DNA of 64,000 nucleotides, taken from the NCBI RefSeq assembly GCF_003663825.1, contig NZ_RCCC01000001.1:2860501-2924500 (forward strand). Reading direction: 5' to 3'. This stretch comes from Acidovorax sp. 106. Its GTDB lineage: Bacteria > Pseudomonadota > Gammaproteobacteria > Burkholderiales > Burkholderiaceae_C. Position 1 is the first letter of the stretch. Each line of letters opens with the position of its first letter. Below, piece after piece: positions 1 through 64,000 of this stretch. The translations under genes and the position numbers were made by a program. Under the pieces are notes generated by a model that was not told the origin of the DNA, searched no databases, and was given only the letters and a program-made list of their open reading frames with translations.

Positions 1-1
1 G

Positions 2-172
2 GCATCCCCCTCGCTGGCCGACGATGCCCTGTTTGGGTCAGAGCTGACCATCGCCTTGTATGTGTTGCCCGTGGTGTTTGGTGGCATCGGGGTCAACCTG
101 ATTTCGCACGTGCTGCTTCGCCATTTGACAGAGGCAGAAAAGCGGTTTGAACGAGAGCACCCGGATGGCTGA
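2..172 (+). CDS. C-terminus of an unidentified membrane protein (5' end outside window)
   Basis: An open frame enters from the left edge and ends at TGA 170-172. It has one hydrophobic stretch (ELTIALYVLPVVFGGIGVNL) followed by a charged tail (LTEAEKRFEREHPDG), as expected for the last membrane segment and cytoplasmic end of a small membrane protein. The pbpC start codon at 165 lies inside its last codons, so the two genes overlap and are probably translationally coupled. About 56 residues are visible, too few to name a family. Confidence 0.5.
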   Translation, partial: ASPSLADDALFGSELTIALYVLPVVFGGIGVNLISHVLLRHLTEAEKRFEREHPDG

Positions 173-2690
173 GTTGTGGGGCCAGCGCGTTGTGTGCGGC
201 CAGTGCGCGCTGTGGCGTTTGACTGTTGCGGGGGCTCTTCTGCTGGTCGCTGGCGCGGCCAGTGCGTTACCGTCTTATGACGAAGTCCGCGCCGACTTCC
301 GTCCCTCCGACACGGTGATCCTCTCGGCTGAAGGCGAGGTGCTGCAGCGCCTGCGCACCGATGCCACGGTGCGCCGGGGCCAGTGGGTGCCGCTGGCCGA
401 TGTGTCGCCCGCGCTGCGCACGGCGCTGGTGCTGAGCGAGGATAAGCGGTTTTTTGAGCACAGCGGGGTGGACTGGCGCGCAGCATCGGCAGCCGCCTGG
501 GGCAATCTGTGGAACCAGCGCACGCGGGGTGCCAGCACCCTCACCATGCAGCTGGCCGGGCTGCTCGATGGGGACTGGCGCCAGGGGCCGGGCGGGCGCT
601 CGGTGGTGCAAAAGATCGGGCAGACGGTGGCGGCGCAGGTGCTGGACCGGCGCTGGCGCAAAGACCAGATTCTGGAGGCCTACCTGAACCTGGTGCCGTT
701 TCGCGGCGAGGTGGTTGGCATTGATGCGCTGAGCCGCACGCTGTTTGGCAAAGCAGCCCATGGCCTGGACGACCGCGAGGCTGCGGTGGCTGCGGCCCTG
801 GTGCGTGCCCCCAATGCCAAGCCCGCCCTGGTGGCGCAGCGGGCCTGCGGTGTGTTGCGTGCCATGCAGCCTGCCACAAAGACTGCCATAGCCCAGCCGC
901 GTGCCGCGCAGACCGACTGCGATGCGCTGGAGTTGTTCACCACCGCTGCCGTGCAGCGGCGTGCCTTTGATGCGACCGAGGGCATCGCCCCTCACTGGGC
1001 GCGCTACGCGTTGCGCCAGCAGGCTGCGAATGCAACCCAGGCACCGGGTGCCCTTGCTACCAGCACGGCTGTCCCCGCGCAGCAGGCGCTGCGCACCACG
1101 GTGCGCGCGCCCTTGCAACGGTTTGCGGTGCAAAGCCTGCAGCAGCAACTGCGCGAATTGCACGGACGCAATGTGGAAGACGGTGCTGTGCTGGTGCTGG
1201 ACAACGCCACTGGCGCGGTGCTGGCGTGGGTGGGCTCATCGGGCGCCTTGAGCCAGGCCAGCGAGGTCGATGGCGTACTGGCCCTGCGCCAGCCGGGCTC
1301 CACGCTCAAGCCCTTTTTGTATGCGCAGGCGATCGCCGAGCGGCGGCTCACGGCAGCGTCGCTGGTGGACGATTCATCGGCGCAGATCGCGACCTCCGGC
1401 GGGTTGTATATCCCGCAGAACTACGACCGCCAGTTCAAGGGCTGGGTGTCGGCGCGCACGGCGTTGGCGGCCTCGCTCAATGTGCCCGCAGTGCGCACGC
1501 TGGTCATGGTCACGCCCGATGCGTTCCACCGCCAGTTGGGGGCGCTGGGGTTGCCGCTGCGCGAAAGCGGCGACTACTTTGGCTACAGCCTGGCGCTGGG
1601 CAGCCCCGAGGTGCCGCTGCTGCAGTTGACCAATGCCTATCGCACGCTCGCCAATGGCGGGCGGGCCAGTCCTATTGCAGGCACGCTCTCCAATGGCGGG
1701 CGGGCCAGTTCTATTGCAGGCACGCTTGCCAACGGGGGACGCGTCAGTCCTGTTGCAGATTCGCTGGCCAACGGGGAGCGCTTCAGCCCCACCACGGCCT
1801 TGCCGCCCAGCGCTAGCCCGGTGTTCACGCCCGCGCTGGACCCGCGTGCCGCCTTCATCGTGGGCGACATCCTCTCGGACGGCAACGCCCGCGCCCGCAC
1901 CTTTGGCACCGACAGCGTGCTGGCCACCCGCTTTTGGACGGCCGTGAAAACCGGCACCAGCAAAGACATGCGCGACAACTGGGCCGTGGGCTGGTCCGAG
2001 CGCTACACCGTGGGCGTGTGGGTGGGCAATGCCAGCGGCGCGGCCATGCACGACGTGAGCGGCACCAGCGGCGCAGCGCCAGTGTGGGCGGCGGTAATGG
2101 GCTTTTTGCACGCCCGCCAACCCAGCCGCGCGCCCCGGCCACCGCCAGGGCTGGTACAGCAGGCGGTGCGCTTTGGCGCCTCGGGCCCTGCAGAGCCGGG
2201 CCGCCGCACGCCCCCCATGCCGCTGGAGGCTGCGCGCCAGGAGTGGTTTGTGCAAGGCACGCAGCAAGCGCTTTTTGCTATAAATTATGTAGCTGATAGC
2301 GCTTTATCTGTAAGCGCTGGAGGCAAAATTGACTCCAAATCCACCATCGTGCGGGCGTCTCCGCAGGCCACGCAGGAGGCGCAGGCCGAGGCGGCCCGCA
2401 TCTTGACGCCAGTCAAGGGCACCATCATCGCCTTGGACCCCGACATCCCTCCGCAAGCCCAGCGCCTGCGCTTGAAGGCGAGCGACGATGCGGGCGCCCG
2501 CGTGGCCTGGCGCATGGACGGCAAAGCGCTGGGCCGGGGGCCGTTGCTGGAATGGCTGCCCTGGCCGGGCCGCCACACGCTGGAGCTGACCGATGCGCAA
2601 GGGCGGGTGCTAGACACCGTGCGCTTTGAAGTGCGGGGCGCTGGCGTGGCGCCGGGCGCAACCCAGGCAGCGGCACAGCGTGCTCGCTAA
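165..2690 (+). CDS. pbpC: penicillin-binding protein 1C (bifunctional glycosyltransferase/transpeptidase)
   Basis: Periplasmic peptidoglycan synthase of the PBP1C family, 841 residues from ATG 165; an in-frame TTG at 147 is less likely. A hydrophobic N-terminal signal anchor (about residues 20-40) precedes the GT51 glycosyltransferase domain, with catalytic Glu in EDKRFFEHSGVD (about residue 92) and GASTLTMQLAG. The transpeptidase domain has the nucleophile Ser in QPGSTLKPF (about 379), SLN (about 437) and KTGTS (about 595). The C-terminal PBP1C domain follows (PDIPPQAQRLRLKASD). Two oddities: four 13-residue tandem repeats between SLN and KTG (residues 494-545), and a palindromic repeat copy encoding about residues 704-724. 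The alpha-2-macroglobulin partner often found beside pbpC is not visible. Confidence 0.93.
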   Translation: MAELWGQRVVCGQCALWRLTVAGALLLVAGAASALPSYDEVRADFRPSDTVILSAEGEVLQRLRTDATVRRGQWVPLADVSPALRTALVLSEDKRFFEHSGVDWRAASAAAWGNLWNQRTRGASTLTMQLAGLLDGDWRQGPGGRSVVQKIGQTVAAQVLDRRWRKDQILEAYLNLVPFRGEVVGIDALSRTLFGKAAHGLDDREAAVAAALVRAPNAKPALVAQRACGVLRAMQPATKTAIAQPRAAQTDCDALELFTTAAVQRRAFDATEGIAPHWARYALRQQAANATQAPGALATSTAVPAQQALRTTVRAPLQRFAVQSLQQQLRELHGRNVEDGAVLVLDNATGAVLAWVGSSGALSQASEVDGVLALRQPGSTLKPFLYAQAIAERRLTAASLVDDSSAQIATSGGLYIPQNYDRQFKGWVSARTALAASLNVPAVRTLVMVTPDAFHRQLGALGLPLRESGDYFGYSLALGSPEVPLLQLTNAYRTLANGGRASPIAGTLSNGGRASSIAGTLANGGRVSPVADSLANGERFSPTTALPPSASPVFTPALDPRAAFIVGDILSDGNARARTFGTDSVLATRFWTAVKTGTSKDMRDNWAVGWSERYTVGVWVGNASGAAMHDVSGTSGAAPVWAAVMGFLHARQPSRAPRPPPGLVQQAVRFGASGPAEPGRRTPPMPLEAARQEWFVQGTQQALFAINYVADSALSVSAGGKIDSKSTIVRASPQATQEAQAEAARILTPVKGTIIALDPDIPPQAQRLRLKASDDAGARVAWRMDGKALGRGPLLEWLPWPGRHTLELTDAQGRVLDTVRFEVRGAGVAPGATQAAAQRAR
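1644..1799 (+). repeat. four 39-bp in-frame tandem repeats inside pbpC
   Basis: The units read TLANGGRASPIAG, TLSNGGRASSIAG, TLANGGRVSPVAD and SLANGERFSPTTA. Units 1 and 2 are nearly identical in DNA; units 3 and 4 are more diverged. The first copy corresponds to the normally single family segment YRTLANGGRxSP, so the array looks like a duplication of that loop, adding about 39 residues. Confidence 0.9.
2274..2336 (+). repeat. dispersed palindromic element, copy A (inside pbpC)
   Basis: Matches the shared pattern TGCTAT-N8-GTAGCT-N2-TAGCGCTT-N7-AAGCGCT-GGAGGC. It is open in the pbpC frame and encodes AINYVADSALSVSAGGKID, between the transpeptidase and C-terminal domains. Its A+T content is clearly higher than that of the surrounding gene. 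Confidence 0.8.
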
Positions 2691-3130
2691 CAGTTTGCGC
2701 GGCGGGCAAAACACCGAAAAAGCCCGAGAGAGCCTGTTGATGGTCTCGCGGGGATTCGCTCCAACCCTTCGGGCACGGGTGTTTGCGGGCGGTCTGCTGC
2801 GCTGCGGTGCTTGCCAGTGGCTGAGCTGAAGGCAGCACTTCACGCCTCGCACGCCATCCCGCAAAGACCGGTGCGCGACCCCTGGTGGATCGTCCGCAGG
2901 CTCTAGCGTCCCCTCTTGTGCGCAAGCGCCTGAATCGTTGCGCTAAGGCGGTGTTTGCCTGCCAATTTGCACTGATGTGGCGTGGCCTGCTCACTACAAT
3001 GGGGCATCTCTTCTGTGCGCGGCACCGCCTCTCCATGCCTTTCAATCAGTGTCATTCTTGCCAAGGCTGTACCGGCGTTTTGTGCAGCACCCTGCAGGTG
3101 CTGCGGGGCACGACCGCAAGCTAGTCAGGC
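2691..3130. other. intergenic region, no gene recognised
   Basis: This 440-bp gap holds no convincing coding sequence. TACAAT near 2995 could be a -10 box for the diguanylate cyclase gene, but no well-spaced -35 was found. A segment around 2733-2761 resembles, in inverse orientation, a stretch near 36396-36424 (shared core GACC-R-TCAACAGG), which may be a minor dispersed repeat. Confidence 0.4.
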
Positions 3131-5386
3131 ATGCCGCAGTCTCGCAAGTCCCTCTCTCACCGCCTGCTCTGGCTGGCCTTGTTGCTGTCGCTTGGGATTG
3201 GCGCCCTGACGGTGCGTACCCTCTGGACGCTGCGCAACGACGAGTGGAACTACGCCCTGCAGGCCAATGCCAACCTGGTGGGCACGCTGTCGCGCTCGCT
3301 GGAGTGGACGCTGGACGCTGTGGACCAATCCTTGCTGAGTGTGGCTTCGGAGCTGGAGCGCGTGAAGGACCTGTCTGCGACCGCGCAGTTGCGCCGACAA
3401 ATGCGTTTTGAAGGCCTGATGCGCCTGCAGGGGCTGGGTGATGTGCTGGTGCTCAACGCCCAGGGTGACATCATTCTGGACTCGGGCTTCAGCGAGCCGC
3501 GCAAGGCCAATTTTGCAGACCGCGACTACTTCCGCGCCTTCAAGGACGGGCGGCATGAAGGCCTGTTCATTGGCAAGCCGGTGCCTTCAAGGGTGTCGCA
3601 ACTGAACTCACTGCCCATGGCGCGGGCCTATCGCACGCCGGACGGTGCCTTCGCTGGCATTGTGCTGAGCGCGGTGCGCTTGAGTTACTTCAACGAGCTT
3701 TTCGCTTCGGTGAACCTGGGCGACAACAGCGGCGTCAACCTGTTCCGGGCCGACGGCATCATCGTTTCGCGCTTTCCCTATGGTGATCTGGACGTGGGCA
3801 AGAGCCTGGCAGGCTCTCCCAATATGCTGCGTTTTCAGCGCGAAAGTCAGGGGTCATTCGTCGGCCTGGCCGAGTTGGATGGGGTTGAGCGCTCCTATTC
3901 CTTTACCCAGGTGGGGCGGTTTCCTCTGATTTTGAATGTGGCACAGGCCCGCTCCACCATCGAGAGCAAGTGGACCCGCTCGGCTTGGGGCTTGGGCATG
4001 TTCACGCTGCTGCTGATGCTGTCGTGCATGGCGCTGGCCGCTCTGTTCAGCCGCGAGTTGCAGCGCCGCCAGGCCATCGCCGCCCGCCTGCACCGTGCCG
4101 AGCGGGACATGAGCACCATCTTGCACAGCATTCCGTCGGTGGTGGGATCGTGGGATGCCAACCTGTACAATCGCTTTGGCAATCAGGCGCATGAGATCTG
4201 GTTTGGCGTGCCCCCTGAGAAGCTGCGCGGCATGCACATGAGCGAGATGCTGGGCTTCAAGCGCTTTGGTTACACCGAACCCCTGCTGCGCAAGGCGCTG
4301 GAGGGTGAACCCCAGGTGTTTGAAACCACGTTAACCGACAAGCAGGGCATGGCGCGCCACGTCATCGTTTCCTACACCCCCGAGCGCGATGGTGAGCAGG
4401 TGCTTGGCCTGTTCATCCAGCTCACCGACATCACCGACCGCAAGCACATGGAAGACCTGCTTTTCGAGGAAAAGGAGCTGATGCGCCTGACCTTGCAGTC
4501 GATTGGCGATGCCGTGGTGTGCTGCAATGCCGCAGGCCACGTGACGTACCTGAATCCCGTGGCACAGAGGCTGACAGGCTGGCAAGGCTTCGACGCGGCA
4601 GGCCGTGATGTGGACGAAGTCATTCACCTGGTGCCCACCGATGCGGGGGTGGAGTTGGGCAGCCCCTTGCGCACCGCCATGCAGAACGACCGGCCCATGG
4701 CAGCCACCCGTGGCGTGGTCGAGCACCGCGCCACCTGCCAGCGCTTTGACGTGGAGCTTTCGGCCAGCCCGATTGCCGACCGCCATGGTCACGTGACGGG
4801 GGCGGTGGCCGTGCTGCGCGACGTGACGCAGGCCGTGGCCATGGCCGCACGCATGGCGCGGCTGGCGCACTATGACGCGCTGACGGACTTGCCCAACCGG
4901 GTGCTGCTGCAAGACCGTGCCCAGCAAGCCATTGCCCAGGCACAGCGCGATGGCAAGCATGTGGGGGTGCTGTATCTGGACCTGGACGGCTTCAAGCAAG
5001 TCAACGACGCCCTGGGCCACGATGTGGGTGACCAACTGCTGGTGCAGTGGGCGCAGCGCCTGCAGGCTGCCGTGCGCCAGACAGACACCGTCTGTCGCCA
5101 GGGGGGCGATGAGTTTGTGCTGCTGCTGCCCGGCATTGGCAACGCCCAACAGGCCACGGTGGTGGCCCGCAAAATCATGGCGCAATGCGAGGCACCGTTC
5201 ATGCTGCAAGGGGTGGCGGTGCCCATGGGCCTGAGCGGCGGGATCAGCCTGTACCCCGAGCATGGGCGCGACCTGGACGAGCTGACCCGCCACGCCGATG
5301 CTGCCATGTACGCGGCAAAACAGGCTGGTCGCAACCAGGTGCGCTTGTATGAAGGTGCAGGCCAGCCGCCCAGGCTGGTGGTGTAG
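3131..5386 (+). CDS. membrane diguanylate cyclase with periplasmic sensor, PAS and GGDEF domains
   Basis: Predicted to make cyclic di-GMP from GTP at the inner membrane; 751 residues. TM1 (about 10-33) and TM2 (about 284-306) enclose a periplasmic sensor region with Cache-like features (YFRAFKDG..GLFIGKPV). Two PAS-like segments follow (about 325-440 and 450-570). The GGDEF domain starts at LTDLPNRVLLQDR, contains DLDGFKQVNDALGHDVGD, and has an intact GGDEF (about 658-662). RQTD lies five residues before GGDEF and matches the product-inhibition I-site RxxD. No EAL domain is present. The gene is monocistronic by spacing. The sensed ligand cannot be inferred. Confidence 0.9.
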   Translation: MPQSRKSLSHRLLWLALLLSLGIGALTVRTLWTLRNDEWNYALQANANLVGTLSRSLEWTLDAVDQSLLSVASELERVKDLSATAQLRRQMRFEGLMRLQGLGDVLVLNAQGDIILDSGFSEPRKANFADRDYFRAFKDGRHEGLFIGKPVPSRVSQLNSLPMARAYRTPDGAFAGIVLSAVRLSYFNELFASVNLGDNSGVNLFRADGIIVSRFPYGDLDVGKSLAGSPNMLRFQRESQGSFVGLAELDGVERSYSFTQVGRFPLILNVAQARSTIESKWTRSAWGLGMFTLLLMLSCMALAALFSRELQRRQAIAARLHRAERDMSTILHSIPSVVGSWDANLYNRFGNQAHEIWFGVPPEKLRGMHMSEMLGFKRFGYTEPLLRKALEGEPQVFETTLTDKQGMARHVIVSYTPERDGEQVLGLFIQLTDITDRKHMEDLLFEEKELMRLTLQSIGDAVVCCNAAGHVTYLNPVAQRLTGWQGFDAAGRDVDEVIHLVPTDAGVELGSPLRTAMQNDRPMAATRGVVEHRATCQRFDVELSASPIADRHGHVTGAVAVLRDVTQAVAMAARMARLAHYDALTDLPNRVLLQDRAQQAIAQAQRDGKHVGVLYLDLDGFKQVNDALGHDVGDQLLVQWAQRLQAAVRQTDTVCRQGGDEFVLLLPGIGNAQQATVVARKIMAQCEAPFMLQGVAVPMGLSGGISLYPEHGRDLDELTRHADAAMYAAKQAGRNQVRLYEGAGQPPRLVV

Positions 5387-5563
5387 CAGGCGGCGATGGC
5401 CTGAGATCCTGTTGATGCGACTGCCTCGGTACCTGTGCCGCGCGGGTCTGGGTTGCATCCTCGGCTTTGGAAATTTGTTGCAAGGCCCCGCAAATAATTT
5501 TGATGGCTTGGTGCGGTGGCTGCGTCTACCATGCTGCGCTGTCCCCTTACACGGAGTGAGAGC

Positions 5564-6730
5564 GTGCCTGACCTGTCCAAAATCACCTGTATCGAAGACC
5601 TGCGGGTCGTTGCCCAGCGCCGTGTGCCGCGCATGTTCTACGACTATGCGGACTCGGGCTCGTACACCGAAGGCACTTACCGCTCCAACGAAGCCGACTT
5701 TCAGGGCATCAAGCTGCGCCAGCGCGTGGCAGTCAACATGGAAGGCCGCAGCACCTGCACCACCATGGTGGGGCAGGACGTGGCCATGCCCGTGGCCATC
5801 GCACCCACGGGCCTCACGGGCATGCAGCATGCCGACGGGGAAATCCTGGGGGCCAAGGCTGCCAAGGCGTTTGGTATTCCGTTCACGCTGTCCACCATGA
5901 GCATCTGCTCCATCGAGGACATTGCTGAGCACACGGGCCGTCATCCGTTTTGGTTCCAGGTGTATGTGATGCGCGACCGTGATTTCATCGAGCGCCTCAT
6001 CGACCGCGCCAAGGCGGCCAACTGCTCGGCCCTGCAGCTCACACTGGATTTGCAGATCCTGGGTCAGCGCCACAAGGACATCAAGAACGGGTTGTCGGCG
6101 CCGCCGCGCCCTTCGCTGGCCAACCTTATCAACCTGGCCACCAAGCCGCGTTGGTGCCTGGGCATGCTGGGCACACCACGGCGCAGCTTTGGCAACATCG
6201 TGGGCCACGCCAAGGGCGTGGGCGATATGTCGTCGCTGTCGTCGTGGACGGCCGAGCAGTTCGATCCGCAGCTCAACTGGGGCGATGTGGAGTGGATCAA
6301 AAAGCGCTGGGGCGGCAAGCTGATCTTGAAGGGCATCATGGACGCAGAAGACGCGCGCCTGGCCGTCAACAGCGGCGCTGATGCGCTCATCGTCAGCAAC
6401 CATGGTGGCCGCCAGCTCGATGGCGCCCCCTCTTCGATTGCCGCGTTGCCCCACATTGCAGACGCCGCAGGCAAGGACATTGAGGTGTGGATGGACGGCG
6501 GTATCCGCAGCGGGCAAGACGTGCTCAAAGCCCGTGCACTGGGGGCGCAGGGCACACTGATTGGCCGCAGCTTTCTGTACGGCCTGGGGGCGTATGGCGA
6601 GGCCGGCGTGACCCGTGCGCTGCAGATCATTCAGAAAGAACTGGACATCACCATGGCGTTTTGCGGTCACACCCACATCAACAACGTGGACCGCAGTGTG
6701 CTGTTGCCCGGCACTATTCCTCGCCTTTGA
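5564..6730 (+). CDS. FMN-dependent alpha-hydroxy-acid dehydrogenase (L-lactate dehydrogenase-like)
   Basis: 388 residues from GTG 5564, chosen because GGAG (5553-5556) sits 7 nt upstream; an in-frame GTG at 5516 has no such site. The whole chain is one FMN TIM barrel oxidising a 2-hydroxy acid to the 2-oxo acid. Visible landmarks are FYDYADSGSYTE at the N-terminus, TLDLQILGQRHKDIKNG, the KGI motif, the catalytic His in SNHGGRQLDG (His280) and the phosphate-binding DGGIRSGQDV and GRSFLYGLGA. Closest in type to LldD and other membrane-linked lactate dehydrogenases, but mandelate or glycolate cannot be excluded. No lactate permease or regulator gene lies next to it. Confidence 0.85.
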   Translation: MPDLSKITCIEDLRVVAQRRVPRMFYDYADSGSYTEGTYRSNEADFQGIKLRQRVAVNMEGRSTCTTMVGQDVAMPVAIAPTGLTGMQHADGEILGAKAAKAFGIPFTLSTMSICSIEDIAEHTGRHPFWFQVYVMRDRDFIERLIDRAKAANCSALQLTLDLQILGQRHKDIKNGLSAPPRPSLANLINLATKPRWCLGMLGTPRRSFGNIVGHAKGVGDMSSLSSWTAEQFDPQLNWGDVEWIKKRWGGKLILKGIMDAEDARLAVNSGADALIVSNHGGRQLDGAPSSIAALPHIADAAGKDIEVWMDGGIRSGQDVLKARALGAQGTLIGRSFLYGLGAYGEAGVTRALQIIQKELDITMAFCGHTHINNVDRSVLLPGTIPRL

Positions 6731-6854
6731 CGCGGAGGGCAGGGCGGGGGCGCTGTTGACAAGTCGCCCTCCCATATTTCAGCCTGCGCGCCCCGTTTGG
6801 CGTGGGGTCAGTGCTTTCAAGCCGCAGCCGGGCTGCCGCAGTCCACAGGGCTTG

Positions 6855-7421
6855 TTAAGACGCAGCCTTCCACAGGATGTAGTCGGCCTGGTACTTCACC
6901 ACTTGCTTTTGCCCGGCGTTGCCCGCAGCGCATGCCATGGCTGGGGCTACACCGCCCTGCGTTGCCACGCGCTGGATGTAGGTCACGCCCTGCATGGCGC
7001 CCATGCCCATGGCGGGGTTGGCCTTGACCAGTTGCAAAGGGATGTTGCCTGCACCTGCTGGCGCCACGGCGACCTGTGTGGCTGTGACCTTGGAGCCGTC
7101 GTTGCTCTCCCAAGTGGCAGGCGGGCCAAAGTAGCGGCCAATGGTTTTGCCTGCGCGGTCCATCAGCTTGGCATCTGGCCCCACAAACACCCACTCAAAG
7201 TCGCTGGGCATGTCTTTCTTGGCGCGGCACTCGTAGGTGATGTCGCCCGCACCCACGGTTTCCATGGCAACGCGTTGGCCCGCGGGCACTTGCACCGCTG
7301 CAGGCAGTGTGCTTTGGTTGAATGCGGGTATGGAGGTCATGGGGGCCATCGAGCCGCAGGCCGTCAGGGCGGCGGCTGTGGCCAGCAGGGTCATGGCGAT
7401 CAAAGGGGTGCGTGCTTGCAT
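6855..7421 (-). CDS. DUF3455 lipoprotein
   Basis: 188 residues starting MQARTPLIAMTLL at 7421, with AAGGA a few bases upstream. The N-terminal signal sequence ends in the lipobox LTAC, so the protein is predicted to be lipid-anchored at Cys24. The mature part has the DUF3455 features: a VPAGQRVAMETVGAGDITYEC segment (split here as VPAGQRV and ITYECRAKK), FEWVFVGPDAKLMD and GPPATWESNDGSKV. Function is unknown. It is divergent from the ECF sigma gene, and a promoter motif shared with that gene lies about 110 bp upstream, so it is probably part of the sigma factor's regulon. Confidence 0.8.
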   Translation of the reverse strand: MQARTPLIAMTLLATAAALTACGSMAPMTSIPAFNQSTLPAAVQVPAGQRVAMETVGAGDITYECRAKKDMPSDFEWVFVGPDAKLMDRAGKTIGRYFGPPATWESNDGSKVTATQVAVAPAGAGNIPLQLVKANPAMGMGAMQGVTYIQRVATQGGVAPAMACAAGNAGQKQVVKYQADYILWKAAS

Positions 7422-7531
7422 GGTGCTTCCTTGGGACGGGTTGGGATAGTGCGCACCGAAGTCGTGCTGCAGGCATGGCGGTCCATACGCCCGAGGCGGG
7501 CTGTGCAGCTTTGTTTCCGGTGACCAAGGGC

Positions 7532-7562
7532 TATACGCAGGCTGATGCAGGGTGGATTCAAA
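7532..7562 (-). promoter_or_regulatory. putative ECF promoter of the DUF3455 gene (motif copy 1)
   Basis: On the minus strand the sequence reads TTTGAATCCA, 11 bases, then CCTGCGTATA. The same two blocks with the same 11-base gap occur at 9220-9250, and a close variant at 7618-7647. GAATCC would be the -35 element and CGTAT the -10 element. Confidence 0.7.
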
Positions 7563-7617
7563 AAGTTTTTCTTTCTGAAACGCTCTTTCAAAAGCGATGG
7601 CGCGTGAGCTCGCAGCC

Positions 7618-7647
7618 TTGAATCCAAAGGGGTGCTGCAACCGTATC
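7618..7647 (+). promoter_or_regulatory. putative autoregulatory ECF promoter of the sigma gene (motif copy 2)
   Basis: TTGAATCCA, 11 bases, CAACCGTATC. It matches copies 1 and 3 in both blocks and in spacing, and lies about 105 bp before the sigma start codon. Autoregulation is typical of ECF sigma factors. Confidence 0.65.
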
Positions 7648-7752
7648 CTTGTTGCAGGCATTGGCGGGGTGGGTGATGCACCTGTGCGCCCCAACCCCAC
7701 AGTGCGCGCGGCAGTTGTGCCTGCAACGGTCCATATCCAAGACAATGGGCGC

Positions 7753-8328
7753 ATGAGCACCCTCCACCCCGATCGCGAACTCATGGAACTCATCGACCGC
7801 GTGGCCGCGCAAGACGACTCGGCCCTCAAGGCCCTGTATGAGCGCACCTCATCCAAACTGTTTGGCCTGGCGCTGCGCATCGTGCGCCAGCGCGATGCCG
7901 CCGAGGATGTGCTGCAGGACGCCTTCGTGGCCATCTGGCGCGGGGCGGGAAGCTACCGCGCCTCGCTCAGTCCCCCCATGGCCTGGATGGGGCTCATCGT
8001 GCGCAGCCGCGCTCTGGATGCCCTGCGCAAGCGCACAACCGACCGCAGCGATGTGACCGATGAACTGGACGACCTGCTGTCGGACACGCTGGAGGGCGAC
8101 GGCGCCAACCCCATGGACGTGACGGAGGCCAGCGAGCAAGCCTTTGCCCTGCACCAGTGCCTTGCCAAGCTCGATGGCAAGCAGCGCGAAGTCGTCAGCC
8201 TGGCGTATCTGCGCGACCAAAGCCACAGCGAACTGGCCGAGCAGCTCAAGCTGCCGCTGGGCACCGTCAAGACCTGGATACGGCGTGGGCTGGACCAGTT
8301 GCGCAACTGCATGGCGCGTTACGTGTGA
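7753..8328 (+). CDS. ECF (sigma-70 family) RNA polymerase sigma factor, RskA-linked type
   Basis: 191 residues from ATG 7753; the frame is open upstream but the conserved sigma-2 region begins shortly after this Met. Region 2 contains AAEDVLQDAFVAIWRGAGSY. Region 4 contains LDGKQREVVSLAYLRDQSHSELAEQLKLPLGTVKTWIRRGL (helix-turn-helix), a hallmark of the SigK-like ECF group. An acidic linker joins the two regions. The stop lies 13 bp before the anti-sigma start, so the pair is an operon. Expected to direct transcription from GAATCC/CGTAT promoters. Confidence 0.92.
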   Translation: MSTLHPDRELMELIDRVAAQDDSALKALYERTSSKLFGLALRIVRQRDAAEDVLQDAFVAIWRGAGSYRASLSPPMAWMGLIVRSRALDALRKRTTDRSDVTDELDDLLSDTLEGDGANPMDVTEASEQAFALHQCLAKLDGKQREVVSLAYLRDQSHSELAEQLKLPLGTVKTWIRRGLDQLRNCMARYV

Positions 8329-8341
8329 GAGGCCCGCTGCT

Positions 8342-9127
8342 GTGAATATCACCCAACACCCCGAACTGCTGCAGCGCCTGGCTGCCAGCTACGCCCTGGG
8401 CACGCTGCGCGGTGGCGCACGCCGCCGCTTTGAATCGCTGGCCCGCGAGCACGCTACCGTGCGCGCTGCGGCGCTGGTGTGGCAAACCCACTGGTCCGGT
8501 CTGGCCGAGTTGCAGCCTGGCAACGCGCCTGACCCGGCCGTGTGGGTGCGCATCCACAATCTGGTGCAGGCCGACAAAGCCCAGCATGCCATGGCGGCTG
8601 CACGCGCCGCAGCGCCAAGGCCGGTGGGCTGGTGGCGCACCCTGTGGGTGTGGCGCGGCGCCGCTGCGGCGGGGGCCGTGGCCACCTTGGCGGCGGTGGT
8701 GGTGGGCTTGCAAGCCCATGGCAGCCTGCAAGCGGCCACCAGCGCGCAGATTGCCGCCCTGCAGCAGCAACTGCAAGCGACTCCGCAGATTCAGTACGTG
8801 GCCGTGTTGGCGGACGACAAGGCCGATGCCTCGATGTTGGTGACCTTTGACCCGAAGAACCACCAGTTAGTGTTGCAGCGCGTGGGGGGCTTCCAGGAGG
8901 GCGACGATCAATCTCTGCAGCTGTGGGCGCTGCCTCCGGCGGGCGGCCCACGCTCTTTGGGCGTGCTCGGGCATGAAAAGCTGCTGACCCTGACGGCGGG
9001 CGAACGGGACGTTCAACAGGTTCCTGCACTGGCCATCAGCCTGGAGCCCAAGGGGGGCGTGCCCAGCGCAACAGGCCCCACGGGCCCAGTGCTGTTCAAG
9101 GGGGCGCTCATTCAGCGCATGCTGTAG
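8342..9127 (+). CDS. RskA-family anti-sigma factor
   Basis: 261 residues from GTG 8342, with GAGG 8 bases upstream. The N-terminal cytoplasmic part (about 1-90) has the RskA-type LAASYALGTLRGGARRRFESLA motif that binds the sigma factor. One transmembrane helix follows (about 103-122, AAAAGAVATLAAVVVGL). The periplasmic C-terminal domain ends in SLEPKGGVPSATGPTGPVLFKG, the classic RskA (anti-sigma-K) C-terminal motif. It is predicted to hold the upstream ECF factor at the membrane until an envelope signal triggers release, probably by proteolysis. Confidence 0.9.
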   Translation: MNITQHPELLQRLAASYALGTLRGGARRRFESLAREHATVRAAALVWQTHWSGLAELQPGNAPDPAVWVRIHNLVQADKAQHAMAAARAAAPRPVGWWRTLWVWRGAAAAGAVATLAAVVVGLQAHGSLQAATSAQIAALQQQLQATPQIQYVAVLADDKADASMLVTFDPKNHQLVLQRVGGFQEGDDQSLQLWALPPAGGPRSLGVLGHEKLLTLTAGERDVQQVPALAISLEPKGGVPSATGPTGPVLFKGALIQRML

Positions 9128-9219
9128 CGCGGCGCTGGTGCGGTGGGTGGCTAAGCGGATGGCGATGCGGATGCTGAGGCTCGCCCTGCATGCGGGGCCT
9201 TGGCAAACCGCTGCCCAGG

Positions 9220-9250
9220 TTTGAATCCAGCGGACTACGGCCTGCGTATA
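9220..9250 (+). promoter_or_regulatory. putative ECF promoter of the DUF3034-haemoglobin-cupredoxin operon (motif copy 3)
   Basis: TTTGAATCCA, 11 bases, CCTGCGTATA: identical blocks and spacing to copy 1. It lies 86 bp before the DUF3034 start codon. Confidence 0.7.
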
Positions 9251-9335
9251 AGTATGCATAGGCAAGATGGGCGGCGCTGCCGCCCTTGAAGCAAAGCACC
9301 CTGACCCAGCACCCTAACCCTTGGGAGGACCCCCG

Positions 9336-10304
9336 ATGACGAACTTTCACCCCCGACAGATTCCAGGGCCCCGCGCGGCGGCTGTGGCCTGTGCCCTAGC
9401 CTTGGCTGGTACCTTGGCTGCAGGCGCAGTCCAGGCCGACACGGGCAAACTGCTGCTCACCGGGGGCGTCAGCTCCATCACCGGTAGCGCGGGCGGCGGC
9501 ATCACGCCTTGGGCCGTGATTGGCACCAACGCCACGGAGGGCGAGCTGGGCGTGAGCAGCTACGCCACGCGTGCGGGCACGCAGGACTACGCTCTTACCA
9601 GCTACGGTGTGGCGCTGGGCTACAAAGACCGGGTAGAGCTGTCGCTGGCGCGGCAAGACTTTGACGCCGCGCCTGCCTTTGCGCTGAATGGCATTGCGCC
9701 CTTTGGCGTGGTACCAGGCCAGCACATCCAGATGGACGTGTTGGGCCTGAAGGTGAAGCTGGCGGGCGACGCCATCTTGGACGCCGACACCTGGATGCCC
9801 CAGATTGCCGTGGGCCTGGAGCACAAACAGGTGCGCCCCGGATCGTTGCAATCGGTGCTCGACTTTTTGGGCACCCAAACCAGCGGCACCGATGTGTATG
9901 TGAGCGCCACCAAGCTGCTGCTGGGCCAGGGCCTGCTGCTCAACGGCACGCTGCGCTACACCAACGCCAACCAGAACGGCCTGCTGGGCTTTGGCTCGGC
10001 AGCGCCCGGCAAAAACAGCCGCAGCCTGCAGCCCGAGTTCTCCATCGCCTACCTGCTGCGGCCCAACCTGGCCGTGGGGGCCGAATACCGCTTCAAGCCC
10101 AACAACCTGCAGGCGCTGGGCGCTGCTGCGGGCCTGGGTGCTGCGCTGCGTGAAGATGACTGGAAGGACGTCTTCATCGCCTGGGCGCCCAGCAAGAACG
10201 TGTCACTCACGCTGGCCTACGTCGATCTGGGCCGCATCGTGCCCGGCGTGACCCGCGATCGCCGCCAGACGGGGTATTACCTCTCGGCCCAGGTGGCGTT
10301 CTAG
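9336..10304 (+). CDS. DUF3034 protein, predicted outer-membrane beta-barrel
   Basis: 322 residues from ATG 9336, with GGGAGG 7 bases upstream. A cleavable signal peptide ends near residue 34 (AGAVQA|DTGKLLLTGG). The mature protein starts with LLLTGGVSSITGSAGGGITPWAVIGT, typical of DUF3034. It alternates polar and aromatic residues and ends in a strand-like YYLSAQVAF with terminal Phe, as in outer-membrane barrels. The family's function is unknown. Followed by a signal-bearing truncated haemoglobin and a cupredoxin-like gene on the same strand, which suggests a shared transcript from the ECF promoter. Confidence 0.8.
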   Translation: MTNFHPRQIPGPRAAAVACALALAGTLAAGAVQADTGKLLLTGGVSSITGSAGGGITPWAVIGTNATEGELGVSSYATRAGTQDYALTSYGVALGYKDRVELSLARQDFDAAPAFALNGIAPFGVVPGQHIQMDVLGLKVKLAGDAILDADTWMPQIAVGLEHKQVRPGSLQSVLDFLGTQTSGTDVYVSATKLLLGQGLLLNGTLRYTNANQNGLLGFGSAAPGKNSRSLQPEFSIAYLLRPNLAVGAEYRFKPNNLQALGAAAGLGAALREDDWKDVFIAWAPSKNVSLTLAYVDLGRIVPGVTRDRRQTGYYLSAQVAF

Positions 10305-10388
10305 CCCCCTCTCTAGCTCCCCTCTCGATCCCTTTTTTCCGCTTGCGCTCGCCTTGCCCTCCACGCGACCCCACCTTCGGAGCACACC

Positions 10389-10862
10389 ATGAACATCCCC
10401 CATTCCCCCTGGGTTTTGGCCGCAGCGCTGCTGCTGGCCTTGCCCACTGCCGCTCAGCAAGCCCCCGCCGCTACACCGGTGCCCCGCGCTGCTGTGCCCG
10501 CCCCGTCTGGCCTGTACCAAGCGCTGGGCGAAAAGCCCGGCATTGCCCGGCTGATGGACGACTTTGTGGGCCGTGCCTTCAAAGACCCGCGCATCGGTAA
10601 CCACTTCAAAGACACCAATCCCCAGGCGCTCAAAGAGAGCCTCACGGATCAGATTTGCCAGTTGAGCGGTGGGCCTTGCCAATATGAGGGCGCTGACATG
10701 AAATCGGCCCATGCCGACATGGACATCACCAAGGGCCACTTCAACGCCTTGGTGGAGGTGCTGCAAGCCGCCATGCACGCCCAGGGCATACCGTTCGCTC
10801 AGCAAAACCGCCTCTTGGCGCTGCTGGCGCCCATGCACCGCGACATCATCACCCAGCGTTGA
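10389..10862 (+). CDS. exported group I truncated haemoglobin
   Basis: 157 residues. An N-terminal signal peptide (MNIPHSPWVLAAALLLALPTAAQQ) and a Pro/Ala linker precede a truncated-globin domain starting SGLYQALGEKPGIARLMDDFV. The helix E/F region contains ICQLSGGPCQYEGADMKSAH, with proximal haem ligand His108, and helices G/H follow (ITKGHFNALVEVLQAAM). Most truncated haemoglobins are cytoplasmic; a signal peptide implies periplasmic binding of O2, NO or another haem ligand. The downstream cupredoxin-like gene starts 5 bp after this stop, so the two are probably co-translated. Confidence 0.88.
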   Translation: MNIPHSPWVLAAALLLALPTAAQQAPAATPVPRAAVPAPSGLYQALGEKPGIARLMDDFVGRAFKDPRIGNHFKDTNPQALKESLTDQICQLSGGPCQYEGADMKSAHADMDITKGHFNALVEVLQAAMHAQGIPFAQQNRLLALLAPMHRDIITQR

Positions 10863-10866
10863 CGCC

Positions 10867-11598
10867 ATGAAATTATTGTCTATTGCTATGTTTTTTATAG
10901 CTTCCAGCGCTTGTATATCTAGCGCTGGCGCCGGAAATGTCCAAATCCAGGTGCTGGACCGGGATGGAAAGCCCGTGCCCGATGCCGTGGTGGCGCTCTA
11001 CCCCAGCGCGTCGGGCAGCACTGCGGCGCCCAGCCTGCTGCAGGCCAGCCCCACCATCGAGCAAGAGCGCATGCGCTTTGTGCCTGCCCTCACGGTGGTG
11101 GCGCCGGGCACGACCATCCGCTTCACCAACCAGGACCGCTGGGACCACCATGTGCGCGGCAACGCCGCTGGGCCCGTGCCCACGGGGGCCGCCGCCAATG
11201 AAGGGTTTGAACTGCGCCTGGCAGGCAGGCAAGACGGCCAACCCGCCCAGACGGCCGATGTCACGCTGCGCAACCCCGGCGTGGTCTTGCTGGGCTGCCA
11301 CCTGCACGGCTCCATGCGTGGGCACGTGTTTGTGGCCGACTCGGCCTGGACGTTGAAGACCGACACCGATGGCATTGCCCGCTTTGCCAGCGTGCCCGAC
11401 GGCGCAGCGCAGTTGCGCGTGTGGCACCCCGAGCAGCTGGTGGACTTGCCCCGCAAGGGCCTGCAGGTGCAGGCCGCCCCGTTGCTGGACAAGGTGCAGC
11501 TGAGCGTGGTGCCGCGCCCCCGCCGCCCTGCACCCGCCCCATCGGCCCCTGCCGCAGCACCGGCGGGTGGCGGCACTGCGCCGCACGTGCACTACTGA
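10867..11598 (+). CDS. periplasmic cupredoxin-like protein (methylamine-utilisation-type)
   Basis: 243 residues from ATG 10867. A short signal peptide (about 1-22) is encoded largely by a palindromic repeat copy. The cupredoxin fold has PDAVVALYP, VAPGTTIRFTNQDRWDHHVRG and the copper-ligand stretch GCHLHGSMRGHVFV (Cys, His and Met spaced as C-x2-H-x2-M, with an upstream His in DHH). A carboxypeptidase-regulatory-like segment (TDTDGIARFASVPDGAAQLRVWHP) follows and the C-terminus is Pro/Ala-rich, ending HVHY. This layout is often annotated as methylamine utilization protein. Probably an electron carrier or copper-binding partner of the upstream haemoglobin; this pairing is inferred from position only. 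Confidence 0.75.
   Translation: MKLLSIAMFFIASSACISSAGAGNVQIQVLDRDGKPVPDAVVALYPSASGSTAAPSLLQASPTIEQERMRFVPALTVVAPGTTIRFTNQDRWDHHVRGNAAGPVPTGAAANEGFELRLAGRQDGQPAQTADVTLRNPGVVLLGCHLHGSMRGHVFVADSAWTLKTDTDGIARFASVPDGAAQLRVWHPEQLVDLPRKGLQVQAAPLLDKVQLSVVPRPRRPAPAPSAPAAAPAGGGTAPHVHY
10882..10944 (+). repeat. dispersed palindromic element, copy B (encodes the cupredoxin signal peptide)
   Basis: Shares TGCTAT, ATAGCT, CAGCGCTTG and TAGCGCTGG in the order and spacing of the other copies. It is read in the same frame as copies A and G and gives AMFFIASSACISSAGAGN, which is the hydrophobic core and cleavage region of the signal peptide. Confidence 0.75.
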
Positions 11599-11666
11599 GC
11601 CCCCAACATTCCGCCGCCCCCGCAGGTTGCGCAGGGCGGCTGGGCAGGGCGATGGCGGCTGGGCGA

Positions 11667-12737
11667 TCAGCGCTCGATGGTCTTGTTCCAGCGCGCATTC
11701 CACGCAGGCCGGTTGGCGTTGATGCTGTCCCAGTCCAGCGTCACGGCGTTCTTCATCCACTGGTTGATCTTAGCGACCTGCTCGGCACCATCGCCCGCCA
11801 CAGGGGCCTTGGGGTTGGTGGGGATTTGCGCGCCAAACTGCAGCACGTTGGCTTGGGCCACCGGGCTCAACAAAAACTCTGCCAGCTTCTGCGCCAGCTC
11901 AGGTTCGCTGTTCTTTGCGATCACGCATTGCGCAGTGAGCAGCACCACCGAGCCTTCCTTAGGCTGCGCGTATTCCACCGGTATGCCCTTGGACTTGAGC
12001 GCCGCCACGGCTGTGGGTGTGAGCGGGAAGAGGGCCGCCTCACCCGTCTGCACCATCTCTGAAATCTTGGCCGAGCTGGGGATGTACTCCAGCACATTCG
12101 GTCCAATGGTCTTGGCCCAATTGGTAAAGCCCGGCTCCACGTTTTTGTCGTTGCCGCCCTGGATGCGGTTGAACATCAAGAAGCCGTGCAGCCCGAACGA
12201 CGACGACGGCATGGACTGGAACACCACCTTGCCCTTGTACTTGGGGTCGGCAAAGTCCATCCACGACGTGGGTGCGGCCCAGCCCTTTTCGGCAAACATC
12301 TTGGTGTTGTAGGCAATGCCGGTCATACCCAGGCTCACGCCGCTGGCCAGGTCGTCCTTGAAGCGGGCGGCGGGGAAGATGTCATTGAGCTGGGGGTTGG
12401 GGTGCTGCTTCTCGCACAGGCCCATGCCCATGGCGCGCACCATGATGCCGTCATCCAGAAACATCACATGCATCTGCGGCTTGTCCTTGTTGGCCTGGGC
12501 CTTGGCCAGGATGTCGGACGAGGTGCCGGGCACCACCACCACCTTCACGCCGTGCAGCTTTTCAAACGCCGGGAACACGTACTGCGTGTACGCCTTCTCC
12601 ATGGTGCCGCCGTTCATGCCGATGTACAGCGTCTTGGTCTGCGCGGTGGCAGTGCCTGCGGCGGCCACGGTGGCCAGCGCGGCGGCGGCCACGAGAGCGC
12701 GGCGGGTGCGGCTGGCAAAGCGAGGGGAGAAGGTCAT
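11667..12737 (-). CDS. ABC transporter periplasmic substrate-binding protein (polyamine/opine type)
   Basis: 356 residues from ATG 12737 with AAGGAA upstream; the longer open frame upstream only translates a REP-like repeat (QPFTLSLSK), so it is not the start. A cleavable signal peptide (ALATVAAAGTATAQ) is followed by a family-8-like binding domain: TLYIGMNGGTMEKAY, VVVVPGTSSDILAKAQANK, GVSLGMTGIAYNTKMF and the C-terminal WNKTIER. It is the last gene of a minus-strand operon with the ATPase and two permeases. The substrate is unknown; the neighbouring dehydrogenase genes suggest an imported amine or opine. Confidence 0.85.
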   Translation of the reverse strand: MTFSPRFASRTRRALVAAAALATVAAAGTATAQTKTLYIGMNGGTMEKAYTQYVFPAFEKLHGVKVVVVPGTSSDILAKAQANKDKPQMHVMFLDDGIMVRAMGMGLCEKQHPNPQLNDIFPAARFKDDLASGVSLGMTGIAYNTKMFAEKGWAAPTSWMDFADPKYKGKVVFQSMPSSSFGLHGFLMFNRIQGGNDKNVEPGFTNWAKTIGPNVLEYIPSSAKISEMVQTGEAALFPLTPTAVAALKSKGIPVEYAQPKEGSVVLLTAQCVIAKNSEPELAQKLAEFLLSPVAQANVLQFGAQIPTNPKAPVAGDGAEQVAKINQWMKNAVTLDWDSINANRPAWNARWNKTIER

Positions 12738-12840
12738 GGTGGTTTCCTTTCTGGTGGGGGAGGGGAGGGTGACTTGGGTCTCACTGGCCGACGGCAATGG
12801 ATTCGGCATCGGCGCATTGGATCGGTGCACATGAAATACC

Positions 12841-12898
12841 CGTTCGGGCTGAGCTTGTCGAAGCCTTGCGCGGCGCTTCGACAAGCTCAGCGTGAACG
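12841..12898. repeat. REP-like inverted repeat between operon genes
   Basis: Two 24-bp arms (CGTTCGGGCTGAGCTTGTCG-AAGC and its near-perfect complement, 22 of 24 positions) are separated by 10 bp. This CTGAGC-TGTCGAAG palindrome type is common in proteobacterial genomes. It lies between the binding-protein gene and the dehydrogenase genes, where it could stabilise or attenuate the transcript. Confidence 0.8.
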
Positions 12899-12932
12899 GT
12901 TGGAGTTGATTCATGCTGGATCAATCTGGTGG

Positions 12933-14102
12933 TCAGTGGGCCGCGGCAGTGCTGGTCACTTCAGCCACTGCAGCTTGGGGATCAGGGAGAAATCGCTCTA
13001 TCGCAAATGCCTCAATCGGCGTGGTGCTGCGGCCATCGCGCGCCAGTTCGGCAAGCACCTCGCCTACGCCGGGGCCAATCTGAAAGCCCGCACCCGCAAA
13101 GCCAAAGCCGTGGACCAGGCCGTGCGTGGTGCGGCTCTTGCCCAGCACCGGCTGGCGGTCGGGCAGGTAGCCCTCGGTGCCGCTCCAGGTGCGAATGAAG
13201 TGTGCGTTTTTCAGCGCGGGCAGCAGCTCCACCGCCTGCACGGCCAGCGTGGCGATGGCGCTGCGCTCCGAGCGGGCGCTGTCTGCATCCAGCGCGACAC
13301 CGGCACCGCCACCCAGAATCAGGTTGCCGCGTGCCACCTGGCGGCAATAGATGCCGCCGCCTTCCACGCCCAGGCTCCAGTGCATGAAGAAGGGCAGGGG
13401 CTCCGTGACGGCCATGGCCGGGTGGCCCGAGTGAAGGGGCACCGCCTCGCCAAACTGCGCGGCCAGCGCACCCGCCCAGGCGCCTGCGCAGTTGATGAGC
13501 ACCGGAGCGCGCACGGCCACCGCATTGCCTGAGCGCACGGTGAATAACTTGCCGTCGTGCTCCACCGACGTCATCGGGGTGCGCTCCAGAATCTGAGCAC
13601 CCGCGCGCCGTGCGGCCAACGCAAACGCGGGTGACACCAAGCGCGGGTTGGCCTGGCCGTCATCGGGGCACAGCGACCCACCCACCGCGCGCCCGCCCAG
13701 CCAGGGGCAGCGCTCGCGCAGCGTGGTGCCCGAGATGAGTTGAATGCCCAGGTCGAAGTCTCTGCTCAGGTTGGCATAGGCCTCCAGCGTGGCCATGTCC
13801 GCCTCGCTGCGGCCAATCTTGAAGTGCCCGCTGCGCTGGTACTCGCCATCGGTGCCAATCAGCGCGGGCAGGTTGGCCCACACCTGGTGCGCACGCTGCG
13901 CCAGGGGCAGCTGGCTCACGGGCCGGCCCTGACGGCGCACGCCGCCGTAGTTCACGCCGCTGGAGCGCGAGCCGCACAGGTCGCGCTCCAGCAGCACCAC
14001 GTCCACGCCTTTGCGGCGCAGCGCCAGCGCGGCCGATGCGCCCATGATTCCGCCGCCCACAATGGCCACGTCGGTGTCTATCACTCGCGTGGTGGTGGTC
14101 AT
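12933..14102 (-). CDS. FAD-dependent amine/amino-acid dehydrogenase subunit (HcnC / opine oxidase B-like)
   Basis: 389 residues from ATG 14102. A DAO-family fold with N-terminal FAD-binding GGGIMGASAALALRRKGVDV and the typical YGGVRRQGR stretch; the C-terminal FAD contact is HGFGFAGAGFQIGPGVGEVLAEL. Its 5' end overlaps the upstream subunit gene by four bases (ATGA). Together with the two upstream genes it forms a three-part flavoprotein/iron-sulfur dehydrogenase of the HcnABC, opine-oxidase and hydroxyproline-dehydrogenase type. The subunit probably oxidises the C-N bond of a small amine, N-methyl or opine substrate. Confidence 0.82.
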   Translation of the reverse strand: MTTTTRVIDTDVAIVGGGIMGASAALALRRKGVDVVLLERDLCGSRSSGVNYGGVRRQGRPVSQLPLAQRAHQVWANLPALIGTDGEYQRSGHFKIGRSEADMATLEAYANLSRDFDLGIQLISGTTLRERCPWLGGRAVGGSLCPDDGQANPRLVSPAFALAARRAGAQILERTPMTSVEHDGKLFTVRSGNAVAVRAPVLINCAGAWAGALAAQFGEAVPLHSGHPAMAVTEPLPFFMHWSLGVEGGGIYCRQVARGNLILGGGAGVALDADSARSERSAIATLAVQAVELLPALKNAHFIRTWSGTEGYLPDRQPVLGKSRTTHGLVHGFGFAGAGFQIGPGVGEVLAELARDGRSTTPIEAFAIERFLPDPQAAVAEVTSTAAAH

Positions 14103-15523
14103 GCTGTGGCCTCCGCAGGGGTGTCGTGCGCTGCCGTTGCCTGTGCTTGCAGATGGATCGGAATCGGCTTGATAGGCGCTTGCCCGCGCAGGCGACCCAC
14201 CTGATCGATAGGCTTGCCGGTGGCTTGGGCCAAAATTTCTGCTGCCGCCACGCCGCACATGCGGCCCTGGCAGCGGCCCATGCCTACGCGGGTCAGGGCC
14301 TTGATGCGGTTCATCTCGTCGGCGCCGGCATCGCGGGTGCAGGCGCGCAGCTCGCCCGCCGTGATGTTTTCGCAGCGGCACACCACCAGCGCATCGGGTG
14401 CGTGGGCCGCCCAATCGGTGGGGAAGGGAAAGGCGCGCTCCAGCCCTTGCCGGAATGGCGTCAGCTTCGTCAGCTTGCGTTCCAGCTCTGCAGCGCGTGC
14501 CGCATCCACCTTCACGCCGTGGTCTGCCAGCAGCGCCAGCGCCGCGCGTTCGCCTGCCCATTCGGCCGCATCGGCGCCCATGATGCCCGCGCCATCGCCC
14601 GCCAGGTACACGCCCGCCAGGCTGGTGCGGCCTGCGCTGTCGCGCTCAGGCAAGTGGGCGCGGTGCATGGGTGCCCAGGCAAAGCGGCAGCCCAGCAGGT
14701 CGGCCAGTTGGGTTTCAGACCGCAGGGCATAGCCAAAGCCCACGGCATCGCAGGGCACGGTGTGCTCGGCCTGGCCGTCGCTCCACACCACGGCGTTGAC
14801 CCGTGTGTCGCCTTCAACGCGCACAGGCCGCACGCCGGTGTGCACGGCCACGCCATGCGCGCGCAGCCAGCCCACGTAATACAGGCCCTTGGCCAGCACG
14901 GCGGGCTGCGTCAGCATGCCGGGCAGGGCGGCCAGCTGGTCGGCAAAGCGGGCGGTGTCCAGCACGGCTGCCACTTTTACCCCCGCCTTGGCGCCTGCCT
15001 TGGCATATTGGTAGGCCACCAGGTACAGCAGCGGCCCAGTGCCCATCAGCACCACGTTGCGTCCAATGGTGCAGCCCTGAAACTTCAGCGCCACTTGTGC
15101 TCCACCCAGTGTGTAGACCCCTGGAAGTGTCCAGCCCGGCACGGGCAGCACGCGGTCGGTGGCGCCGCTGGCCACGATGAGCTGGCCGTATCGCACCGTG
15201 CGCGTGGTTTGCGTGGGGCCATGCAGCACATCAAGCAGGCCGGCCTGGGCGTTCCACACCAGGCTGTTGGGCTGGTAGTCGATGTGTGCGGCCAGGCCAT
15301 CCAGCGTGCTGTGCAATGCCGTGGCGCGTGATGCTTCGGTGCCGTACAGTGTTTGCGGGCTGCGGGCAAAGTGGGCAGGCGGGCGGCGGTAGATTTGTCC
15401 ACCACCGCGTGCGGCCTCGTCGATCACGGTGGGCCGCGCACCATGCGCCACCAGGGTTTGCGCCGCGCGGATGCCCGCGGGGCCTGCGCCCACGATCACG
15501 GGTTGCAAGGTGGGGGCGGTCAT
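14099..15523 (-). CDS. FAD/NAD(P)-type dehydrogenase subunit with BFD-like [2Fe-2S] domain (HcnB / opine oxidase A-like)
   Basis: 474 residues from ATG 15523. Rossmann FAD motif VIVGAGPAGIRAAQTL at the N-terminus, a second nucleotide-binding region around NVVLMGTGPLLYLVAYQYAK, then VYLAGDGAGIMGADAAEWAG. The C-terminal domain has CRC-ENITAGEL and GRCQGRMCG, the four-cysteine pattern of BFD-like [2Fe-2S] domains. It overlaps its neighbours by ATGA on both sides, so the three subunits are translationally coupled. Substrate unknown. Confidence 0.85.
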   Translation of the reverse strand: MTAPTLQPVIVGAGPAGIRAAQTLVAHGARPTVIDEAARGGGQIYRRPPAHFARSPQTLYGTEASRATALHSTLDGLAAHIDYQPNSLVWNAQAGLLDVLHGPTQTTRTVRYGQLIVASGATDRVLPVPGWTLPGVYTLGGAQVALKFQGCTIGRNVVLMGTGPLLYLVAYQYAKAGAKAGVKVAAVLDTARFADQLAALPGMLTQPAVLAKGLYYVGWLRAHGVAVHTGVRPVRVEGDTRVNAVVWSDGQAEHTVPCDAVGFGYALRSETQLADLLGCRFAWAPMHRAHLPERDSAGRTSLAGVYLAGDGAGIMGADAAEWAGERAALALLADHGVKVDAARAAELERKLTKLTPFRQGLERAFPFPTDWAAHAPDALVVCRCENITAGELRACTRDAGADEMNRIKALTRVGMGRCQGRMCGVAAAEILAQATGKPIDQVGRLRGQAPIKPIPIHLQAQATAAHDTPAEATA

Positions 15524-15831
15524 GCGGCCCCTCCGGTAGTCAGTTGCATGCCTGTCTGGATGAAGGTGGCGCAAGACCGTAGGCGTTCGCCGGTAGCCGT
15601 CATCACCCAGCAGTCCTGGCACGCGCCCATCAGGCAAAAGCCGGCACGGGGCTCATGACTGAATTCGTTGCGGCGCAATTGGGCGCGGTGGGTGAGGATG
15701 GCCGTGAGCACCGTGTCGCCTTCAAGCGCGGTGGCGGGTTCGCCATCGAGCACGAAGGGCACGGGCGCGCGGTCTTTTTCGGCCACGCGGTGGAGCAGGG
15801 CTGTATTCACAGTCATGGAAGTCGTGCCCAT
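15520..15831 (-). CDS. small (2Fe-2S) ferredoxin-like subunit (HcnA-like)
   Basis: 103 residues from ATG 15831, which directly follows the permease stop codon (TAA-ATG). A later in-frame Met (MTVNTALL) lacks a ribosome site. The cysteine pattern FCLMGACQDCWV followed by RSCAT gives C-x4-C-x2-C plus a distal Cys, the plant-type [2Fe-2S] pattern seen in HcnA and SoxA/OoxA-associated small subunits. It would pass electrons within the three-subunit dehydrogenase. Confidence 0.82.
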   Translation of the reverse strand: MGTTSMTVNTALLHRVAEKDRAPVPFVLDGEPATALEGDTVLTAILTHRAQLRRNEFSHEPRAGFCLMGACQDCWVMTATGERLRSCATFIQTGMQLTTGGAA

Positions 15832-16626
15832 TTATTTGCGCCCTACGAGCACGCGGTCCAGGCCATACACCCGGTCGAGAATCACCATCGCGCAGGCCGT
15901 CAGGGCCACCATCAGTGCCGACACCGCAGCCATCAGCGGGTCAATCGACTCGGTGGCGTACATGTACATGCGCACCGGCAGCGTCACCGTGCTGGGCGAG
16001 GTGACAAAGATCGACATGGTCACTTCGTCAAAGCTGTTGATGAAGGCCAGCATCCACCCGCCCGTCACGCCGGGCAAGATCATCGGCAGCGTGATGCGCG
16101 TGAATACCGTGGCCTGGCTGGCGCCCAGCGACAGGGCGGCATGCTCGGCACTGCGGTCAAACCCTACCAGCGCCGCCACCACCAGCCGCAGCGTGTACGG
16201 CGTGACGATGAGCGCATGCGCAAACACCAGCCAGCCAAAGCTGCCCGTGCCGCCCAGCAGCGCAAACAGGCGCAGCAGGGCCACGCCCAGTACCAGGTGC
16301 GGAATGATCAGTGGTGACAGGAACAGGCCATTGAGAAAGCCGCGCCCTGCAAACTCGTAACGTGTGATGGCAATGCCCGCAGGCACGGCCAGCACCGTGG
16401 CCAGCGTGGCTGAGGCCAGCGCCAGCCACAGGCTGTTCCAGAACGACTGCACAAAGTCCGGGTGCTCGAACACCGCCTTGAACCAGCGCAGCGAGAACTC
16501 GGTGGTGGGCAGCGTCAGCGTGTTGTGCGGCGTGAATGCCACGATGCACACCACCAGCAAGGGGGCGAGCATGAAGGTGATGACCAGCGCGTTGAACGCG
16601 AGGGCGAGAGGGCCGTTTTTTTGCAT
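15832..16626 (-). CDS. ABC transporter permease (PotC-like)
   Basis: 264 residues. About six transmembrane segments, beginning ALAFNALVITFMLAPLLVVCIVAF. The cytoplasmic EAA loop that docks the ATPase reads EHAALSLGASQATVFTRITLPMILPGV. It is the second permease of the importer and is followed without a gap by the [2Fe-2S] subunit gene. A 95-bp spacer with a palindromic repeat separates it from the first permease. Confidence 0.88.
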   Translation of the reverse strand: MQKNGPLALAFNALVITFMLAPLLVVCIVAFTPHNTLTLPTTEFSLRWFKAVFEHPDFVQSFWNSLWLALASATLATVLAVPAGIAITRYEFAGRGFLNGLFLSPLIIPHLVLGVALLRLFALLGGTGSFGWLVFAHALIVTPYTLRLVVAALVGFDRSAEHAALSLGASQATVFTRITLPMILPGVTGGWMLAFINSFDEVTMSIFVTSPSTVTLPVRMYMYATESIDPLMAAVSALMVALTACAMVILDRVYGLDRVLVGRK

Positions 16627-16645
16627 GGATCAGGACTCCCGCCGG

Positions 16646-16684
16646 GCCGCCCCAAGGGAGGCCTGCGCCCCCTTGGGGGGCAGC
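16646..16684. repeat. C-rich palindromic repeat between the two permease genes
   Basis: GCCCCAAGGG and CCCTTGGGGGGC face each other across an 11-bp loop. The following GCAGCGAATACACGAAGTG resembles a repeat I associate with Comamonadaceae intergenic regions; that association is from memory and unverified. It could act as an attenuator inside the operon. Confidence 0.55.
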
Positions 16685-16721
16685 GAATACACGAAGTGAT
16701 GGAGCGTGGGGGTGTTCATGT

Positions 16722-17594
16722 TTACCCCAGCGCTTTCTTGTAGCGGCCTTCAACCAAGCGGTTGTAGCTCAGCATGACCACCAGGTTGGCCACCAGCAGC
16801 GTCAGCGCAATCGCTGCGCCCAGGGGCCAGTTCAACTCGTGCAGGTACTCGTCGTACACCACCGTGGCCACCATCTTCAGGCGCCGCCCACCCAGCAGGC
16901 CGGGGATGGCGAACGAGCTGGCCGCGAGACCGAACACGATCAGGCTGCCCGACAAAATGCCCGGCAGCACCTGCGGCAACACAATGCGCCGCAGGGTGGT
17001 GAAAGGTGTTGCCTGCAGCGACAGGGCGGCGTTTTCCACGCCCGGGTCGAGCTTTTGCAGCGAGGTCCACACGGGGATCACCATGAACGGCAGCATCACA
17101 TGCACCAGTGCGATGACCACTGCGATCTCGGTGTAGAGCATCTTCACCGGGCCAAACCCCAACAACCCAAACAGCCCATTCACCAGCCCCTCGGGTCCCA
17201 GCAGCATGCTCCAGCCAAAGGCGCGCACCACCACCGACACCAGCAGCGGCGCCAGCACCACCAGCAGCAAGATGGAGCGCCACGGGTTGCCCATGCGGCT
17301 CAGGATGTAGGCCTCAGGCGCGCCAATCAGCACGCAGATCAGTGTGACCAGGCCTGCAATCCAGAACGTGCGCCAGAAGATCGCGTGGTAGTACGAGTCG
17401 GTGAACACATGCGCGTAGTGCTCCAGCGTGAATTCGCCCGCCTTCACCCCCGTGGCCGGGTCAAACGCGTTGAACGACAGCACCGCAGTGAGCGCCAGCG
17501 GCACCAGCAGCAGCACCGTGAACAGCACCAGCGCCGGGCCTGACAGCCACCACGGCGCGGCCTTTTTGTGCAGCAAGGTGGTGGCCAGGCTCAT
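16722..17594 (-). CDS. ABC transporter permease (PotB-like)
   Basis: 290 residues. Starts with a basic N-terminus and a first membrane segment (LSGPALVLFTVLLLVPLALTA), has six predicted helices, and an EAA loop ENAALSLQATPFTTLRRIVLPQVLPG. Its start codon overlaps the stop of the ATPase gene (ATGA). It pairs with the following permease in a polyamine-type importer. Confidence 0.88.
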   Translation of the reverse strand: MSLATTLLHKKAAPWWLSGPALVLFTVLLLVPLALTAVLSFNAFDPATGVKAGEFTLEHYAHVFTDSYYHAIFWRTFWIAGLVTLICVLIGAPEAYILSRMGNPWRSILLLVVLAPLLVSVVVRAFGWSMLLGPEGLVNGLFGLLGFGPVKMLYTEIAVVIALVHVMLPFMVIPVWTSLQKLDPGVENAALSLQATPFTTLRRIVLPQVLPGILSGSLIVFGLAASSFAIPGLLGGRRLKMVATVVYDEYLHELNWPLGAAIALTLLVANLVVMLSYNRLVEGRYKKALG

Positions 17595-18697
17595 GGCGCC
17601 ACCTCGGCGGCGTCTTCGGCCTCCAGTTCGGCCAGTGCGGTTTCATCGGCGGGCAGCAGGCGCATGCAGTGATCGGGCCAGTCCACGCCCGTGCGTTCGC
17701 CTTCGGCCAAGGCGGCGCGGCCATCGTTGGGCGCCAGCACCATCAGGTCACCCACGGGCGTGCCCACGCGGTACAGCCATTGGCTGCCTAAGAAGAAGCG
17801 CTCGCACACCTCTCCATCGAGCCGGCCCTGTACTGCGGGAACCAACTGCACTTTTTCTGGCCGCACGCTCAGCAGCACGGCGGCACCGGGGCGGTAGCGG
17901 GCGCCGTTGATTTCCACCGTCAGCCCACCCACGGCCACATGCGTGTGGGTGCCACTGGCATGCGTCACCTTGCCCGGCAGCAGGTTGGCCTTGCCCACAA
18001 AGGTGGAGATAAAGCGCGTGCGCGGGTGTTCGTACACGCGATGTGGGTGATCGATCTGCGTGGCGCGCCCAGCTTCCATCACCACCACGCGGTCGCTGAT
18101 GGACATGGCCTCGCTCTGGTCGTGCGTGACCATGATGGTGGTGGTGCCCACCTTGCGCTGAATCTGCCGCAGCTCGAACTGCATCTCTTCGCGCAGCTTG
18201 GCGTCGAGGTTGGACAGGGGCTCGTCCAGCAGCAGCACCGGCGGCTCAATCACCAGCGCGCGAGCCAGGGCCACCCGCTGGCGTTGCCCGCCCGACAGCT
18301 CGCGCGGGTAGCGTGTGGCGTGCGCCTCCAGGTGCACCAGCGCCAGCGCCTGGGCCACGCGCTCGGCGCGCTCGGCCTTGGGCACCTTGCGCATCTCCAG
18401 CCCAAAGGCCACGTTGGCCGCCACCGTCATGTGGGGGAAGAGGGCATAGCTTTGGAACACGATGCCCAGCCCGCGCGTGTTGGCCTTGGCGTGGGTGATG
18501 TCCTTGCCATCGAGCTCGATGCGCCCGCTGGTCACCGCCTCAAACCCCGCCACCATCTGCAGCGTGGTGGTCTTGCCGCAGCCCGAAGGCCCCAGCAGCG
18601 ACACAAATTCACCCTTTTGCACCGTGAGGTTCATGGCCTGCACCGCGCAGGTGCCGCCATAGAACTTGGTCACATCCGTGAGCTTGAGAAACGACAT
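17591..18697 (-). CDS. ABC transporter ATPase (PotA-like)
   Basis: 368 residues from ATG 18697 (MSFLKLTDVTKFYGG). Walker A GPSGCGKTTTLQ, signature LSGGQRQRVALAR, Walker B VLLLDEPLSNLDA and switch His in MVTHDQSEAM. The C-terminal third is a TOBE domain (VLLSVRPEKVQLVP). First gene of the seven-gene operon ATPase-permease-permease-[2Fe-2S]-FAD-FAD-binding protein, transcribed away from the IclR regulator. Confidence 0.92.
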   Translation of the reverse strand: MSFLKLTDVTKFYGGTCAVQAMNLTVQKGEFVSLLGPSGCGKTTTLQMVAGFEAVTSGRIELDGKDITHAKANTRGLGIVFQSYALFPHMTVAANVAFGLEMRKVPKAERAERVAQALALVHLEAHATRYPRELSGGQRQRVALARALVIEPPVLLLDEPLSNLDAKLREEMQFELRQIQRKVGTTTIMVTHDQSEAMSISDRVVVMEAGRATQIDHPHRVYEHPRTRFISTFVGKANLLPGKVTHASGTHTHVAVGGLTVEINGARYRPGAAVLLSVRPEKVQLVPAVQGRLDGEVCERFFLGSQWLYRVGTPVGDLMVLAPNDGRAALAEGERTGVDWPDHCMRLLPADETALAELEAEDAAEVAP

Positions 18698-18891
18698 GGC
18701 GAAAGCCTTTCCGGTGGTGGCATCGCACGGGTTGCTTGGGGGCGGTGCGTGCCACCTGCTGTGGAGTTGCATGGAGGGGCTGCGGGCCTTTGGGGTGTTT
18801 GCACCGGGGTGGTGCAGGCACTGCGCAAAGATTGAAGCAGCCGCTTGTTTCAATTGAATCTATTGCAATAAACAAACCAGAACGCTTCTGG

Positions 18892-18940
18892 TATTCCATT
18901 AAACGGAAGTTTTCTTCAATTTATTCCGTTCAATGGAATA
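18892..18940. promoter_or_regulatory. large inverted-repeat operator upstream of the IclR gene
   Basis: A 17-bp arm TATTCCATTAAACGGAA (18892-18908) and its complement TTCCGTTCAATGGAATA (18924-18940) match at 16 of 17 positions. Each arm is itself a partial TTCC-N7-GGAA palindrome, and a further half-site TTCCGTTTGAA follows at 18948. IclR proteins bind such imperfect palindromes; the site lies between the transporter operon and the iclR-type gene, so it probably controls both. Confidence 0.7.
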
Positions 18941-18982
18941 TGATGCCTTCCGTTTGAACGCGCAATTCCACAGGAGCGAGGT

Positions 18983-19840
18983 ATGGCAGACGCATCAACC
19001 GCATCCACCGCATCGGGTGGCGTACCCCGGGTGTTTGCCGTCCTCCGCGCCCTGTCGGCCGTGCAGGCCGAGGGCGGCCGGGTCACCCAATTGGCGCGTG
19101 CCGTGGGCCTCACGCAGGGCACCACGCACCGTTTGCTGCAATCGCTGGTGGCAGAGGGCATGGTCGAGCAGGACGAGCGCAGCAAGCTCTACCGCCTGAG
19201 CATGGACTTCTTTGCACTGGCAGCGAAGGCCGGCAACCCCGGCGACCTGCGCAGCCTGTGCCGCCCTGTGCTTTTGCGCCTTTGCGCCAGCCTGGGCGAC
19301 AGCATCTTTTTATTGGTGCGCAGCGGGTTCGACGCCGTGTGCCTGGACCGCAGCGAAGGCCCGTTCCCCATCCGCTCGTTCACCGGCGACATCGGTGGCC
19401 GCGTGGCCCTGGGCGTGGGGCAGGGCGCCCTGGCCATCCTGGCCTTCTTGCCCGAGGCCGAGCGCGAAGAGGTGATCCGCTTCAACCTCTCGCGCGTGCG
19501 CGAGTACGGCGTGTTTGACGAGGTGTACCTGCGCACCGAAATCGAGCGCGTGCGCCAGCTGGGTTACGCAGGCCGCAACACAGGTTTGCTTGAAGGCATG
19601 GCCGGTGTGGCCGTGCCTATTTGTGATCGCGAAGGCCGCGCGGTGGCGGCGCTGAGCGTGGGCACCATCTCCGCGCGCCTGAATGACGACCGCCTGCCGA
19701 CGGTGGTGGAGCTGCTCAAGCGTGAGGCGGCGGCGATTGGGCCGAAGATCAATCCGTTTGATGCGACGTTGAGGCGGCCGGCGCAGAGTTTGGGGAGTGG
19801 GGCGCAGGGGGCGGTGATTGGTGTCGCGGGGGGTGACTGA
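18983..19840 (+). CDS. IclR-family transcriptional regulator
   Basis: 285 residues from ATG 18983, with GGAG/GAGG just upstream. N-terminal winged helix-turn-helix (about 12-70): VFAVLRALSAVQAEGGRVTQLARAVGLTQGTTHRLLQSL. C-terminal effector domain (about 85-255) with the IclR signature region GMAGVAVPICDREGRAVAALSVGTISARL. Divergently placed from the ABC transporter/dehydrogenase operon, which it presumably regulates in response to the substrate or a breakdown product. The last ~25 residues are Gly-rich and unlike the family core. Confidence 0.9.
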   Translation: MADASTASTASGGVPRVFAVLRALSAVQAEGGRVTQLARAVGLTQGTTHRLLQSLVAEGMVEQDERSKLYRLSMDFFALAAKAGNPGDLRSLCRPVLLRLCASLGDSIFLLVRSGFDAVCLDRSEGPFPIRSFTGDIGGRVALGVGQGALAILAFLPEAEREEVIRFNLSRVREYGVFDEVYLRTEIERVRQLGYAGRNTGLLEGMAGVAVPICDREGRAVAALSVGTISARLNDDRLPTVVELLKREAAAIGPKINPFDATLRRPAQSLGSGAQGAVIGVAGGD

Positions 19841-19944
19841 GGTGTTGCGGAGAGCCCGAAGCCGCCGTTCAGAAGCGCCGCCCGGAAGCTGCCATCGACT
19901 CGCTGCACGCTGCTGTTGGAAATCCCGGTGTCTGCCTACGGCGA

Positions 19945-20055
19945 GCTATAGTTTGCCGACTTAACGCGTACCGGGTTTCACGGAATTTTTATACCTGGAC
20001 ATTTGAACAAGTCATCCCTTGCAAACCTATGCTGCAAGCCACCTCCAGGAGAAAT
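19945..20055 (+). repeat. left copy of a diverged direct repeat flanking the cassette island (DR1)
   Basis: Shares with 21957-22065, in the same order, GCTATAGTT, a CCTTG-(CA)-AACC block, GCTGCAAGCCAC and CAGGAG-AAT. GCTATAGTT and CAGGAG are 101 bp apart here and 97 bp apart in the other copy. In this copy the ribosome-site-like CAGGAG is not followed by a start codon, so it looks like a gene leader that lost its gene. Confidence 0.6.
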
Positions 20056-20125
20056 AAGCGTCCAAAATATCCCGCACGGCCCAGTTTATCCCGCAGGTTT
20101 TGCGGTCTAAATTACGTTGAAGCTC

Positions 20126-20461
20126 ATGGCCTTCTCACTCGTTCTGACCGACGAACCAAGCTATGTGAAAGAGCATTGCTGCGCGGAAATGTCTGAGCAG
20201 GTAAACATGGCGTTTTCTGGTGCAGAGAGTCCTTTGCTAGGGTCAACTGACAAGCGCATTTATTGGTCACCAGTCTTTAACGAATATGGACTCATTTGCC
20301 AACCTTCTGCTGAAATCCTTCAAATCCGCCACTGCCCATTTTGTGGTTCTCGCCTTCCAGAATCGCGGCGTGACGAGTGGTTCGAAAGACTGGAGAAAGA
20401 AGGCTGGAAGATTTGGGGCGACCCCATACCAAGTGAGTTACTTTCACATGACTGGAAGTAG
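20126..20461 (+). CDS. DUF6980-like small cysteine-containing protein (gene cassette 1)
   Basis: 111 residues from ATG 20126; an upstream in-frame TTG (20117) is possible. No signal peptide or membrane segment. Four cysteines sit in two groups: KEHCCAEM near the N-terminus and IRHCPFCGSRLPESRRDEWF near the C-terminus, suggesting a zinc-binding fold. The layout matches the family I know as DUF6980, often met in gene cassettes. The stop codon TAG is immediately followed by an attC-like site. Base composition is lower in G+C than the flanking chromosome. Function unknown. Confidence 0.65.
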   Translation: MAFSLVLTDEPSYVKEHCCAEMSEQVNMAFSGAESPLLGSTDKRIYWSPVFNEYGLICQPSAEILQIRHCPFCGSRLPESRRDEWFERLEKEGWKIWGDPIPSELLSHDWK

Positions 20462-20518
20462 CTTTAACCTGTTGCTCCATCGGACGGCTACGCCGCCCGC
20501 TGAGCGCCAACGTTAGAC
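20462..20518 (+). repeat. integron attC recombination site (attC1)
   Basis: 57 bp from CTTTAAC to GTTAGAC. The right core GTTAGAC fits the integrase consensus GTTRRRY exactly. The left core CTTTAAC fits RYYYAAC at six of seven positions. The arms (TAACCTGTTG-CTC and GAGCGCCAACGTTA) pair imperfectly with extra-helical bases, as in folded attC sites. It follows the stop codon of cassette 1 directly. Confidence 0.75.
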
Positions 20519-20533
20519 CGCATCGGGAACGCC

Positions 20534-21040
20534 ATGGATAAGCGAGACCTGGTAATCCACTACGACGAGGAGCGTGGGGAGATCATCTTCCACTCGGTCC
20601 CATCAAGTGACACGAAAGAGCTTCGGTCCAAGAGCTTCGATGGAGTGCGGCCGGAGGTTTCATACTTCAAAGAGCTTTCGCCCGACGAAGCGGAACAAGC
20701 CCTTGGTCGTCTCGTCTTCTCTCTGGTAGATCTGAACTCAAACACCAAGATTGGAATTCGGGACTACAAGTCCGAAGCTGACGCCGCTCATTCGGAGTAC
20801 GTGGCCGATCTGGAAGAGAAGGTGAAGGCCGGCGACATTGATGCCACGTTTTGTCTCTCTCATGAGATGCACCGCTCCGCTCTGAGTAACTGCTCGTCGG
20901 CTGATCTGCGCCGCGCGGAGGAACTTCTCACTCATGCTGTGCGTGAGGGGAACGAAGAGGCGAAGGATTGGCTCGAGTCAACTTGGCCAATGCTGAAGGC
21001 GGCGGCTGAAAGGAGAATCGCTCGTGGGAATGCGGTCTAA
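20534..21040 (+). CDS. hypothetical protein (gene cassette 2)
   Basis: 168 residues, start MDKRDLVIHYDEERGEIIFHS, with no signal peptide or membrane helix. The N-terminal half looks beta-rich; the C-terminal half is helical and acidic (LRRAEELLTHAVREGNEEAKDWLEST), loosely like a Sel1/TPR helix pair. The family is not recognised. Its stop codon TAA is part of the next attC left core (GTCTAAC), which is typical of compact integron cassettes. Only 15 bp separate attC1 from the start codon, and no strong ribosome site is seen. Confidence 0.7.
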   Translation: MDKRDLVIHYDEERGEIIFHSVPSSDTKELRSKSFDGVRPEVSYFKELSPDEAEQALGRLVFSLVDLNSNTKIGIRDYKSEADAAHSEYVADLEEKVKAGDIDATFCLSHEMHRSALSNCSSADLRRAEELLTHAVREGNEEAKDWLESTWPMLKAAAERRIARGNAV

Positions 21041-21086
21041 CAGGTCGTTCGACGCGGACACGCAGCGGTCAACTCCAACGTTGAGC
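21035..21086 (+). repeat. integron attC recombination site (attC2)
   Basis: GTCTAAC (exact RYYYAAC) and GTTGAGC (exact GTTRRRY) bound a 52-bp element. The inner arms GTTCGAC and GTCAAC pair except for one extra base, the extra-helical-base feature of attC. It overlaps the stop codon of cassette 2. Confidence 0.82.
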
Positions 21087-21131
21087 GTCCGCTTTCACCT
21101 GCCACCACCGACTGCTCCTGACCGATTGCAG

Positions 21132-21509
21132 CTACTGCGCGATCAGCTGGGCCAGGTCGCTGCGGTCAAGGGGCACGTCGTACAGCTTGCGCGCCGCAAT
21201 GACCTTCACCGGGCGTGAAATGGGTCGAACATTGCTGATGCGCCAAGCCCAGTAGCCAGGGGCCCAAGCGCTGGCGCATGCAGCTTCAACCTCGGTCGGC
21301 AGCCAGGGATGAATTTCGGCGATATCGACGACGGCTACCAGTCGTCCGTCATCATCCGAATCGCCCTGTTCAGAAAGAAAGCGCCCGTTTTCAACGATCA
21401 GCAAGTCCGTCAGCGGCAGGTCCTCGGGACGCCAGGACCTCACTTCGAGCGTCTTACGACCGTCAGCGATGTTTCTGCCATTGGGCGTGACGATTGAAAG
21501 TGCAAGCAA
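21132..21509 (-). CDS. ASCH-domain protein
   Basis: About 125 residues if translation begins at TTG 21509, where the conserved domain begins (LALSIVTPNGRNIADGRKTLEVRSW); the open frame continues to an ATG at 21692, but that extension looks non-coding. Typical ASCH features are the GxKTxEVRSW motif, LLIVENGRFLSEQ and VAVVDIAEIHPW. ASCH domains resemble PUA folds and are thought to bind RNA or modified nucleotides. It is transcribed towards attC2, opposite to the two cassettes, and may be a reversed third cassette. Confidence 0.65.
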   Translation of the reverse strand: MLALSIVTPNGRNIADGRKTLEVRSWRPEDLPLTDLLIVENGRFLSEQGDSDDDGRLVAVVDIAEIHPWLPTEVEAACASAWAPGYWAWRISNVRPISRPVKVIAARKLYDVPLDRSDLAQLIAQ

Positions 21510-22065
21510 GGTTTTGAGTTCAAACGAGCGCAAAGCTCTACATTCCAAGCATAGCCTGTCGCACTCCCAGCGACGTGTCGGGAATCGACATTGGCGACCG
21601 GCCGCTCTTGGCCGAAAACGGTAGTCGTAGTTTTTGGCGATGCCTCCGTGAGCTCGGTCGGCCGTATCACTCAAAGCCGCATGTGCAGGCAACAGGCCGC
21701 CGTAAATTGTCGCGACAGTATTGCGGCAATCTCTACACGCCGGCCATCGCTCGTGGTGTTGTGCTCAAGTCGGGTCAACGCCACGCCATCCAACGGCTCT
21801 CACAATCAAACGACAGCTGACTCTGGCGCCAGATCGACACCAGGTAAATCGCGCACTGCATGCGCGCATACAGCCGCAGGTAGTGCGTCAGCACCTATTC
21901 ACGCAGTTCTCCGTCTCGGGCGATGGTGTCGGGTTGCTGGGCAAGGTCTGTTCGTGGCTATAGTTCGTCGCGTTGCAGCTGGCTCGGGGATCGATTTTTC
22001 TGCACGGGTTTCTGAAATCTCCGGTGCCTTGAACCGAGGCTGCAAGCCACTTTCAGGAGGAATCC
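21510..22065. other. gene-poor stretch of the island
   Basis: No convincing gene is seen in these 556 bp. Its last 110 bp is the right copy of the diverged direct repeat and holds the ribosome site of the next gene. No third complete attC pair was found. Confidence 0.4.
21957..22065 (+). repeat. right copy of the diverged direct repeat (DR2), leader of the 22066 gene
   Basis: Carries GCTATAGTT, CCTTGAACC, GCTGCAAGCCAC and CAGGAGGAAT in the same order as 19945-20055. Here AGGAGG is correctly placed 7 bases before an ATG, so this is the functional copy of the leader. Confidence 0.6.
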
Positions 22066-22524
22066 ATGCCCGCCACATCGAAATCCACAGCGTCTCTGCA
22101 TCCCGATTACCCCGTCGTGACCGGCCACTATCGAATGACCGATGAATGGTCCGTCGTGCTGCCTGAGGCATTCAACCGGCGCATCGAAGACGGAAGTCTG
22201 GTCCTCTGGCGGCCAGCGCTCACGTTCTGGATCACTGTCTGGGGCAATGACAAGGGCGCCTCTGAAGAAAAGCGCCTGGCCTCCATTTTGGAAACCGCGA
22301 GCGACCTTCGCAAAGAGCAACAGGTTGAGCGCGCAGACCAGCGGGTGCGCCTGACCTATGAGTTGCCAGACGAAGACCCGTCTAGGTCTCAGCCGTCGTA
22401 CCACTCCATTTCCGGGTATGTGATTGCGCCGTGTGGGCATGTGCAAATCTCTGCCTACTTCGACACGCCCGAGGCCCGCACGCTGGGCTATCAGGTCATT
22501 CATTCGGTTCACGATGTGGCCTGA
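22066..22524 (+). CDS. hypothetical protein
   Basis: 152 residues from ATG 22066 behind a strong AGGAGG site. No signal peptide, membrane helix or recognised motif. The sequence is soluble-looking and mixed alpha/beta: YRMTDEWSVVLPEAFNRRIEDGSLVLWRPALTFWITVWGND and YHSISGYVIAPCGHVQISAYFDTPE. Its stop codon overlaps the start of the next gene, so the two are probably made together. G+C is slightly lower than in the flanking operons. Confidence 0.7.
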   Translation: MPATSKSTASLHPDYPVVTGHYRMTDEWSVVLPEAFNRRIEDGSLVLWRPALTFWITVWGNDKGASEEKRLASILETASDLRKEQQVERADQRVRLTYELPDEDPSRSQPSYHSISGYVIAPCGHVQISAYFDTPEARTLGYQVIHSVHDVA

Positions 22525-22975
22525 CGGTCTTTGCAAGGCGTCCCGTTCGGTAGCCATTGACGCAACGACTGGCCGATTGACTTTCGGTGATTACTCTTTA
22601 TCGCTGCGCTCGCATCGGGACGACTTGCCGAAGGTGTTCGCACAGCGCGAGGGCGTCATCTACCGGGACGGCGCACAGTGGCCGTGCGTCTTTGCCACGG
22701 CCGTCCATTGCGAGCATGAGACCCTGTTCGAGTGCACTCTGCGCTATGAAAATGCCCAGCTGGTGCATGCCACGCTATGCATTGAGCCTCAGCAGTTCCG
22801 TGATTTGCCGGGCGATGCGTTTTACGAAAGCGTTGATGCGCGCTATAGCTATCACCTGGCGTGGCTGAGGGCGATGGGCTTGCCGGGCAGTGCTTACGCC
22901 ACCGTCGCATGGGGCGTGGTGGGCGTTGGGCGTGGCAAGAGTGAGAACGTCTTCATTTATTGGCAAGCAGCCTGA
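22514..22975 (+). CDS. hypothetical protein
   Basis: 153 residues from ATG 22514, overlapping the upstream gene's stop by 11 bp. No signal peptide or membrane segment. Contains VFAQREGVIYRDGAQWPCVFATAVHCEHETLFECTLRYE and ends GVGRGKSENVFIYWQAA. Family not recognised. The overlap with the previous gene suggests a two-gene unit of unknown role at the edge of the cassette island. Confidence 0.65.
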   Translation: MWPDGLCKASRSVAIDATTGRLTFGDYSLSLRSHRDDLPKVFAQREGVIYRDGAQWPCVFATAVHCEHETLFECTLRYENAQLVHATLCIEPQQFRDLPGDAFYESVDARYSYHLAWLRAMGLPGSAYATVAWGVVGVGRGKSENVFIYWQAA

Positions 22976-23100
22976 GCTGGGTGGGCTGCATGGCGTGGTG
23001 CTTGGGACAGAGACTGGAGGGGACGGGCTGAATGACCGCTTTCACTGCGGTTTCGCCCAGACATTCAGTGCGCGCGGCTTGCGGCGTTCAAACACAATTT

Positions 23101-23163
23101 GCTTCTTTTTTTATAGCGCCTTGCGCTAGAAAAATAAGCGCTAGAGGCACTTTTTGATGATGC
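23101..23163 (+). repeat. dispersed palindromic element, copy C
   Basis: Contains ATAGCGCC, TTGCGCTAGAAAAATAAGCG and CTAGAGGCAC followed by TTTTTGATGATGCT, matching the right half of the family closely and the left half loosely. It lies in the spacer before the convergent LysR gene. Confidence 0.65.
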
Positions 23164-23211
23164 TCTGGATGGCCGTGTGCAGGGCGATGGCTCGCATGCG
23201 GGCTTGTCTCG

Positions 23212-24123
23212 TCACCCCTGCCGCTGCCCCGCGCACTCCCCCACCACCCAATCCCTGAACGCCTTCACCAACGGCGTCTGCGCCCGTGCCTCTGGGTAAA
23301 CGAGGTAATACGCATCGGTGCTGGTCAGCACCTGGTCTGACAGCTCCACCAAACTCCCGGCCGCCAATTCCTGCTCGATCAAAAAGCGCGGTAGCAGCGC
23401 CGCGCCCAGGTGCGACACCGCAGCCTGCGCAATCATGGCGAAGTGCTCGGACTGCGGGCCGCGCAGGGCCAGGGCCGTGGGCGCGCCCACCAGCTCAAAC
23501 CACTCGGCCCATTGCGTGGGACGGGTGCTTTGCTGCAGCAGCACCACGCGGGTCAGGTCTTGCGGGGTGCGGATGCTGTGGCGGTCGCGGTAGGTGGGGC
23601 TGCATACGGGCACGGTTTCTTCGTGCATCAGGTATTCGCACACGGCGCCCGCCCAGTGCGGCGTGCCGAAGTGGATCGCCGCGTCAAACGGCGTGCCCGC
23701 AAAGTCAAAGGGCTCGGTGCGGGACGAGAAGTTGACCATGGCCTCGGGGTGCAGCGCCATAAAGCCGCCCAGGCGCGGGATGAGCCAGCGTGTGCCCAGC
23801 GTGGGTAGCACGGCCAGGTTGAGCAGCCCGTCGGTACTGGAAAACGCCATGGCTTTTTGCGTGCTGGCCGACAGTTGCTGCAGCACGTTTTGCACGTCAG
23901 CAGCGTAGACGCGGCCCGCGTCGGTCAGCACCACGCGCTGGCGCACGCGGTGGAAGAGGGCGGTGCCGATTTGTTCTTCCAGCTGGCGGATCTGGCGCGA
24001 CACCGCGCTTTGCGTGAGGTGCAATTCCTCTGCCGCGCGTGACACACTTTGGTGGCGGGCGGCGGCCTCAAAGGCCAGCAGGTCGGCGGTGGACGGCAGG
24101 AAGGCGCGGCGCAGCAGGGTCAT
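23212..24123 (-). CDS. LysR-family transcriptional regulator (GcvA-like)
   Basis: 303 residues. N-terminal winged helix-turn-helix (about 10-68): LLAFEAAARHQSVSRAAEELHLTQSAVSRQIRQLEEQIG. The C-terminal effector domain (about 95-295) has the GcvA-like LPTLGTRWLIPRLGGFMALHPE. Divergent from the amaB-like catabolic cluster with a perfect LysR operator between them, so it is the likely activator of that cluster. Confidence 0.9.
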   Translation of the reverse strand: MTLLRRAFLPSTADLLAFEAAARHQSVSRAAEELHLTQSAVSRQIRQLEEQIGTALFHRVRQRVVLTDAGRVYAADVQNVLQQLSASTQKAMAFSSTDGLLNLAVLPTLGTRWLIPRLGGFMALHPEAMVNFSSRTEPFDFAGTPFDAAIHFGTPHWAGAVCEYLMHEETVPVCSPTYRDRHSIRTPQDLTRVVLLQQSTRPTQWAEWFELVGAPTALALRGPQSEHFAMIAQAAVSHLGAALLPRFLIEQELAAGSLVELSDQVLTSTDAYYLVYPEARAQTPLVKAFRDWVVGECAGQRQG

Positions 24124-24237
24124 GGTGGTAGGCCGCAGGGGTTATGCGGTGGGGGAATGAGCGGCGTTGTTGGTCTGTGCACTGTTTTGGGTCGCCGCGC
24201 TTACGGATTGTGCACAGGCTGCTCTGCAATTTTCATG

Positions 24238-24264
24238 TACTTCATGCGGAATTGTGATGAAGTA
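24238..24264. promoter_or_regulatory. LysR operator (T-N11-A palindrome)
   Basis: TACTTCAT, 11 bases, ATGAAGTA: perfect 8-bp arms with exactly the spacing LysR-type regulators recognise. It sits in the 255-bp divergent region, 115 bp from both start codons. Confidence 0.8.
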
Positions 24265-24378
24265 GTTCCAAATTTTCGCTATCCACCACCCCGCAGTTGG
24301 CGGATATTGGCGCAATGTTTGCGTAGGTTCTCTTGCGCTTTGTGTTTCTCTGCCCCCCTTTCACCTTTGCGAGCCGCC

Positions 24379-25914
24379 ATGTCTGCCACCTCTGCCGCCA
24401 CCCCTCTTGTGTCTGAAGTCGATCAACTGCTGCAACGCCTGGGCGTGCCTCGCGCTGCGTACACCAGCGGCACGCTGGCGGCGCGCTCGCCCATCACGGG
24501 CGAGGTGCTGGCCCAGGTGCCGCAGCAAAGCCCGTTGGATGCCACCGCCGCCATTGGCCGCGCGCATGCCGCCTTTTTGGCGTGGCGCAATGTGCCCGCA
24601 CCGCGCCGGGGCGAGCTGGTGCGCCTGCTGGGCGAAGAGCTGCGCGCCGCCAAGGCCGACCTGGGTCTGCTCGTGACTATCGAGGCTGGCAAGGTACCGT
24701 CCGAAGGCCTGGGCGAGGTGCAGGAAATGATCGACATCTGCGACTTTGCCGTGGGCCTGTCGCGCCAGCTGTATGGCCTGACGATTGCCACCGAGCGCCC
24801 TGGCCACCGCATGATGGAAACTTGGCACCCGCTGGGCGTGTGCGGCGTGATCTCGGCCTTCAACTTCCCCGTGGCCGTGTGGTCGTGGAACGCTGCGCTG
24901 GCGCTGGTGTGCGGTGATTCGGTGGTGTGGAAGCCGTCCGAAAAGACCCCGCTCACGGCCCTGGCCACGCACGCGATTGCGCAGCGCGCCATCGCACGCT
25001 TTGGAAGCGACGCGCCCGAGGGCTTGCTGGAGCTGATCGTGGGCCAGCGTGACCTTGGCGAGGTGCTGGTGGATGACGCCCGCGTGCCCGTGCTGTCGGC
25101 CACAGGCTCCACCGCCATGGGCCGCGCCGTGGGCCCGCGCTTGGCAGCGCGGTTTGCGCGCGGCATCTTGGAGCTGGGTGGCAACAACGCGGCCATCGTG
25201 GCACCCACGGCCGACCTGGATTTGGCCCTGCGCGGCATTGCGTTCGCCGCCATGGGCACGGCGGGCCAGCGCTGCACCACGCTGCGCCGCCTGTTTGTGC
25301 ACGAGAGCATTTACGACCAGCTGGTGCCCCAGCTGACCAAGGTGTACGCCAACGTGCAAGTGGGCGACCCGCGCACCGCTGGCACGCTGGTAGGCCCACT
25401 GATCGACCGCCCCGCGTTTGACGGCATGCAAAAAGCACTGGAGCAAAGCCGCGCGCTGGGTGCCACGGTGCACGGCGGTGGCCGCGTGGAAGGACTGGGC
25501 GGTGCAGATGCGTACTACGTGCGCCCTGCGCTGGTCGAGTTGCAAAAGCACGAAGGCCCCGCGCTGCACGAAACCTTTGCGCCCATCCTGTACGTGGTGC
25601 GCTACAGCAGCATTGACGAAGCCATCGCCATGAACAACGCCGTGGGCGCTGGCCTGTCGTCGTCCATCTTCACGCTCAACGTGCGCGAGGCTGAACAGTT
25701 CATGTCGGCAGCAGGCTCGGACTGCGGCATTGCCAACGTGAATATTGGTCCCAGCGGTGCCGAGATTGGCGGCGCGTTTGGTGGCGAGAAGGAAACGGGC
25801 GGCGGGCGTGAGGCGGGGTCGGACAGCTGGAAGGCGTACATGCGCCGCGCCACCAACACCATTAACTATTCGACCGCGCTGCCGCTGGCGCAGGGCGTGA
25901 CGTTTGATGTGTGA
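24379..25914 (+). CDS. amaB: ALDH7-family aldehyde dehydrogenase, probably L-aminoadipate-semialdehyde / piperideine-6-carboxylate dehydrogenase
   Basis: 511 residues from ATG 24379 (MSATSAATPLV); the frame is open upstream but the family core starts here. NAD-dependent oxidation of an aldehyde to an acid. Landmarks: FNFPVAVWSWNAALALVCGDSVVWKPSEKTPL (cofactor binding), catalytic Glu in LELGGNNAAIV and catalytic Cys in GTAGQRCTTLRR, the ALDH7 (antiquitin) signature. The next gene is an FAD amino-acid oxidase, matching the amaA-amaB pairing of pipecolate/lysine breakdown in Pseudomonas. Lysine-pathway assignment is inferred from family and context. Confidence 0.8.
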   Translation: MSATSAATPLVSEVDQLLQRLGVPRAAYTSGTLAARSPITGEVLAQVPQQSPLDATAAIGRAHAAFLAWRNVPAPRRGELVRLLGEELRAAKADLGLLVTIEAGKVPSEGLGEVQEMIDICDFAVGLSRQLYGLTIATERPGHRMMETWHPLGVCGVISAFNFPVAVWSWNAALALVCGDSVVWKPSEKTPLTALATHAIAQRAIARFGSDAPEGLLELIVGQRDLGEVLVDDARVPVLSATGSTAMGRAVGPRLAARFARGILELGGNNAAIVAPTADLDLALRGIAFAAMGTAGQRCTTLRRLFVHESIYDQLVPQLTKVYANVQVGDPRTAGTLVGPLIDRPAFDGMQKALEQSRALGATVHGGGRVEGLGGADAYYVRPALVELQKHEGPALHETFAPILYVVRYSSIDEAIAMNNAVGAGLSSSIFTLNVREAEQFMSAAGSDCGIANVNIGPSGAEIGGAFGGEKETGGGREAGSDSWKAYMRRATNTINYSTALPLAQGVTFDV

Positions 25915-25936
25915 GGGCTTGGTTTGAATGCCCACG

Positions 25937-26069
25937 CCCTTCACCCTGAGCTTGGCGAAGGGCGGCTCAGGTACACGCCCCGGCTTCGACAGGCTCAGCC
26001 CGAACGGGTGGGGTGTGGCTGGGGCGGGTTGTGCCGAATTCCCCGTTCGCCCTGAGCCTGTCGAAGGGC
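25937..26069. repeat. three REP-like half units
   Basis: CCCTTCACCCTGAGCTTGGC at 25937, CGGCTTCGACAGGCTCAGCC at 25981 and CCCCGTTCGCCCTGAGCCTG at 26041 are alternating orientations of the same CTGAGC-TGTCGAAG palindrome as at 12841-12898. They separate the dehydrogenase gene from the oxidase gene. Confidence 0.8.
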
Positions 26070-26093
26070 CGTTACACCGCGAGATATTTGAGA

Positions 26094-27284
26094 ATGACCA
26101 CTGACTCTTCACCCATCGTCATCATTGGCGGCGGCGTTATCGGCAGTGCCATTGCGTACTTCCTCATGCGGCAGCAACCGGGCTGCGAGGTGGTGGTGGT
26201 CGAGCGCGACCCGACCTATGCACGTGCTTCGTCGGCGCTGTCTGCCAGTTCCATCCGCCAGCAGTTTTCGACCAACATCAACATCCAGATATCGGCCTAC
26301 GGCATCGGCTTTTTGCGCAACGTGGGCACGCTCCTGGCCTGCGACGGCGATGTGCCGGACATCGGTCTGCACCAAGGCGGCTACCTGTACCTGGCCACCC
26401 AGGCGGGCGAGGCCACGCTGCGCGAGAACCATGCACTGCAAAAGCAGCACGGTGCCGATGTGGCGCTGCTGAGCCCGCAGCAACTGGCCGAGCGTTTTCC
26501 CTGGCTGGCGCTGCAGGACGTGGTGCTGGGCTCATTGGGCCTGTCGGGCGAGGGCTGGTTTGATGGCTACCTGCTGCTGACGGCGCTGCGCAAAAAGGCA
26601 CAGAGCCAGGGCGTGCGCTACGTGGCCGACGAGGCGGTGGGGCTGGATACGGTGAGCAGCGACGGCGTGTTGCATGTGAATGCGGTGCGCCTGCAAAGTG
26701 GCACCGTGCTGCCCTGCCGCTATGCCGTGAACGCCGGTGGCCCCTGGGCGGCAGCCATCGCGGGCTGGGCGGGCATTGATCTGCCCGTGGTGGGCAAGCG
26801 CCGCACGGTCTTCAACCTGGCCAGCCCCGCAGCGCTGCCGGGCTGCCCGCTGCTCATCGACACCAGCGGCATCTGGCTGCGGCCCGAAGGCCCAGGCTTT
26901 ATCTGCGGCTTTGCGCCGGATGTCGACAACGACGCCGACTTTGCTCCGCTGGAGCCCGAGTACGCCGCGTTCGAGGACCACATCTGGCCCACCTTGGCCG
27001 AACGCATCCCTGGCTTTGAAGCGCTGCGCATGCAGGGCGCCTGGGCGGGCTATTACGAGATGAACACCTTCGACCACAACGCCATCGTGGGCCTGCACTC
27101 GGCGTGCGACAACCTGGTGTTTGCCAACGGATTTTCGGGCCACGGCCTGCAGCAGTGCCCTGCGGTGGGGCGTGGCCTGGCGGAGTGGATGTTGACGGGC
27201 GGCTACCAGAGCCTGGATCTGTCGCCGCTGTCCATCGAGCGCATCGCGCGCAACGCGCCGCTGCTCGAAAAGAACGTGATCTGA
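26094..27284 (+). CDS. FAD-dependent oxidoreductase of the DAO/FOXRED1 type (pipecolate-oxidase-like)
   Basis: 396 residues from ATG 26094; the longer open frame only translates the REP-like repeat (PFALSLSKG). N-terminal FAD motif VIIGGGVIGSAIAYFLMR and the ribose-binding VVVVERD. The family stretch SSALSASSIRQQFSTNINIQIS follows. C-terminal FAD contact GFSGHGLQQCPAVGRGLAEWM. It would oxidise the C-N bond of an amino acid such as pipecolate, yielding the semialdehyde used by the upstream dehydrogenase. Substrate is an inference. Confidence 0.75.
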   Translation: MTTDSSPIVIIGGGVIGSAIAYFLMRQQPGCEVVVVERDPTYARASSALSASSIRQQFSTNINIQISAYGIGFLRNVGTLLACDGDVPDIGLHQGGYLYLATQAGEATLRENHALQKQHGADVALLSPQQLAERFPWLALQDVVLGSLGLSGEGWFDGYLLLTALRKKAQSQGVRYVADEAVGLDTVSSDGVLHVNAVRLQSGTVLPCRYAVNAGGPWAAAIAGWAGIDLPVVGKRRTVFNLASPAALPGCPLLIDTSGIWLRPEGPGFICGFAPDVDNDADFAPLEPEYAAFEDHIWPTLAERIPGFEALRMQGAWAGYYEMNTFDHNAIVGLHSACDNLVFANGFSGHGLQQCPAVGRGLAEWMLTGGYQSLDLSPLSIERIARNAPLLEKNVI

Positions 27285-27358
27285 GCGTTACCCCAGCCGC
27301 CCGATTTCTCTCACCGATTCATCCACCTGCCAACCACAAAACACACGGAGACAACGAC

Positions 27359-28276
27359 ATGGCAATTTCCCGCAAGACCTTCACAGCGCTCGCTGCAGGC
27401 CTGACCCTGGCCTGCATGGCCACGGCCCCCGCGCTGGCGCAGACGGTCACCCAGCCCACGCTGGAGAAGATCAAGGCCAGCGGCAAGGCCGTGCTGGGCG
27501 TGCGCGAGACTTCGCCGCCCATGGCCTACGCGCTGGGCGCCAATGAGAAATACGTGGGCTACCACGTGGAGTTGTGCGAGCGCGTGCTGAAAGAAATCGC
27601 GCCCGACGCCAAGCTCGAATACATGGCCGTGACGGCGCAGAACACCCTGCCGCTGGTGCAAAACGGCACGCTCGACATTGGCTGCGGCCCCACCACCAAC
27701 AACACGGCGCGCCAGCAGCAAGTGGCGTTTGCGGTGACCACCTATGTGAGCGAAGTGCGCATGGCCGTGCGCAAGGACTCGGATCTGAAGTCCGTCAGCC
27801 AGCTGGCAGGCCGCACCATTGCCGCATCGACCGGTACCACCGCTGTGCAGTTGCTGCGCAAACAAGAGCGCGCGCTGGGCGGTGCCCCCATCAAAACCGT
27901 GCTGGGCAAGGACCACCACGAGAGCTTCTTGCTGCTGGAAACCGGCCGTGCCGACGCCTTTGTGCTGGACGACAACCTGCTGGCCGGGATGATTGCCAAC
28001 TCAAAGGACCCCTCGGCCTATCGCATCGTGGGCGAGCCGCTGGGCGCTGAGCCCATTGCGCTGCTGTTCCGCAAGGACGACCCCACCTTCAAGGCAGCGG
28101 TGGACGGTGTGCTGACCAAGCTGATGCAAAGCGGCGAGATGGAAAAGATCTACACCAAGTGGTTTGTGAACCCCATCCCGCCCAAGAACATGAGCCTGAA
28201 CCTGCCGCTGGGCACCACGCTGCGCCAGCTGTTTGCCACCCCCAACGACAAGCCCCTGGAGACCTATCAGCAATGA
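27359..28276 (+). CDS. ABC transporter amino-acid-binding protein
   Basis: 305 residues from ATG 27359 with GGAG upstream. Signal peptide ends ATAPALA|QTVTQPTL. A family-3 (GltI/polar amino acid) binding fold: GKAVLGVRETSPPMAYALGANEKYVGYHVELCERV, LVQNGTLDIGCGPTTNNTARQ and FVLDDNLLAGMI. No permease or ATPase gene lies beside it, so it must use a transporter encoded elsewhere. Its stop overlaps the aminotransferase start (ATGA). Confidence 0.85.
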   Translation: MAISRKTFTALAAGLTLACMATAPALAQTVTQPTLEKIKASGKAVLGVRETSPPMAYALGANEKYVGYHVELCERVLKEIAPDAKLEYMAVTAQNTLPLVQNGTLDIGCGPTTNNTARQQQVAFAVTTYVSEVRMAVRKDSDLKSVSQLAGRTIAASTGTTAVQLLRKQERALGGAPIKTVLGKDHHESFLLLETGRADAFVLDDNLLAGMIANSKDPSAYRIVGEPLGAEPIALLFRKDDPTFKAAVDGVLTKLMQSGEMEKIYTKWFVNPIPPKNMSLNLPLGTTLRQLFATPNDKPLETYQQ

Positions 28277-29499
28277 ACGCTGCCATCCCCGCCACGGCCT
28301 TCCGCGCGGCCGACCGCCTAGCGGCCATTGGTGTCTCGGAAATCGTGCGCCTGACGCAAGAGGCCAACCAGCTCAAGCGCCAGGGCCTGCCCGTGATCGT
28401 GCTGGGCCTGGGCGAGCCCGACTTTGACACGCCTGCGCACATCCTGGAGGCCGCGCAGCAGGCCATGGCGCGGGGCGAGACGCACTACACGGTGCTGGAT
28501 GGCACGCCCGAACTCAAGGCTGCCATTCAGCACAAGTTCAAGCACGACAACGGGCTGGACTTTCAGCTCAACGAGATCACCGCAGGCGCGGGTGCCAAGC
28601 AGATCCTCTACAACGCGCTGATGGCGTCTGTGAACCCCGGCGACGAGGTGATCTTGCCTGCGCCGTACTGGACGTCGTACGCCGACATGGTGCTGATCGC
28701 CGGCGGTGTGCCCGTGGTGGTGCCCTGCACCGAGGCGAATGGCTTTCGCATCACGCCCGAGCAGCTGGAAGCGGCCATCACGCCGCGCACGCGCTGGGTG
28801 TTCATCAACTCGCCGTCTAACCCCAGCGGCGCGGCCTACAGCGCCGAGCAGCTGCGCCCCGTGCTGGAGGTGGTGGAGCGCCACCCGCAGGTGTGGCTGC
28901 TGGCGGACGATATTTACGAACACATCCTGTATGACGGGCGCGCCTTTGCCACGCCCGCCGCCGTGCTGCCCTCTTTGCGCGATCGCACGCTGACGGTGAA
29001 TGGTGTCTCTAAGTCCTACGCCATGACAGGCTGGCGTTTGGGCTACGGCGCAGGCCCCAAGGCACTCATTGCGGCCATGGCCGTGGTGCAAAGCCAGGCG
29101 ACGTCCTGCCCCTCGTCCATCAGCCAAGCGGCTGCGGTGGCGGCGCTGACGGGGCCGCAAGACGTTGTGCGCGAGCGCTGCCAACAGTTCCAGGACCGGC
29201 GCGATCTGGTGGTGGCCGCGCTCAACGCATCGCCCGGCCTGCGCTGCCGCGTGCCTGAGGGCGCGTTCTACACCTTTGCCAGCTGCGAAGGCGTGCTGGG
29301 CCGCACCACGCCGGGTGGCATGCTGCTGCGCACCGATGCGGACTTTTGCGCCTACCTTTTGCGCGAACACCATGTGGCTGTGGTGCCCGGCGGCGTGCTG
29401 GGGCTGGCGCCGTACTTCCGTATCTCGTACGCTGCATCCACGGCTGACTTGCAAGAGGCCTGCGCGCGCATTCAGCGTGCATGCCAGGCACTGTTTTGA
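28273..29499 (+). CDS. class I/II PLP-dependent aminotransferase (AspC-like)
   Basis: 408 residues from ATG 28273. PLP fold type I: GLGEPDFDTPAHI, ITAGAGAKQILYNALMA, FINSPSNPSGAAYS, ADDIYEHILYDG and the Schiff-base Lys in VNGVSKSYAMTGWRLGY; Arg in FRISYA binds the substrate carboxylate. It transfers an amino group between an amino acid and a 2-oxo acid. Within the cluster it could act on lysine, 2-aminoadipate or another intermediate. Confidence 0.85.
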   Translation: MNAAIPATAFRAADRLAAIGVSEIVRLTQEANQLKRQGLPVIVLGLGEPDFDTPAHILEAAQQAMARGETHYTVLDGTPELKAAIQHKFKHDNGLDFQLNEITAGAGAKQILYNALMASVNPGDEVILPAPYWTSYADMVLIAGGVPVVVPCTEANGFRITPEQLEAAITPRTRWVFINSPSNPSGAAYSAEQLRPVLEVVERHPQVWLLADDIYEHILYDGRAFATPAAVLPSLRDRTLTVNGVSKSYAMTGWRLGYGAGPKALIAAMAVVQSQATSCPSSISQAAAVAALTGPQDVVRERCQQFQDRRDLVVAALNASPGLRCRVPEGAFYTFASCEGVLGRTTPGGMLLRTDADFCAYLLREHHVAVVPGGVLGLAPYFRISYAASTADLQEACARIQRACQALF

Positions 29500-29537
29500 C
29501 GTTTTCTGATCACTATTTTTGACCCGTCACCGCTGAC

Positions 29538-31223
29538 ATGAACACCACGCCCTCCACCCCCCGCACCGGCGGCCAGATCCTGGTCCAGCAGCTCATCACG
29601 CATGGCGTGAAGCAATTGTTTTGCGTGCCCGGCGAAAGCTATCTGGCCGTGCTGGATGCCCTGCACGATGCCAGCATTGCCGTGACCGTGTGCCGCCAGG
29701 AAGGCGGCGCAGCCATGATGGCCGAGGCCCAGGGCAAGCTGACCGGCCAGCCGGGCATCTGCTTTGTGACGCGCGGGCCAGGTGCCACCAATGCCTCTGC
29801 TGGCGTGCACATTGCGCACCAAGACTCCACGCCCATGATCCTCTTCGTGGGCCAGGTGGCACGCGGGGCCATGGGACGCGAGGCGTTTCAAGAGCTGGAC
29901 TACAGCGCGGTGTTTGGCACCATGGCCAAGTGGGTGGTGCAGATTGACGACCCGGCGCGTGTACCCGAGTTGATCTCGCGTGCCTTCCACGTCGCCACTT
30001 CAGGCCGCCCCGGCCCCGTGGTGGTGGCACTGCCCGAAGACATGCTGACCGAAGCCGCTACCGTGGCCGACGCGTTGCCCTATCAGGTGACCGAGACCCA
30101 CCCCGGTGCCGCGCAAATGGCCGAGCTGGCCCAGCGCCTGCAAGCAGCCAAGAACCCTGTGGCGATCTTGGGCGGCAGCCGCTGGTCTGAGCAAGCGGTG
30201 CGCGAATTCACTGCGTTTGCCGAAGCCTGGTCCATCCCGGTTTACTGCTCTTTCCGCCGTCAGATGCTGTTCCCGGCCACGCATGCCTGCTATGGCGGCG
30301 ACCTGGGCTTGGGCGTGAACCCCAAGCTGCTGGCGCGCATCAAGGCGTCTGACTTGGTGCTGGTGGTGGGCGGGCGCCTGTCCGAAGTGCCCTCGCAGGG
30401 CTATGAGCTGTTCGACATTCCCACGCCTGCGCAGCCCTTGGTGCATGTGCATGCCGATGCGGATGAACTGGGCAAGCTGTACCGCCCCACGCAGGCCATC
30501 CACGCCACGCCGCATGCCTTCACCGCCGCACTGAACGCGGTGCGCCCCACAGCCGCCGTGTCGTGGAAGGCCCACACTGAAGCCGCACATGCAGAGTACC
30601 TGGCATGGAGCGATCCGGCCCCCATCCGCATCCCTGGCAATCTGCAGATGGGCCAGGTGATGCAGCACCTCAAAGAGGTATTGCCTGCCGACACCATCTT
30701 CTGCAACGGCGCGGGCAACTTCGCCACCTGGATCCACCGTTTCTGGCCCTTCACCACTTACGCCAGCCAGCTTGCGCCCACCAGCGGGTCGATGGGCTAC
30801 GGCCTGCCTTCGGGCGTGGGCGGCAAGCGCCTGTGGCCGCAGCGCGAGGTGGTGATCTTTGCGGGGGATGGCGACTTTTTGATGCACGGGCAAGAGTTTG
30901 CGACCGCGGTGCAGTACGGCCTGCCCATCATCGTGGTGCTGCTGGACAACGCCATGTACGGCACCATCCGCATGCACCAGGAGCGCGAGTACCCCGGCCG
31001 CGTGAGCGCCACGCAGCTCAAGAACCCCGACTTCAAGGCCTATGCCCAGGCCTTCGGCGGCCATGGCGAGCGTGTGGAGCGGACAGAAGAGTTTGCCCCC
31101 GCGCTTGCCCGCGCCCGTGCCAGCGGCCTGCCCAGTGTGCTCCACTGCCTGATCGACCCCGAGGCGATTACGCCCACGGGCACGCTGCAGGGCATTCGCA
31201 CGGCGGCGCTGGCCAAGCATTGA
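29538..31223 (+). CDS. thiamine-diphosphate-dependent enzyme of the acetolactate synthase-like family
   Basis: 561 residues. Three-domain POX/AHAS-type layout: N-terminal pyrimidine domain with the activating Glu in CRQEGGAAMMAEA, a central domain around VAILGGSRWSEQAV, and a C-terminal ThDP domain with the metal/diphosphate motif GDGDFLMHGQEFATAVQYGL ending DNAMYG. Probably a 2-oxo-acid decarboxylase or carboligase. Not an obvious IlvB: it lacks a partner small subunit gene. It ends the cluster that begins with the amaB-like gene. The exact reaction cannot be told. Confidence 0.75.
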   Translation: MNTTPSTPRTGGQILVQQLITHGVKQLFCVPGESYLAVLDALHDASIAVTVCRQEGGAAMMAEAQGKLTGQPGICFVTRGPGATNASAGVHIAHQDSTPMILFVGQVARGAMGREAFQELDYSAVFGTMAKWVVQIDDPARVPELISRAFHVATSGRPGPVVVALPEDMLTEAATVADALPYQVTETHPGAAQMAELAQRLQAAKNPVAILGGSRWSEQAVREFTAFAEAWSIPVYCSFRRQMLFPATHACYGGDLGLGVNPKLLARIKASDLVLVVGGRLSEVPSQGYELFDIPTPAQPLVHVHADADELGKLYRPTQAIHATPHAFTAALNAVRPTAAVSWKAHTEAAHAEYLAWSDPAPIRIPGNLQMGQVMQHLKEVLPADTIFCNGAGNFATWIHRFWPFTTYASQLAPTSGSMGYGLPSGVGGKRLWPQREVVIFAGDGDFLMHGQEFATAVQYGLPIIVVLLDNAMYGTIRMHQEREYPGRVSATQLKNPDFKAYAQAFGGHGERVERTEEFAPALARARASGLPSVLHCLIDPEAITPTGTLQGIRTAALAKH

Positions 31224-31240
31224 ATTTCAGTAGTATTTTT

Positions 31241-31286
31241 AATTCATAGAACGTTGTTAAAAGCGCTTTTAAATTCTTCTATGAAT
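31241..31286. promoter_or_regulatory. distal palindromic operator upstream of hipB
   Basis: ATTCATAGAA (31242-31251) faces TTCTATGAAT (31277-31286). Between them lies a perfect 16-bp palindrome TTAAAAGCGCTTTTAA (31257-31272). The outer arms match those of the proximal operator at 31351-31396, with almost the same centre-to-centre distance (37 versus 38 bp). Confidence 0.7.
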
Positions 31287-31350
31287 ATTATTTATACATA
31301 AGGATCTGTTCGCAGGTGTCTTCTATTGGGTACGCTGCGGTTGATAAATT

Positions 31351-31396
31351 ATTCATAGATTTGCCAAAAAACGTCATTTGGCTACTATCTATGAAT
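31351..31396 (+). promoter_or_regulatory. proximal hipB operator containing the promoter
   Basis: Perfect 10-bp arms ATTCATAGAT (31351-31360) and ATCTATGAAT (31387-31396) enclose a promoter-like pair TTGCCA (31361-31366), 16 bp, TACTAT (31383-31388). An inner inverted repeat GCCAAA/TTTGGC is also present. The right arm overlaps the hipB start codon, so HipB bound here would block its own transcription. The predicted transcript start falls on or next to ATG 31395. Confidence 0.7.
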
Positions 31397-31859
31397 GCCA
31401 AAGCAAAACACCAGCCCTGCCGAATACCCGCACGCCGTTCTTCAGCAGATTGAACGGCTGGGCCAGCACATCGCCATCGCCCGCAAGCGGCGGGGCGAGA
31501 CACAGGCCCAGTGGGCGCTGCGGCTGGGCGTGTCCCAGCCCACCATGGCGCGCATCGAGCGGGGCGACCCCTCTGTGGCCATGGCCAGCTACGCCATGTG
31601 CCTGTGGCTCGTGAACCCGGCCGTGGCCGTGGCCGACCTGATTGCACCGCAGAACGACCAGGCCGCGCTGGAGCGGGAGGTGGCGCGGGTGCGACGCCCC
31701 CGCAAGCTTGCACAGGGAGCCTTGCCACAGCGCGCCCCGGGCAAGCTGGTGCCTGGCGCTGCATCTGCGTCTACCTCTGACGTAGCCCGCACCGCCAACA
31801 GCGCGGCAGTGGGTCTGGCGGCGCTGATGCAACCCGGCGCAGCCAAGGCACCGCAATGA
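31395..31859 (+). CDS. hipB: HipB-like helix-turn-helix antitoxin/repressor
   Basis: 154 residues. Xre-type helix-turn-helix at about 19-72: LGQHIAIARKRRGETQAQWALRLGVSQPTMARIERGDPSVAMASY. The C-terminal half is Ala/Pro/Arg-rich and probably disordered. ATG 31395 is chosen because ATG 31391 opens a different, short frame. There is no ribosome site, and the predicted transcript starts at the ATG, so a leaderless mRNA is likely. Overlaps hipA by ATGA. Confidence 0.85.
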   Translation: MPKQNTSPAEYPHAVLQQIERLGQHIAIARKRRGETQAQWALRLGVSQPTMARIERGDPSVAMASYAMCLWLVNPAVAVADLIAPQNDQAALEREVARVRRPRKLAQGALPQRAPGKLVPGAASASTSDVARTANSAAVGLAALMQPGAAKAPQ

Positions 31860-33118
31860 AGTCGGCCATGGGCGTGACCGCGCGCAGCTATGTGCCGCAA
31901 GACCTGCTCTATATCTGGGCACTGGTGAACCCTGCGCAGCCGGTGCTGGTGGGCGAGTTGCGCCTGTCGCAGTTGGTGGCCGACTGCGCCACCTTTCGGT
32001 ACGGTCAAGGCTGGTGGCACTTCCCGCTCAGCGAAGATTTGCCGCTCATCACTGGCCAAGAGTTCACCGCAGGCGAGCGGGGCAGCGCGCCGGGCGCCAT
32101 CGACGACGCGCGGCCCGACCGCTGGGGCGAGCGCATCATTCGCCATGTGGACCGGCCTGCGCGCCTGTCCATTTTGGAGATGCTGCTGTTTGCGGGCGAT
32201 GACCGGTTTGGTGCGCTCGGTGTTTCTATCTCTGCCGATAGGTACGTGCCCCGTCCACTAGGCCCGTACCCCCAACTGAGGGACTTGGCGCAGCTCAGTG
32301 CCGCCGTGGAAGACCTGCAGACCCAGGCCCCGGTCACGGCTGAGATGCAGCGCCTGATCCAACCCGGCGTGACGCTGGGCGGCGCTCGGCCCAAGGCCCT
32401 GCTGCAGACCGATGCGGGGTCTTGCGTCATCAAGTTCAGCGAGCTGGACGATGCGGTGGACACGCCGCTGGTCGAACACGCCACCATGACCCTGGCCGCG
32501 CAGGCAGGCATCCGCATGGCTGCCACGGGCGTGCTGCCCATCCCCGCGCGGCATGGCAAGGCGCGCCATGCGTTGACTATCGAGCGTTTCGACCGTGTGG
32601 GCGGGTACCGCCTGCATTGCCTGTCGGCCCGCACGGCGCTGCGCGCGGCGCGGTTGCCCGAGAGCTACAGCGCGCTGGCCACGGTGCTGCTGCGCCTGGC
32701 CCACCCCGACACGCAGGTTGCGCAGCGCGAAGAGCTGTTCAAGCGCATGGTGTTCAACATCCTCATGGACAACACCGACGACCACGAGCGCAACCACAGC
32801 CTGCGCCTGGGGCTGGATGGCTACTACGAACTGACCCCAGCTTATGACGTGGTGCCCACGCTGCAGAACCTGGGTTACCAGGCGATGTCGGTGGGGCAGG
32901 CGGGCGCGGAGTCCAGCCTGGAGAACGCGCTGACCGAGTTGAGCGAGTTCGGCATCAAGCGGGCGCGGGCGGTAGTGCTCATCCAGCAGGTGGCGCGTGT
33001 GGTGGATGGGTGGCAAGCCCACTTTGCGCAGCAGGGTGTGTGCCGGGCCGATATGGAACTGCTGCACGCCGGCATTGACCGAGAGGCACTGCGAGGGCAA
33101 CGGCAAGAATTTGTGTGA
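31856..33118 (+). CDS. hipA: HipA-like Ser/Thr kinase toxin
   Basis: 420 residues. N-terminal HipA subdomain (VLVGELRLSQLVADCATFRYG). Kinase core: P-loop-like GGARPKALLQ with Lys at about 182, adenine-pocket region VEHATMTLAAQAGI, catalytic loop NILMDNTDDHERNHSL (about 302-317) and metal-binding Asp in LTPAYDVVP. E. coli HipA phosphorylates glutamyl-tRNA synthetase and causes growth arrest; target here unknown. Coupled to hipB by a 4-bp overlap, as toxin-antitoxin pairs are. Confidence 0.88.
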   Translation: MKSAMGVTARSYVPQDLLYIWALVNPAQPVLVGELRLSQLVADCATFRYGQGWWHFPLSEDLPLITGQEFTAGERGSAPGAIDDARPDRWGERIIRHVDRPARLSILEMLLFAGDDRFGALGVSISADRYVPRPLGPYPQLRDLAQLSAAVEDLQTQAPVTAEMQRLIQPGVTLGGARPKALLQTDAGSCVIKFSELDDAVDTPLVEHATMTLAAQAGIRMAATGVLPIPARHGKARHALTIERFDRVGGYRLHCLSARTALRAARLPESYSALATVLLRLAHPDTQVAQREELFKRMVFNILMDNTDDHERNHSLRLGLDGYYELTPAYDVVPTLQNLGYQAMSVGQAGAESSLENALTELSEFGIKRARAVVLIQQVARVVDGWQAHFAQQGVCRADMELLHAGIDREALRGQRQEFV

Positions 33119-33205
33119 GCCAGACGCACCAGGTGGCGCCCGTTCCTTTTTTCTTGTCCCAGGGAATGTCAGCAGCATTGCCAATGCGCCGCGCAAAATA
33201 CGGGC

Positions 33206-34522
33206 GTGATAGACGCTGCGCCCGAACCCTCTGATGCCGAGTTGCCCCCTGTCGCGCCACCTGGGCGCCAGGGCGAGCGCCTGCGCCGCATTGCCCACCT
33301 GGACATGGATGCGTTCTACGCCTCGGTAGAGCTGTTGCGTTACCCGCAGCTCAAGGGCCTGCCCGTGGTGATTGGGGGCGGGCGGCGCAAGGTGGACGAC
33401 TTGCTGCTGCAAAGCCCCGATGGCTCGGGGCCCCGCGAGCCTTGCTTTATTCCGGTGGAAGACTTTCCTCTGCTCAAGGACTACGTGGGCCGGGGCGTCA
33501 TCACCACGGCCACTTACGCGGCGCGGCAGTTTGGCGTGGGCTCGGCCATGGGCATGATGAAGGCCGCCAAGCTGTGCCCGCAGGCCATCGTGCTGCCGGT
33601 GGACTTTGACGAGGTGCGCAAGTATTCGCGCACCTTCAAAAGCGCCATCACCGAGATTGCACCCGTGATGCAAGACCGGGGCGTGGACGAGGTGTACATC
33701 GACTTCACCGATGTACCAGGTGGCCAGCGCGAAGGCGGGCGGGTGCTGGCACGGCTCATCCAGAAGAGCATTTTTGAAAAGACGGGGCTGACCTGCTCTA
33801 TTGGCGTGGCGCCCAACCGGCTGCTGGCCAAGATGGCCAGCGAGTTCAACAAGCCCAACGGCATCTCCATCGTGTACGAGGAAGACCTGCAGCCCAAAAT
33901 CTGGCCGCTGAACGTGCGCAAGATCAATGGCATCGGCCCCAAGGCGGGCGAGAAGCTGGCGCGCCTGGGCATCGAGACCATTGGGCAACTGGCTGAGCAG
34001 GATGAGCAGCGGTTGATAGGCCACTTTGGCAAGTCCACCGGCGCCTGGATGCACCGCGTGGCCTGGGGCCGCGATGACAGCCCGGTGGTGACAGAAAGCG
34101 AGCCCGTGAGCATGAGCCGCGAAACCACCTTCGACCGTGACCTGCATGCCGTGCGCGACCGGGCTGAGTTGTCGCGCATCTTCACCGACCTGTGCCAGCG
34201 CGTAGCGCAGGACCTGCAGCGCAAAGGCTATGTGGGCAAGACGATTGGCATCAAGCTGCGCTATGAGGACTTCAAGACGGCGACACGGGACCATACGTTG
34301 GCCCTTGCAACGGCCGATGCTGCGGTGATCCGGCGCACGGCGGGGCTGTGCCTGAAAAGGGTGCCGCTGGACAAGAAGCTGCGCCTGCTGGGGGTGAGGG
34401 TCGCCACCTTGCATGCTGCGGGTGCTGCTGCGGATATGGACGGCACAGGTGCCCAGCCAGATGCAGTGGCACAGAGCCGCAAGGCACGGCAAGCCGACAT
34501 GCACACTGGATCACTTTTTTGA
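33206..34522 (+). CDS. dinB: DNA polymerase IV (Y-family translesion polymerase)
   Basis: 438 residues from GTG 33206. Palm/fingers: RRIAHLDMDAFYASVELLRYP with the first catalytic Asp pair, and second acidic site in GVDEVYIDFTD. Thumb helix-hairpin-helix NGIGPKAGEKLARLGI. Little-finger domain TIGIKLRYEDFKTATRDHTL. A fingers loop of about 30 residues (GGGRRKVDDLLLQSPDGSGP and on) is longer than in E. coli DinB but seems usual in Burkholderiales. The short C-terminal tail has no clear QLxLF clamp motif. No LexA box was identified upstream. Confidence 0.9.
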   Translation: MIDAAPEPSDAELPPVAPPGRQGERLRRIAHLDMDAFYASVELLRYPQLKGLPVVIGGGRRKVDDLLLQSPDGSGPREPCFIPVEDFPLLKDYVGRGVITTATYAARQFGVGSAMGMMKAAKLCPQAIVLPVDFDEVRKYSRTFKSAITEIAPVMQDRGVDEVYIDFTDVPGGQREGGRVLARLIQKSIFEKTGLTCSIGVAPNRLLAKMASEFNKPNGISIVYEEDLQPKIWPLNVRKINGIGPKAGEKLARLGIETIGQLAEQDEQRLIGHFGKSTGAWMHRVAWGRDDSPVVTESEPVSMSRETTFDRDLHAVRDRAELSRIFTDLCQRVAQDLQRKGYVGKTIGIKLRYEDFKTATRDHTLALATADAAVIRRTAGLCLKRVPLDKKLRLLGVRVATLHAAGAAADMDGTGAQPDAVAQSRKARQADMHTGSLF

Positions 34523-34560
34523 ACTGTGAAAACAATGTGAAAAGAAGGCTGTGTGGTGGT

Positions 34561-34587
34561 TAAACTTGATTGGTATCAAACCGTAAC
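34561..34587 (+). promoter_or_regulatory. possible FliA (sigma-28) promoter of the chemoreceptor gene
   Basis: TAAACTTG, 11 bases, ACCGTAAC compares with the flagellar consensus TAAAGTTT-N11-GCCGATAA (six of eight and four of eight positions, exact spacing). It lies about 90 bp before the chemoreceptor start. The -10 match is modest. Confidence 0.4.
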
Positions 34588-34675
34588 GTCGGCAGTGGAG
34601 TAGCTGCGGTGCGCTGAACCAGCGTTTGGCGTGGTGGAGGGCGTATGCGGCCATAACTATGAAGGGGACAGTTGC

Positions 34676-36235
34676 ATGCGTATCAATTTGCCAGTCACGC
34701 AACAGAATTACGATTTCCCGGGCGATGAGTTGCTCGTCTCCAGCACCAACACCAAGGGCGAGATCACGCACTGCAATGCGGCCTTTGTGCGGGTCAGCGG
34801 CTATAGCTATGAGGAGCTGATCGGGCAGCCCCACAACATCATCCGCCACCCCGATATGCCTGCGCCGGCCTACAAGGACATGTGGCGCACCATTGGCCGT
34901 GGAGAGCCTTGGACCGGGCTGGTCAAGAACCGCCGTAAAAACGGCGACCACTATTGGGTGCGCGCCAATGTCACCCCGATCATGGAGGCTGGCCACCCAC
35001 GCGGCTACATGTCAGTGCGCACCAAGCCCAGCGCGCAAGAGGCGGCAGCGGCCGAGGCCTTGTATGCGCAAATGCGGGCAGAGGCCGCATCGGGCCGTGC
35101 CAGCCTTCGGCTGGAGGCGGGCGCGCTGCGCAGTGTGGGGTGGCGCGGCGTGGTCCAGCGGCTGGGGCAACTTCCACTCACCCAGCGCATGGCCTGGATG
35201 CTGCTGTGGTTGGTTCTGCTGGCCATGGTGCCTGACCTGCTGGGCATGCAGGGCACTGCAGCCACGGCTGCAAGGGTGGGGCTTTTGTTGCTGGCTGCGG
35301 GCGCGGTGCTGTGGCGCTTTCAGGTGGCGGTGGTGCAAGGCATTGGCGAAGCCAGTCGTTTTGCTGCCGATTTGTCGGGGTGCAACCTGACCTCGACAAT
35401 GCGGGCCGACTGCCCCGAGCCGCTGCGCAGCCTGGTGCACCGCCTGCAGCAAACCCAGGTGAACTTGCGCGCCGTGGTGGGTGATGTGCGCACGGAGGTG
35501 CGCCACTTCACCGAGGCTGCTGCAGAGATTGCACAAGGCAGCCACGATCTGTCGGCACGCACCGAATCACAAGCGAGCAGCCTGCAAGAGACTGCGGCAT
35601 CGATGGAGGAGCTGGCCAGCACCGTGCGCCAGACGGCCGACACTGCGGCCAAGGTGTCGCATGAGAGTGAGCAAAGCAGCCAGATCGCTACCAGCGGCGG
35701 GCAGGCCGTGCATGAGCTGGGGGCGTCCATGCGGCAGATGCAGCAGTCTTCGGCCAAGATCAATGAGATCGTGGGTTTGATCGAGGGCATCGCGTTCCAG
35801 ACCAATTTGCTGGCGCTCAATGCCGCGGTGGAGGCGGCCCGTGCAGGTGAGCAGGGCCGTGGCTTCGCGGTGGTGGCGGGTGAGGTGCGGGCGCTGGCGC
35901 AGCGCAGCGCCGGCGCGGCCAAAGAGATCAGCGGCCTGATCAATGTCACTGTCAGCCAGATTGCCAGCGGTGCACAGCAGATGGACCATGCGGGCACCAC
36001 CATTGGCGGGGTGGTGGATGCAGTGCAGCGCGTCAGTGCCTTGGTGCAGCAAATCACTGCGGCCACCAAGGAGCAGGCCATTGGCATCGCGCAGGTGAAT
36101 GAGGCCGTCACGCAGCTCGACACCGTCACGCAGCAAAACGCCGCTTTGGTCGAAGAGTCCACCGCTTCTGCCCAAAACCTCAAGTCCAGCGCGCAGGCGC
36201 TGGGGTTGTCGGTGGATGTTTTTAAGATGAATTGA
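34676..36235 (+). CDS. methyl-accepting chemotaxis protein with N-terminal PAS domain (Aer-like)
   Basis: 519 residues from ATG 34676 with AAGGGG upstream. The PAS domain (about 15-120) contains [29 protein letters not shown] and [18 protein letters not shown], the Aer/aerotaxis type. Two adjacent hydrophobic segments (about 170-215) form a membrane hairpin without a periplasmic domain. The signalling domain (about 260-519) has the hairpin tip [34 protein letters not shown]. No C-terminal NWETF-type pentapeptide. Predicted to sense redox or energy state from the cytoplasm and signal to CheA; flavin binding is not verified. Confidence 0.9.
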
Positions 36236-36521
36236 GCTGGGCTCGTTTTGAGGCCCGCTTGCACCCCATGGGGCCATTCTTGCCGGGTGGTCGGCGTCGC
36301 TGCACCGCTTGCCAATGGCATGGGCCGCCCTGCATGGGGGCTGGGCTGCGCGCAGTGCCTAGCAGCCCATCCTGGCAAGGCATTTGCGCGACCCCGAAAA
36401 GACCGTCAACAGGTTCCCTGCTTTGCGCAGCGCTTTGACGGGCTCCGTGTGAACGGTTTTGGGTGGGTGCGCCAACCCCGCAACGGCCCCGAATGGGGCT
36501 GGGTACCGCAGACAGTCGCCA

Positions 36522-37370
36522 TTACTGCCGCGCTGTGCGCACGTTGGCGGGTAGCGCCTGGGGGTGGCTGGTGCGCAGGGGGTTGATGTCCAGCCCGCCC
36601 CGGCGCGTGTAGCGGGCGTACACCATCAGCTTGATGGGTTGGCAGCGCGTCCACACGTCCATGAAGATGCGCTCCACACACTGCTCGTGGAACTCGTTGT
36701 GGTTGCGAAAGCTCACGAGGTACTGCAGCAGCCCCTCCTGGTCGATCTGCGCTCCGGTGTAGCGGATCTGCACGCTGCCCCAGTCGGGCTGGCCGGTGAC
36801 CAGGCAATTGCTTTTGAGCAGGTTGCTGGTCAACACCTCGGTCACCGGGGCTTCGTCAAACTGGGCTTTGAGCAGTTCGGGCGCGGGCTGGTAGTGGGTG
36901 CATTCCACGTCCAGGCGGTCCAGGCTCAGGCCGTCCAGCTCGTGCACGGGTTCCTGGTCAAACAGTTCGGGCGCAATCAGCTTCACACCCACGGTGGCGG
37001 GGTGGGGCGCGCCGCGCCACACGGCCTCGCTGATGTCGGCGCGCAGGCGGGCTTGCACCTCGCTGGCATCGGCAAAGCGGGTGTTGTTGAAGCTGTTGAG
37101 GTAGAGCTTGAAGGACTTGCTCTCGACGATGTTGGGCGACTCGCACGGGATGGTGAAGTGCACCAGCGCCAGCTGGGGCTTGCCGCGCAGGTTCAGCCAG
37201 GACACCTCAAACGCCGTCCACAGATCGGCCCCGAAAAACGGTGGCGCGTCGGCAATGCCGATCTCGGCCCGCTTGCCCGCGCGTGGGATGGGGAAGAGCA
37301 GCGTCGGGTCGTACTGGTCGGTGTAGGCCGAGGCTTTGCCCAGCTGAGATTGTTCAGGGGTGTTGGTCAT
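36522..37370 (-). CDS. queF: NADPH-dependent 7-cyano-7-deazaguanine reductase
   Basis: 282 residues, the same length as E. coli QueF. Reduces preQ0 to preQ1 in queuosine synthesis. Features: [16 protein letters not shown] at the N-terminus, the NADPH/substrate motif [17 protein letters not shown], the nucleophilic Cys in [16 protein letters not shown], and [10 protein letters not shown] with its Glu. Palindromic element copy D starts exactly at the start codon and forms the leader, so the gene's promoter must lie beyond or within it. The 286-bp gap downstream of it holds no gene. Confidence 0.95.
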
Positions 37371-37433
37371 TTGCTATAAAAATAGTAGCTTCTAGCGCTT
37401 GTTAATCAAGCGCTAGAGCATGATTTGATGCTT
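37370..37433 (+). repeat. dispersed palindromic element, copy D (queF leader)
   Basis: The best full-length copy: TGCTATAAAAATAGTAGCT, then TAGCGCTTGTTAATCAAGCG and CTAGAG, ending TTTGATGCT. The central part pairs as CTAGCGCTTG / CAAGCGCTAG around a 5-base loop. It fills the space between queF and the oxygenase gene. Confidence 0.85.
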
Positions 37434-38325
37434 ATTTGAACTCGCGCTCGCGCAGCCACTTGGTGGCGATCCACTTCTCACCCGCAATCACCGGTGCACC
37501 GCCGTGCAGCGTTTGGGTGGAGGGGTGGGGCCGCTCGTAACTGAAGAACACGGCATTGCCGCGCTGGGGGGCGACTTCCAGGAACACATCGGGGAAGGTG
37601 GTGCCGCCGCCTTTTTCTGGGGTGTTGAGGTACATCACCAGCGTGCCCACGCGCTGCCCACCGCGCTTGACGATGGTGGGCGTGCCGGGCTCGGCAGGGT
37701 CAAAGTAATCGTAGTGGGGCTTGTATTCGGCCCCGGGGCGGTAGTGCAGCACTTGCACGCCTTCACCGTTTTCGATGGGCCATTGCAGCAGCTTGGCAAT
37801 CCGCTCCTCAATGGTCTGCACCAAAGTGCTTTCGCCGCGTTGGAAGAACATGCCGTCACTGGTGCGGTCGTCGTTCACCTCTTCGCCGCCTGTCTTGGTA
37901 GCCACCGTGAGCGAGCGGGCCATGCGCGGGCTGGCGGCGGCAATCAGGGCATCGCATTCCTCTGGAGAGAGGAGGTTGCCAAACACCACCACGCGGGGCT
38001 TGGCCAGTTGCAGCAGCACTTGCACCTGGCGGTCGCCGGCGTCCAGCAGGGCAGGGGAGTCGCCCAGCAAGGGCTCGGGCACCGGCACGGCGCTGGGTTG
38101 GCCTTGTTGCACGGCGAGCGTGTTCAGGTGCTCTTGCAGCGTGGTTTCCATGGCGTCGGCGGCCACGTCCTCGTCCCAGCCTGCATCGCGCATGGATTGC
38201 AGCACCACGGGGGCTGAGAAGCCCGCCTGGGCCTGCTCGATGATCCAGCGGCGCAGCTCGGGGGTGATGGACTGGGCCGAGGGCTTGCGGGTGGTGGTGC
38301 TGTGCTGGGCAGGGGATGGGGCCAT
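37432..38325 (-). CDS. 2-oxoglutarate/Fe(II) oxygenase, prolyl 4-hydroxylase-like
   Basis: 297 residues from ATG 38325, chosen for GAGG 8 bases upstream; earlier in-frame ATGs lack a site. The N-terminal third is a helical region (ITPELRRWIIEQAQAGFSAPVVLQSMRDAGW), perhaps for protein binding. The C-terminal P4H domain has iron ligands in HYDYFD (HxD) and HGGAPV, with 2-oxoglutarate-binding Lys in WIATKW. It would hydroxylate a protein or peptide proline; the target is unknown. Its stop lies next to the queF leader. Confidence 0.85.
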   Translation of the reverse strand: MAPSPAQHSTTTRKPSAQSITPELRRWIIEQAQAGFSAPVVLQSMRDAGWDEDVAADAMETTLQEHLNTLAVQQGQPSAVPVPEPLLGDSPALLDAGDRQVQVLLQLAKPRVVVFGNLLSPEECDALIAAASPRMARSLTVATKTGGEEVNDDRTSDGMFFQRGESTLVQTIEERIAKLLQWPIENGEGVQVLHYRPGAEYKPHYDYFDPAEPGTPTIVKRGGQRVGTLVMYLNTPEKGGGTTFPDVFLEVAPQRGNAVFFSYERPHPSTQTLHGGAPVIAGEKWIATKWLREREFK

Positions 38326-38381
38326 GGTCGGGACCTCAAACGTGGACAACATTGGAAAAAGCGGGAGGGCGGGTGAGCGAG

Positions 38382-39158
38382 TCAAGCGGGCTTGCGCCGG
38401 AACACCAGTCGCTCAGGCTCGGATGCTAGCGCGTCAAAGGCGTAGCCCTCCAGGTCAAAGCCTTCGAGCTGGTGCGGTGTGCTCAGCCGCTGGGTGATGG
38501 CATAGCGCGCCATCAACCCGCGTGCGCGCTTGGCGTAAAAGCTGATGATTTTGTAGGCGCCGCCTTGCCAGTCCTCAAACACGCATTCGATCACGCGGGC
38601 CTTGAGGGCCTTGCGGTCTACCGCCTTGAAGTACTCCTGCGAGGCAAGGTTGACGACCACGGGCGTGGTGTCTGAGCGCAACTGGGTGTTCAGGTGCTCG
38701 GCAATCTGGCGGCCCCAGTATTGGTACAGGGTGTTGCCCGCCTCTGTGGCCAGGCGCGTGCCCATCTCCAGGCGGTAGGGTTGCATGCGGTCCAGCGGGC
38801 GCAATACGCCGTACAGGCCGCTTAGGATCGCCACGTGGCGCTGCGCCCAGTCCAGGTCGTCCGCCCCCAGGCTGCGGGCTTGCAAACCCTCGTACACATC
38901 GCCGTTGAAGGCCAGCACGGCTTGGCGTGAGTTGTGGGCGGTGAACTGCGGCTTCCAGGCCTGGTAGCGGGCCACGTTCAGCGCCGCCAAGGGGTCGCTC
39001 AGGTCCATGAGCGAGGCAATGTCTTGCACAGACTTTTCGCGCAGCACTTCAATCAACGCGGTGGACTGGGGCACGAACTGTGGGCGTGTGTGCGGCAGAC
39101 TCTCTGGGACGGGGGTGTCGTAATCCAGTGACTTGGCGGGGGACAGCAAAAACAGCAT
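38382..39158 (-). CDS. yaaA: peroxide stress protein YaaA
   Basis: 258 residues from ATG 39158, identical in length to E. coli YaaA; the frame is open further upstream but that part is unconserved. Family motifs: [57 protein letters not shown] and [12 protein letters not shown]. YaaA is a DNA-binding protein that limits iron-driven damage under H2O2 stress. It lies downstream of rne on the same strand, behind a terminator. Confidence 0.93.
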
Positions 39159-39324
39159 GGTGCGATGGAGGGGCAGGGTGGCTGATGGGTGAGTCGGGGC
39201 GAAGCTGTGCAGGGCTTGGTGATCCTGCGCCATGCGCTCAATGTCTTATTTTGAGGGATGCGGGCACGGCGTGAGTCCCCCTTTGGATTGCAGCGCTTCA
39301 TGTCCCGTGTTGGCGCACAGCCCC

Positions 39325-39354
39325 AAAAAACAAAGGCGGCCAAGGCCGCCTTTG
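39325..39354 (-). terminator. rho-independent terminator of rne
   Basis: On the minus strand a perfect 10-bp stem CAAAGGCGGC/GCCGCCTTTG with a 4-base loop is followed by TTTTTT. It lies 46 bp after the rne stop codon. Confidence 0.9.
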
Positions 39355-39400
39355 AGGGGGTGCAGCTGCGCTATACGGCGCAGGCTGTGTGCGCCATGTG

Positions 39401-42400
39401 TTACGCCGCTGGAGGCTGCTCAAATGGCAGCGTCATGGCGGCCAGGTCGCGGCGGGTTTCCACCAGCACCAGCGGGCCTTCGTCCAGCACCACAACCGGT
39501 GGGCGTGCACGGGGAACGTGCACGGGCTTGGGTTCTGCCGCAATGGCGGCCTGCACGGCAGCGACCTTGTCGCTGTCCGAGTTCACCCACTGCAGCCCTG
39601 AGGCGGTGGCCACTTGGTGCAGCGAATCCATCGGCAGCGTGTAGGACTGCACGCGGGGCATGCCCGAGGGCTTAGCCTGGGCTGCTGCCACAGGTTGGGC
39701 CGCAGGGGCTGTTGCGACGGGAGCCGATGGTGCTGCCACCGGTGCAGGTACAGCCTGCTCGCGAGGGGCAACTTCTGCAACTGCCACACCTGTCGAGGCT
39801 GGGGCATCTGCTGTGGGGCTGCTGAAGTAGCTGCGGCGTGGCGCATCTTCTGCCACGGTCGGGGCAGCGTCTGCTGCTGGGACTGCGTTCAGTGGCTGGG
39901 CCTCTGCGGCGTTGTCACTGCCTTCACGGGGCGCACGTTCGCCACGCTCGCGGCGGTCACGGCCGTAGCGGTCGCGGGAGCGGCGCTCGCGCCGTTCCTC
40001 CGTCGCGGGTGCTGCCGCTGGGGTGGCAACCTCGTTGCCCGTCAGGTCCAGGTCGGGCAGCGACGCCATGGGCGACGTGTCCACAAAGTCCATGGCTGGC
40101 GCGCTGCGCTCCTGGCCTTCGGCATTGCGCGGGCTGCGTTCCCCGCGCTCGCGGCGGCCGCCCTCACCACGGTCACCGCGTTCACGGCGTGGGCCGCGTT
40201 CGCCGCGTGCTGGTGCTGTGCCGGCATCAGCGCCGTTGGCGTTGACGTTGGCCAGGGCTTCTGCGGGGGCCGCATTTTGCTCACCGCTCAGGGCGGCGTT
40301 GGTGCTGCGGCCTTCGGCGTCGCGGCGGCCACGGCCATCGCGACCATTGCGGCCCTCACGTGCCTCGGTGTTGCGGCCTTCGGCATTGCGGCTTTCGCCT
40401 TCTGGGCGGCGGTCGCCGTCGCGCGGGGCACGGCCTTCGGTGCCGCGGTCGTTGCGACGTCCACGGCCTTCGGTCACATTGCCAGCAGCATCGCGATTGG
40501 TGTCGCGGCCACCTTCGCGGCTGCCGTCACGGGCGCCGTCTCGGCCACCACGGCGGCCCCGGCCTTCGCTGCGGCCATCGCGGCGCGATTCACCACGTCC
40601 ATTGCCTTCCGCGGGTGCAGTAGGCGCAGGTGTTGCCACTGGGGCTGGTGCAGGGGCTGCACCAAAGCCAAACAGGCTCTTGAGCCAGGCAAAGAAGCCC
40701 TTTTTTTGTGGCACAGCTGCGGCGGGGGCAGGTGCTGGCGCGGCTTGTGCAGCAGTGCCGTTGCGGGGGGCGTGGCCATTGCCATTGCGGGCAGGGCGCG
40801 CAACGCCTTCGGGGCGGGGCTCGGCCACCGGAGCGGGCGCATCAGGCAGCACGCCCTTGATCACTGGCGTCTGCTTGTTGGTCGGCTCTTGCGAGCGGCG
40901 CGTCACGGCGGTGGGGTCTTCCACGTCTTCGGCCAGCTTGTAGCTTGCGTCGATGTGGTCCAGGCGTGGGTCGTCGTGCTTGAGGCGTTCCAAGCGGTAG
41001 TTGGGGGTTTCCAGCGTCTTGTTGGGCACCATCAGCACGCTCACGCGTTGCTTGAGTTCGATCTTGGCGATCTCGGTGCGTTTTTCGTTGAGCAGGAACG
41101 AAGCCACTTCCACGGGCACTTGGCAGTGCACGGCAGCGGTGTTGTCCTTCATCGACTCTTCCTGAATGATCCGCAGGATCTGCAGGGCCGACGATTCCGT
41201 GTCACGGATGTGGCCTGCACCGCCGCAGCGGGGGCAGGGGATGGAGGAGCCTTCGCTCAAAGCGGGCTTCAGGCGCTGGCGGCTCATTTCCATCAGGCCG
41301 AACTTGCTGATCGTGCCGAACTGCACGCGGGCGCGGTCTTGGCGCAGGGCGTCGCGCAGGCGGTTTTCGACTTCGCGGCGGTTCTTCGACTCTTCCATGT
41401 CGATGAAGTCGATCACGATCAGGCCGCCCAGGTCGCGCAGGCGCATCTGGCGGGCCACTTCGTCGGCGGCTTCCAGGTTGGTGCGGGTGGCGGTTTCCTC
41501 GATGTCGCCGCCCTTGATGGCGCGGGCCGAGTTCACGTCCACCGACACCAGTGCTTCGGTGTGGTCGATCACGATGGCGCCGCCCGAGGGCAGTTGCACG
41601 GTGCGGGCGTAGGCCGACTCGATCTGGTGCTCGATCTGGAAGCGGCTGAACAGGGCGGCGTCGTCGCGGTAGCGCTTCACGCGGGCGGCATGCTCGGGCA
41701 TGACGTGCGCCATGAACTGCTGTGCCTGTTCGTAGATGTCGTCGGTATCGATGAGGATGTCACCGATGTCGTTGTTGAAGTAGTCGCGGATCGCGCGGAT
41801 CACCAGGCTCGATTCCTGATAGATCAGGAAGGCGCCCTTTCCACCCTTGGCGGCGCCGTCGATGGCGTTCCACAGCTTGAGCAGGTAGTTCAGGTCCCAC
41901 TGCAGCTCGGGCGCGGTGCGGCCAATGCCAGCGGTGCGCGCGATGATGGACATGCCGTTGGGGTATTCCAGCTGGTCCATCGCCTCCTTGAGCTCGGCGC
42001 GGTCCTCGCCCTCGATGCGGCGCGATACGCCACCGCCACGGGGGTTGTTGGGCATCAGCACCACATAGCGGCCGGCCAGTGACACGAACGTGGTCAGGGC
42101 GGCGCCCTTGTTGCCGCGCTCTTCCTTTTCGACCTGGACCAGCAGTTCCTGGCCTTCCTTGATCACTTCATTGATGCGGGCCTGGCTGGGCGAGACACCG
42201 GGGGTGAAGTAGCTGCGCGAGATTTCCTTGAATGGCAGGAAGCCGTGGCGGTCTTCGCCGTAGTCCACAAAACAGGCTTCGAGCGAGGGCTCTACGCGCG
42301 TGACGACGGCTTTATAGATGTTGCCCTTGCGCTGTTCGCGCCCTTCGATTTCGATTTCGTAGTCGAGGAGCTTTTGTCCGTCGACGATGGCCAGGCGGCG

Positions 42401-42439
42401 TTCTTCGGGCTGCGTGGCGTTGATGAGCATCCGCTTCAT
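39401..42439 (-). CDS. rne: ribonuclease E
   Basis: 1012 residues from ATG 42439 ([21 protein letters not shown]) with GAAGGAA upstream. The catalytic half holds the S1 domain ([24 protein letters not shown]), the sensor/RNase H-like part and the acidic pair in SVDVNSARA and [11 protein letters not shown]. The Zn-link is [12 protein letters not shown]. The C-terminal half is a low-complexity scaffold rich in Arg, Gly, Glu and Asp (about residues 600-850), then Ala/Pro, with a short conserved end. Endonuclease of mRNA decay and rRNA/tRNA processing. Divergent from rluC, as in E. coli. Confidence 0.95.
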
Positions 42440-43021
42440 GATGCGATTCCTTCTCGTTGTTTCGCGGACAGCAGCGGCACAGCTCAGTTGCTGTAGCGGG
42501 CTGCCACCCACAGTTCCAAACCAATGACAAGCTCTATAGGAGCCGTAAATGCCTGGACTGACGGATCGAAACGAAGGGAATTGCCGGGGATGACTCAGGC
42601 TGCCGAGGGTGAACTCAGCACGGGAGGCAAGGGCGCTTGGATGGGGGCGAGTGAGAATGGCGCAGATTTGCTACAAATTTAATAGCTTCTTGCGCTTGCT
42701 GGCGGGGCGCTGCGGGCAATTGGACGTGCAGGGCCAGGGGCAAGTGCCGCCGCCACAAAGTCATCATCCATGCCATCAACAACCACATGCTCGCTTCGAT
42801 CCACCGGCAGACCTGTCCCTGGTAGGGTGCATCTGCCGGCTTGGGGGATTCCGTATCAGTGTTTCAATTTGTCAGCCCGCCGACTGCTGCACAGGCCATT
42901 GCGGGCATCTGGCCCGCAATCTGCGTGTGCGACACCCGCTGGCATCGACCTGCCTGCGCAAGTAGCATGGCTGAGTGGACTAAACTCCAGACAAATCAAC
43001 CACTTACAAAACAACGCGCAG
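42440..43021. other. divergent intergenic region rne-rluC
   Basis: This 582-bp gap holds palindromic element copy F and the long 5' leader expected for rne, which autoregulates through its leader in E. coli. No gene or clearly spaced promoter was identified by eye; a TATAGA on the minus strand near 42531-42536 is a possible rne -10 box without a convincing -35. Confidence 0.4.
42667..42729 (+). repeat. dispersed palindromic element, copy F
   Basis: TTTGCTACAAATTTAATAGC, then TTCTTGCGCTTG, N8, GGCGCTGCGGGC keep the family's order and spacing, with the right half partly degraded. Confidence 0.6.
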
Positions 43022-44032
43022 GTGAAACACATTATAGGGGGCAAACCACCGCTGGACCGGGCCCCGGCTTCCAACCCTCCTGCAGTCCGTCTGGTCGAAG
43101 TCGATGAGGATTCGGCGGGGCAGCGGCTTGATAACTTTTTGATACGCCACCTCAAAGGGGTACCGAAAACCCACGTCTATCGCATCATCCGCAGCGGCGA
43201 GGTGCGCATTAACAAAGGCCGCGTCAGTGCAGACACTCGGGTGGAGTCCGGCGATGTGGTGCGCCTGCCGCCGGTGCGGGTGTCGGACAAAGTGGCCGAG
43301 AAGGCCGAGAGGCCTGCGCCCGCGCGTGAATTCCCCATTCTTTTGGAAGATGAGCATGTGCTCGCTATCGACAAGCCCGCCGGTGTGGCGGTGCATGGCG
43401 GCAGCGGCGTGAGCTTTGGCGTCATTGAGCAACTGCGCCAGGCACGCCCCCAGGCCAAGTTGCTGGAGCTGGTGCACCGGCTGGACCGCGAAACCTCCGG
43501 CATCTTGCTGGTGGCGAAGAAAAGGTCTGCGCTCACTCACTTGCAAGACCAGTTCAGGGAACGGGAGACTGGCAAAACCTACCTGGCGTTGGTCACGGGT
43601 TCATGGACGGCCAGCAACAAGGTGATCGACTTGCCGTTGCACAAATACCTGCAGGCCGATGGTGAGCGCCGGGTGCGTGTCACCACGGTAGATGACCCGG
43701 AAGGGATGCGCTCTATCACTCTGGTCAAGGTGCGCCAAGCGGTGCCTGCGCGGCCCTTGCAAGGCTTGCCTGCGATGACGTTGCTGGAGGTCACCATCAA
43801 GACCGGTCGCACGCACCAGATCCGGGTCCACTTGGCCAGCCAGGGCCATCCCATTGTGGGCGACGACAAATACGGCGACTTTGACCTGAATAAGCGGTTG
43901 CACAGACTGGGGCTCAAGCGCATGTTTTTGCATGCGTGGCGGTTACAGTTCAGCCACCCTGCCAGCGCGGAGCGTGTGACATTGAACGCCCCGCTGCCCC
44001 CTGAACTGGCAGACTTCATTCCCTCTGTTTGA
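43022..44032 (+). CDS. rluC: 23S rRNA pseudouridine synthase, RluC type
   Basis: 336 residues if GTG 43022 is the start, giving an N-terminus slightly longer than E. coli RluC; no strong ribosome site is visible, so the start is uncertain. N-terminal S4 RNA-binding domain (DEDSAGQRLDNFLIRHLKGVPKTHVYRII). Catalytic domain has the Asp in LVHRLDRETSGILLVAKK and later KTGRTHQIRVHLASQGHPIVGDDKYGD. RluC modifies U955, U2504 and U2580 of 23S rRNA in E. coli. Followed 10 bp later by a phosphatase gene. Confidence 0.9.
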   Translation: MKHIIGGKPPLDRAPASNPPAVRLVEVDEDSAGQRLDNFLIRHLKGVPKTHVYRIIRSGEVRINKGRVSADTRVESGDVVRLPPVRVSDKVAEKAERPAPAREFPILLEDEHVLAIDKPAGVAVHGGSGVSFGVIEQLRQARPQAKLLELVHRLDRETSGILLVAKKRSALTHLQDQFRERETGKTYLALVTGSWTASNKVIDLPLHKYLQADGERRVRVTTVDDPEGMRSITLVKVRQAVPARPLQGLPAMTLLEVTIKTGRTHQIRVHLASQGHPIVGDDKYGDFDLNKRLHRLGLKRMFLHAWRLQFSHPASAERVTLNAPLPPELADFIPSV

Positions 44033-44042
44033 TTGCCTCGCC

Positions 44043-44714
44043 ATGCCGTCCCAAGTCCGTTCGCGCCGCTTTGACCTGATCGCTTTTGATTGGGATGGCA
44101 CCCTGTACGACTCCACCGCCATCATCGTGCGCTCCATCCAGGAGGCTGTGCGCGATGTGGGCGGCACAGTGCCATCGGACAAGGAAGCGGCCTATGTGAT
44201 CGGCATGGCCCTGATGCCCGCCTTGGCGCATGCCGCTCCGGATGTGCCTCCTGAAAAATACACCGAGCTGGGCAATCGCTACCGGTTTCACTACCTGCAG
44301 CACCAGGACGATTTGAGCTTGTTCGATGGCGTGTTGCCGATGTTGTCGGCCCTGCGCGAGCGCGGGCACCTGCTGGCTGTCGCCACCGGAAAAAGCCGCC
44401 GTGGCCTTGATGATGTTTTGCAGGCGGTAGATTTGCGCGGGGTGTTTGATGGCTCGCGCACTGCAGACCAGACAGCGGGCAAGCCCCATCCTTTGATGTT
44501 GCAGGAGCTGATGGCAGAGTTTGACGTGGCCCCTGAGCGCTTGCTCATGATTGGTGATACCACCCATGACCTGCAGATGGCCCAGAACGCAGGCTGCGCC
44601 AGCGTCGGTGTCAGCTATGGTGCCCACGAGCCCGATGCGTTCCATGTGCTGCAACCGTTGTATGTGGCGCATTCGGTGGCGCAGTTGCACGAGTGGCTGC
44701 AGCAGGAGGCTTGA
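44043..44714 (+). CDS. HAD-family phosphatase (phosphoglycolate phosphatase-like)
   Basis: 223 residues. HAD motif I FDWDGTLYDS, motif II in VATGKSRRGL, motif III Lys in TAGKPHPLML and motif IV MIGDTTHDLQMAQNAG. The helical cap lies between motifs I and II. Genes of this type are commonly named gph-like and lie after rluC in many Burkholderiales. The physiological phosphomonoester is unknown. Closely follows rluC, probably one operon with the Rieske and protease genes. Confidence 0.88.
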   Translation: MPSQVRSRRFDLIAFDWDGTLYDSTAIIVRSIQEAVRDVGGTVPSDKEAAYVIGMALMPALAHAAPDVPPEKYTELGNRYRFHYLQHQDDLSLFDGVLPMLSALRERGHLLAVATGKSRRGLDDVLQAVDLRGVFDGSRTADQTAGKPHPLMLQELMAEFDVAPERLLMIGDTTHDLQMAQNAGCASVGVSYGAHEPDAFHVLQPLYVAHSVAQLHEWLQQEA

Positions 44715-44766
44715 GGCGTGCTGCGGTTTTGCTTTCATCTTCCGCCACTGCCCAGGAGTGCCGCCT

Positions 44767-45135
44767 TTGTCTGAGCAGGCTGTTTTGTTGTGTGGCAGCG
44801 CAGAGCTGTGCGATGGGGGCATGGCCGTGCCGTTTGATGTGCAGTATGCGGGCCAGGTTTGCCGCGCATTTGCCATTCGTTACCAGGGCGTTGTCCATGC
44901 CTATCTGAACCGCTGCACCCATGTGCCCATGGAAATGGACTACCAGCCCAACCGTTTGTTTGATGACACAGGTCAATGGTTGTTGTGTGCTACGCACGGT
45001 GCTGCATATTTGCCCAGCACTGGCCAGTGTGCTGGCGGGCCTTGTCGTGGCGGACTGGTGAAAATTGCCTTGTCCGAGGCTGGTGGCCAGGTGCACTGGC
45101 ATACTGCTCACAACCTGCAACCGGTGGCGTTTTAG
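44767..45135 (+). CDS. Rieske [2Fe-2S] protein
   Basis: 122 residues from TTG 44767, chosen because AGGAG sits 8 bases before it and the family usually starts near SEQAVLLC; GTG 44758 would overlap that site. Rieske cluster ligands: CTHVPMEMDY (C-x-H) and LLCATHGAAYLPSTGQCAGGPC (C-x2-H). A soluble ferredoxin-like electron carrier; no oxygenase partner gene is adjacent. It lies between the phosphatase and signal-peptide-peptidase genes, an arrangement I associate with this order. Confidence 0.82.
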   Translation: MSEQAVLLCGSAELCDGGMAVPFDVQYAGQVCRAFAIRYQGVVHAYLNRCTHVPMEMDYQPNRLFDDTGQWLLCATHGAAYLPSTGQCAGGPCRGGLVKIALSEAGGQVHWHTAHNLQPVAF

Positions 45136-45252
45136 GGGTTGCTCCTACGTGCCTTGTTCTGTTGTATCCCCCTGTTTTGTCGCTTGTTTTCTCTGTCCGC
45201 AGCGCTGTGTCGGGCCTGTTTCTGGGTCCGGGGTGTCTGCGGGAGGCTTTGA

Positions 45253-46329
45253 ATGACTGATCCACAAAATCCCTCCTCCAATCATCCTGGCAGTGCGCAG
45301 GATTCTTTGCCCGCTTCTGATCTGTGGGCGACCCAGGCTGCCGCAGCTGCGTCATCCTCAAGCCCCGGTGGCGCCCCCCGTGCCACGCCGGCTGCCGAGC
45401 CTGGCTGGGAACGTGCGGTGCTGGAAAAGCTCGCGTTGGCCGCATTGACAGAGCAACGTGCCGCCCGGCGCTGGAAGATTTTCTTTCGCTTTGCCTGGTT
45501 GCTTCTGGTGCTTGCCATTTTTGGTGGCGCGATGATGCAGGCCGCCCCGAGTGCCAACAAGAGCGCCCCCCATACGGCGGTGGTGGACATCAAGGGCGAA
45601 ATCGCTTCAGGTGCCGAGGCCAGCGCCGAGTTCGTGGTGGCCGCCATGCGCAGCGCCTTCGAGGACGAGGGTTCCAAGGCTGTGGTGTTGCTGATCAACT
45701 CCCCGGGTGGCAGCCCGGTGCAGGCGGGCATCATCAATGACGAAATCCTTCGCCTCAAGGCCAAATACAACAAGCCTGTGTATGCGGTGGTTGAGGAGAC
45801 CTGTGCTTCGGCGGCGTACTACATCGCTGCGGCAGCGGACGAAATTTTTGTGGACAAGGCCAGCATCGTGGGCAGCATTGGCGTGCTGATGGACGGTTTT
45901 GGTTTCACCGGCACGATGGAAAAATTGGGGGTGGAGCGCCGATTGCTCACGGCGGGTGAAAACAAGGGCTTTTTGGACCCTTTCAGCCCCCAGACCGAGC
46001 AACAGCGTGCTTATGCACAGGCCATGCTCAACCAGATCCACCAGCAGTTCATTGCGGTGGTGAAGTCGGGGCGCGGTGACCGGCTCAAGCCCACGCCCGA
46101 GACCTTCAGTGGCTTGTTCTGGACAGGGCAGCAGGCTGTGGAGATGGGCTTGGCGGACAAGCTGGGCAACCTCGACTATGTGGCCCGTGAAGTCGTCAAG
46201 GCGGAAGACATCATTGACTACACCCGCCGTGACAATGTGGCTGAGCGTTTGGTGAAGCGCTTTGGCGCGGCGATGGGGTACGGCGCTGCCAAGGCGGCTA
46301 CGGCCATTGCGGCGCCGCAACTGCGATAG
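45253..46329 (+). CDS. sppA: signal peptide peptidase SppA-like S49 serine protease
   Basis: 358 residues, ATG 45253 behind GGGAGG. A Pro/Ala/Ser-rich cytoplasmic N-terminus, one membrane helix (about 80-98, FAWLLLVLAIFGGAMM), then a single S49 domain. LLINSPGGSPVQAG forms the oxyanion region, the nucleophile Ser is in ETCASAAYYIAAAADEIFVD and the general-base Lys in AGENKGFLDPFSP. Short single-domain form, like B. subtilis SppA. Degrades cleaved signal peptides or membrane proteins. Ends before a terminator. Confidence 0.9.
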   Translation: MTDPQNPSSNHPGSAQDSLPASDLWATQAAAAASSSSPGGAPRATPAAEPGWERAVLEKLALAALTEQRAARRWKIFFRFAWLLLVLAIFGGAMMQAAPSANKSAPHTAVVDIKGEIASGAEASAEFVVAAMRSAFEDEGSKAVVLLINSPGGSPVQAGIINDEILRLKAKYNKPVYAVVEETCASAAYYIAAAADEIFVDKASIVGSIGVLMDGFGFTGTMEKLGVERRLLTAGENKGFLDPFSPQTEQQRAYAQAMLNQIHQQFIAVVKSGRGDRLKPTPETFSGLFWTGQQAVEMGLADKLGNLDYVAREVVKAEDIIDYTRRDNVAERLVKRFGAAMGYGAAKAATAIAAPQLR

Positions 46330-46398
46330 TTAGGTGCTTTAGGTGCCACCTCGCTGGTGACGCTGCCAGCAGTGACTCTTCCGATTCTTTCGTATCTG

Positions 46399-46436
46399 AA
46401 CCCCCGGTTGCCTGTGCGGTAGCCGGGGGTTTTGCT
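46399..46436 (+). terminator. rho-independent terminator after sppA
   Basis: AACCCCCGG (46399-46407) pairs with CCGGGGGTT (46423-46431), followed by TTTGCTTTT. It separates sppA from the convergent methyltransferase gene. Confidence 0.85.
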
Positions 46437-46476
46437 TTTGAGTATCGGTTTGGTCGGCGTGGCAACTGGCCTGCGC

Positions 46477-47292
46477 TCATCTGCCGATCAAGAACACGGT
46501 GGGCGTGCGGTTGTCCACTGGCGCTGCTTTTTGGCGCCATTGCTTGACCGGCTGGCTGTGTATTTGGGATGTTTCCAGCGTCAGTCCTGCGGCCATGGCC
46601 AATCGGGTGTTGGTTTGCAGGGTCTGGGTCAGGGCTTGCCACAGGGCGGCATTGCGGTAGGGGGTTTCAATAAACACCTGCGTTTGCCCTGTTTTCAACG
46701 CGATGGATTCGAGTTCCTTCATGCGCTGCGCTCGCTCTGGCCCGCTTTGGGGTAAGTAGCCCACAAAAGCAAAGTTCTGTCCGTTCATGCCGCTGGCCGC
46801 CAGTGCCAACAGCAAGGAGACAGGGCCCACCAGTGGCATCACGGCAATGCCCAGATCGTGTGCGGCACGCACAATGGACGAGCCTGGGTCCGCCACGGCA
46901 GGCATCCCCGCTTCGCTGACCAGGCCGATGTCGTGTCCTTGCAGTGCGGCAGATAGGAGGGGGCGGGCGTCAAACACGGGGGCACCTTTGTCGCCATGGT
47001 CTCCCTTTTTGTGCACTTCGCGCGGTAATTCAGTAATTTGCTGGGCTTGCACTGGGGCTGAGAGGGTTTCCAGCGCATCAATGCGCTTGAGGTATGCCCG
47101 GGTACTTTTGGCGTTCTCGCAAATCCAGTGGTTTAGCCGGGCGGCTTGCAGGATGGTGGATTGCGGTAGCACCTCTTGCAGGGGGGCTTGTGCGTCGCAG
47201 CCAAAGTCGAGTGGCGCCGGGACCAGATAAAGCCGACCTGGCGCGGCGTTGGTTGATGGTGCGCTGGCGACGGGTGCTGGCGACTGGCTCAT
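46477..47292 (-). CDS. SAM-dependent methyltransferase, tetrapyrrole/RsmI-type fold
   Basis: 271 residues from ATG 47292. The TP-methylase fold shows GRLYLVPAPLDFG at the N-terminus, DIGLVSEAGMPAVADPGSSIVRAAHDLGI and VMPLVGPVSLLLALAASGMNGQNFAFVGYLP. It resembles RsmI (16S rRNA 2'-O-methylation of C1402) but the N-terminal loop differs, and a separate RsmI may exist elsewhere. Translationally coupled to maf through an ATGA overlap. Confidence 0.8.
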   Translation of the reverse strand: MSQSPAPVASAPSTNAAPGRLYLVPAPLDFGCDAQAPLQEVLPQSTILQAARLNHWICENAKSTRAYLKRIDALETLSAPVQAQQITELPREVHKKGDHGDKGAPVFDARPLLSAALQGHDIGLVSEAGMPAVADPGSSIVRAAHDLGIAVMPLVGPVSLLLALAASGMNGQNFAFVGYLPQSGPERAQRMKELESIALKTGQTQVFIETPYRNAALWQALTQTLQTNTRLAMAAGLTLETSQIHSQPVKQWRQKAAPVDNRTPTVFLIGR

Positions 47293-47888
47293 GGCAGCAC
47301 CAACCCTGCAGCACGCAGCATGCGGCAGGTTCGAATCAGCGGCAGCCCGATCAAGGCGGTGGGATCGTCGCTCACGATGGCATCCAGCAGGCTGATGCCC
47401 AGGCCTTCGCTTTTGGCGCTGCCAGCGCAGTCGTAAGGCTTTTCTGCCTGTAGATAACGCTCGATTTCGTCTGCATCGAGGGTTCTGAATTTGACCTCTA
47501 CTGCAGCCAGGTCTACCTGTTGAAACCCGCTGCTGGCGCACACCACGGCCACTGCGGTTTGGAATACCACCGTCTGGCCGCTCATGGCTTGCAGTTGCAC
47601 GGTGGCTCTTTCATGGGTGCCGGGTTTGCCGAGGGGTTCTCCCGCCAGATCGGCCACTTGGTCCGATCCAATGACGATGGCTTGCGGGTGCAGCAGTGCC
47701 ACGGCCTGCGCTTTGGCCAGTGCCAGCCGCATAGCCAGTGTGCGGGGGGCTTCGTTGGCTTGCGGGGTTTCGTCGACATGAGGGGCGGCCACGTCAAAGG
47801 CTATGTTCAGGCGCGAGAGCAGCTCGCGCCGGTAGGGCGAGGTGGAGCCCAATACCAGAGGGCGTGGCAGGGTGGGGGATTGATGCAT
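47289..47888 (-). CDS. maf: Maf-like nucleotide pyrophosphatase (YceF type)
   Basis: 199 residues. Maf motif LVLGSTSPYRRELLSRLNI, HVDETP, IVIGSDQVADLAGEPLGKP and KPYDCAGSAKSEGLG. The SxxPYRRELL version matches the YceF branch that prefers 7-methyl-GTP over canonical nucleotides. Removes modified nucleoside triphosphates. Divergent from yceD-rpmF, the usual arrangement in betaproteobacteria. Confidence 0.9.
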   Translation of the reverse strand: MHQSPTLPRPLVLGSTSPYRRELLSRLNIAFDVAAPHVDETPQANEAPRTLAMRLALAKAQAVALLHPQAIVIGSDQVADLAGEPLGKPGTHERATVQLQAMSGQTVVFQTAVAVVCASSGFQQVDLAAVEVKFRTLDADEIERYLQAEKPYDCAGSAKSEGLGISLLDAIVSDDPTALIGLPLIRTCRMLRAAGLVLP

Positions 47889-47913
47889 GCGCTGATTCTC
47901 TTACACTGCCGCC

Positions 47914-48465
47914 ATGACCAAGGAATTCTCTCCCGACCGGCTTGACATCAAGGCTTTCGCGCAGGCGGGAGGTCAGCTGTCAGGTCACGACTCTCTCCTG
48001 AAATATGAGCGCTTGGCGCAAGAGGCCAAAGGCTTGCACCCGGATTTGCTCGTCGATTGGAAAGTGGCTGGTGAAGTGCGTACCGAACTGGGGGGCACGG
48101 GCCAAGTCTGGTTGCATCTGTCGGTTCACGCCAGCTTTCCGATGGAATGCCAGCGGTGCATGACACCTGTGGATGTGCCTCTGGATGTGGAGCGTTCGTT
48201 CCGATTTGTGGCTGATGAGGCCACCGCCGAAGCCCTGGATGACGATTGCGATGAGGATTTGCTGGCACTGAGCCGGGAGTTTGACTTGCGTGAGCTGATT
48301 GAAGATGAGTTGCTGATGGCCTTGCCTGTGGTGCCAAAGCATGATGAGTGTCCAAGCTCGGTCCCTCTGGCATCGTCGGACGAGGACTTTGAGGCCGCGA
48401 ACTCTGAAAAGCCCAACCCCTTTGCAGCGCTCGCCTCGCTGCGAAAAGACGAAAAAGGGACATGA
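47914..48465 (+). CDS. yceD: YceD/DUF177 family protein (23S rRNA accumulation factor)
   Basis: 183 residues. DUF177 core with ECQRCMTPVDVPLDVERSFRF (the conserved CxxC) followed by the acidic EFDLRELIEDELLMALPVVPKHDEC. Required for normal 23S rRNA levels in E. coli and plants. Always found directly before rpmF; the rpmF promoter lies in its 3' end. Confidence 0.9.
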   Translation: MTKEFSPDRLDIKAFAQAGGQLSGHDSLLKYERLAQEAKGLHPDLLVDWKVAGEVRTELGGTGQVWLHLSVHASFPMECQRCMTPVDVPLDVERSFRFVADEATAEALDDDCDEDLLALSREFDLRELIEDELLMALPVVPKHDECPSSVPLASSDEDFEAANSEKPNPFAALASLRKDEKGT

Positions 48466-48485
48466 TTTATTGTTTGGGTTATAAT
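48457..48485 (+). promoter_or_regulatory. sigma-70 type promoter before rpmF
   Basis: GGGACA, 17 bp, TATAAT (consensus -10). It overlaps the end of yceD and would give a leader of about 75 nt for rpmF. Confidence 0.65.
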
Positions 48486-48566
48486 CGAGGGCTTCTCGCG
48501 AATCCCCCTCGTGTCTTATTGGGCTGATCGCGTTTTTACCAACCCTATTCAAGACCAGGAGCCATC

Positions 48567-48749
48567 ATGGCAGTTCAGCAAAACAAAAAGTCCCCTTCCA
48601 AGCGCGGTATGCACCGCTCGCACAATGCACTGAATGTGCCAGGCATTGCTGTGGAACCTACCACTGGTGAAACTCACCTGCGTCACCACATCAGCCCTAA
48701 CGGTTTCTACCGTGGCCGCCAAGTGCTGAAGAACAAGTCTGAAGCCTAA
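48567..48749 (+). CDS. rpmF: 50S ribosomal protein L32
   Basis: 60 residues, [20 protein letters not shown], with the L32 pattern [21 protein letters not shown] lies 8 bases before the ATG. This is a zinc-free L32: the CxxC pairs found in some homologues are absent. Followed by a strong terminator, yet plsX begins 104 bp later. Confidence 0.97.
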
Positions 48750-48763
48750 TTTCAGCACCCATC

Positions 48764-48802
48764 AAGGCCCGCAACTACTTTGTGTAGTGCGGGCCTTTGT
48801 TT
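48764..48802 (+). terminator. rho-independent terminator after rpmF
   Basis: AAGGCCCGC-ACTAC arms pair with GTAGT-GCGGGCCTT around a 5-base loop, with a TTTGTTTT tail. It should partly insulate the ribosomal gene from the fab operon. Confidence 0.92.
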
Positions 48803-48853
48803 TGATCGTCGTATTTTTCTTTCAGCCAAAGCCGTTGGCTGGACAAGTCGCCC

Positions 48854-49906
48854 ATGATCACACTGGCTGTTGACTGCATGGGGGGCGACCATGGCCCCCG
48901 CGTCACGCTCGCGGCGTGTCGCCAGTTTCTAGATTCCCACCCCCAAGCCCGTTTGCTGCTGGTCGGCTTGCAGGATAGTCTCCAATCGTTCTCGCACGAG
49001 CGGGCCAGTGTTGTGCTGGCCTCTGAAGTGGTTGCCATGGATGATCCTGTGGAGGTGGCTTTGCGCAAGAAGAAAGATTCTTCCATGCGCGTGGCCATTC
49101 AACAGGTCAAAGATGGAGCTGCGGCTGCGGCTGTGTCCGCAGGCAACACGGGTGCCTTGATGGCGATCGCTCGCTACATCTTGAAAACTCTGGATGGCAT
49201 TGACCGCCCTGCCATTGCGACCCAGCTGCCCAATGCACAAGGTGGTGCCACCACGGTGCTGGATTTGGGGGCCAATGTGGATTGCTCGGCCGAACATCTT
49301 TTGCAATTCGCTGTCATGGGGTCTGCGCTGGTGTCAGCCCTCCAAGACGGCGGGGAGCCCACTGTTGGCTTGCTCAATATTGGTGAGGAAATCATCAAAG
49401 GCAGCGAAGTCATCAAAAAAGCAGGTGAATTGCTGCGATCTGCGGCCAGTTTGGGTGATCTGAATTTCTACGGTAACGTGGAAGGCAATGACATCTTCAA
49501 GGGCACCGTTGACATCGTTGTGTGTGACGGCTTTGTGGGCAACGTTGCGTTGAAGGCCAGTGAAGGTGTAGCTTCCATGGTGGTGGGTGGGCTCAAAAAT
49601 GAGTTTTCTCGCAATATTTTTACCAAAGCTGCAGCCATCGTTGCTTATCCTGTTTTAAAAGCTTTGATGAAGCGCATCGACTACCGTCGCTACAACGGTG
49701 CGGCCCTTTTGGGGTTGCGCGGACTGGTGTTCAAGAGCCATGGATCTGCGGACGTGCTGGCTTTCGAGCAGGCTTTGAACCGGGCGTATGATGCAGCCCG
49801 CAACAACCTGCTCGACCGTGTCCGGACCCGGATTGCGCATGCGGCGCCCCTCCTGGCCCCCGCTGATGTACAAGCCAAGGCCGGTGTTTCGGCGACGACA
49901 CATTGA
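48854..49906 (+). CDS. plsX: phosphate acyltransferase PlsX
   Basis: 350 residues. Makes acyl-phosphate from acyl-ACP for phospholipid synthesis. Family features: [20 protein letters not shown] at the N-terminus, [37 protein letters not shown] and [15 protein letters not shown]. First gene of the fatty-acid cluster; its stop overlaps the fabH start (TGATG). Confidence 0.97.
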
Positions 49907-50883
49907 TGAGACGTTATTCCCGCATCACCGGCACAGGTAGCTACCTGCCTCCACGCCGATTGACCAACGCTGATCTGGTGGCCGAATTGGGCCAGCGTGG
50001 TATTGAAACCTCTGATGAATGGATTGTGGAGCGCACGGGCATCCGGGCGCGGCACTTTGCTGCGCCGGACGTCACCAGCAGCGACCTGGGGTATGAGGCT
50101 GCACGCCAAGCTTTGGAGGCTGCGGGTGTGCAGCCCCAAGACATTGATCTGATCATCGTGGCGACCTCCACGCCAGACATGGTGTTCCCGTCCACGGCTT
50201 GCATCTTGCAGAACAAGCTGGGCGCCAATGGCTGCCCAGCGTTTGATGTACAAGCGGTTTGCAGTGGCTTCGTGTACGCGCTGTCGGTGGCTGATGCAAT
50301 GATCCAGTCGGGCGCAGCCAGCCGTGCGCTGGTGGTAGGTGCCGAGGTTTTCAGCCGCATTCTCGACTTCAATGACCGCACCACTTGTGTCTTGTTTGGT
50401 GATGGTGCTGGGGCGGTGGTGCTAGAGGCTTCTGACACGGCTGGCATTCTGGCCAGCGACTTGCACGCCGATGGCAAGCATGTGGGCATTCTTTGCGTTC
50501 CTGGCAATGTGTCTGGCGGACACATATTGGGTGACCCTGTCTTGAAGATGGATGGTCAAGCCGTGTTCAAGTTGGCGGTGGGCGTGCTGGAGAAAGCCGC
50601 TCATGCGGTGCTGAATAAAGCCGGTCTGGCGGAAGCCGACATCGACTGGTTGATTCCCCATCAGGCCAACATCCGCATCATGCAGGGCACGGCCCGCAAG
50701 CTGAAGCTATCCATGGACAAAGTGGTGGTGACGGTGGATCAGCATGGCAATACCTCGGCCGCTTCTATTCCCTTGGCGCTCGACCATGCGGTGCGCAATG
50801 GCCAAGTGACCGCAGGGCAGACGGTGTTGCTTGAAGGGGTGGGTGGTGGATTTACCTGGGGTGCGGTGCTATTAAAAATGTAG
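49906..50883 (+). CDS. fabH: beta-ketoacyl-ACP synthase III
   Basis: 325 residues from ATG 49906. Starts fatty-acid synthesis by condensing acetyl-CoA with malonyl-ACP. Catalytic Cys in [17 protein letters not shown], His in [12 protein letters not shown] and Asn in [16 protein letters not shown]. The C-terminal residues LLKM and the stop codon TAG come from palindromic element copy E, so the element truncated or replaced the original last codons. Confidence 0.97.
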
Positions 50884-50927
50884 CTATTGGCGCTTTATTG
50901 ATGTGCGCTAGAGGCTATTTTTATCTG
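50865..50927 (+). repeat. dispersed palindromic element, copy E (fabH stop codon and fabH-fabD spacer)
   Basis: GGTGCTATTAAAAATGTAGC, TTGGCGCTTTATTGATG, TGCGCTAGAGGCTATTTT. The element's GTAGCT provides the TAG stop of fabH because here it is read in a frame different from copies A, B and G. It fills most of the gap before fabD. Confidence 0.8.
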
Positions 50928-50941
50928 AATATTGCAGAGCT

Positions 50942-51886
50942 ATGAAATCATTCGCATTTGTTTTTCCTGGGCAGGGCTCGCAGTCTGTGGGCATGCTGGA
51001 TGCCTGGGGTGACCACCCGGCGGTGCAGCAAACGCTGCGCGAGGCCTCCGATGCCCTGGGTGAAGATGTGGGGCGTCTTATTCATGAAGGCCCTAAGGAA
51101 GCCTTGGCATTGACCACCAACACGCAGCCCGTGATGCTCGTGGCAGGTGTGGCCGCTTGGCGAGTGTGGTGCGCTGAGGGTGGGGCCAAACCATTGGCGC
51201 TGGCGGGTCATTCCTTGGGTGAGTATTCGGCTTTGGTGGCGGCTGGTGTGTTGACTTTGGCGCAAGCAGCGCCGCTGGTGCGGTTGCGTGCGGCTGCCAT
51301 GCAAGAGGCTGTGCCTGTTGGGGTGGGGGCCATGGCGGCCATTTTGGGGTTGGAAGCCTCCAAGGTCATTGCAGGCTGCGCTGAAGCTGTCGTGGCGCTG
51401 GGTAGTGGCGAGGTGGTGGAGGCGGTCAATTTCAATGACCCTGCACAGACCGTGATTGCTGGCACCAAGGCGGGCGTGGACAAGGCCTGTGAGCTTCTCA
51501 AGGCAGCTGGTGCCAAGCGTGCCTTGCCATTGCCGGTGTCTGCCCCTTTCCACTCCAGCCTGATGAAGCCTGCTGCGCAGAAGCTGCGCCTGGCTTTGGA
51601 TGGTTTGGCATTGGCTGAGCCGCAGATCCCAGTGGTCAACAACATTGATGTGGCCGTTTGCACTGATGCGGGACAGATCCGTGATGCCCTCTATCGCCAG
51701 GCCTTTGGTCCTGTTCGCTGGGTGGAATGTGTGCAGGCGTTGAAAGCGCGTGGCGTCACGCATGTGGTGGAAGCCGGTCCCGGCAAGGTGCTGGCTGGTT
51801 TAACCAAGCGGATCGATGCCGAGTTGACGGGCGTGCCCCTGTATGACCCAGCCACCCTGGCTGAAGCGATGGAGATTGTGAAATGA
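50942..51886 (+). CDS. fabD: malonyl-CoA:ACP transacylase
   Basis: 314 residues. Active-site Ser in LAGHSLGEYSALVAAG, Arg in VRLRAAAMQEAV and His in PVSAPFHSSLMKPA. Begins with FVFPGQGSQSVGML, the family signature. Loads malonyl groups onto ACP. Overlaps fabG by ATGA. Confidence 0.97.
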   Translation: MKSFAFVFPGQGSQSVGMLDAWGDHPAVQQTLREASDALGEDVGRLIHEGPKEALALTTNTQPVMLVAGVAAWRVWCAEGGAKPLALAGHSLGEYSALVAAGVLTLAQAAPLVRLRAAAMQEAVPVGVGAMAAILGLEASKVIAGCAEAVVALGSGEVVEAVNFNDPAQTVIAGTKAGVDKACELLKAAGAKRALPLPVSAPFHSSLMKPAAQKLRLALDGLALAEPQIPVVNNIDVAVCTDAGQIRDALYRQAFGPVRWVECVQALKARGVTHVVEAGPGKVLAGLTKRIDAELTGVPLYDPATLAEAMEIVK

Positions 51887-52629
51887 CTGATTTGGTGAAA
51901 GCAGTGCAGGTGGCTTTGGTAACGGGTGCCTCTCGCGGCATTGGCGCTGCCATTGCTCTGGAGTTGGCCGTGCGTGGCTATCAAGTGGTGGGTACCGCAA
52001 CGACCGATGAAGGCGCTGCCCGCATTGGCCAGGCGCTGGCGGCTTACCCTGGTTGCCGCGGTGCCAATTTGAACGTCAATGACGTAGCTGCTGTTGAGGC
52101 GCTCATGGATGGCATCGTCAAGCAACAAGGTGGCTTGCATGTACTGGTGAACAACGCGGGTATTACTCGCGACACGCTGGCCATGCGCATGAAGGACGAG
52201 GACTGGGATGCCGTGCTCGACACCAATTTGAAGGCGGTCTTTCGCGTGAGCCGGGCGGCCATTCGTCCGATGATGAAGCAGCGTTTTGGCCGCATCATCA
52301 GCATCACCAGTGTGGTTGGCGCTTCGGGCAATCCAGGGCAGGCCAACTATGCTGCCGCCAAGGCCGGTGTGGCTGGCATGACGCGTGCATTGGCCCGTGA
52401 ACTGGGCAGCCGCAACATCACCGTCAACTGCGTGGCACCCGGTTTCATCGAGACCGACATGACCTCCGTGTTGTCCGAAGAGCAGCAAAAAGCCCTCAAT
52501 GCCCAGATCCCGTTGGGTCACATGGGCAAGCCGCAAGACATCGCGCACGCAGTGGCCTACTTGGCATCGAGTGAAGCTGGCTATGTGACGGGGCAGGAGT
52601 TGCACGTCAATGGCGGCATGTACATGTAA
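51883..52629 (+). CDS. fabG: 3-oxoacyl-ACP reductase
   Basis: 248 residues, short-chain dehydrogenase. NADPH motif TGASRGIGAAIALELA, LVNNAGITRDTLAMRM, catalytic Ser in ISITSVVGASGNPG and YAAAKAG with Tyr and Lys. C-terminal GQELHVNGGMYM. Reduces the 3-oxo group during chain extension. Confidence 0.96.
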   Translation: MTDLVKAVQVALVTGASRGIGAAIALELAVRGYQVVGTATTDEGAARIGQALAAYPGCRGANLNVNDVAAVEALMDGIVKQQGGLHVLVNNAGITRDTLAMRMKDEDWDAVLDTNLKAVFRVSRAAIRPMMKQRFGRIISITSVVGASGNPGQANYAAAKAGVAGMTRALARELGSRNITVNCVAPGFIETDMTSVLSEEQQKALNAQIPLGHMGKPQDIAHAVAYLASSEAGYVTGQELHVNGGMYM

Positions 52630-52697
52630 TTGAGACAAGTTAACGCCGCTTTATCCCGACGGCGGGCTGATGAGGAGGGAATCTCCTTACCAGCTAG

Positions 52698-52973
<276 letters not shown>

Positions 52974-53020
52974 GCGGCGCCCTGCGCCTGACTCAAGCGA
53001 TCAGTAGAAGGTTTTCACGC

Positions 53021-54265
53021 ATGAGCCGTCGTCGCGTTGTCGTGACCGGCCTGGGTTGCGTCAGCCCCGTGGGTAACACGGTGGCCGATGCCTGGGCCAA
53101 CATCCTTGCCGGCAAGTCCGGCATTGACCTCATTACCAAGTTCGATGCGTCGAATTTTTCCTGCCAGATTGCAGGTGAGGTCAAGGGATTGGACCTGGAG
53201 TCCTACATCAGCGCCAAAGATGCGCGTGCGATGGACTCCTTCATTCATTTTGGTATCGCAGCAGCAGCGCAGGCTGTGCAGGATGCGGGTTTGCCTACGG
53301 GCGAGGCACTCGACGAAGAGTTTGCCACCCGCATTGCCTGCGTGATTGGTTCTGGCATCGGCGGTTTGCCGCTGATAGAAAACACCCACGCCGAGTACGC
53401 CAGCCGGGGGCCTCGCCGTATCACACCATTCTTTGTGCCTGCCTCCATCATCAATATGGTGGCTGGGCATGTGTCGATGCGTTTTGGTTTCAAGGGCCCC
53501 AACCTGGCTGTGGTGACCGCATGCACGACGGGCTTGCACTGCATTGGAGAAGCCGGTCGCATGATCGAATACGGCGATGCGGATGTGGTGGTGGCCGGTG
53601 GCACAGAGTCCACGGTGTCTCCGCTGGGTATTGGCGGCTTTGCTGCCATGCGCGCCTTGTCCACACGCAACGATGATCCCAAGACGGCCTCGCGCCCCTG
53701 GGACAAAGACCGCGATGGTTTTGTGTTGGGCGAAGGCGCTGGTGTGATGGTGCTGGAAGAGTACGAACACGCCAAGGCACGTGGAGCAAAAATCTACGCG
53801 GAATTGACAGGCTTTGGCATGAGTGCTGATGCGGGGCACATGACTGCACCCAGCATGGATGGGCCACGCCGCGCCATGCTCAATGCACTGCGTAACGCGG
53901 GCATCAATGCCGACCAGGTGGATTACCTCAACGCCCACGGGACCTCAACCCCGCTGGGTGATCTGAACGAAACGAATGCCATCAAGGCTGCTTTGGGTGG
54001 CCATGCGCGTCACACGGTGGTCAGCTCGACCAAGTCGATGACCGGGCACCTGCTCGGCGGCGCTGGTGGTATCGAAAGTGTTTTCACGGTGCTTGCGCTG
54101 TACCATCAAAAGGCGCCACCGACGATCAACATCTTTAACCAGGATCCTGAGTGTGATTTGGACTACTGTGCCAATACGGCGCGTGACATGAAGATCGACA
54201 TTGCTCTCAAGAACAATTTTGGGTTTGGGGGCACCAACGGCTCGCTGGTTTTCAAGCGGGTTTGA
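53021..54265 (+). CDS. fabF: beta-ketoacyl-ACP synthase II
   Basis: 414 residues. Catalytic Cys in [18 protein letters not shown], His in [15 protein letters not shown] and His in [15 protein letters not shown]. Performs the chain-elongation condensations. Last gene of the fatty-acid cluster; about 235 bp with no recognised feature separate it from the next gene. Confidence 0.97.
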
Positions 54266-54500
54266 TGCGCGGATACAAGCTACGTTGCGCTGAGCGCTTG
54301 GTGGCTTTAGGGTGGATATTCCATGTTTTTGATGTGGGGTGTCTGCCCTTTTGTCTTTTGGGGGTGCCGTTGCGAAGGCTTCAGCGGCCTGTGCAGGGGT
54401 GGTCGAGTCTGGGTTCGTTAGGCTTGCCCCGGGGTCGCTGCTGCATTGGCCTGCTGCGACTGCCTTTTTTACGCCCCAACACCCAGCATCCGGGGATGCC

Positions 54501-55025
54501 ATGATGGCCTCTGTCAAATATACGGCGCCAGCTGTGCGCTACCCTTTTGCAAGGAGTGCCGTATTGGGCTGGCTTTGTGTGTGGCTCGCTGTGGTTTCCG
54601 GTGCTGGAGTTGCTTGGTATGCAGCGAGTGTGTGGACTGCCGCAGGTCGAGGTGCCTTTGCCCTGGTGGCGATTTTGGGCTGGGTGATCGCGGCTTTGGG
54701 TGCTTTGGGGTACTGGCGGCGGTCTCCGCATGGCTTGTTGGCCTGGAACGGGCAAGTTTGGGCCTTACAAGCTGCCGATTCGGCGCAGGCAGGGATGTCT
54801 GAGGAGGGCGCGGCCTTGCGGCAGGCGCCTGCCGTTATTCTGGATTTGCAGCACACGCTGTGGATCTTGGTGCGCAGGGATGGCCATGCTCCGCTTTGGT
54901 TGTGGCTTGAGCGCTCGCAGCGCCCTGACCGCTGGGGTGATTTGCGCCGTGCGGTATATTCGCCCGCCATGCAGGCAGCCCCCACTGCTGTCCAATCTAC
55001 CGAGGCGCCAAGCCGAGAGCCCTAA
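54501..55025 (+). CDS. small membrane protein upstream of rpoE (YgfX/CptA-like position)
   Basis: 174 residues from ATG 54501 (a second ATG follows at once); the frame is open upstream to 54339 but that part is unconserved-looking. Two hydrophobic segments (about 20-65) form a membrane hairpin: AVLGWLCVWLAVVSGAGVAW and FALVAILGWVIAALGALGY. A cytoplasmic tail with VILDLQHTLWILVRRDG and LWLWLERSQRPDRWGDLRRAVYS follows, reminiscent of YgfX/CptA proteins, which in other bacteria affect cytoskeleton or flavinylation. Lies 20 bp before rpoE and is probably co-transcribed. Identity is tentative. Confidence 0.6.
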   Translation: MMASVKYTAPAVRYPFARSAVLGWLCVWLAVVSGAGVAWYAASVWTAAGRGAFALVAILGWVIAALGALGYWRRSPHGLLAWNGQVWALQAADSAQAGMSEEGAALRQAPAVILDLQHTLWILVRRDGHAPLWLWLERSQRPDRWGDLRRAVYSPAMQAAPTAVQSTEAPSREP

Positions 55026-55045
55026 GGCGTGATTTCTGAGTGCCC

Positions 55046-55672
55046 ATGAATGTAACCCCGCCTTCCCTTCCTGCAGACAGCGATCTCCAACTGGTGGAGC
55101 GCACGGTTGCAGGTGACCAGCGAGCCTACGAGCTGCTGGTCATCAAATACCAAAGGCGCATCGAGCGCCTGATCGGCCGGATGGTGCGCGACACAGATCT
55201 GGTGCAGGACATTGCACAGGAGACCTTCATCCGGGCTTATCGGGCGCTGCACCAGTTTCGGGGGGATGCCCAGTTTTATACCTGGCTCTACCGCATTGCT
55301 GTGAACACCGCCAAAAAGGCGTTGATGGACATGAAACGCAATCCGGTCATTTCCGAGAACGCCCTCAGAGGTGGAGACGATGAGGATGAAACTTCCCGCG
55401 TTGACAATGAACTAACCACCGAAGAAACGCCAGAAACCGTTTTGGCTGCACAGGAAATTGCTCGGGTGGTGAATGCCGCTATGGAGGCTTTGCCTGAGGA
55501 TTTACGGCAGGCTGTGACGCTGCGCGAGATTGAGGGGCTGAGCTACGAAGAAATTTCGCTGGCAATGAATTGCCCTATTGGTACGGTTCGGTCCCGGATT
55601 TTTCGGGCCCGTGAGGCGATTTCTGCGAAAGTGCGCCCGCTGTTGGACAAACAGTCTGGCAAGCGGTGGTGA
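55046..55672 (+). CDS. rpoE: RNA polymerase sigma-E (envelope stress, RpoE/AlgU type)
   Basis: 208 residues from ATG 55046; GTG 55040 is also possible. Region 2 DSDLQLVERTVAGDQRAYELLVIKYQRRIERL and DIAQETFIRAYRALHQFRGDAQFYTWLYRIAVNTAKK; region 4 ALPEDLRQAVTLREIEGLSYEEISLAMNCPIGTVRSRIFRAREAI. Followed by rseA, rseB and mucD, the standard control module: RseA holds it at the membrane, RseB guards RseA, and misfolded outer-membrane proteins release it. Confidence 0.96.
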   Translation: MNVTPPSLPADSDLQLVERTVAGDQRAYELLVIKYQRRIERLIGRMVRDTDLVQDIAQETFIRAYRALHQFRGDAQFYTWLYRIAVNTAKKALMDMKRNPVISENALRGGDDEDETSRVDNELTTEETPETVLAAQEIARVVNAAMEALPEDLRQAVTLREIEGLSYEEISLAMNCPIGTVRSRIFRAREAISAKVRPLLDKQSGKRW

Positions 55673-55805
55673 CTGGGACATGGCTGCGCCTCTTTCCTTC
55701 TTTCCGTGAGATGACGCAGTGAGTTGGCTTTGGTCGGGTGCGGAAGAAGGCGATACCGAAGTGTGCAGATCTGTATGTGTGGGGGCTGGTTAGACAGGTG
55801 ACATC

Positions 55806-56405
55806 ATGGACAAAGATTTGAATCAGTGCGAGCAGTTGTCGGCGTTAATGGATGGTGAGCTCGAAGGCGAGGCCTTGGCTGAGGCCTTGCGCTTGGCCCA
55901 CGGTGAAGAGAGCCAAGCCACGTGGGAGCTCTACCATCTGGTGGGCGATGTGTTGCGCTCGCCTGAATTGGCTGCGCACGCATCAAGCCCCTTGCTGGGG
56001 CGCTTGCGGGAGCAGCTGGCCCAAGAGCCTGCAGCAGCACGTGTGCCTTTGGTATTGCAATCTGAATCACCGGTGGTGTCTGTCCATGTGCCGCAGCCAG
56101 CGGCCAATGCGTCGGTGTTTCGCTGGAAGATGGTGGCCGGTATTGCGTCGATGGCTGCAGTCGCCGCCATCGGTTGGAATTCTGTCGAAGCCTTGAGGGG
56201 CGGCGGCGCGCAGTTGGCTTCTGCTCCGGTTGCACCACCTGCTTCGGTGGTGGCCGTTTCGGACGGGGCTGGGCAGCCCGTCATGTTGCGCGACCCACGC
56301 TTGGACGAACTGTTGCAGGCCCATAAACAATTCGGTAGCACTTCGGCTCTTCAGATGCCTGCGGGTTTTTTGCGCAATGCCACTTTTGAAGAGCCTTCTC
56401 GGTAA
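55806..56405 (+). CDS. rseA: anti-sigma-E factor RseA/MucA
   Basis: 199 residues. N-terminal sigma-binding domain with CEQLSALMDGELEGEALAEAL and WELYHLVGDVLRS. One membrane helix (about 103-120, VAGIASMAAVAAIGW). Periplasmic C-terminal domain ending LDELLQAHKQFGSTSALQMPAGFLRNATFE, the RseA C-domain that RseB contacts. Sits 133 bp after rpoE. Confidence 0.9.
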   Translation: MDKDLNQCEQLSALMDGELEGEALAEALRLAHGEESQATWELYHLVGDVLRSPELAAHASSPLLGRLREQLAQEPAAARVPLVLQSESPVVSVHVPQPAANASVFRWKMVAGIASMAAVAAIGWNSVEALRGGGAQLASAPVAPPASVVAVSDGAGQPVMLRDPRLDELLQAHKQFGSTSALQMPAGFLRNATFEEPSR

Positions 56406-56457
56406 CTCGCCTTGGCTGGTGCGGGGCAGGCCTCTCTTCTGTGTTCAGCAAGCATCC

Positions 56458-57507
56458 ATGAATCGAATGGCTGGCCTTTGGGGGTGTGCCGCAGTTCTTG
56501 CACTTACCTTAGGGTGGGGTGCGCCCATGGCAGTGGCTGCGGAGCCTCCTGCATCTGTTTCGCCCTTGTCTTCGGTGCAAGCCGTATCGGCGGACTTTGA
56601 TGTCACGCAATGGATGGCTCACATGCGTGGGGCTGCGTGTCGGCGCTCGTATGTGGGTACTTTTGTTGTGATCTCGGCCACAGGGGCTATGTCCAGCTCC
56701 CGCATTGCCCACGCTTGTGATGGGAGCTTGCAAGTGGAGCGTGTGGAAACCTTGTCGGGTGTGCCGCGCACCGTATTTCGGCGCAACGGTGAGGTCAGGA
56801 CCTTCTTTGCATCGTCGCGCACCGTGCGCACGGATCGCAGTGACACCCCAGCCTTGTTTCCACAGCCCTCCGTGGTGGCGGGCACCAAGCTCTCGCAGTT
56901 CTATGCTGTGCAGCGTTTAGGGCTGGAGCGTGTGGCTGGACGGAGTGCCGATGTGCTGTGGCTCAAGCCTCAAGACGATCTGCGGCTGGGCTATCGAATT
57001 TGGGCGGACCAGGAAACGGGGTTGGTCGTGAAGCTGCAAACCTTGTCGCCTGACGCCAAGGTGATGGAGCAGGCTGCGTTCTCGGAAATTGACTGGAATG
57101 CCAGTGTGAAAGCGGAAGACCTGTCACGCGCGATGGACGCTGTGGATGGATTTCAGCGTGTGTCACCTGAGGTGCGGAAGACCTCTGCCCAGGAAGAGGG
57201 GTGGGTATTGCGCCAGCCGGTTGAGGGCTTTGTTCCTGTCCAATGCTATCGGCGCACACTGTCTGTAGAGGCAGGTGCACGCAGTGTCTTGCAGTGCCTG
57301 TACTCTGACGGCTTGGCGTCTGTATCGCTGTTCATGGAGCCCATGGACGCTACGCGCCATGGTGGTGTGGCGGTGCAGGAGGTCAGCATGGGGGCAACCC
57401 AGATGCTGGCGCGCAGAGCAGGTGAAGACGCCTGGCTGACCATCGTGGGAGAAGTCCCGCGCAAGACGCTGCACCTTTTTTCCAAGCATTGGGAGCGGTT
57501 GCGCTGA
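56458..57507 (+). CDS. rseB: sigma-E regulatory protein RseB/MucB
   Basis: 349 residues from ATG 56458, with an alternative Met nine bases later. Signal peptide ends PMAVAA|EPPAS. The periplasmic MucB/RseB fold has two domains: YVGTFVVISATGAMSSSRIAH, VETLSGVPRTVFRRNGEVRTFF and a C-terminal part with VSLFMEPMDATRHGGVAVQEVSMGATQMLARRAG. Binds RseA and blocks its cleavage; senses lipids or LPS in E. coli. Part of the rpoE operon. Confidence 0.92.
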   Translation: MNRMAGLWGCAAVLALTLGWGAPMAVAAEPPASVSPLSSVQAVSADFDVTQWMAHMRGAACRRSYVGTFVVISATGAMSSSRIAHACDGSLQVERVETLSGVPRTVFRRNGEVRTFFASSRTVRTDRSDTPALFPQPSVVAGTKLSQFYAVQRLGLERVAGRSADVLWLKPQDDLRLGYRIWADQETGLVVKLQTLSPDAKVMEQAAFSEIDWNASVKAEDLSRAMDAVDGFQRVSPEVRKTSAQEEGWVLRQPVEGFVPVQCYRRTLSVEAGARSVLQCLYSDGLASVSLFMEPMDATRHGGVAVQEVSMGATQMLARRAGEDAWLTIVGEVPRKTLHLFSKHWERLR

Positions 57508-57589
57508 TCCGTTTCGGTGAACGTGTCTGCCGGTGCGTTCACTCGTCTGCCGAGTGTGCTGCCTGTATTGGCCTTCTGTTTTAAAAATC

Positions 57590-57642
57590 GGTTCCCACAT
57601 CAGCCCGTGTTTGGGAACCTATTTGCTTGGGTGCTCTTCAGA
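57590..57642 (+). promoter_or_regulatory. possible sigma-E promoter and inverted repeat before mucD/degP
   Basis: GGTTCCCA (57590-57597) and TGGGAACC (57612-57619) form an inverted repeat. The right arm overlaps a sigma-E-like -35 GGAACCT (57614-57620), with a -10-like TCAGA at 57638-57642 after 17 bp. The start codon is 45 bp further on. The degP gene of E. coli is a sigma-E target. Confidence 0.5.
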
Positions 57643-57686
57643 GATGCATTCGTGATTGGTAATTGTTACCTCGATTTGAAAGGCCC

Positions 57687-59150
57687 ATGATGTCTACTCT
57701 GGATTGGAAGTTGCTGCGTTCTGTTGCCTTGGCTGGTGTGTTCACTGGCCTGTCTGGGCTCACCGCGTTGGTGCCTGTCTCCGCTGCTGCGCAATCAGCG
57801 GTGGTGCGTGGTCTGCCAGACTTTACGGAGCTTGTAGAGCTGGCAGGTCCCTCTGTGGTCAATATCCGCACCACCGAGAAAGCATCAGCCCGCTCTGGAG
57901 CTGGTGCGATGGATGAAGAGATGGCGGAATTTTTCAAGCGCTTCGGTGTGCCTATTCCCAACGCGCCGCGCCAGCAGCGCCCCCAGCAGGATGAGCAGCC
58001 ACGCGGTGTGGGGTCGGGGTTCATTCTCACTGCCGACGGCGTTGTGATGACCAATGCGCATGTGGTCGAAGGGGCCGATGAAGTGATCGTGACCCTCGCA
58101 GACAAACGGGAATTCAAGGCGCGGATCGTGGGCGCAGACAAGCGCACGGATGTGGCTGTGGTCAAAATTGAGGCCAGTGGTTTGCCTGCGGTGAAGGTGG
58201 GTGATGTCAGCCGCCTGAAGGTTGGCGAGTGGGTGATGGCGATTGGTTCTCCGTTTGGCCTGGAGAACACGGTCACGGCAGGCATCGTGAGTGCCAAGCA
58301 GCGTGACACGGGTGACTACCTGCCATTCATTCAGACCGATGTGGCGATCAATCCTGGCAATTCCGGTGGGCCACTGATCAACATGCGCGGAGAGGTGGTG
58401 GGCATCAACAGCCAGATTTACTCCCGCTCTGGGGGATTTATGGGGATTTCATTTGCGATTCCCATGGACGAGGCGATGCGTGTGAGCGAGCAGCTGCGTG
58501 CCTCCGGTCGCGTGACACGTGGGCGTATTGGCGTGCAGATTGGCCCCGTGACCAAGGACGTGGCGGAGTCTCTGGGCCTGGGCAAGGCGCAAGGTGCGTT
58601 GGTGACGGGGGTGGAGTCGGGCTCGCCAGCGGAAAAAGCCGGTGTCGAGGCGGGGGACATCATCATTCGCTTTGAGGGTAAGGCGATTGAAAAAGTGGCT
58701 GATCTGCCCCGCTTGGTGGGGAACACCAAACCTGGCAGTAAGAGCAGCTTGACTGTGTTTCGGCGTGGGCAAAGCCGTGACCTTGCTGTCACCATTGCCG
58801 AGATTGAGCCGGACAAAGTGGCTGTGAAAACGACGGACCGTGAGGAGCGTGCCAAGGCTTCTGCGGCAGGGCAGCAAGTGGGGTTGACGGTGACGGAGTT
58901 GCCGGATGCTCAAAAGAAGGAGCTCAAACTCAAAGGCGGTGTTTTGGTCTCGGCCGCAGTCGATGGCGCTGCCAGGGCTGGCTTGCGTGAGGGGGACATC
59001 ATCCTGGCGATCGCCAATACCGAGGTGTCTGGCGTGAAGGACTTTGATGCCATCCTTGGCAAGGTAGACAAGAGCAAGACCTTGAGTGTGTTGTATCGCC
59101 GTGGGGAGTGGGCGCAATACGCGCTGATTCGTCCTGTGCCAGCCCGTTGA
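57687..59150 (+). CDS. mucD: periplasmic serine protease/chaperone DegP/MucD
   Basis: 487 residues from ATG 57687 (the next ATG is equally possible). Signal peptide ends LVPVSAAAQS. Trypsin-like domain with catalytic His in MTNAHVVEGA, Asp in KRTDVAVVKIEA and Ser in INPGNSGGPLINM. Two PDZ domains: GRIGVQIGPVTKDVAESLGL and QQVGLTVTELPDAQKKELKL. The Q-loop region is rich in Gln/Arg. Degrades misfolded envelope proteins. Usual last gene of the rpoE-rseAB module. Confidence 0.95.
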   Translation: MMSTLDWKLLRSVALAGVFTGLSGLTALVPVSAAAQSAVVRGLPDFTELVELAGPSVVNIRTTEKASARSGAGAMDEEMAEFFKRFGVPIPNAPRQQRPQQDEQPRGVGSGFILTADGVVMTNAHVVEGADEVIVTLADKREFKARIVGADKRTDVAVVKIEASGLPAVKVGDVSRLKVGEWVMAIGSPFGLENTVTAGIVSAKQRDTGDYLPFIQTDVAINPGNSGGPLINMRGEVVGINSQIYSRSGGFMGISFAIPMDEAMRVSEQLRASGRVTRGRIGVQIGPVTKDVAESLGLGKAQGALVTGVESGSPAEKAGVEAGDIIIRFEGKAIEKVADLPRLVGNTKPGSKSSLTVFRRGQSRDLAVTIAEIEPDKVAVKTTDREERAKASAAGQQVGLTVTELPDAQKKELKLKGGVLVSAAVDGAARAGLREGDIILAIANTEVSGVKDFDAILGKVDKSKTLSVLYRRGEWAQYALIRPVPAR

Positions 59151-59404
59151 CTTGGATGACTGGCCGTGCGCCTGCGGGGATGTGCAGCGGCAAGTCAAGC
59201 CCTTGCACGTTCTCAAAATGGTTTGAAAGTTAGTTGTCGCCAACTTAAAATTTTTGCAATTACCGATTTCGATAGAATAGAGCCGGCTCTCAGCGCTTGA
59301 ATGCATATCGGCGAGGTCTTCCTCCACGATACGGTATGTATAAAAGCCATTCACAGCTGTTCCACAGCTCGCCCACATGTTGTGCACCAATTAAGTGGCG
59401 ATGC

Positions 59405-59413
59405 TGTGGATAA
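59405..59413 (-). promoter_or_regulatory. perfect DnaA box
   Basis: TGTGGATAA, i.e. TTATCCACA on the minus strand, is the DnaA consensus. TGTTCCACA at 59359-59367 (seven of nine positions) and CATTCACAG just before it are weaker matches. No dnaA, dnaN or gidA gene is near. Confidence 0.5.
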
Positions 59414-59506
59414 ATTGTGTGTAAGTTTTTTGTTGCAACGTGGCAACGACCCCCGCATGCGGTGGAGCGGGCTGTTTGGCATGGCCTTTTTGCCTACAAT
59501 GAAGCT

Positions 59507-59571
59507 CCAACCATCGCAGTTGCCAATGATTGTTGGTTCAGGGCGCGTCGCCATTCGACGCGCCCTTTTTT
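59507..59571 (+). ncRNA. candidate 65-nt structured small RNA or lepA leader with terminator
   Basis: A -10-like TACAAT (59495-59500) ends 6 bp before the region; no good -35 is visible. Stem 1 pairs CCAACCATC (59507-59515) with GATTGTTGG (59528-59536), eight of nine positions. Stem 2 is a perfect 11-bp rho-independent terminator, AGGGCGCGTCG with CGACGCGCCCT (59540-59566), followed by a T tract. No coding gene precedes the terminator within 380 bp. Confidence 0.5.
59540..59571 (+). terminator. strong rho-independent terminator upstream of lepA
   Basis: AGGGCGCGTCG, loop CCATT, CGACGCGCCCT, then TTTTT. It lies 45 bp before the lepA start codon, so it either ends an independent small RNA or attenuates transcription into lepA. 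Confidence 0.88.
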
Positions 59572-59615
59572 CTTGTGCGCGCCTTTCTCACCCCATTATT
59601 TGACGCTTTCCGTTG

Positions 59616-61424
59616 ATGAATCACATCAGAAATTTCTCCATCATCGCGCACATCGACCATGGCAAGTCGACGTTGGCAGACCGCTTGATCCAGCGTTGCG
59701 GCGGGCTTGCTGAGCGCGATATGGAGGCCCAGGTCCTGGACTCCATGGACATTGAAAAGGAACGCGGGATCACGATCAAGGCACAGACTGCGGCGCTGCA
59801 ATACAAGGCCAAGGATGGACAGGTCTACAACCTCAACTTGATCGATACGCCCGGGCATGTGGACTTCTCGTACGAAGTGAGTCGCTCCTTGTCTGCGTGC
59901 GAAGGCGCGTTGCTGGTGGTCGATGCATCGCAGGGTGTTGAGGCCCAGACGGTGGCCAACTGTTACACCGCACTGGAATTGGGCGTAGAGGTGCTTCCTG
60001 TTCTGAACAAGATGGATCTGCCCAACGCCGATCCTGACAACGCCAAGGCAGAAATCGAGGATGTCATTGGCATCGATGCTGCGGACGCTATCCCTTGTTC
60101 CGCGAAAACGGGTTTGGGCATTGAGGAAATCCTGGAGCTGATCGTCGCTAAGGTGCCAGCCCCCAAGGGCAACCCCACGGGCCCTTTGCGCGCCATGATC
60201 ATCGACAGCTGGTTCGACCCCTACGTCGGGGTAGTGATGCTGGTGCGTGTCGTGGACGGCCGCTTGGCCAAGGGTGAGCGCTTCAAGATGATGGCCACGG
60301 GGGCTGTGTACAACGCGGACAACCTGGGTGTATTCACACCGGCCAACCTGGCCTTGGAAGCGCTGGAGGCCGGGCAGGTGGGTTACATCATTGCGGGCAT
60401 CAAAGAACTGCAGGCCGCCAAGGTGGGGGACACCATCACCCTGGAAAAAAAGCTGCCCAACAACGCCGGGCCAGCGACAGAAGCCCTGCCGGGTTTCAAG
60501 GAAATCCAGCCCCAGGTGTTTGCTGGCCTGTACCCCACCGAAGCGAGTGAGTACGACTCCTTGCGCGATGCGCTGGAAAAGCTCAAGCTCAACGATGCCT
60601 CGCTGCACTATGAGCCCGAAGTCAGCCAGGCTTTGGGTTTTGGCTTCCGATGCGGCTTCCTGGGCCTGTTGCATATGGAAATCGTGCAGGAGCGTCTGGA
60701 GCGCGAGTTTGACCAAGACCTGATCACCACAGCCCCCAGCGTGGTCTACCAAGTGGTCAAGGCCGATGGTGAAGTCATCATGGTCGAGAACCCCTCCAAG
60801 ATGCCTGACCAGGGACGTTTGGAGGAAATCCGCGAGCCCATCGTCACCGTGCACCTGTACATGCCGCAGGACTACGTGGGGCCCGTGATGACGCTGGCCA
60901 ACCAAAAGCGCGGTGTGCAAATGAACATGGCCTATCACGGGCGCCAGGTGATGTTGACCTACGAAATGCCTTTGGGCGAAATCGTGCTCGACTTCTTTGA
61001 CAAGCTCAAATCGGTGTCACGCGGTTATGCGTCCATGGACTACGAGTTCAAGGAGTACCGTGCCTCGGATGTGGTCAAGGTGGACATCCTGCTCAATGGC
61101 GAGAAGGTGGACGCTTTGTCCATCATCGTGCACCGCTCACAGTCGCAATACCGCGGCCGGGCGGTGGTGGCCAAGATGCGCGAAATCATCAGCCGCCAGA
61201 TGTACGACGTGGCCATTCAGGCGGCCATCGGTGCCAACATCATTGCGCGCGAGACCATCAAGGCCCTGCGCAAGAACGTGCTGGCCAAATGCTACGGTGG
61301 CGACATCAGCCGCAAGCGCAAGCTGCTCGAAAAGCAGAAGGCCGGTAAGAAGCGGATGAAACAGATTGGCTCGGTGGAGGTGCCCCAAGAGGCGTTTCTG
61401 GCCATTTTGCAGGTGGAAGATTGA
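59616..61424 (+). CDS. lepA: elongation factor 4 (LepA)
   Basis: 602 residues from ATG 59616. GTPase: G1 [15 protein letters not shown]2 [11 protein letters not shown]3 [13 protein letters not shown]4 NKMDLP, followed by domains II, III and V and the LepA-specific C-terminal domain ([33 protein letters not shown]). Acts on the ribosome in back-translocation or initiation. Stop overlaps the lepB start (TGATG). Confidence 0.97.
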
Positions 61425-62398
61425 TGCGGTTCATGCAAACTCTCACGTCGCTGATTCTGGCGGCTTTTGCCGGGTACATCGGTGCTTGGTATTTTGGTGC
61501 GCTGGAAGGCAACTTTGCCTTGCTGTTGTTTTTGGCCACCGTCGTGACGGGTGTCTATTGGCTGGGCGAACGCTTTTACTTTTTGCCCCAGCGCCGCAAG
61601 GCTGCGCAAGCCATCGAAGATGCCGCTGTGCAGCGCCGGGCCGAGTTGGACCGCATGGGCATCCAGAAGGTGGATGTGGACGCCGAAGAAGCCAAAGGCC
61701 GCATCCTCATGCAGCCCTGGTGGCTGGATTGGACCGCAGGCCTGTTCCCCGTCATCGTGGCGGTGTTTGTGTTGCGCTCCTTTCTGTTTGAGCCGTTCAA
61801 GATTCCTTCGGGCTCCATGATTCCGACCCTGCGGGTGGGCGATCTGATCCTCGTGAACAAGTTCACCTATGGCGTGCGTTTGCCGGTCATCCACACCAAG
61901 ATCACCGAGGGCAACAAGCCCGCACGGGGTGACGTACTGGTGTTCCGTTACCCTCCGCAGCCTACGCTTGACTACATTAAGCGTGTGGTGGGCGTGCCGG
62001 GGGACGAGGTGGCCTACCTGAACAAGCGCTTGACCATCAATGGCAAGCCCGTGCAGACGGTTGCCCAGCCTGACTTTCTGGAAGAAGAAAGCATGCGCTA
62101 CTTCAAGCAGTTTGAAGAGCAACTGGGCGCGCAACCGCATCGCCTCATCAACAACCCTGAAGCTCCTGCGTTTGTGCAAGGTGCCAGCAACTTTGCCTAC
62201 CGCGAAAACTGCCGCTACAGTGTGGAGGGTGTGGTTTGCAAGGTGCCTGAAGGCCACTATTTCATGATGGGCGACAACCGCGACAACTCCCTGGATTCCC
62301 GCTATTGGGGGTTCGTGCCTGAAGGCAATATCGTGGGCAAGGCGTTTTTCGTCTGGATGAACTTTGGCGACTTCAAGCGCATTGGGCCGTTTCACTGA
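61424..62398 (+). CDS. lepB: signal peptidase I
   Basis: 324 residues from ATG 61424. Two N-terminal membrane helices (about 6-28 and 103-122). Catalytic Ser in IPSGSMIPTLRVGD and catalytic Lys in DYIKRVVGVPGDEV; box E GDNRDNSLDSRYWGFVP. Removes signal peptides of exported proteins. Translationally coupled to lepA. Confidence 0.96.
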   Translation: MRFMQTLTSLILAAFAGYIGAWYFGALEGNFALLLFLATVVTGVYWLGERFYFLPQRRKAAQAIEDAAVQRRAELDRMGIQKVDVDAEEAKGRILMQPWWLDWTAGLFPVIVAVFVLRSFLFEPFKIPSGSMIPTLRVGDLILVNKFTYGVRLPVIHTKITEGNKPARGDVLVFRYPPQPTLDYIKRVVGVPGDEVAYLNKRLTINGKPVQTVAQPDFLEEESMRYFKQFEEQLGAQPHRLINNPEAPAFVQGASNFAYRENCRYSVEGVVCKVPEGHYFMMGDNRDNSLDSRYWGFVPEGNIVGKAFFVWMNFGDFKRIGPFH

Positions 62399-62436
62399 GC
62401 AGGCCACTGGCCGTATACAACAGGAGGGTATTGGGT

Positions 62437-62802
62437 ATGAATTTGCATTACACAACAGCGCGTGCGCGTCAACGTGGCCTGTCTTTCGTTGGCGTGATTT
62501 TCATTGGTGTGCTGGCCGTGGCTGCCTTTGCGATTGGTGGGCAGTCGGTGCCGATTTTTCTGGAGTACCAGGCGATCCGTAAGGCCACTCTCAAGGCCTC
62601 TAAAGAGGGTTCAACAGTGGCGGACATCCGCGCCTCGTTTGATCGCGCCGGGGCCATTGACAACATCAGCTCCATTTCTGGCAAGGATTTGGAGATCACC
62701 AAGCGCGGTGACAAGACCGTTGTGGGCTTCAAGTACTCCCGCGAGATTGCGTTGGCTGGCCCAGCCTTCCTTGTCTACCGTTTGCAATACCAGACCGATT
62801 AA
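62437..62802 (+). CDS. DUF4845 membrane-anchored protein
   Basis: 121 residues from ATG 62437 with GGAGGG 8 bases upstream. A type-IV-pilin-like N-terminal hydrophobic segment, RQRGLSFVGVIFIGVLAVAA, then an extracytoplasmic domain with VADIRASFDRAGAIDNISSISGKDLEI. Matches DUF4845, regularly placed between lepB and rnc in betaproteobacteria and pseudomonads. Function unknown. Confidence 0.85.
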   Translation: MNLHYTTARARQRGLSFVGVIFIGVLAVAAFAIGGQSVPIFLEYQAIRKATLKASKEGSTVADIRASFDRAGAIDNISSISGKDLEITKRGDKTVVGFKYSREIALAGPAFLVYRLQYQTD

Positions 62803-62805
62803 TTA

Positions 62806-63489
62806 GTGCATCCCAGTCTCTCTTCGCTGCAGGTCCGCCTGCAGCATATTTTTTCCGATCCCTCGCTTTTGCAGCGGGCCGTCACCCACCGCAGTTTCTC
62901 GGCCGACCACAACGAACGGCTGGAGTTCTTGGGAGACTCTGTCTTGAACCTGGCTGTGGCCAGCTTGCTGTACCAGCGGTTGGCGCAGTTGCCCGAGGGC
63001 GATCTTTCCCGGGTGCGGGCCAATCTGGTCAAGCAAGACACTCTGCACCAGTTGGCTTTGCGCTTGAAGGTCTCTGAGGTGCTTCGTTTGGGCGAGGGGG
63101 AGTCCAAGTCCGGCGGGCAACAACGTCCTTCTATCTTGGCCGATGCCCTGGAGGCCTTGATTGGTGCGGTCTATCTGGATGCTGGCTATGCCGGTGCCGA
63201 GGCGCTGGTGCACCGCCTGTTCGAGGGGGTGGAGATCAATCCCCAGATGCAGGCGGTGGCCAAAGACCCCAAGACGGCATTGCAGGAGTGGCTGCAGGGC
63301 CGCAAAATGAAGCTGCCGCAGTACCGCGTGGTGGGCACCGTGGGCGAGGCCCACCGCCAGACCTTCGATGTGGAGTGCGATATTGCAGAACTGGGGTTGA
63401 CCGAACGTGGCATCGGCGGCTCCCGCAGGGCAGGCGAGCAGGCCGCCGCAGGCGCCATGTTGGCCACACTGAAAGCGAAAAAATTATGA
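62806..63489 (+). CDS. rnc: ribonuclease III
   Basis: 227 residues from GTG 62806, three bases after the previous stop. RNase III signature [20 protein letters not shown], second acidic site [17 protein letters not shown], and a C-terminal double-stranded RNA-binding domain ([23 protein letters not shown]). Processes rRNA and double-stranded RNA. Overlaps era by ATGA. Confidence 0.97.
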
Positions 63490-64000
63490 ATGATGCTACT
63501 AAAAGTGTAGCTGACGGCGCGGAGCCATCAATCCCTGAAGTGCAAAACGATCTTGAGGCGATGCTGGCCGCTGCCAGCCCGCCACCAGCGGTGGCAGGGC
63601 AGCGCTGCGGTGTGATCGCCATCGTCGGCAAGCCCAACGTGGGCAAGTCCACGCTGCTCAATGCCCTGGTGGGCCAAAAAATCAGCATCACCTCGCGCAA
63701 GGCGCAGACCACGCGCCACCGCATTACCGGCATTCGCACGCGCGAAGCCACGCAGTTCATCTTTGTGGACACGCCCGGTTTTCAGACGCGGCACGCCACC
63801 GCGCTGAACAAGTCGCTCAACAAGACCGTCATGGGCGCCATAGGCGACGTGGACCTGATTTTGTTCGTGGTCGAAGCCGGCAATTTCACTCTGGCTGACG
63901 CCAAGGTGCTGTCGCTCTTCAAGCCCGGCATTCCCACGCTGCTGCTGGCCAACAAGCTCGACATGGTCAACCGCCGCGCCGAGTTGGCGCCCTGGCTCAA
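63486..64000 (+). CDS. era: GTPase Era (3' end outside window)
   Basis: Starts at ATG 63486 overlapping rnc; about 171 residues are visible. GTPase motifs: G1 [17 protein letters not shown]2 TTRHRITG, G3 [10 protein letters not shown]4 NKLDM. Binds the 3' end of 16S rRNA during 30S assembly. The N-terminal extension of about 37 residues is longer than in E. coli, and its first part ([12 protein letters not shown]) comes from palindromic element copy G. Confidence 0.95.
63492..63524 (+). repeat. dispersed palindromic element, copy G (partial, inside era)
   Basis: GATGCTACTAAAAGTGTAGC, then TGACGGCGC, match the left half of the family. It is read in the same frame as copies A and B (A-x-x-x-V-A-x-x-A). 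Confidence 0.6.

Follow-up and report, generated by a model that had tools for sequence, protein, structure and literature searches.

A predicted SigK/RskA-type ECF regulon in Acidovorax and related bacteria with a probable role in envelope oxidative stress

INTRODUCTION

In Acidovorax sp. 106, genes for an ECF sigma factor and an RskA-like anti-sigma factor lie beside genes for a DUF3455 lipoprotein, a predicted DUF3034 outer-membrane barrel, an exported truncated haemoglobin and a cupredoxin-like protein (Table 1). This locus (6855..11598 of a 64,000-nt stretch of DNA, i.e. the window; whole genome, 4,884,083 bp) raises the question of whether these genes are under common control and, if so, which signal they answer. 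An earlier note had read it as an envelope haem/copper or NO/redox response that had not been described.

RESULTS

A shared promoter-like motif

Three copies of one bipartite motif had been noted before the sigma, lipoprotein and DUF3034 genes. All were exact matches to TTGAATCCA-N11-CNNNCGTAT and, as claimed, the window contained no others. Three sites were observed for the form GAATCC-N15..17-CGTAT as compared to 0.04 expected, a number reached by 0/100 shuffles. The motif end was separated from the start codon by 106 (sigma), 111 (DUF3455) and 86 (DUF3034) bases. No sigma-70-like promoters were found in 6700-11750, and searches of three loci at Rfam gathering thresholds yielded no matches.

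Table 1. Positions in the window of the genes and predicted promoters of the locus
Feature	Coordinates	Strand	Evidence
DUF3455 lipoprotein gene	6855..7421	-	PF11937, 120.9 bits (cut-off 25)
Predicted ECF promoter, divergent DUF3455 gene	7533..7561	-	exact match to TTGAATCCA-N11-CNNNCGTAT
Predicted ECF promoter, sigma-rskA	7618..7646	+	exact match to TTGAATCCA-N11-CNNNCGTAT
ECF sigma factor gene, SigK-like	7753..8328	+	sigma-70 regions 2 and 4 (Pfam)
RskA-like anti-sigma factor gene	8342..9127	+	RskA_C, 87.7 bits (cut-off 29.4)
Predicted ECF promoter, DUF3034-globin-cupredoxin operon	9221..9249	+	exact match to TTGAATCCA-N11-CNNNCGTAT
DUF3034 predicted outer-membrane beta-barrel gene	9336..10304	+	PF11231, 312.9 bits
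Exported group I truncated haemoglobin gene	10389..10862	+	PF01152 (Bac_globin), 47 bits
Exported cupredoxin-like (type-1 copper) protein gene	10867..11598	+	Copper-bind, 21.4 bits (cut-off 21.2; marginal)

Across the whole genome, the core was present in four exact copies as compared to none for the reversed control, indicating that the motif is not frequent at random. The fourth copy precedes a gene for an exported glutathione peroxidase (Gpx), 82 bp upstream of its likely ATG and 37 bp upstream of the first in-frame ATG. A relaxed pattern (i.e. GAATCY-N15..17-CGTA) gave 11 sites versus 0 for the control. The seven extra sites were rejected as further targets and the regulon sites of this genome were counted as four, since six of the seven fell within ORFs and one had no called ORF nearby. 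The motif behaves as a predicted ECF promoter, judged by its placement and spacing in the related loci described below.

The sigma/anti-sigma pair

The pair resembles SigK-RskA of Mycobacterium tuberculosis at the sequence level and is of an already known kind. The best solved relative of the sigma factor was SigK (4nqw; 74.5 bits), ahead of the second, R. sphaeroides RpoE (66.5 bits), by 8 bits only. Cys136 and Cys186 were kept in 81/81 cases and aligned with positions 133 and 183 of SigK, a cysteine pair given for 94% of ECF18, 56% of ECF19 and <2% elsewhere in excerpts of PMC7509140. An RskA homologue adjoined the sigma gene in 79/80 loci. As the score fell below the NCBIfam SigK cut-off (PRK09646; 129.3 of 226 bits), the sigma factor is termed SigK-like and not SigK; the NCBIfam generic anti-sigma model was also not reached (85.3 of 100). 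No match to the ChrR cupin (PF12973) was detected in this genome at E 0.001. The same excerpts describe oxidation as stabilising SigK-RskA in M. tuberculosis and reduction as freeing SigK (PMC7509140), so that a simple oxidation switch in the sigma factor fits poorly.

Conservation of the motif and its link to the sigma factor

The association between the pair and the motif was supported by an examination of 80 related loci, in which the motif was conserved and rare at random. A site was present ≤350 bp upstream of the sigma gene in 59/80 loci. The other 21 had no site directly upstream, and five of these had none upstream of the sigma gene, in a divergent position or within 3 kb upstream. With spacings of 12 to 20 allowed, only 16 (116 sites) or 17 (12 sites) were found, while the reversed motif occurred 0 times in 934,250 bp. 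A T preceded GAATC in 116/116 sites, though this position was outside the search pattern. Using family labels carried over from the survey described below, 125/128 sites were upstream of sigma, DUF3034, cytochrome c, ferritin-like, DUF3455 or DUF4331 genes, with DUF3034 downstream of 31. Divergent copies preceded DUF3455, cytochrome c or ferritin-like genes, and a relocated DUF3034 operon kept its motif sites. In 24 named genomes, 84 strict sites were found versus 4 for the control.

The number of sites increased with the presence of a strong RskA match (i.e. at least 150 bits, the analyst's own cut, with the weak set picked by eye among the matches listed). Among the matches listed, 33 genomes with strong RskA had 73 sites as compared to 70 in 117 others, and the motif was upstream of DUF3034 in 26/40 genomes with strong RskA versus 6/65 without; the Fisher and Mann-Whitney values on these comparisons ignore kinship. 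Other sigma factors may also use the motif or its targets, since the 117 genomes without strong RskA had 70 sites versus 16 for the control and strong RskA was absent from 65/105 DUF3034 genomes, both among the matches listed. It is nevertheless unlikely that another ECF sigma factor reads the motif in Acidovorax and that the sigma/RskA pair is merely one of its targets. The excess of sites in those 117 genomes would fit such an arrangement, as would a ChrR-like cupin gene downstream of a site in one genome and the close motif (TGATCC..CGTA) from which Shewanella RpoE2 drives periplasmic PgpD in the account excerpted from PMC4336711. Against this, sites cluster round the neighbouring sigma gene, their number goes up with strong RskA and the Acidovorax genome is without a ChrR cupin match. 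Recognition by the neighbouring sigma factor is the preferred reading.

Target families in the genome and in relatives

A survey was made of 98 distinct sites, a subset of those listed that included some selected for resemblance between genomes. Downstream genes were called by a simple script with no gene finder, and signal sequences were judged by eye. Recurring families followed 62 sites: fasciclin (14), Gpx (10), DUF4148 (7 and 3), sigma (8), DUF3034 (7), DUF4331 (5), cytochrome c (3), ferritin-like (2 and 1), MsrP (1) and DUF3455 (1). The smaller DUF4148 group had a representative under the Pfam cut-off (22.5 of 27), and the MsrP target was verified at one locus, two similar sites being present in other genomes. 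The remaining 36 sites had no recurring family and many were intragenic. Ten genomes, selected because their DUF3034 bears the variant motif TGCATCC, had 62 sites versus 27 for the control; 13 of 30 inspected loci were upstream of a regulon family, seven of the 13 being DUF3034 by construction.

In Acidovorax, the exported Gpx lies ~1.24 Mb from the sigma/RskA pair and adjoins a flavin-oxidase/cyclopropane-synthase cluster (i.e. CMAS, MFS_2, SDR and amine-oxidase genes), which resembles part of the RpoE singlet-oxygen regulon as set out in excerpts of PMC7074977. The cluster, which may be co-transcribed with Gpx, is separated from it in this genome by ~245 bp with a stem-loop. This stem-loop, located between Gpx and the flavin-oxidase gene, was no more stable than shuffles (z -1.54). 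In one relative, Gpx and a gene of the cluster overlap.

The fasciclin genes of Acidovorax were rejected as targets, as no site with ≤3 mismatches was found in the region searched. None of 17 fasciclin loci, three of them overlapping views of the Acidovorax genome, had a ferritin-like gene next to fasciclin of the kind known from Delftia. A fasciclin gene and two DUF3455 genes were strongly up in RNA-seq of root-attached Delftia cells (excerpts of PMC7725335), which could place the regulon in surface attachment (e.g. to roots) instead of oxidative stress. This appears very improbable given that the Acidovorax fasciclins lack the motif and that redox damage is what several targets (Gpx, MsrP, cytochrome c and ferritin-like) suggest; roots may also inflict such damage. 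Oxidative stress is the theme suggested by Gpx and the CMAS cluster beside it in Acidovorax and by the predicted targets fasciclin, cytochrome c and MsrP in relatives.

Products of the locus

Pfam cut-offs were cleared by DUF3455, the ECF sigma factor, RskA_C, DUF3034 and Bac_globin. In the DUF3455 protein, the lipobox Cys22, Cys65 and Cys164 were invariant in 17/17, and no PDB structure matched the predicted model with E ≤ 0.001. The DUF3034 model contained 12 strands (mean pLDDT 77.2) with FapF and OmpG as the closest folds. The globin is assigned to the group I truncated haemoglobins by its fold and proximal His108, which was kept with Cys90 and Cys97 in 59/59; HbN was the nearest solved relative. 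The alignment placed a Val at the position of the HbN distal Tyr, which we take to be Tyr B10, and this weakens a reading of the globin as an NO dioxygenase. In the cupredoxin, the ligands His94, His95, Cys144, His147 and Met150 were invariant in 44/44 and include the type-1 copper set of His, Cys, His and Met.

With a globin and a type-1 copper protein of invariant ligands in one operon, this pair could be the core of a regulon that senses and handles envelope haem, copper or nitric oxide, and in one distant genome the TGCATCC variant is upstream of BufA2, a bufferin-type copper metallophore gene. This function is nonetheless unlikely: the remaining predicted targets in Acidovorax and relatives comprise Gpx with its adjoining cyclopropane-synthase cluster, fasciclin, DUF4331, cytochrome c and MsrP, the HbN distal Tyr is replaced by Val, and one distant genome has a HiPIP gene in place of the copper protein gene after DUF3034 and the globin. 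The redox part of the function proposed in the earlier note stood, but the haem/copper/NO part was not supported in the form given. An envelope oxidative stress response is favoured by the predicted gene content, and the exported globin probably acts as a haem redox protein, with the copper protein serving it.

DISCUSSION

The locus is likely to control a small ECF regulon of the SigK/RskA type, with which Acidovorax and related bacteria would answer envelope oxidative stress. From the inner membrane, RskA would keep the sigma factor inactive until it is freed by oxidative damage to the envelope, for which singlet oxygen, peroxides or the lipid products of these are the likeliest agents. RNA polymerase would then start at TGAATCC-N16-CGTAT upstream of four units (i.e. 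sigma-rskA, the DUF3455 lipoprotein gene, the DUF3034 barrel-globin-cupredoxin operon and the exported Gpx gene), whose products would protect or repair the envelope.

The claim that such a response had not been described was not upheld, because the pair is SigK/RskA-like and the targets overlap those of known RpoE singlet-oxygen/peroxide regulons (excerpts of PMC7074977 and PMC4336711). A literature search found no paper on this particular regulon, and a search for the motif string returned only seemingly unrelated papers. The SigK-RskA/mpt83 (fasciclin) cassettes of M. tuberculosis and Yersinia (ECF18/ECF19), as outlined in excerpts of PMC7509140, have in common with this locus a two-cysteine SigK-like sigma factor, an RskA_C anti-sigma factor and, in relatives, fasciclin targets. 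They differ in that the targets in Acidovorax are DUF3455, DUF3034-globin-cupredoxin and Gpx and not its own fasciclins, and in that the NCBIfam SigK cut-off was missed. The RpoE-ChrR/RpoE2-ChrR singlet-oxygen and peroxide regulons (ECF11; excerpts of PMC7074977 and PMC4336711) share close promoter blocks, a periplasmic Gpx, cyclopropane-synthase, MFS_2/GPH symporter and SDR genes (which in Acidovorax are neighbours of Gpx) and, in relatives, fasciclin; CfaS, a GPH symporter, an SDR and fasciclin are given as members of the RpoE regulon, which is induced by singlet oxygen (PMC7074977). In contrast to these systems, RskA takes the place of ChrR in Acidovorax, and those excerpts make no mention of the globin operon or DUF3455. 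For R. capsulatus, the excerpted text of PMC7074977 describes RpoE/'ChrR' as a SigK/RskA-like pair that adjoins a Gpx operon and is induced by singlet oxygen. The link between such a pair and Gpx is alike, but Gpx is distant from the pair in Acidovorax, and the homologues of RSP_1087-1091 are reported as missing in R. capsulatus, while Acidovorax has a similar gene set.

The predicted new regulon members are DUF3455, DUF3034, the exported globin with its invariant Cys pair and the type-1 copper protein. A wider, more tentative possibility is that in these Burkholderiales a SigK/RskA-like pair took over a singlet-oxygen/lipid-peroxide target set that is run by RpoE-ChrR elsewhere. To this set would have been added a new extracytoplasmic globin redox chain (i.e. 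DUF3034 barrel, disulfide-bearing truncated haemoglobin and an interchangeable cupredoxin or, in a distant genus, HiPIP), and from clade to clade the target set would remain constant as the -35 element drifts (TGAATCC to TGCATCC).

These findings provide a functional context for DUF3034 and DUF3455 and, in relatives, for DUF4331 and DUF4148. Both the signal answered by SigK/RskA-like pairs in Gram-negative bacteria and the role of an exported truncated haemoglobin are made testable. The comparison with known systems suggests that sensor modules have been swapped while the envelope-protection genes under them remained a stable set.

Motif copies in the window and the chromosome

Exactly three copies of the core motif GAATCC-N16-CGTAT were present in the window, as compared to a chance expectation of 0.04 for its whole length, and their positions were those reported in the earlier note. 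All three copies extend to TTGAATCCA-N11-CNNNCGTAT. Scanning of the genome (i.e. a single 4.88 Mb contig), as that note had proposed, yielded one further exact copy upstream of a glutathione peroxidase (Gpx) gene whose product has a signal-like N-terminus. The reversed core pattern had no match in the whole chromosome.

Conservation around sigma homologues

Conservation was examined in the best 80 of 415 loci around sigma homologues, whose records carried the names Acidovorax, Variovorax, Polaromonas, Rhodoferax or Hydrogenophaga, or were MAGs of the same order or class. An RskA homologue adjoined sigma in 79 of these loci. A slightly relaxed form of the motif was located at most 350 bp upstream of sigma in 59/80 loci, in agreement with the promoter reading of the earlier note, and the reversed control had no match across their 934,250 bp. 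Of 128 sites in total, 125 had a gene of known family within about 320 bp downstream, i.e. sigma (59), DUF3034 (31), cytochrome c (15), ferritin-like (10), DUF3455 (6) or DUF4331 (4); three had no assigned family. The site directly before sigma was missing in 21 loci: seven had one roughly 2.3 kb upstream that preceded a DUF3034 operon reading towards sigma, nine had a divergent copy only and five had a site in neither position. Where the DUF3034 operon lay on the opposite strand (L045, L054 and L069) or upstream of sigma (Hydrogenophaga-type loci), the site moved with it. Block spacing was only ever 16 or 17 within a scanned range of 12 to 20, and a T preceded GAATC at 116/116 sites although this position was outside the search pattern. 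Such conservation, co-movement and fixed spacing is the behaviour of a two-block promoter, here predicted from sequence.

The regulator pair

Pfam assigned sigma-70 regions 2 and 4 and RskA_C to the regulator pair. The top solved relatives of the sigma factor were Mycobacterium tuberculosis SigK (4nqw; 74.5 bits) and Rhodobacter sphaeroides RpoE (66.5 bits); none of the specific NCBIfam models, including that for SigK, reached its cut-off. Both SigK cysteines were aligned in the sigma factor and present in 81/81 homologues. This cysteine pair is described as characteristic of ECF18/19, and Yersinia as also having an mpt83-sigK-rskA cassette that carries a SigK site (PMC7509140). A simple oxidation switch in sigma is disfavoured because, according to the same source, the SigK-RskA complex is more stable with the disulfide and releases SigK upon reduction (PMC7509140). 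Our guess is that sigma would be released by RskA proteolysis. The regulator differs from RpoE-ChrR in that no ChrR cupin was found in the Acidovorax sp. 106 genome. The kind of regulator is already known, and the regulon is real and conserved.

Products of the target genes

In the stretch from DUF3034 to the 3' end of the copper-protein gene, no terminator-like site was found on the plus strand, and the globin and copper-protein genes are separated by 4 bp. The predicted DUF3034 structure was a 12-strand barrel (mean pLDDT 77.2) matching FapF and OmpG (E about 2e-7, TM 0.42-0.48). The globin is nearest to HbN, has a Val at the distal Tyr position, and carries a Cys90/Cys97 pair and His108 that are invariant (59/59). 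The copper protein retains the type-1 ligand set in 44/44 sequences, with the C-x2-H-x2-M spacing of amicyanin. DUF3034 and globin genes were also grouped together in two distant genomes (L205 and L206). We infer that the globin is a periplasmic haem protein paired with a small electron carrier. In the lipoprotein DUF3455, Cys65 and Cys164 are invariant (17/17); a structure search produced no convincing match.

Features observed in the window and in fetched loci (L, locus; G, genome)
Locus	Position	Genome	Feature
Window	147-2690	Acidovorax sp. 106	Large penicillin-binding protein-like ORF; translation has an internal repeat of ~12 residues (NGGRASPIAGTL-like)
L194	3020-3263	Acidovorax sp. 106	Gpx to flavin-oxidase gene interval, about 245 bp; long stem-loop then T's
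L195	6324-6795	G142	ChrR-like cupin gene just downstream of motif or variant
L206	1455-1745	G049 (distant genus)	HiPIP gene after DUF3034 and globin, where Acidovorax has the copper protein
L330		G030	ChrR-like cupin gene just downstream of motif or variant, followed by an ECF sigma homologue
L347	1667-1918	G143	BufA2 bufferin-type metallophore gene downstream of TGCATCC variant

Distribution across the family

The strict motif had 84 sites versus 4 for the control in 24 named genomes, of which only G302 had none, and 143 versus 24 across a set of 150 genomes from the same GTDB family. Genomes with strong RskA (i.e. a match of at least 150 bits, our cut; 33/150) accounted for 73 versus 8, and the remaining 117 for 70 versus 16. 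DUF3034 was present in 105/299 genomes; uncorrected for kinship, 40 had both DUF3034 and strong RskA, 25 RskA only, 65 DUF3034 only and 169 neither. The motif preceded DUF3034 in 26/40 genomes with strong RskA versus 6/65 others, all 105 genes being read, with no reversed-control match. A coherent variant, [TC]GCATCC-N16/17-CGTA, occurred in 20 of 80 DUF3034 upstream regions (fetched separately from the other 25), with no match for the reversed control or on the other strand; three of the 20 variant-bearing genomes had strong RskA. Inspection of 30 loci in ten variant genomes also placed it before DUF4331 (2), ferritin-like (1), DUF3455 (1) and ECF sigma (2) genes. The target set thus seems stable across clades, with drift in the -35 and in the regulator, so that more than one sigma type may run it.

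Oxidative stress as the probable signal

Among fetched sites of relatives, 62/98 led to recurring families, including those of fasciclins, DUF4148, DUF4331, exported Gpx, MsrP, cytochrome c and ferritin-like proteins. In some Acidovorax, a small exported DUF4148-like gene had several motif-bearing copies per genome (L150, L171, L174, L176, L177, L190 and L191). Downstream of the Acidovorax sp. 106 Gpx gene are genes for an amine-oxidase-type flavoprotein, CMAS cyclopropane synthase, Chalcone_3, MFS_2, DUF3833 and SDR. The Gpx/flavin-oxidase stem-loop had a z of -1.54 relative to shuffled sequences, and an Rfam search of L001 gave no match. The cyclopropane cluster may be transcribed from the Gpx promoter; in Acidovorax sp. 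106 it is set apart from Gpx by some 245 bp with this stem-loop, whereas Gpx overlaps the flavin-oxidase gene in one relative (G131).

The cyclopropane synthase, MFS_2/GPH symporter and SDR genes near Gpx resemble the R. sphaeroides RpoE regulon, which is reported to include CfaS along with two putative cyclopropane fatty acid proteins, and also an SDR, a fasciclin and a GPH symporter, all rising under photooxidative stress (PMC7074977). A Rhodobacter capsulatus pair closer to SigK/RskA is reported there to adjoin a Gpx operon, all singlet-oxygen-induced (PMC7074977). Shewanella RpoE2, described as protective against peroxide and paraquat, acts at a TGATCC..CGTA promoter to express periplasmic PgpD (PMC4336711). 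The exact oxidant is not readable from homology, because a related Stenotrophomonas RpoE-ChrR is reported to serve superoxide tolerance and not singlet oxygen (PMC11832516). An independent hint comes from Delftia RAY209, whose root-attached cells are reported to have a fasciclin gene among their most strongly induced genes; expression of two DUF3455 genes on soybean was about 20-fold higher at day 7 versus day 2 (PMC7725335).

The earlier note had proposed an ECF regulon, which stands, and had read its exported products together as an envelope haem/copper or NO/redox response. A haem/copper/NO response is less likely than envelope oxidative stress; a copper-linked branch, suggested by BufA2 at L347, is possible. 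A search of the open-access literature found no description of this particular regulon. Part of its target set is known and part is new, and the evidence that it would answer envelope oxidative stress is good but indirect.
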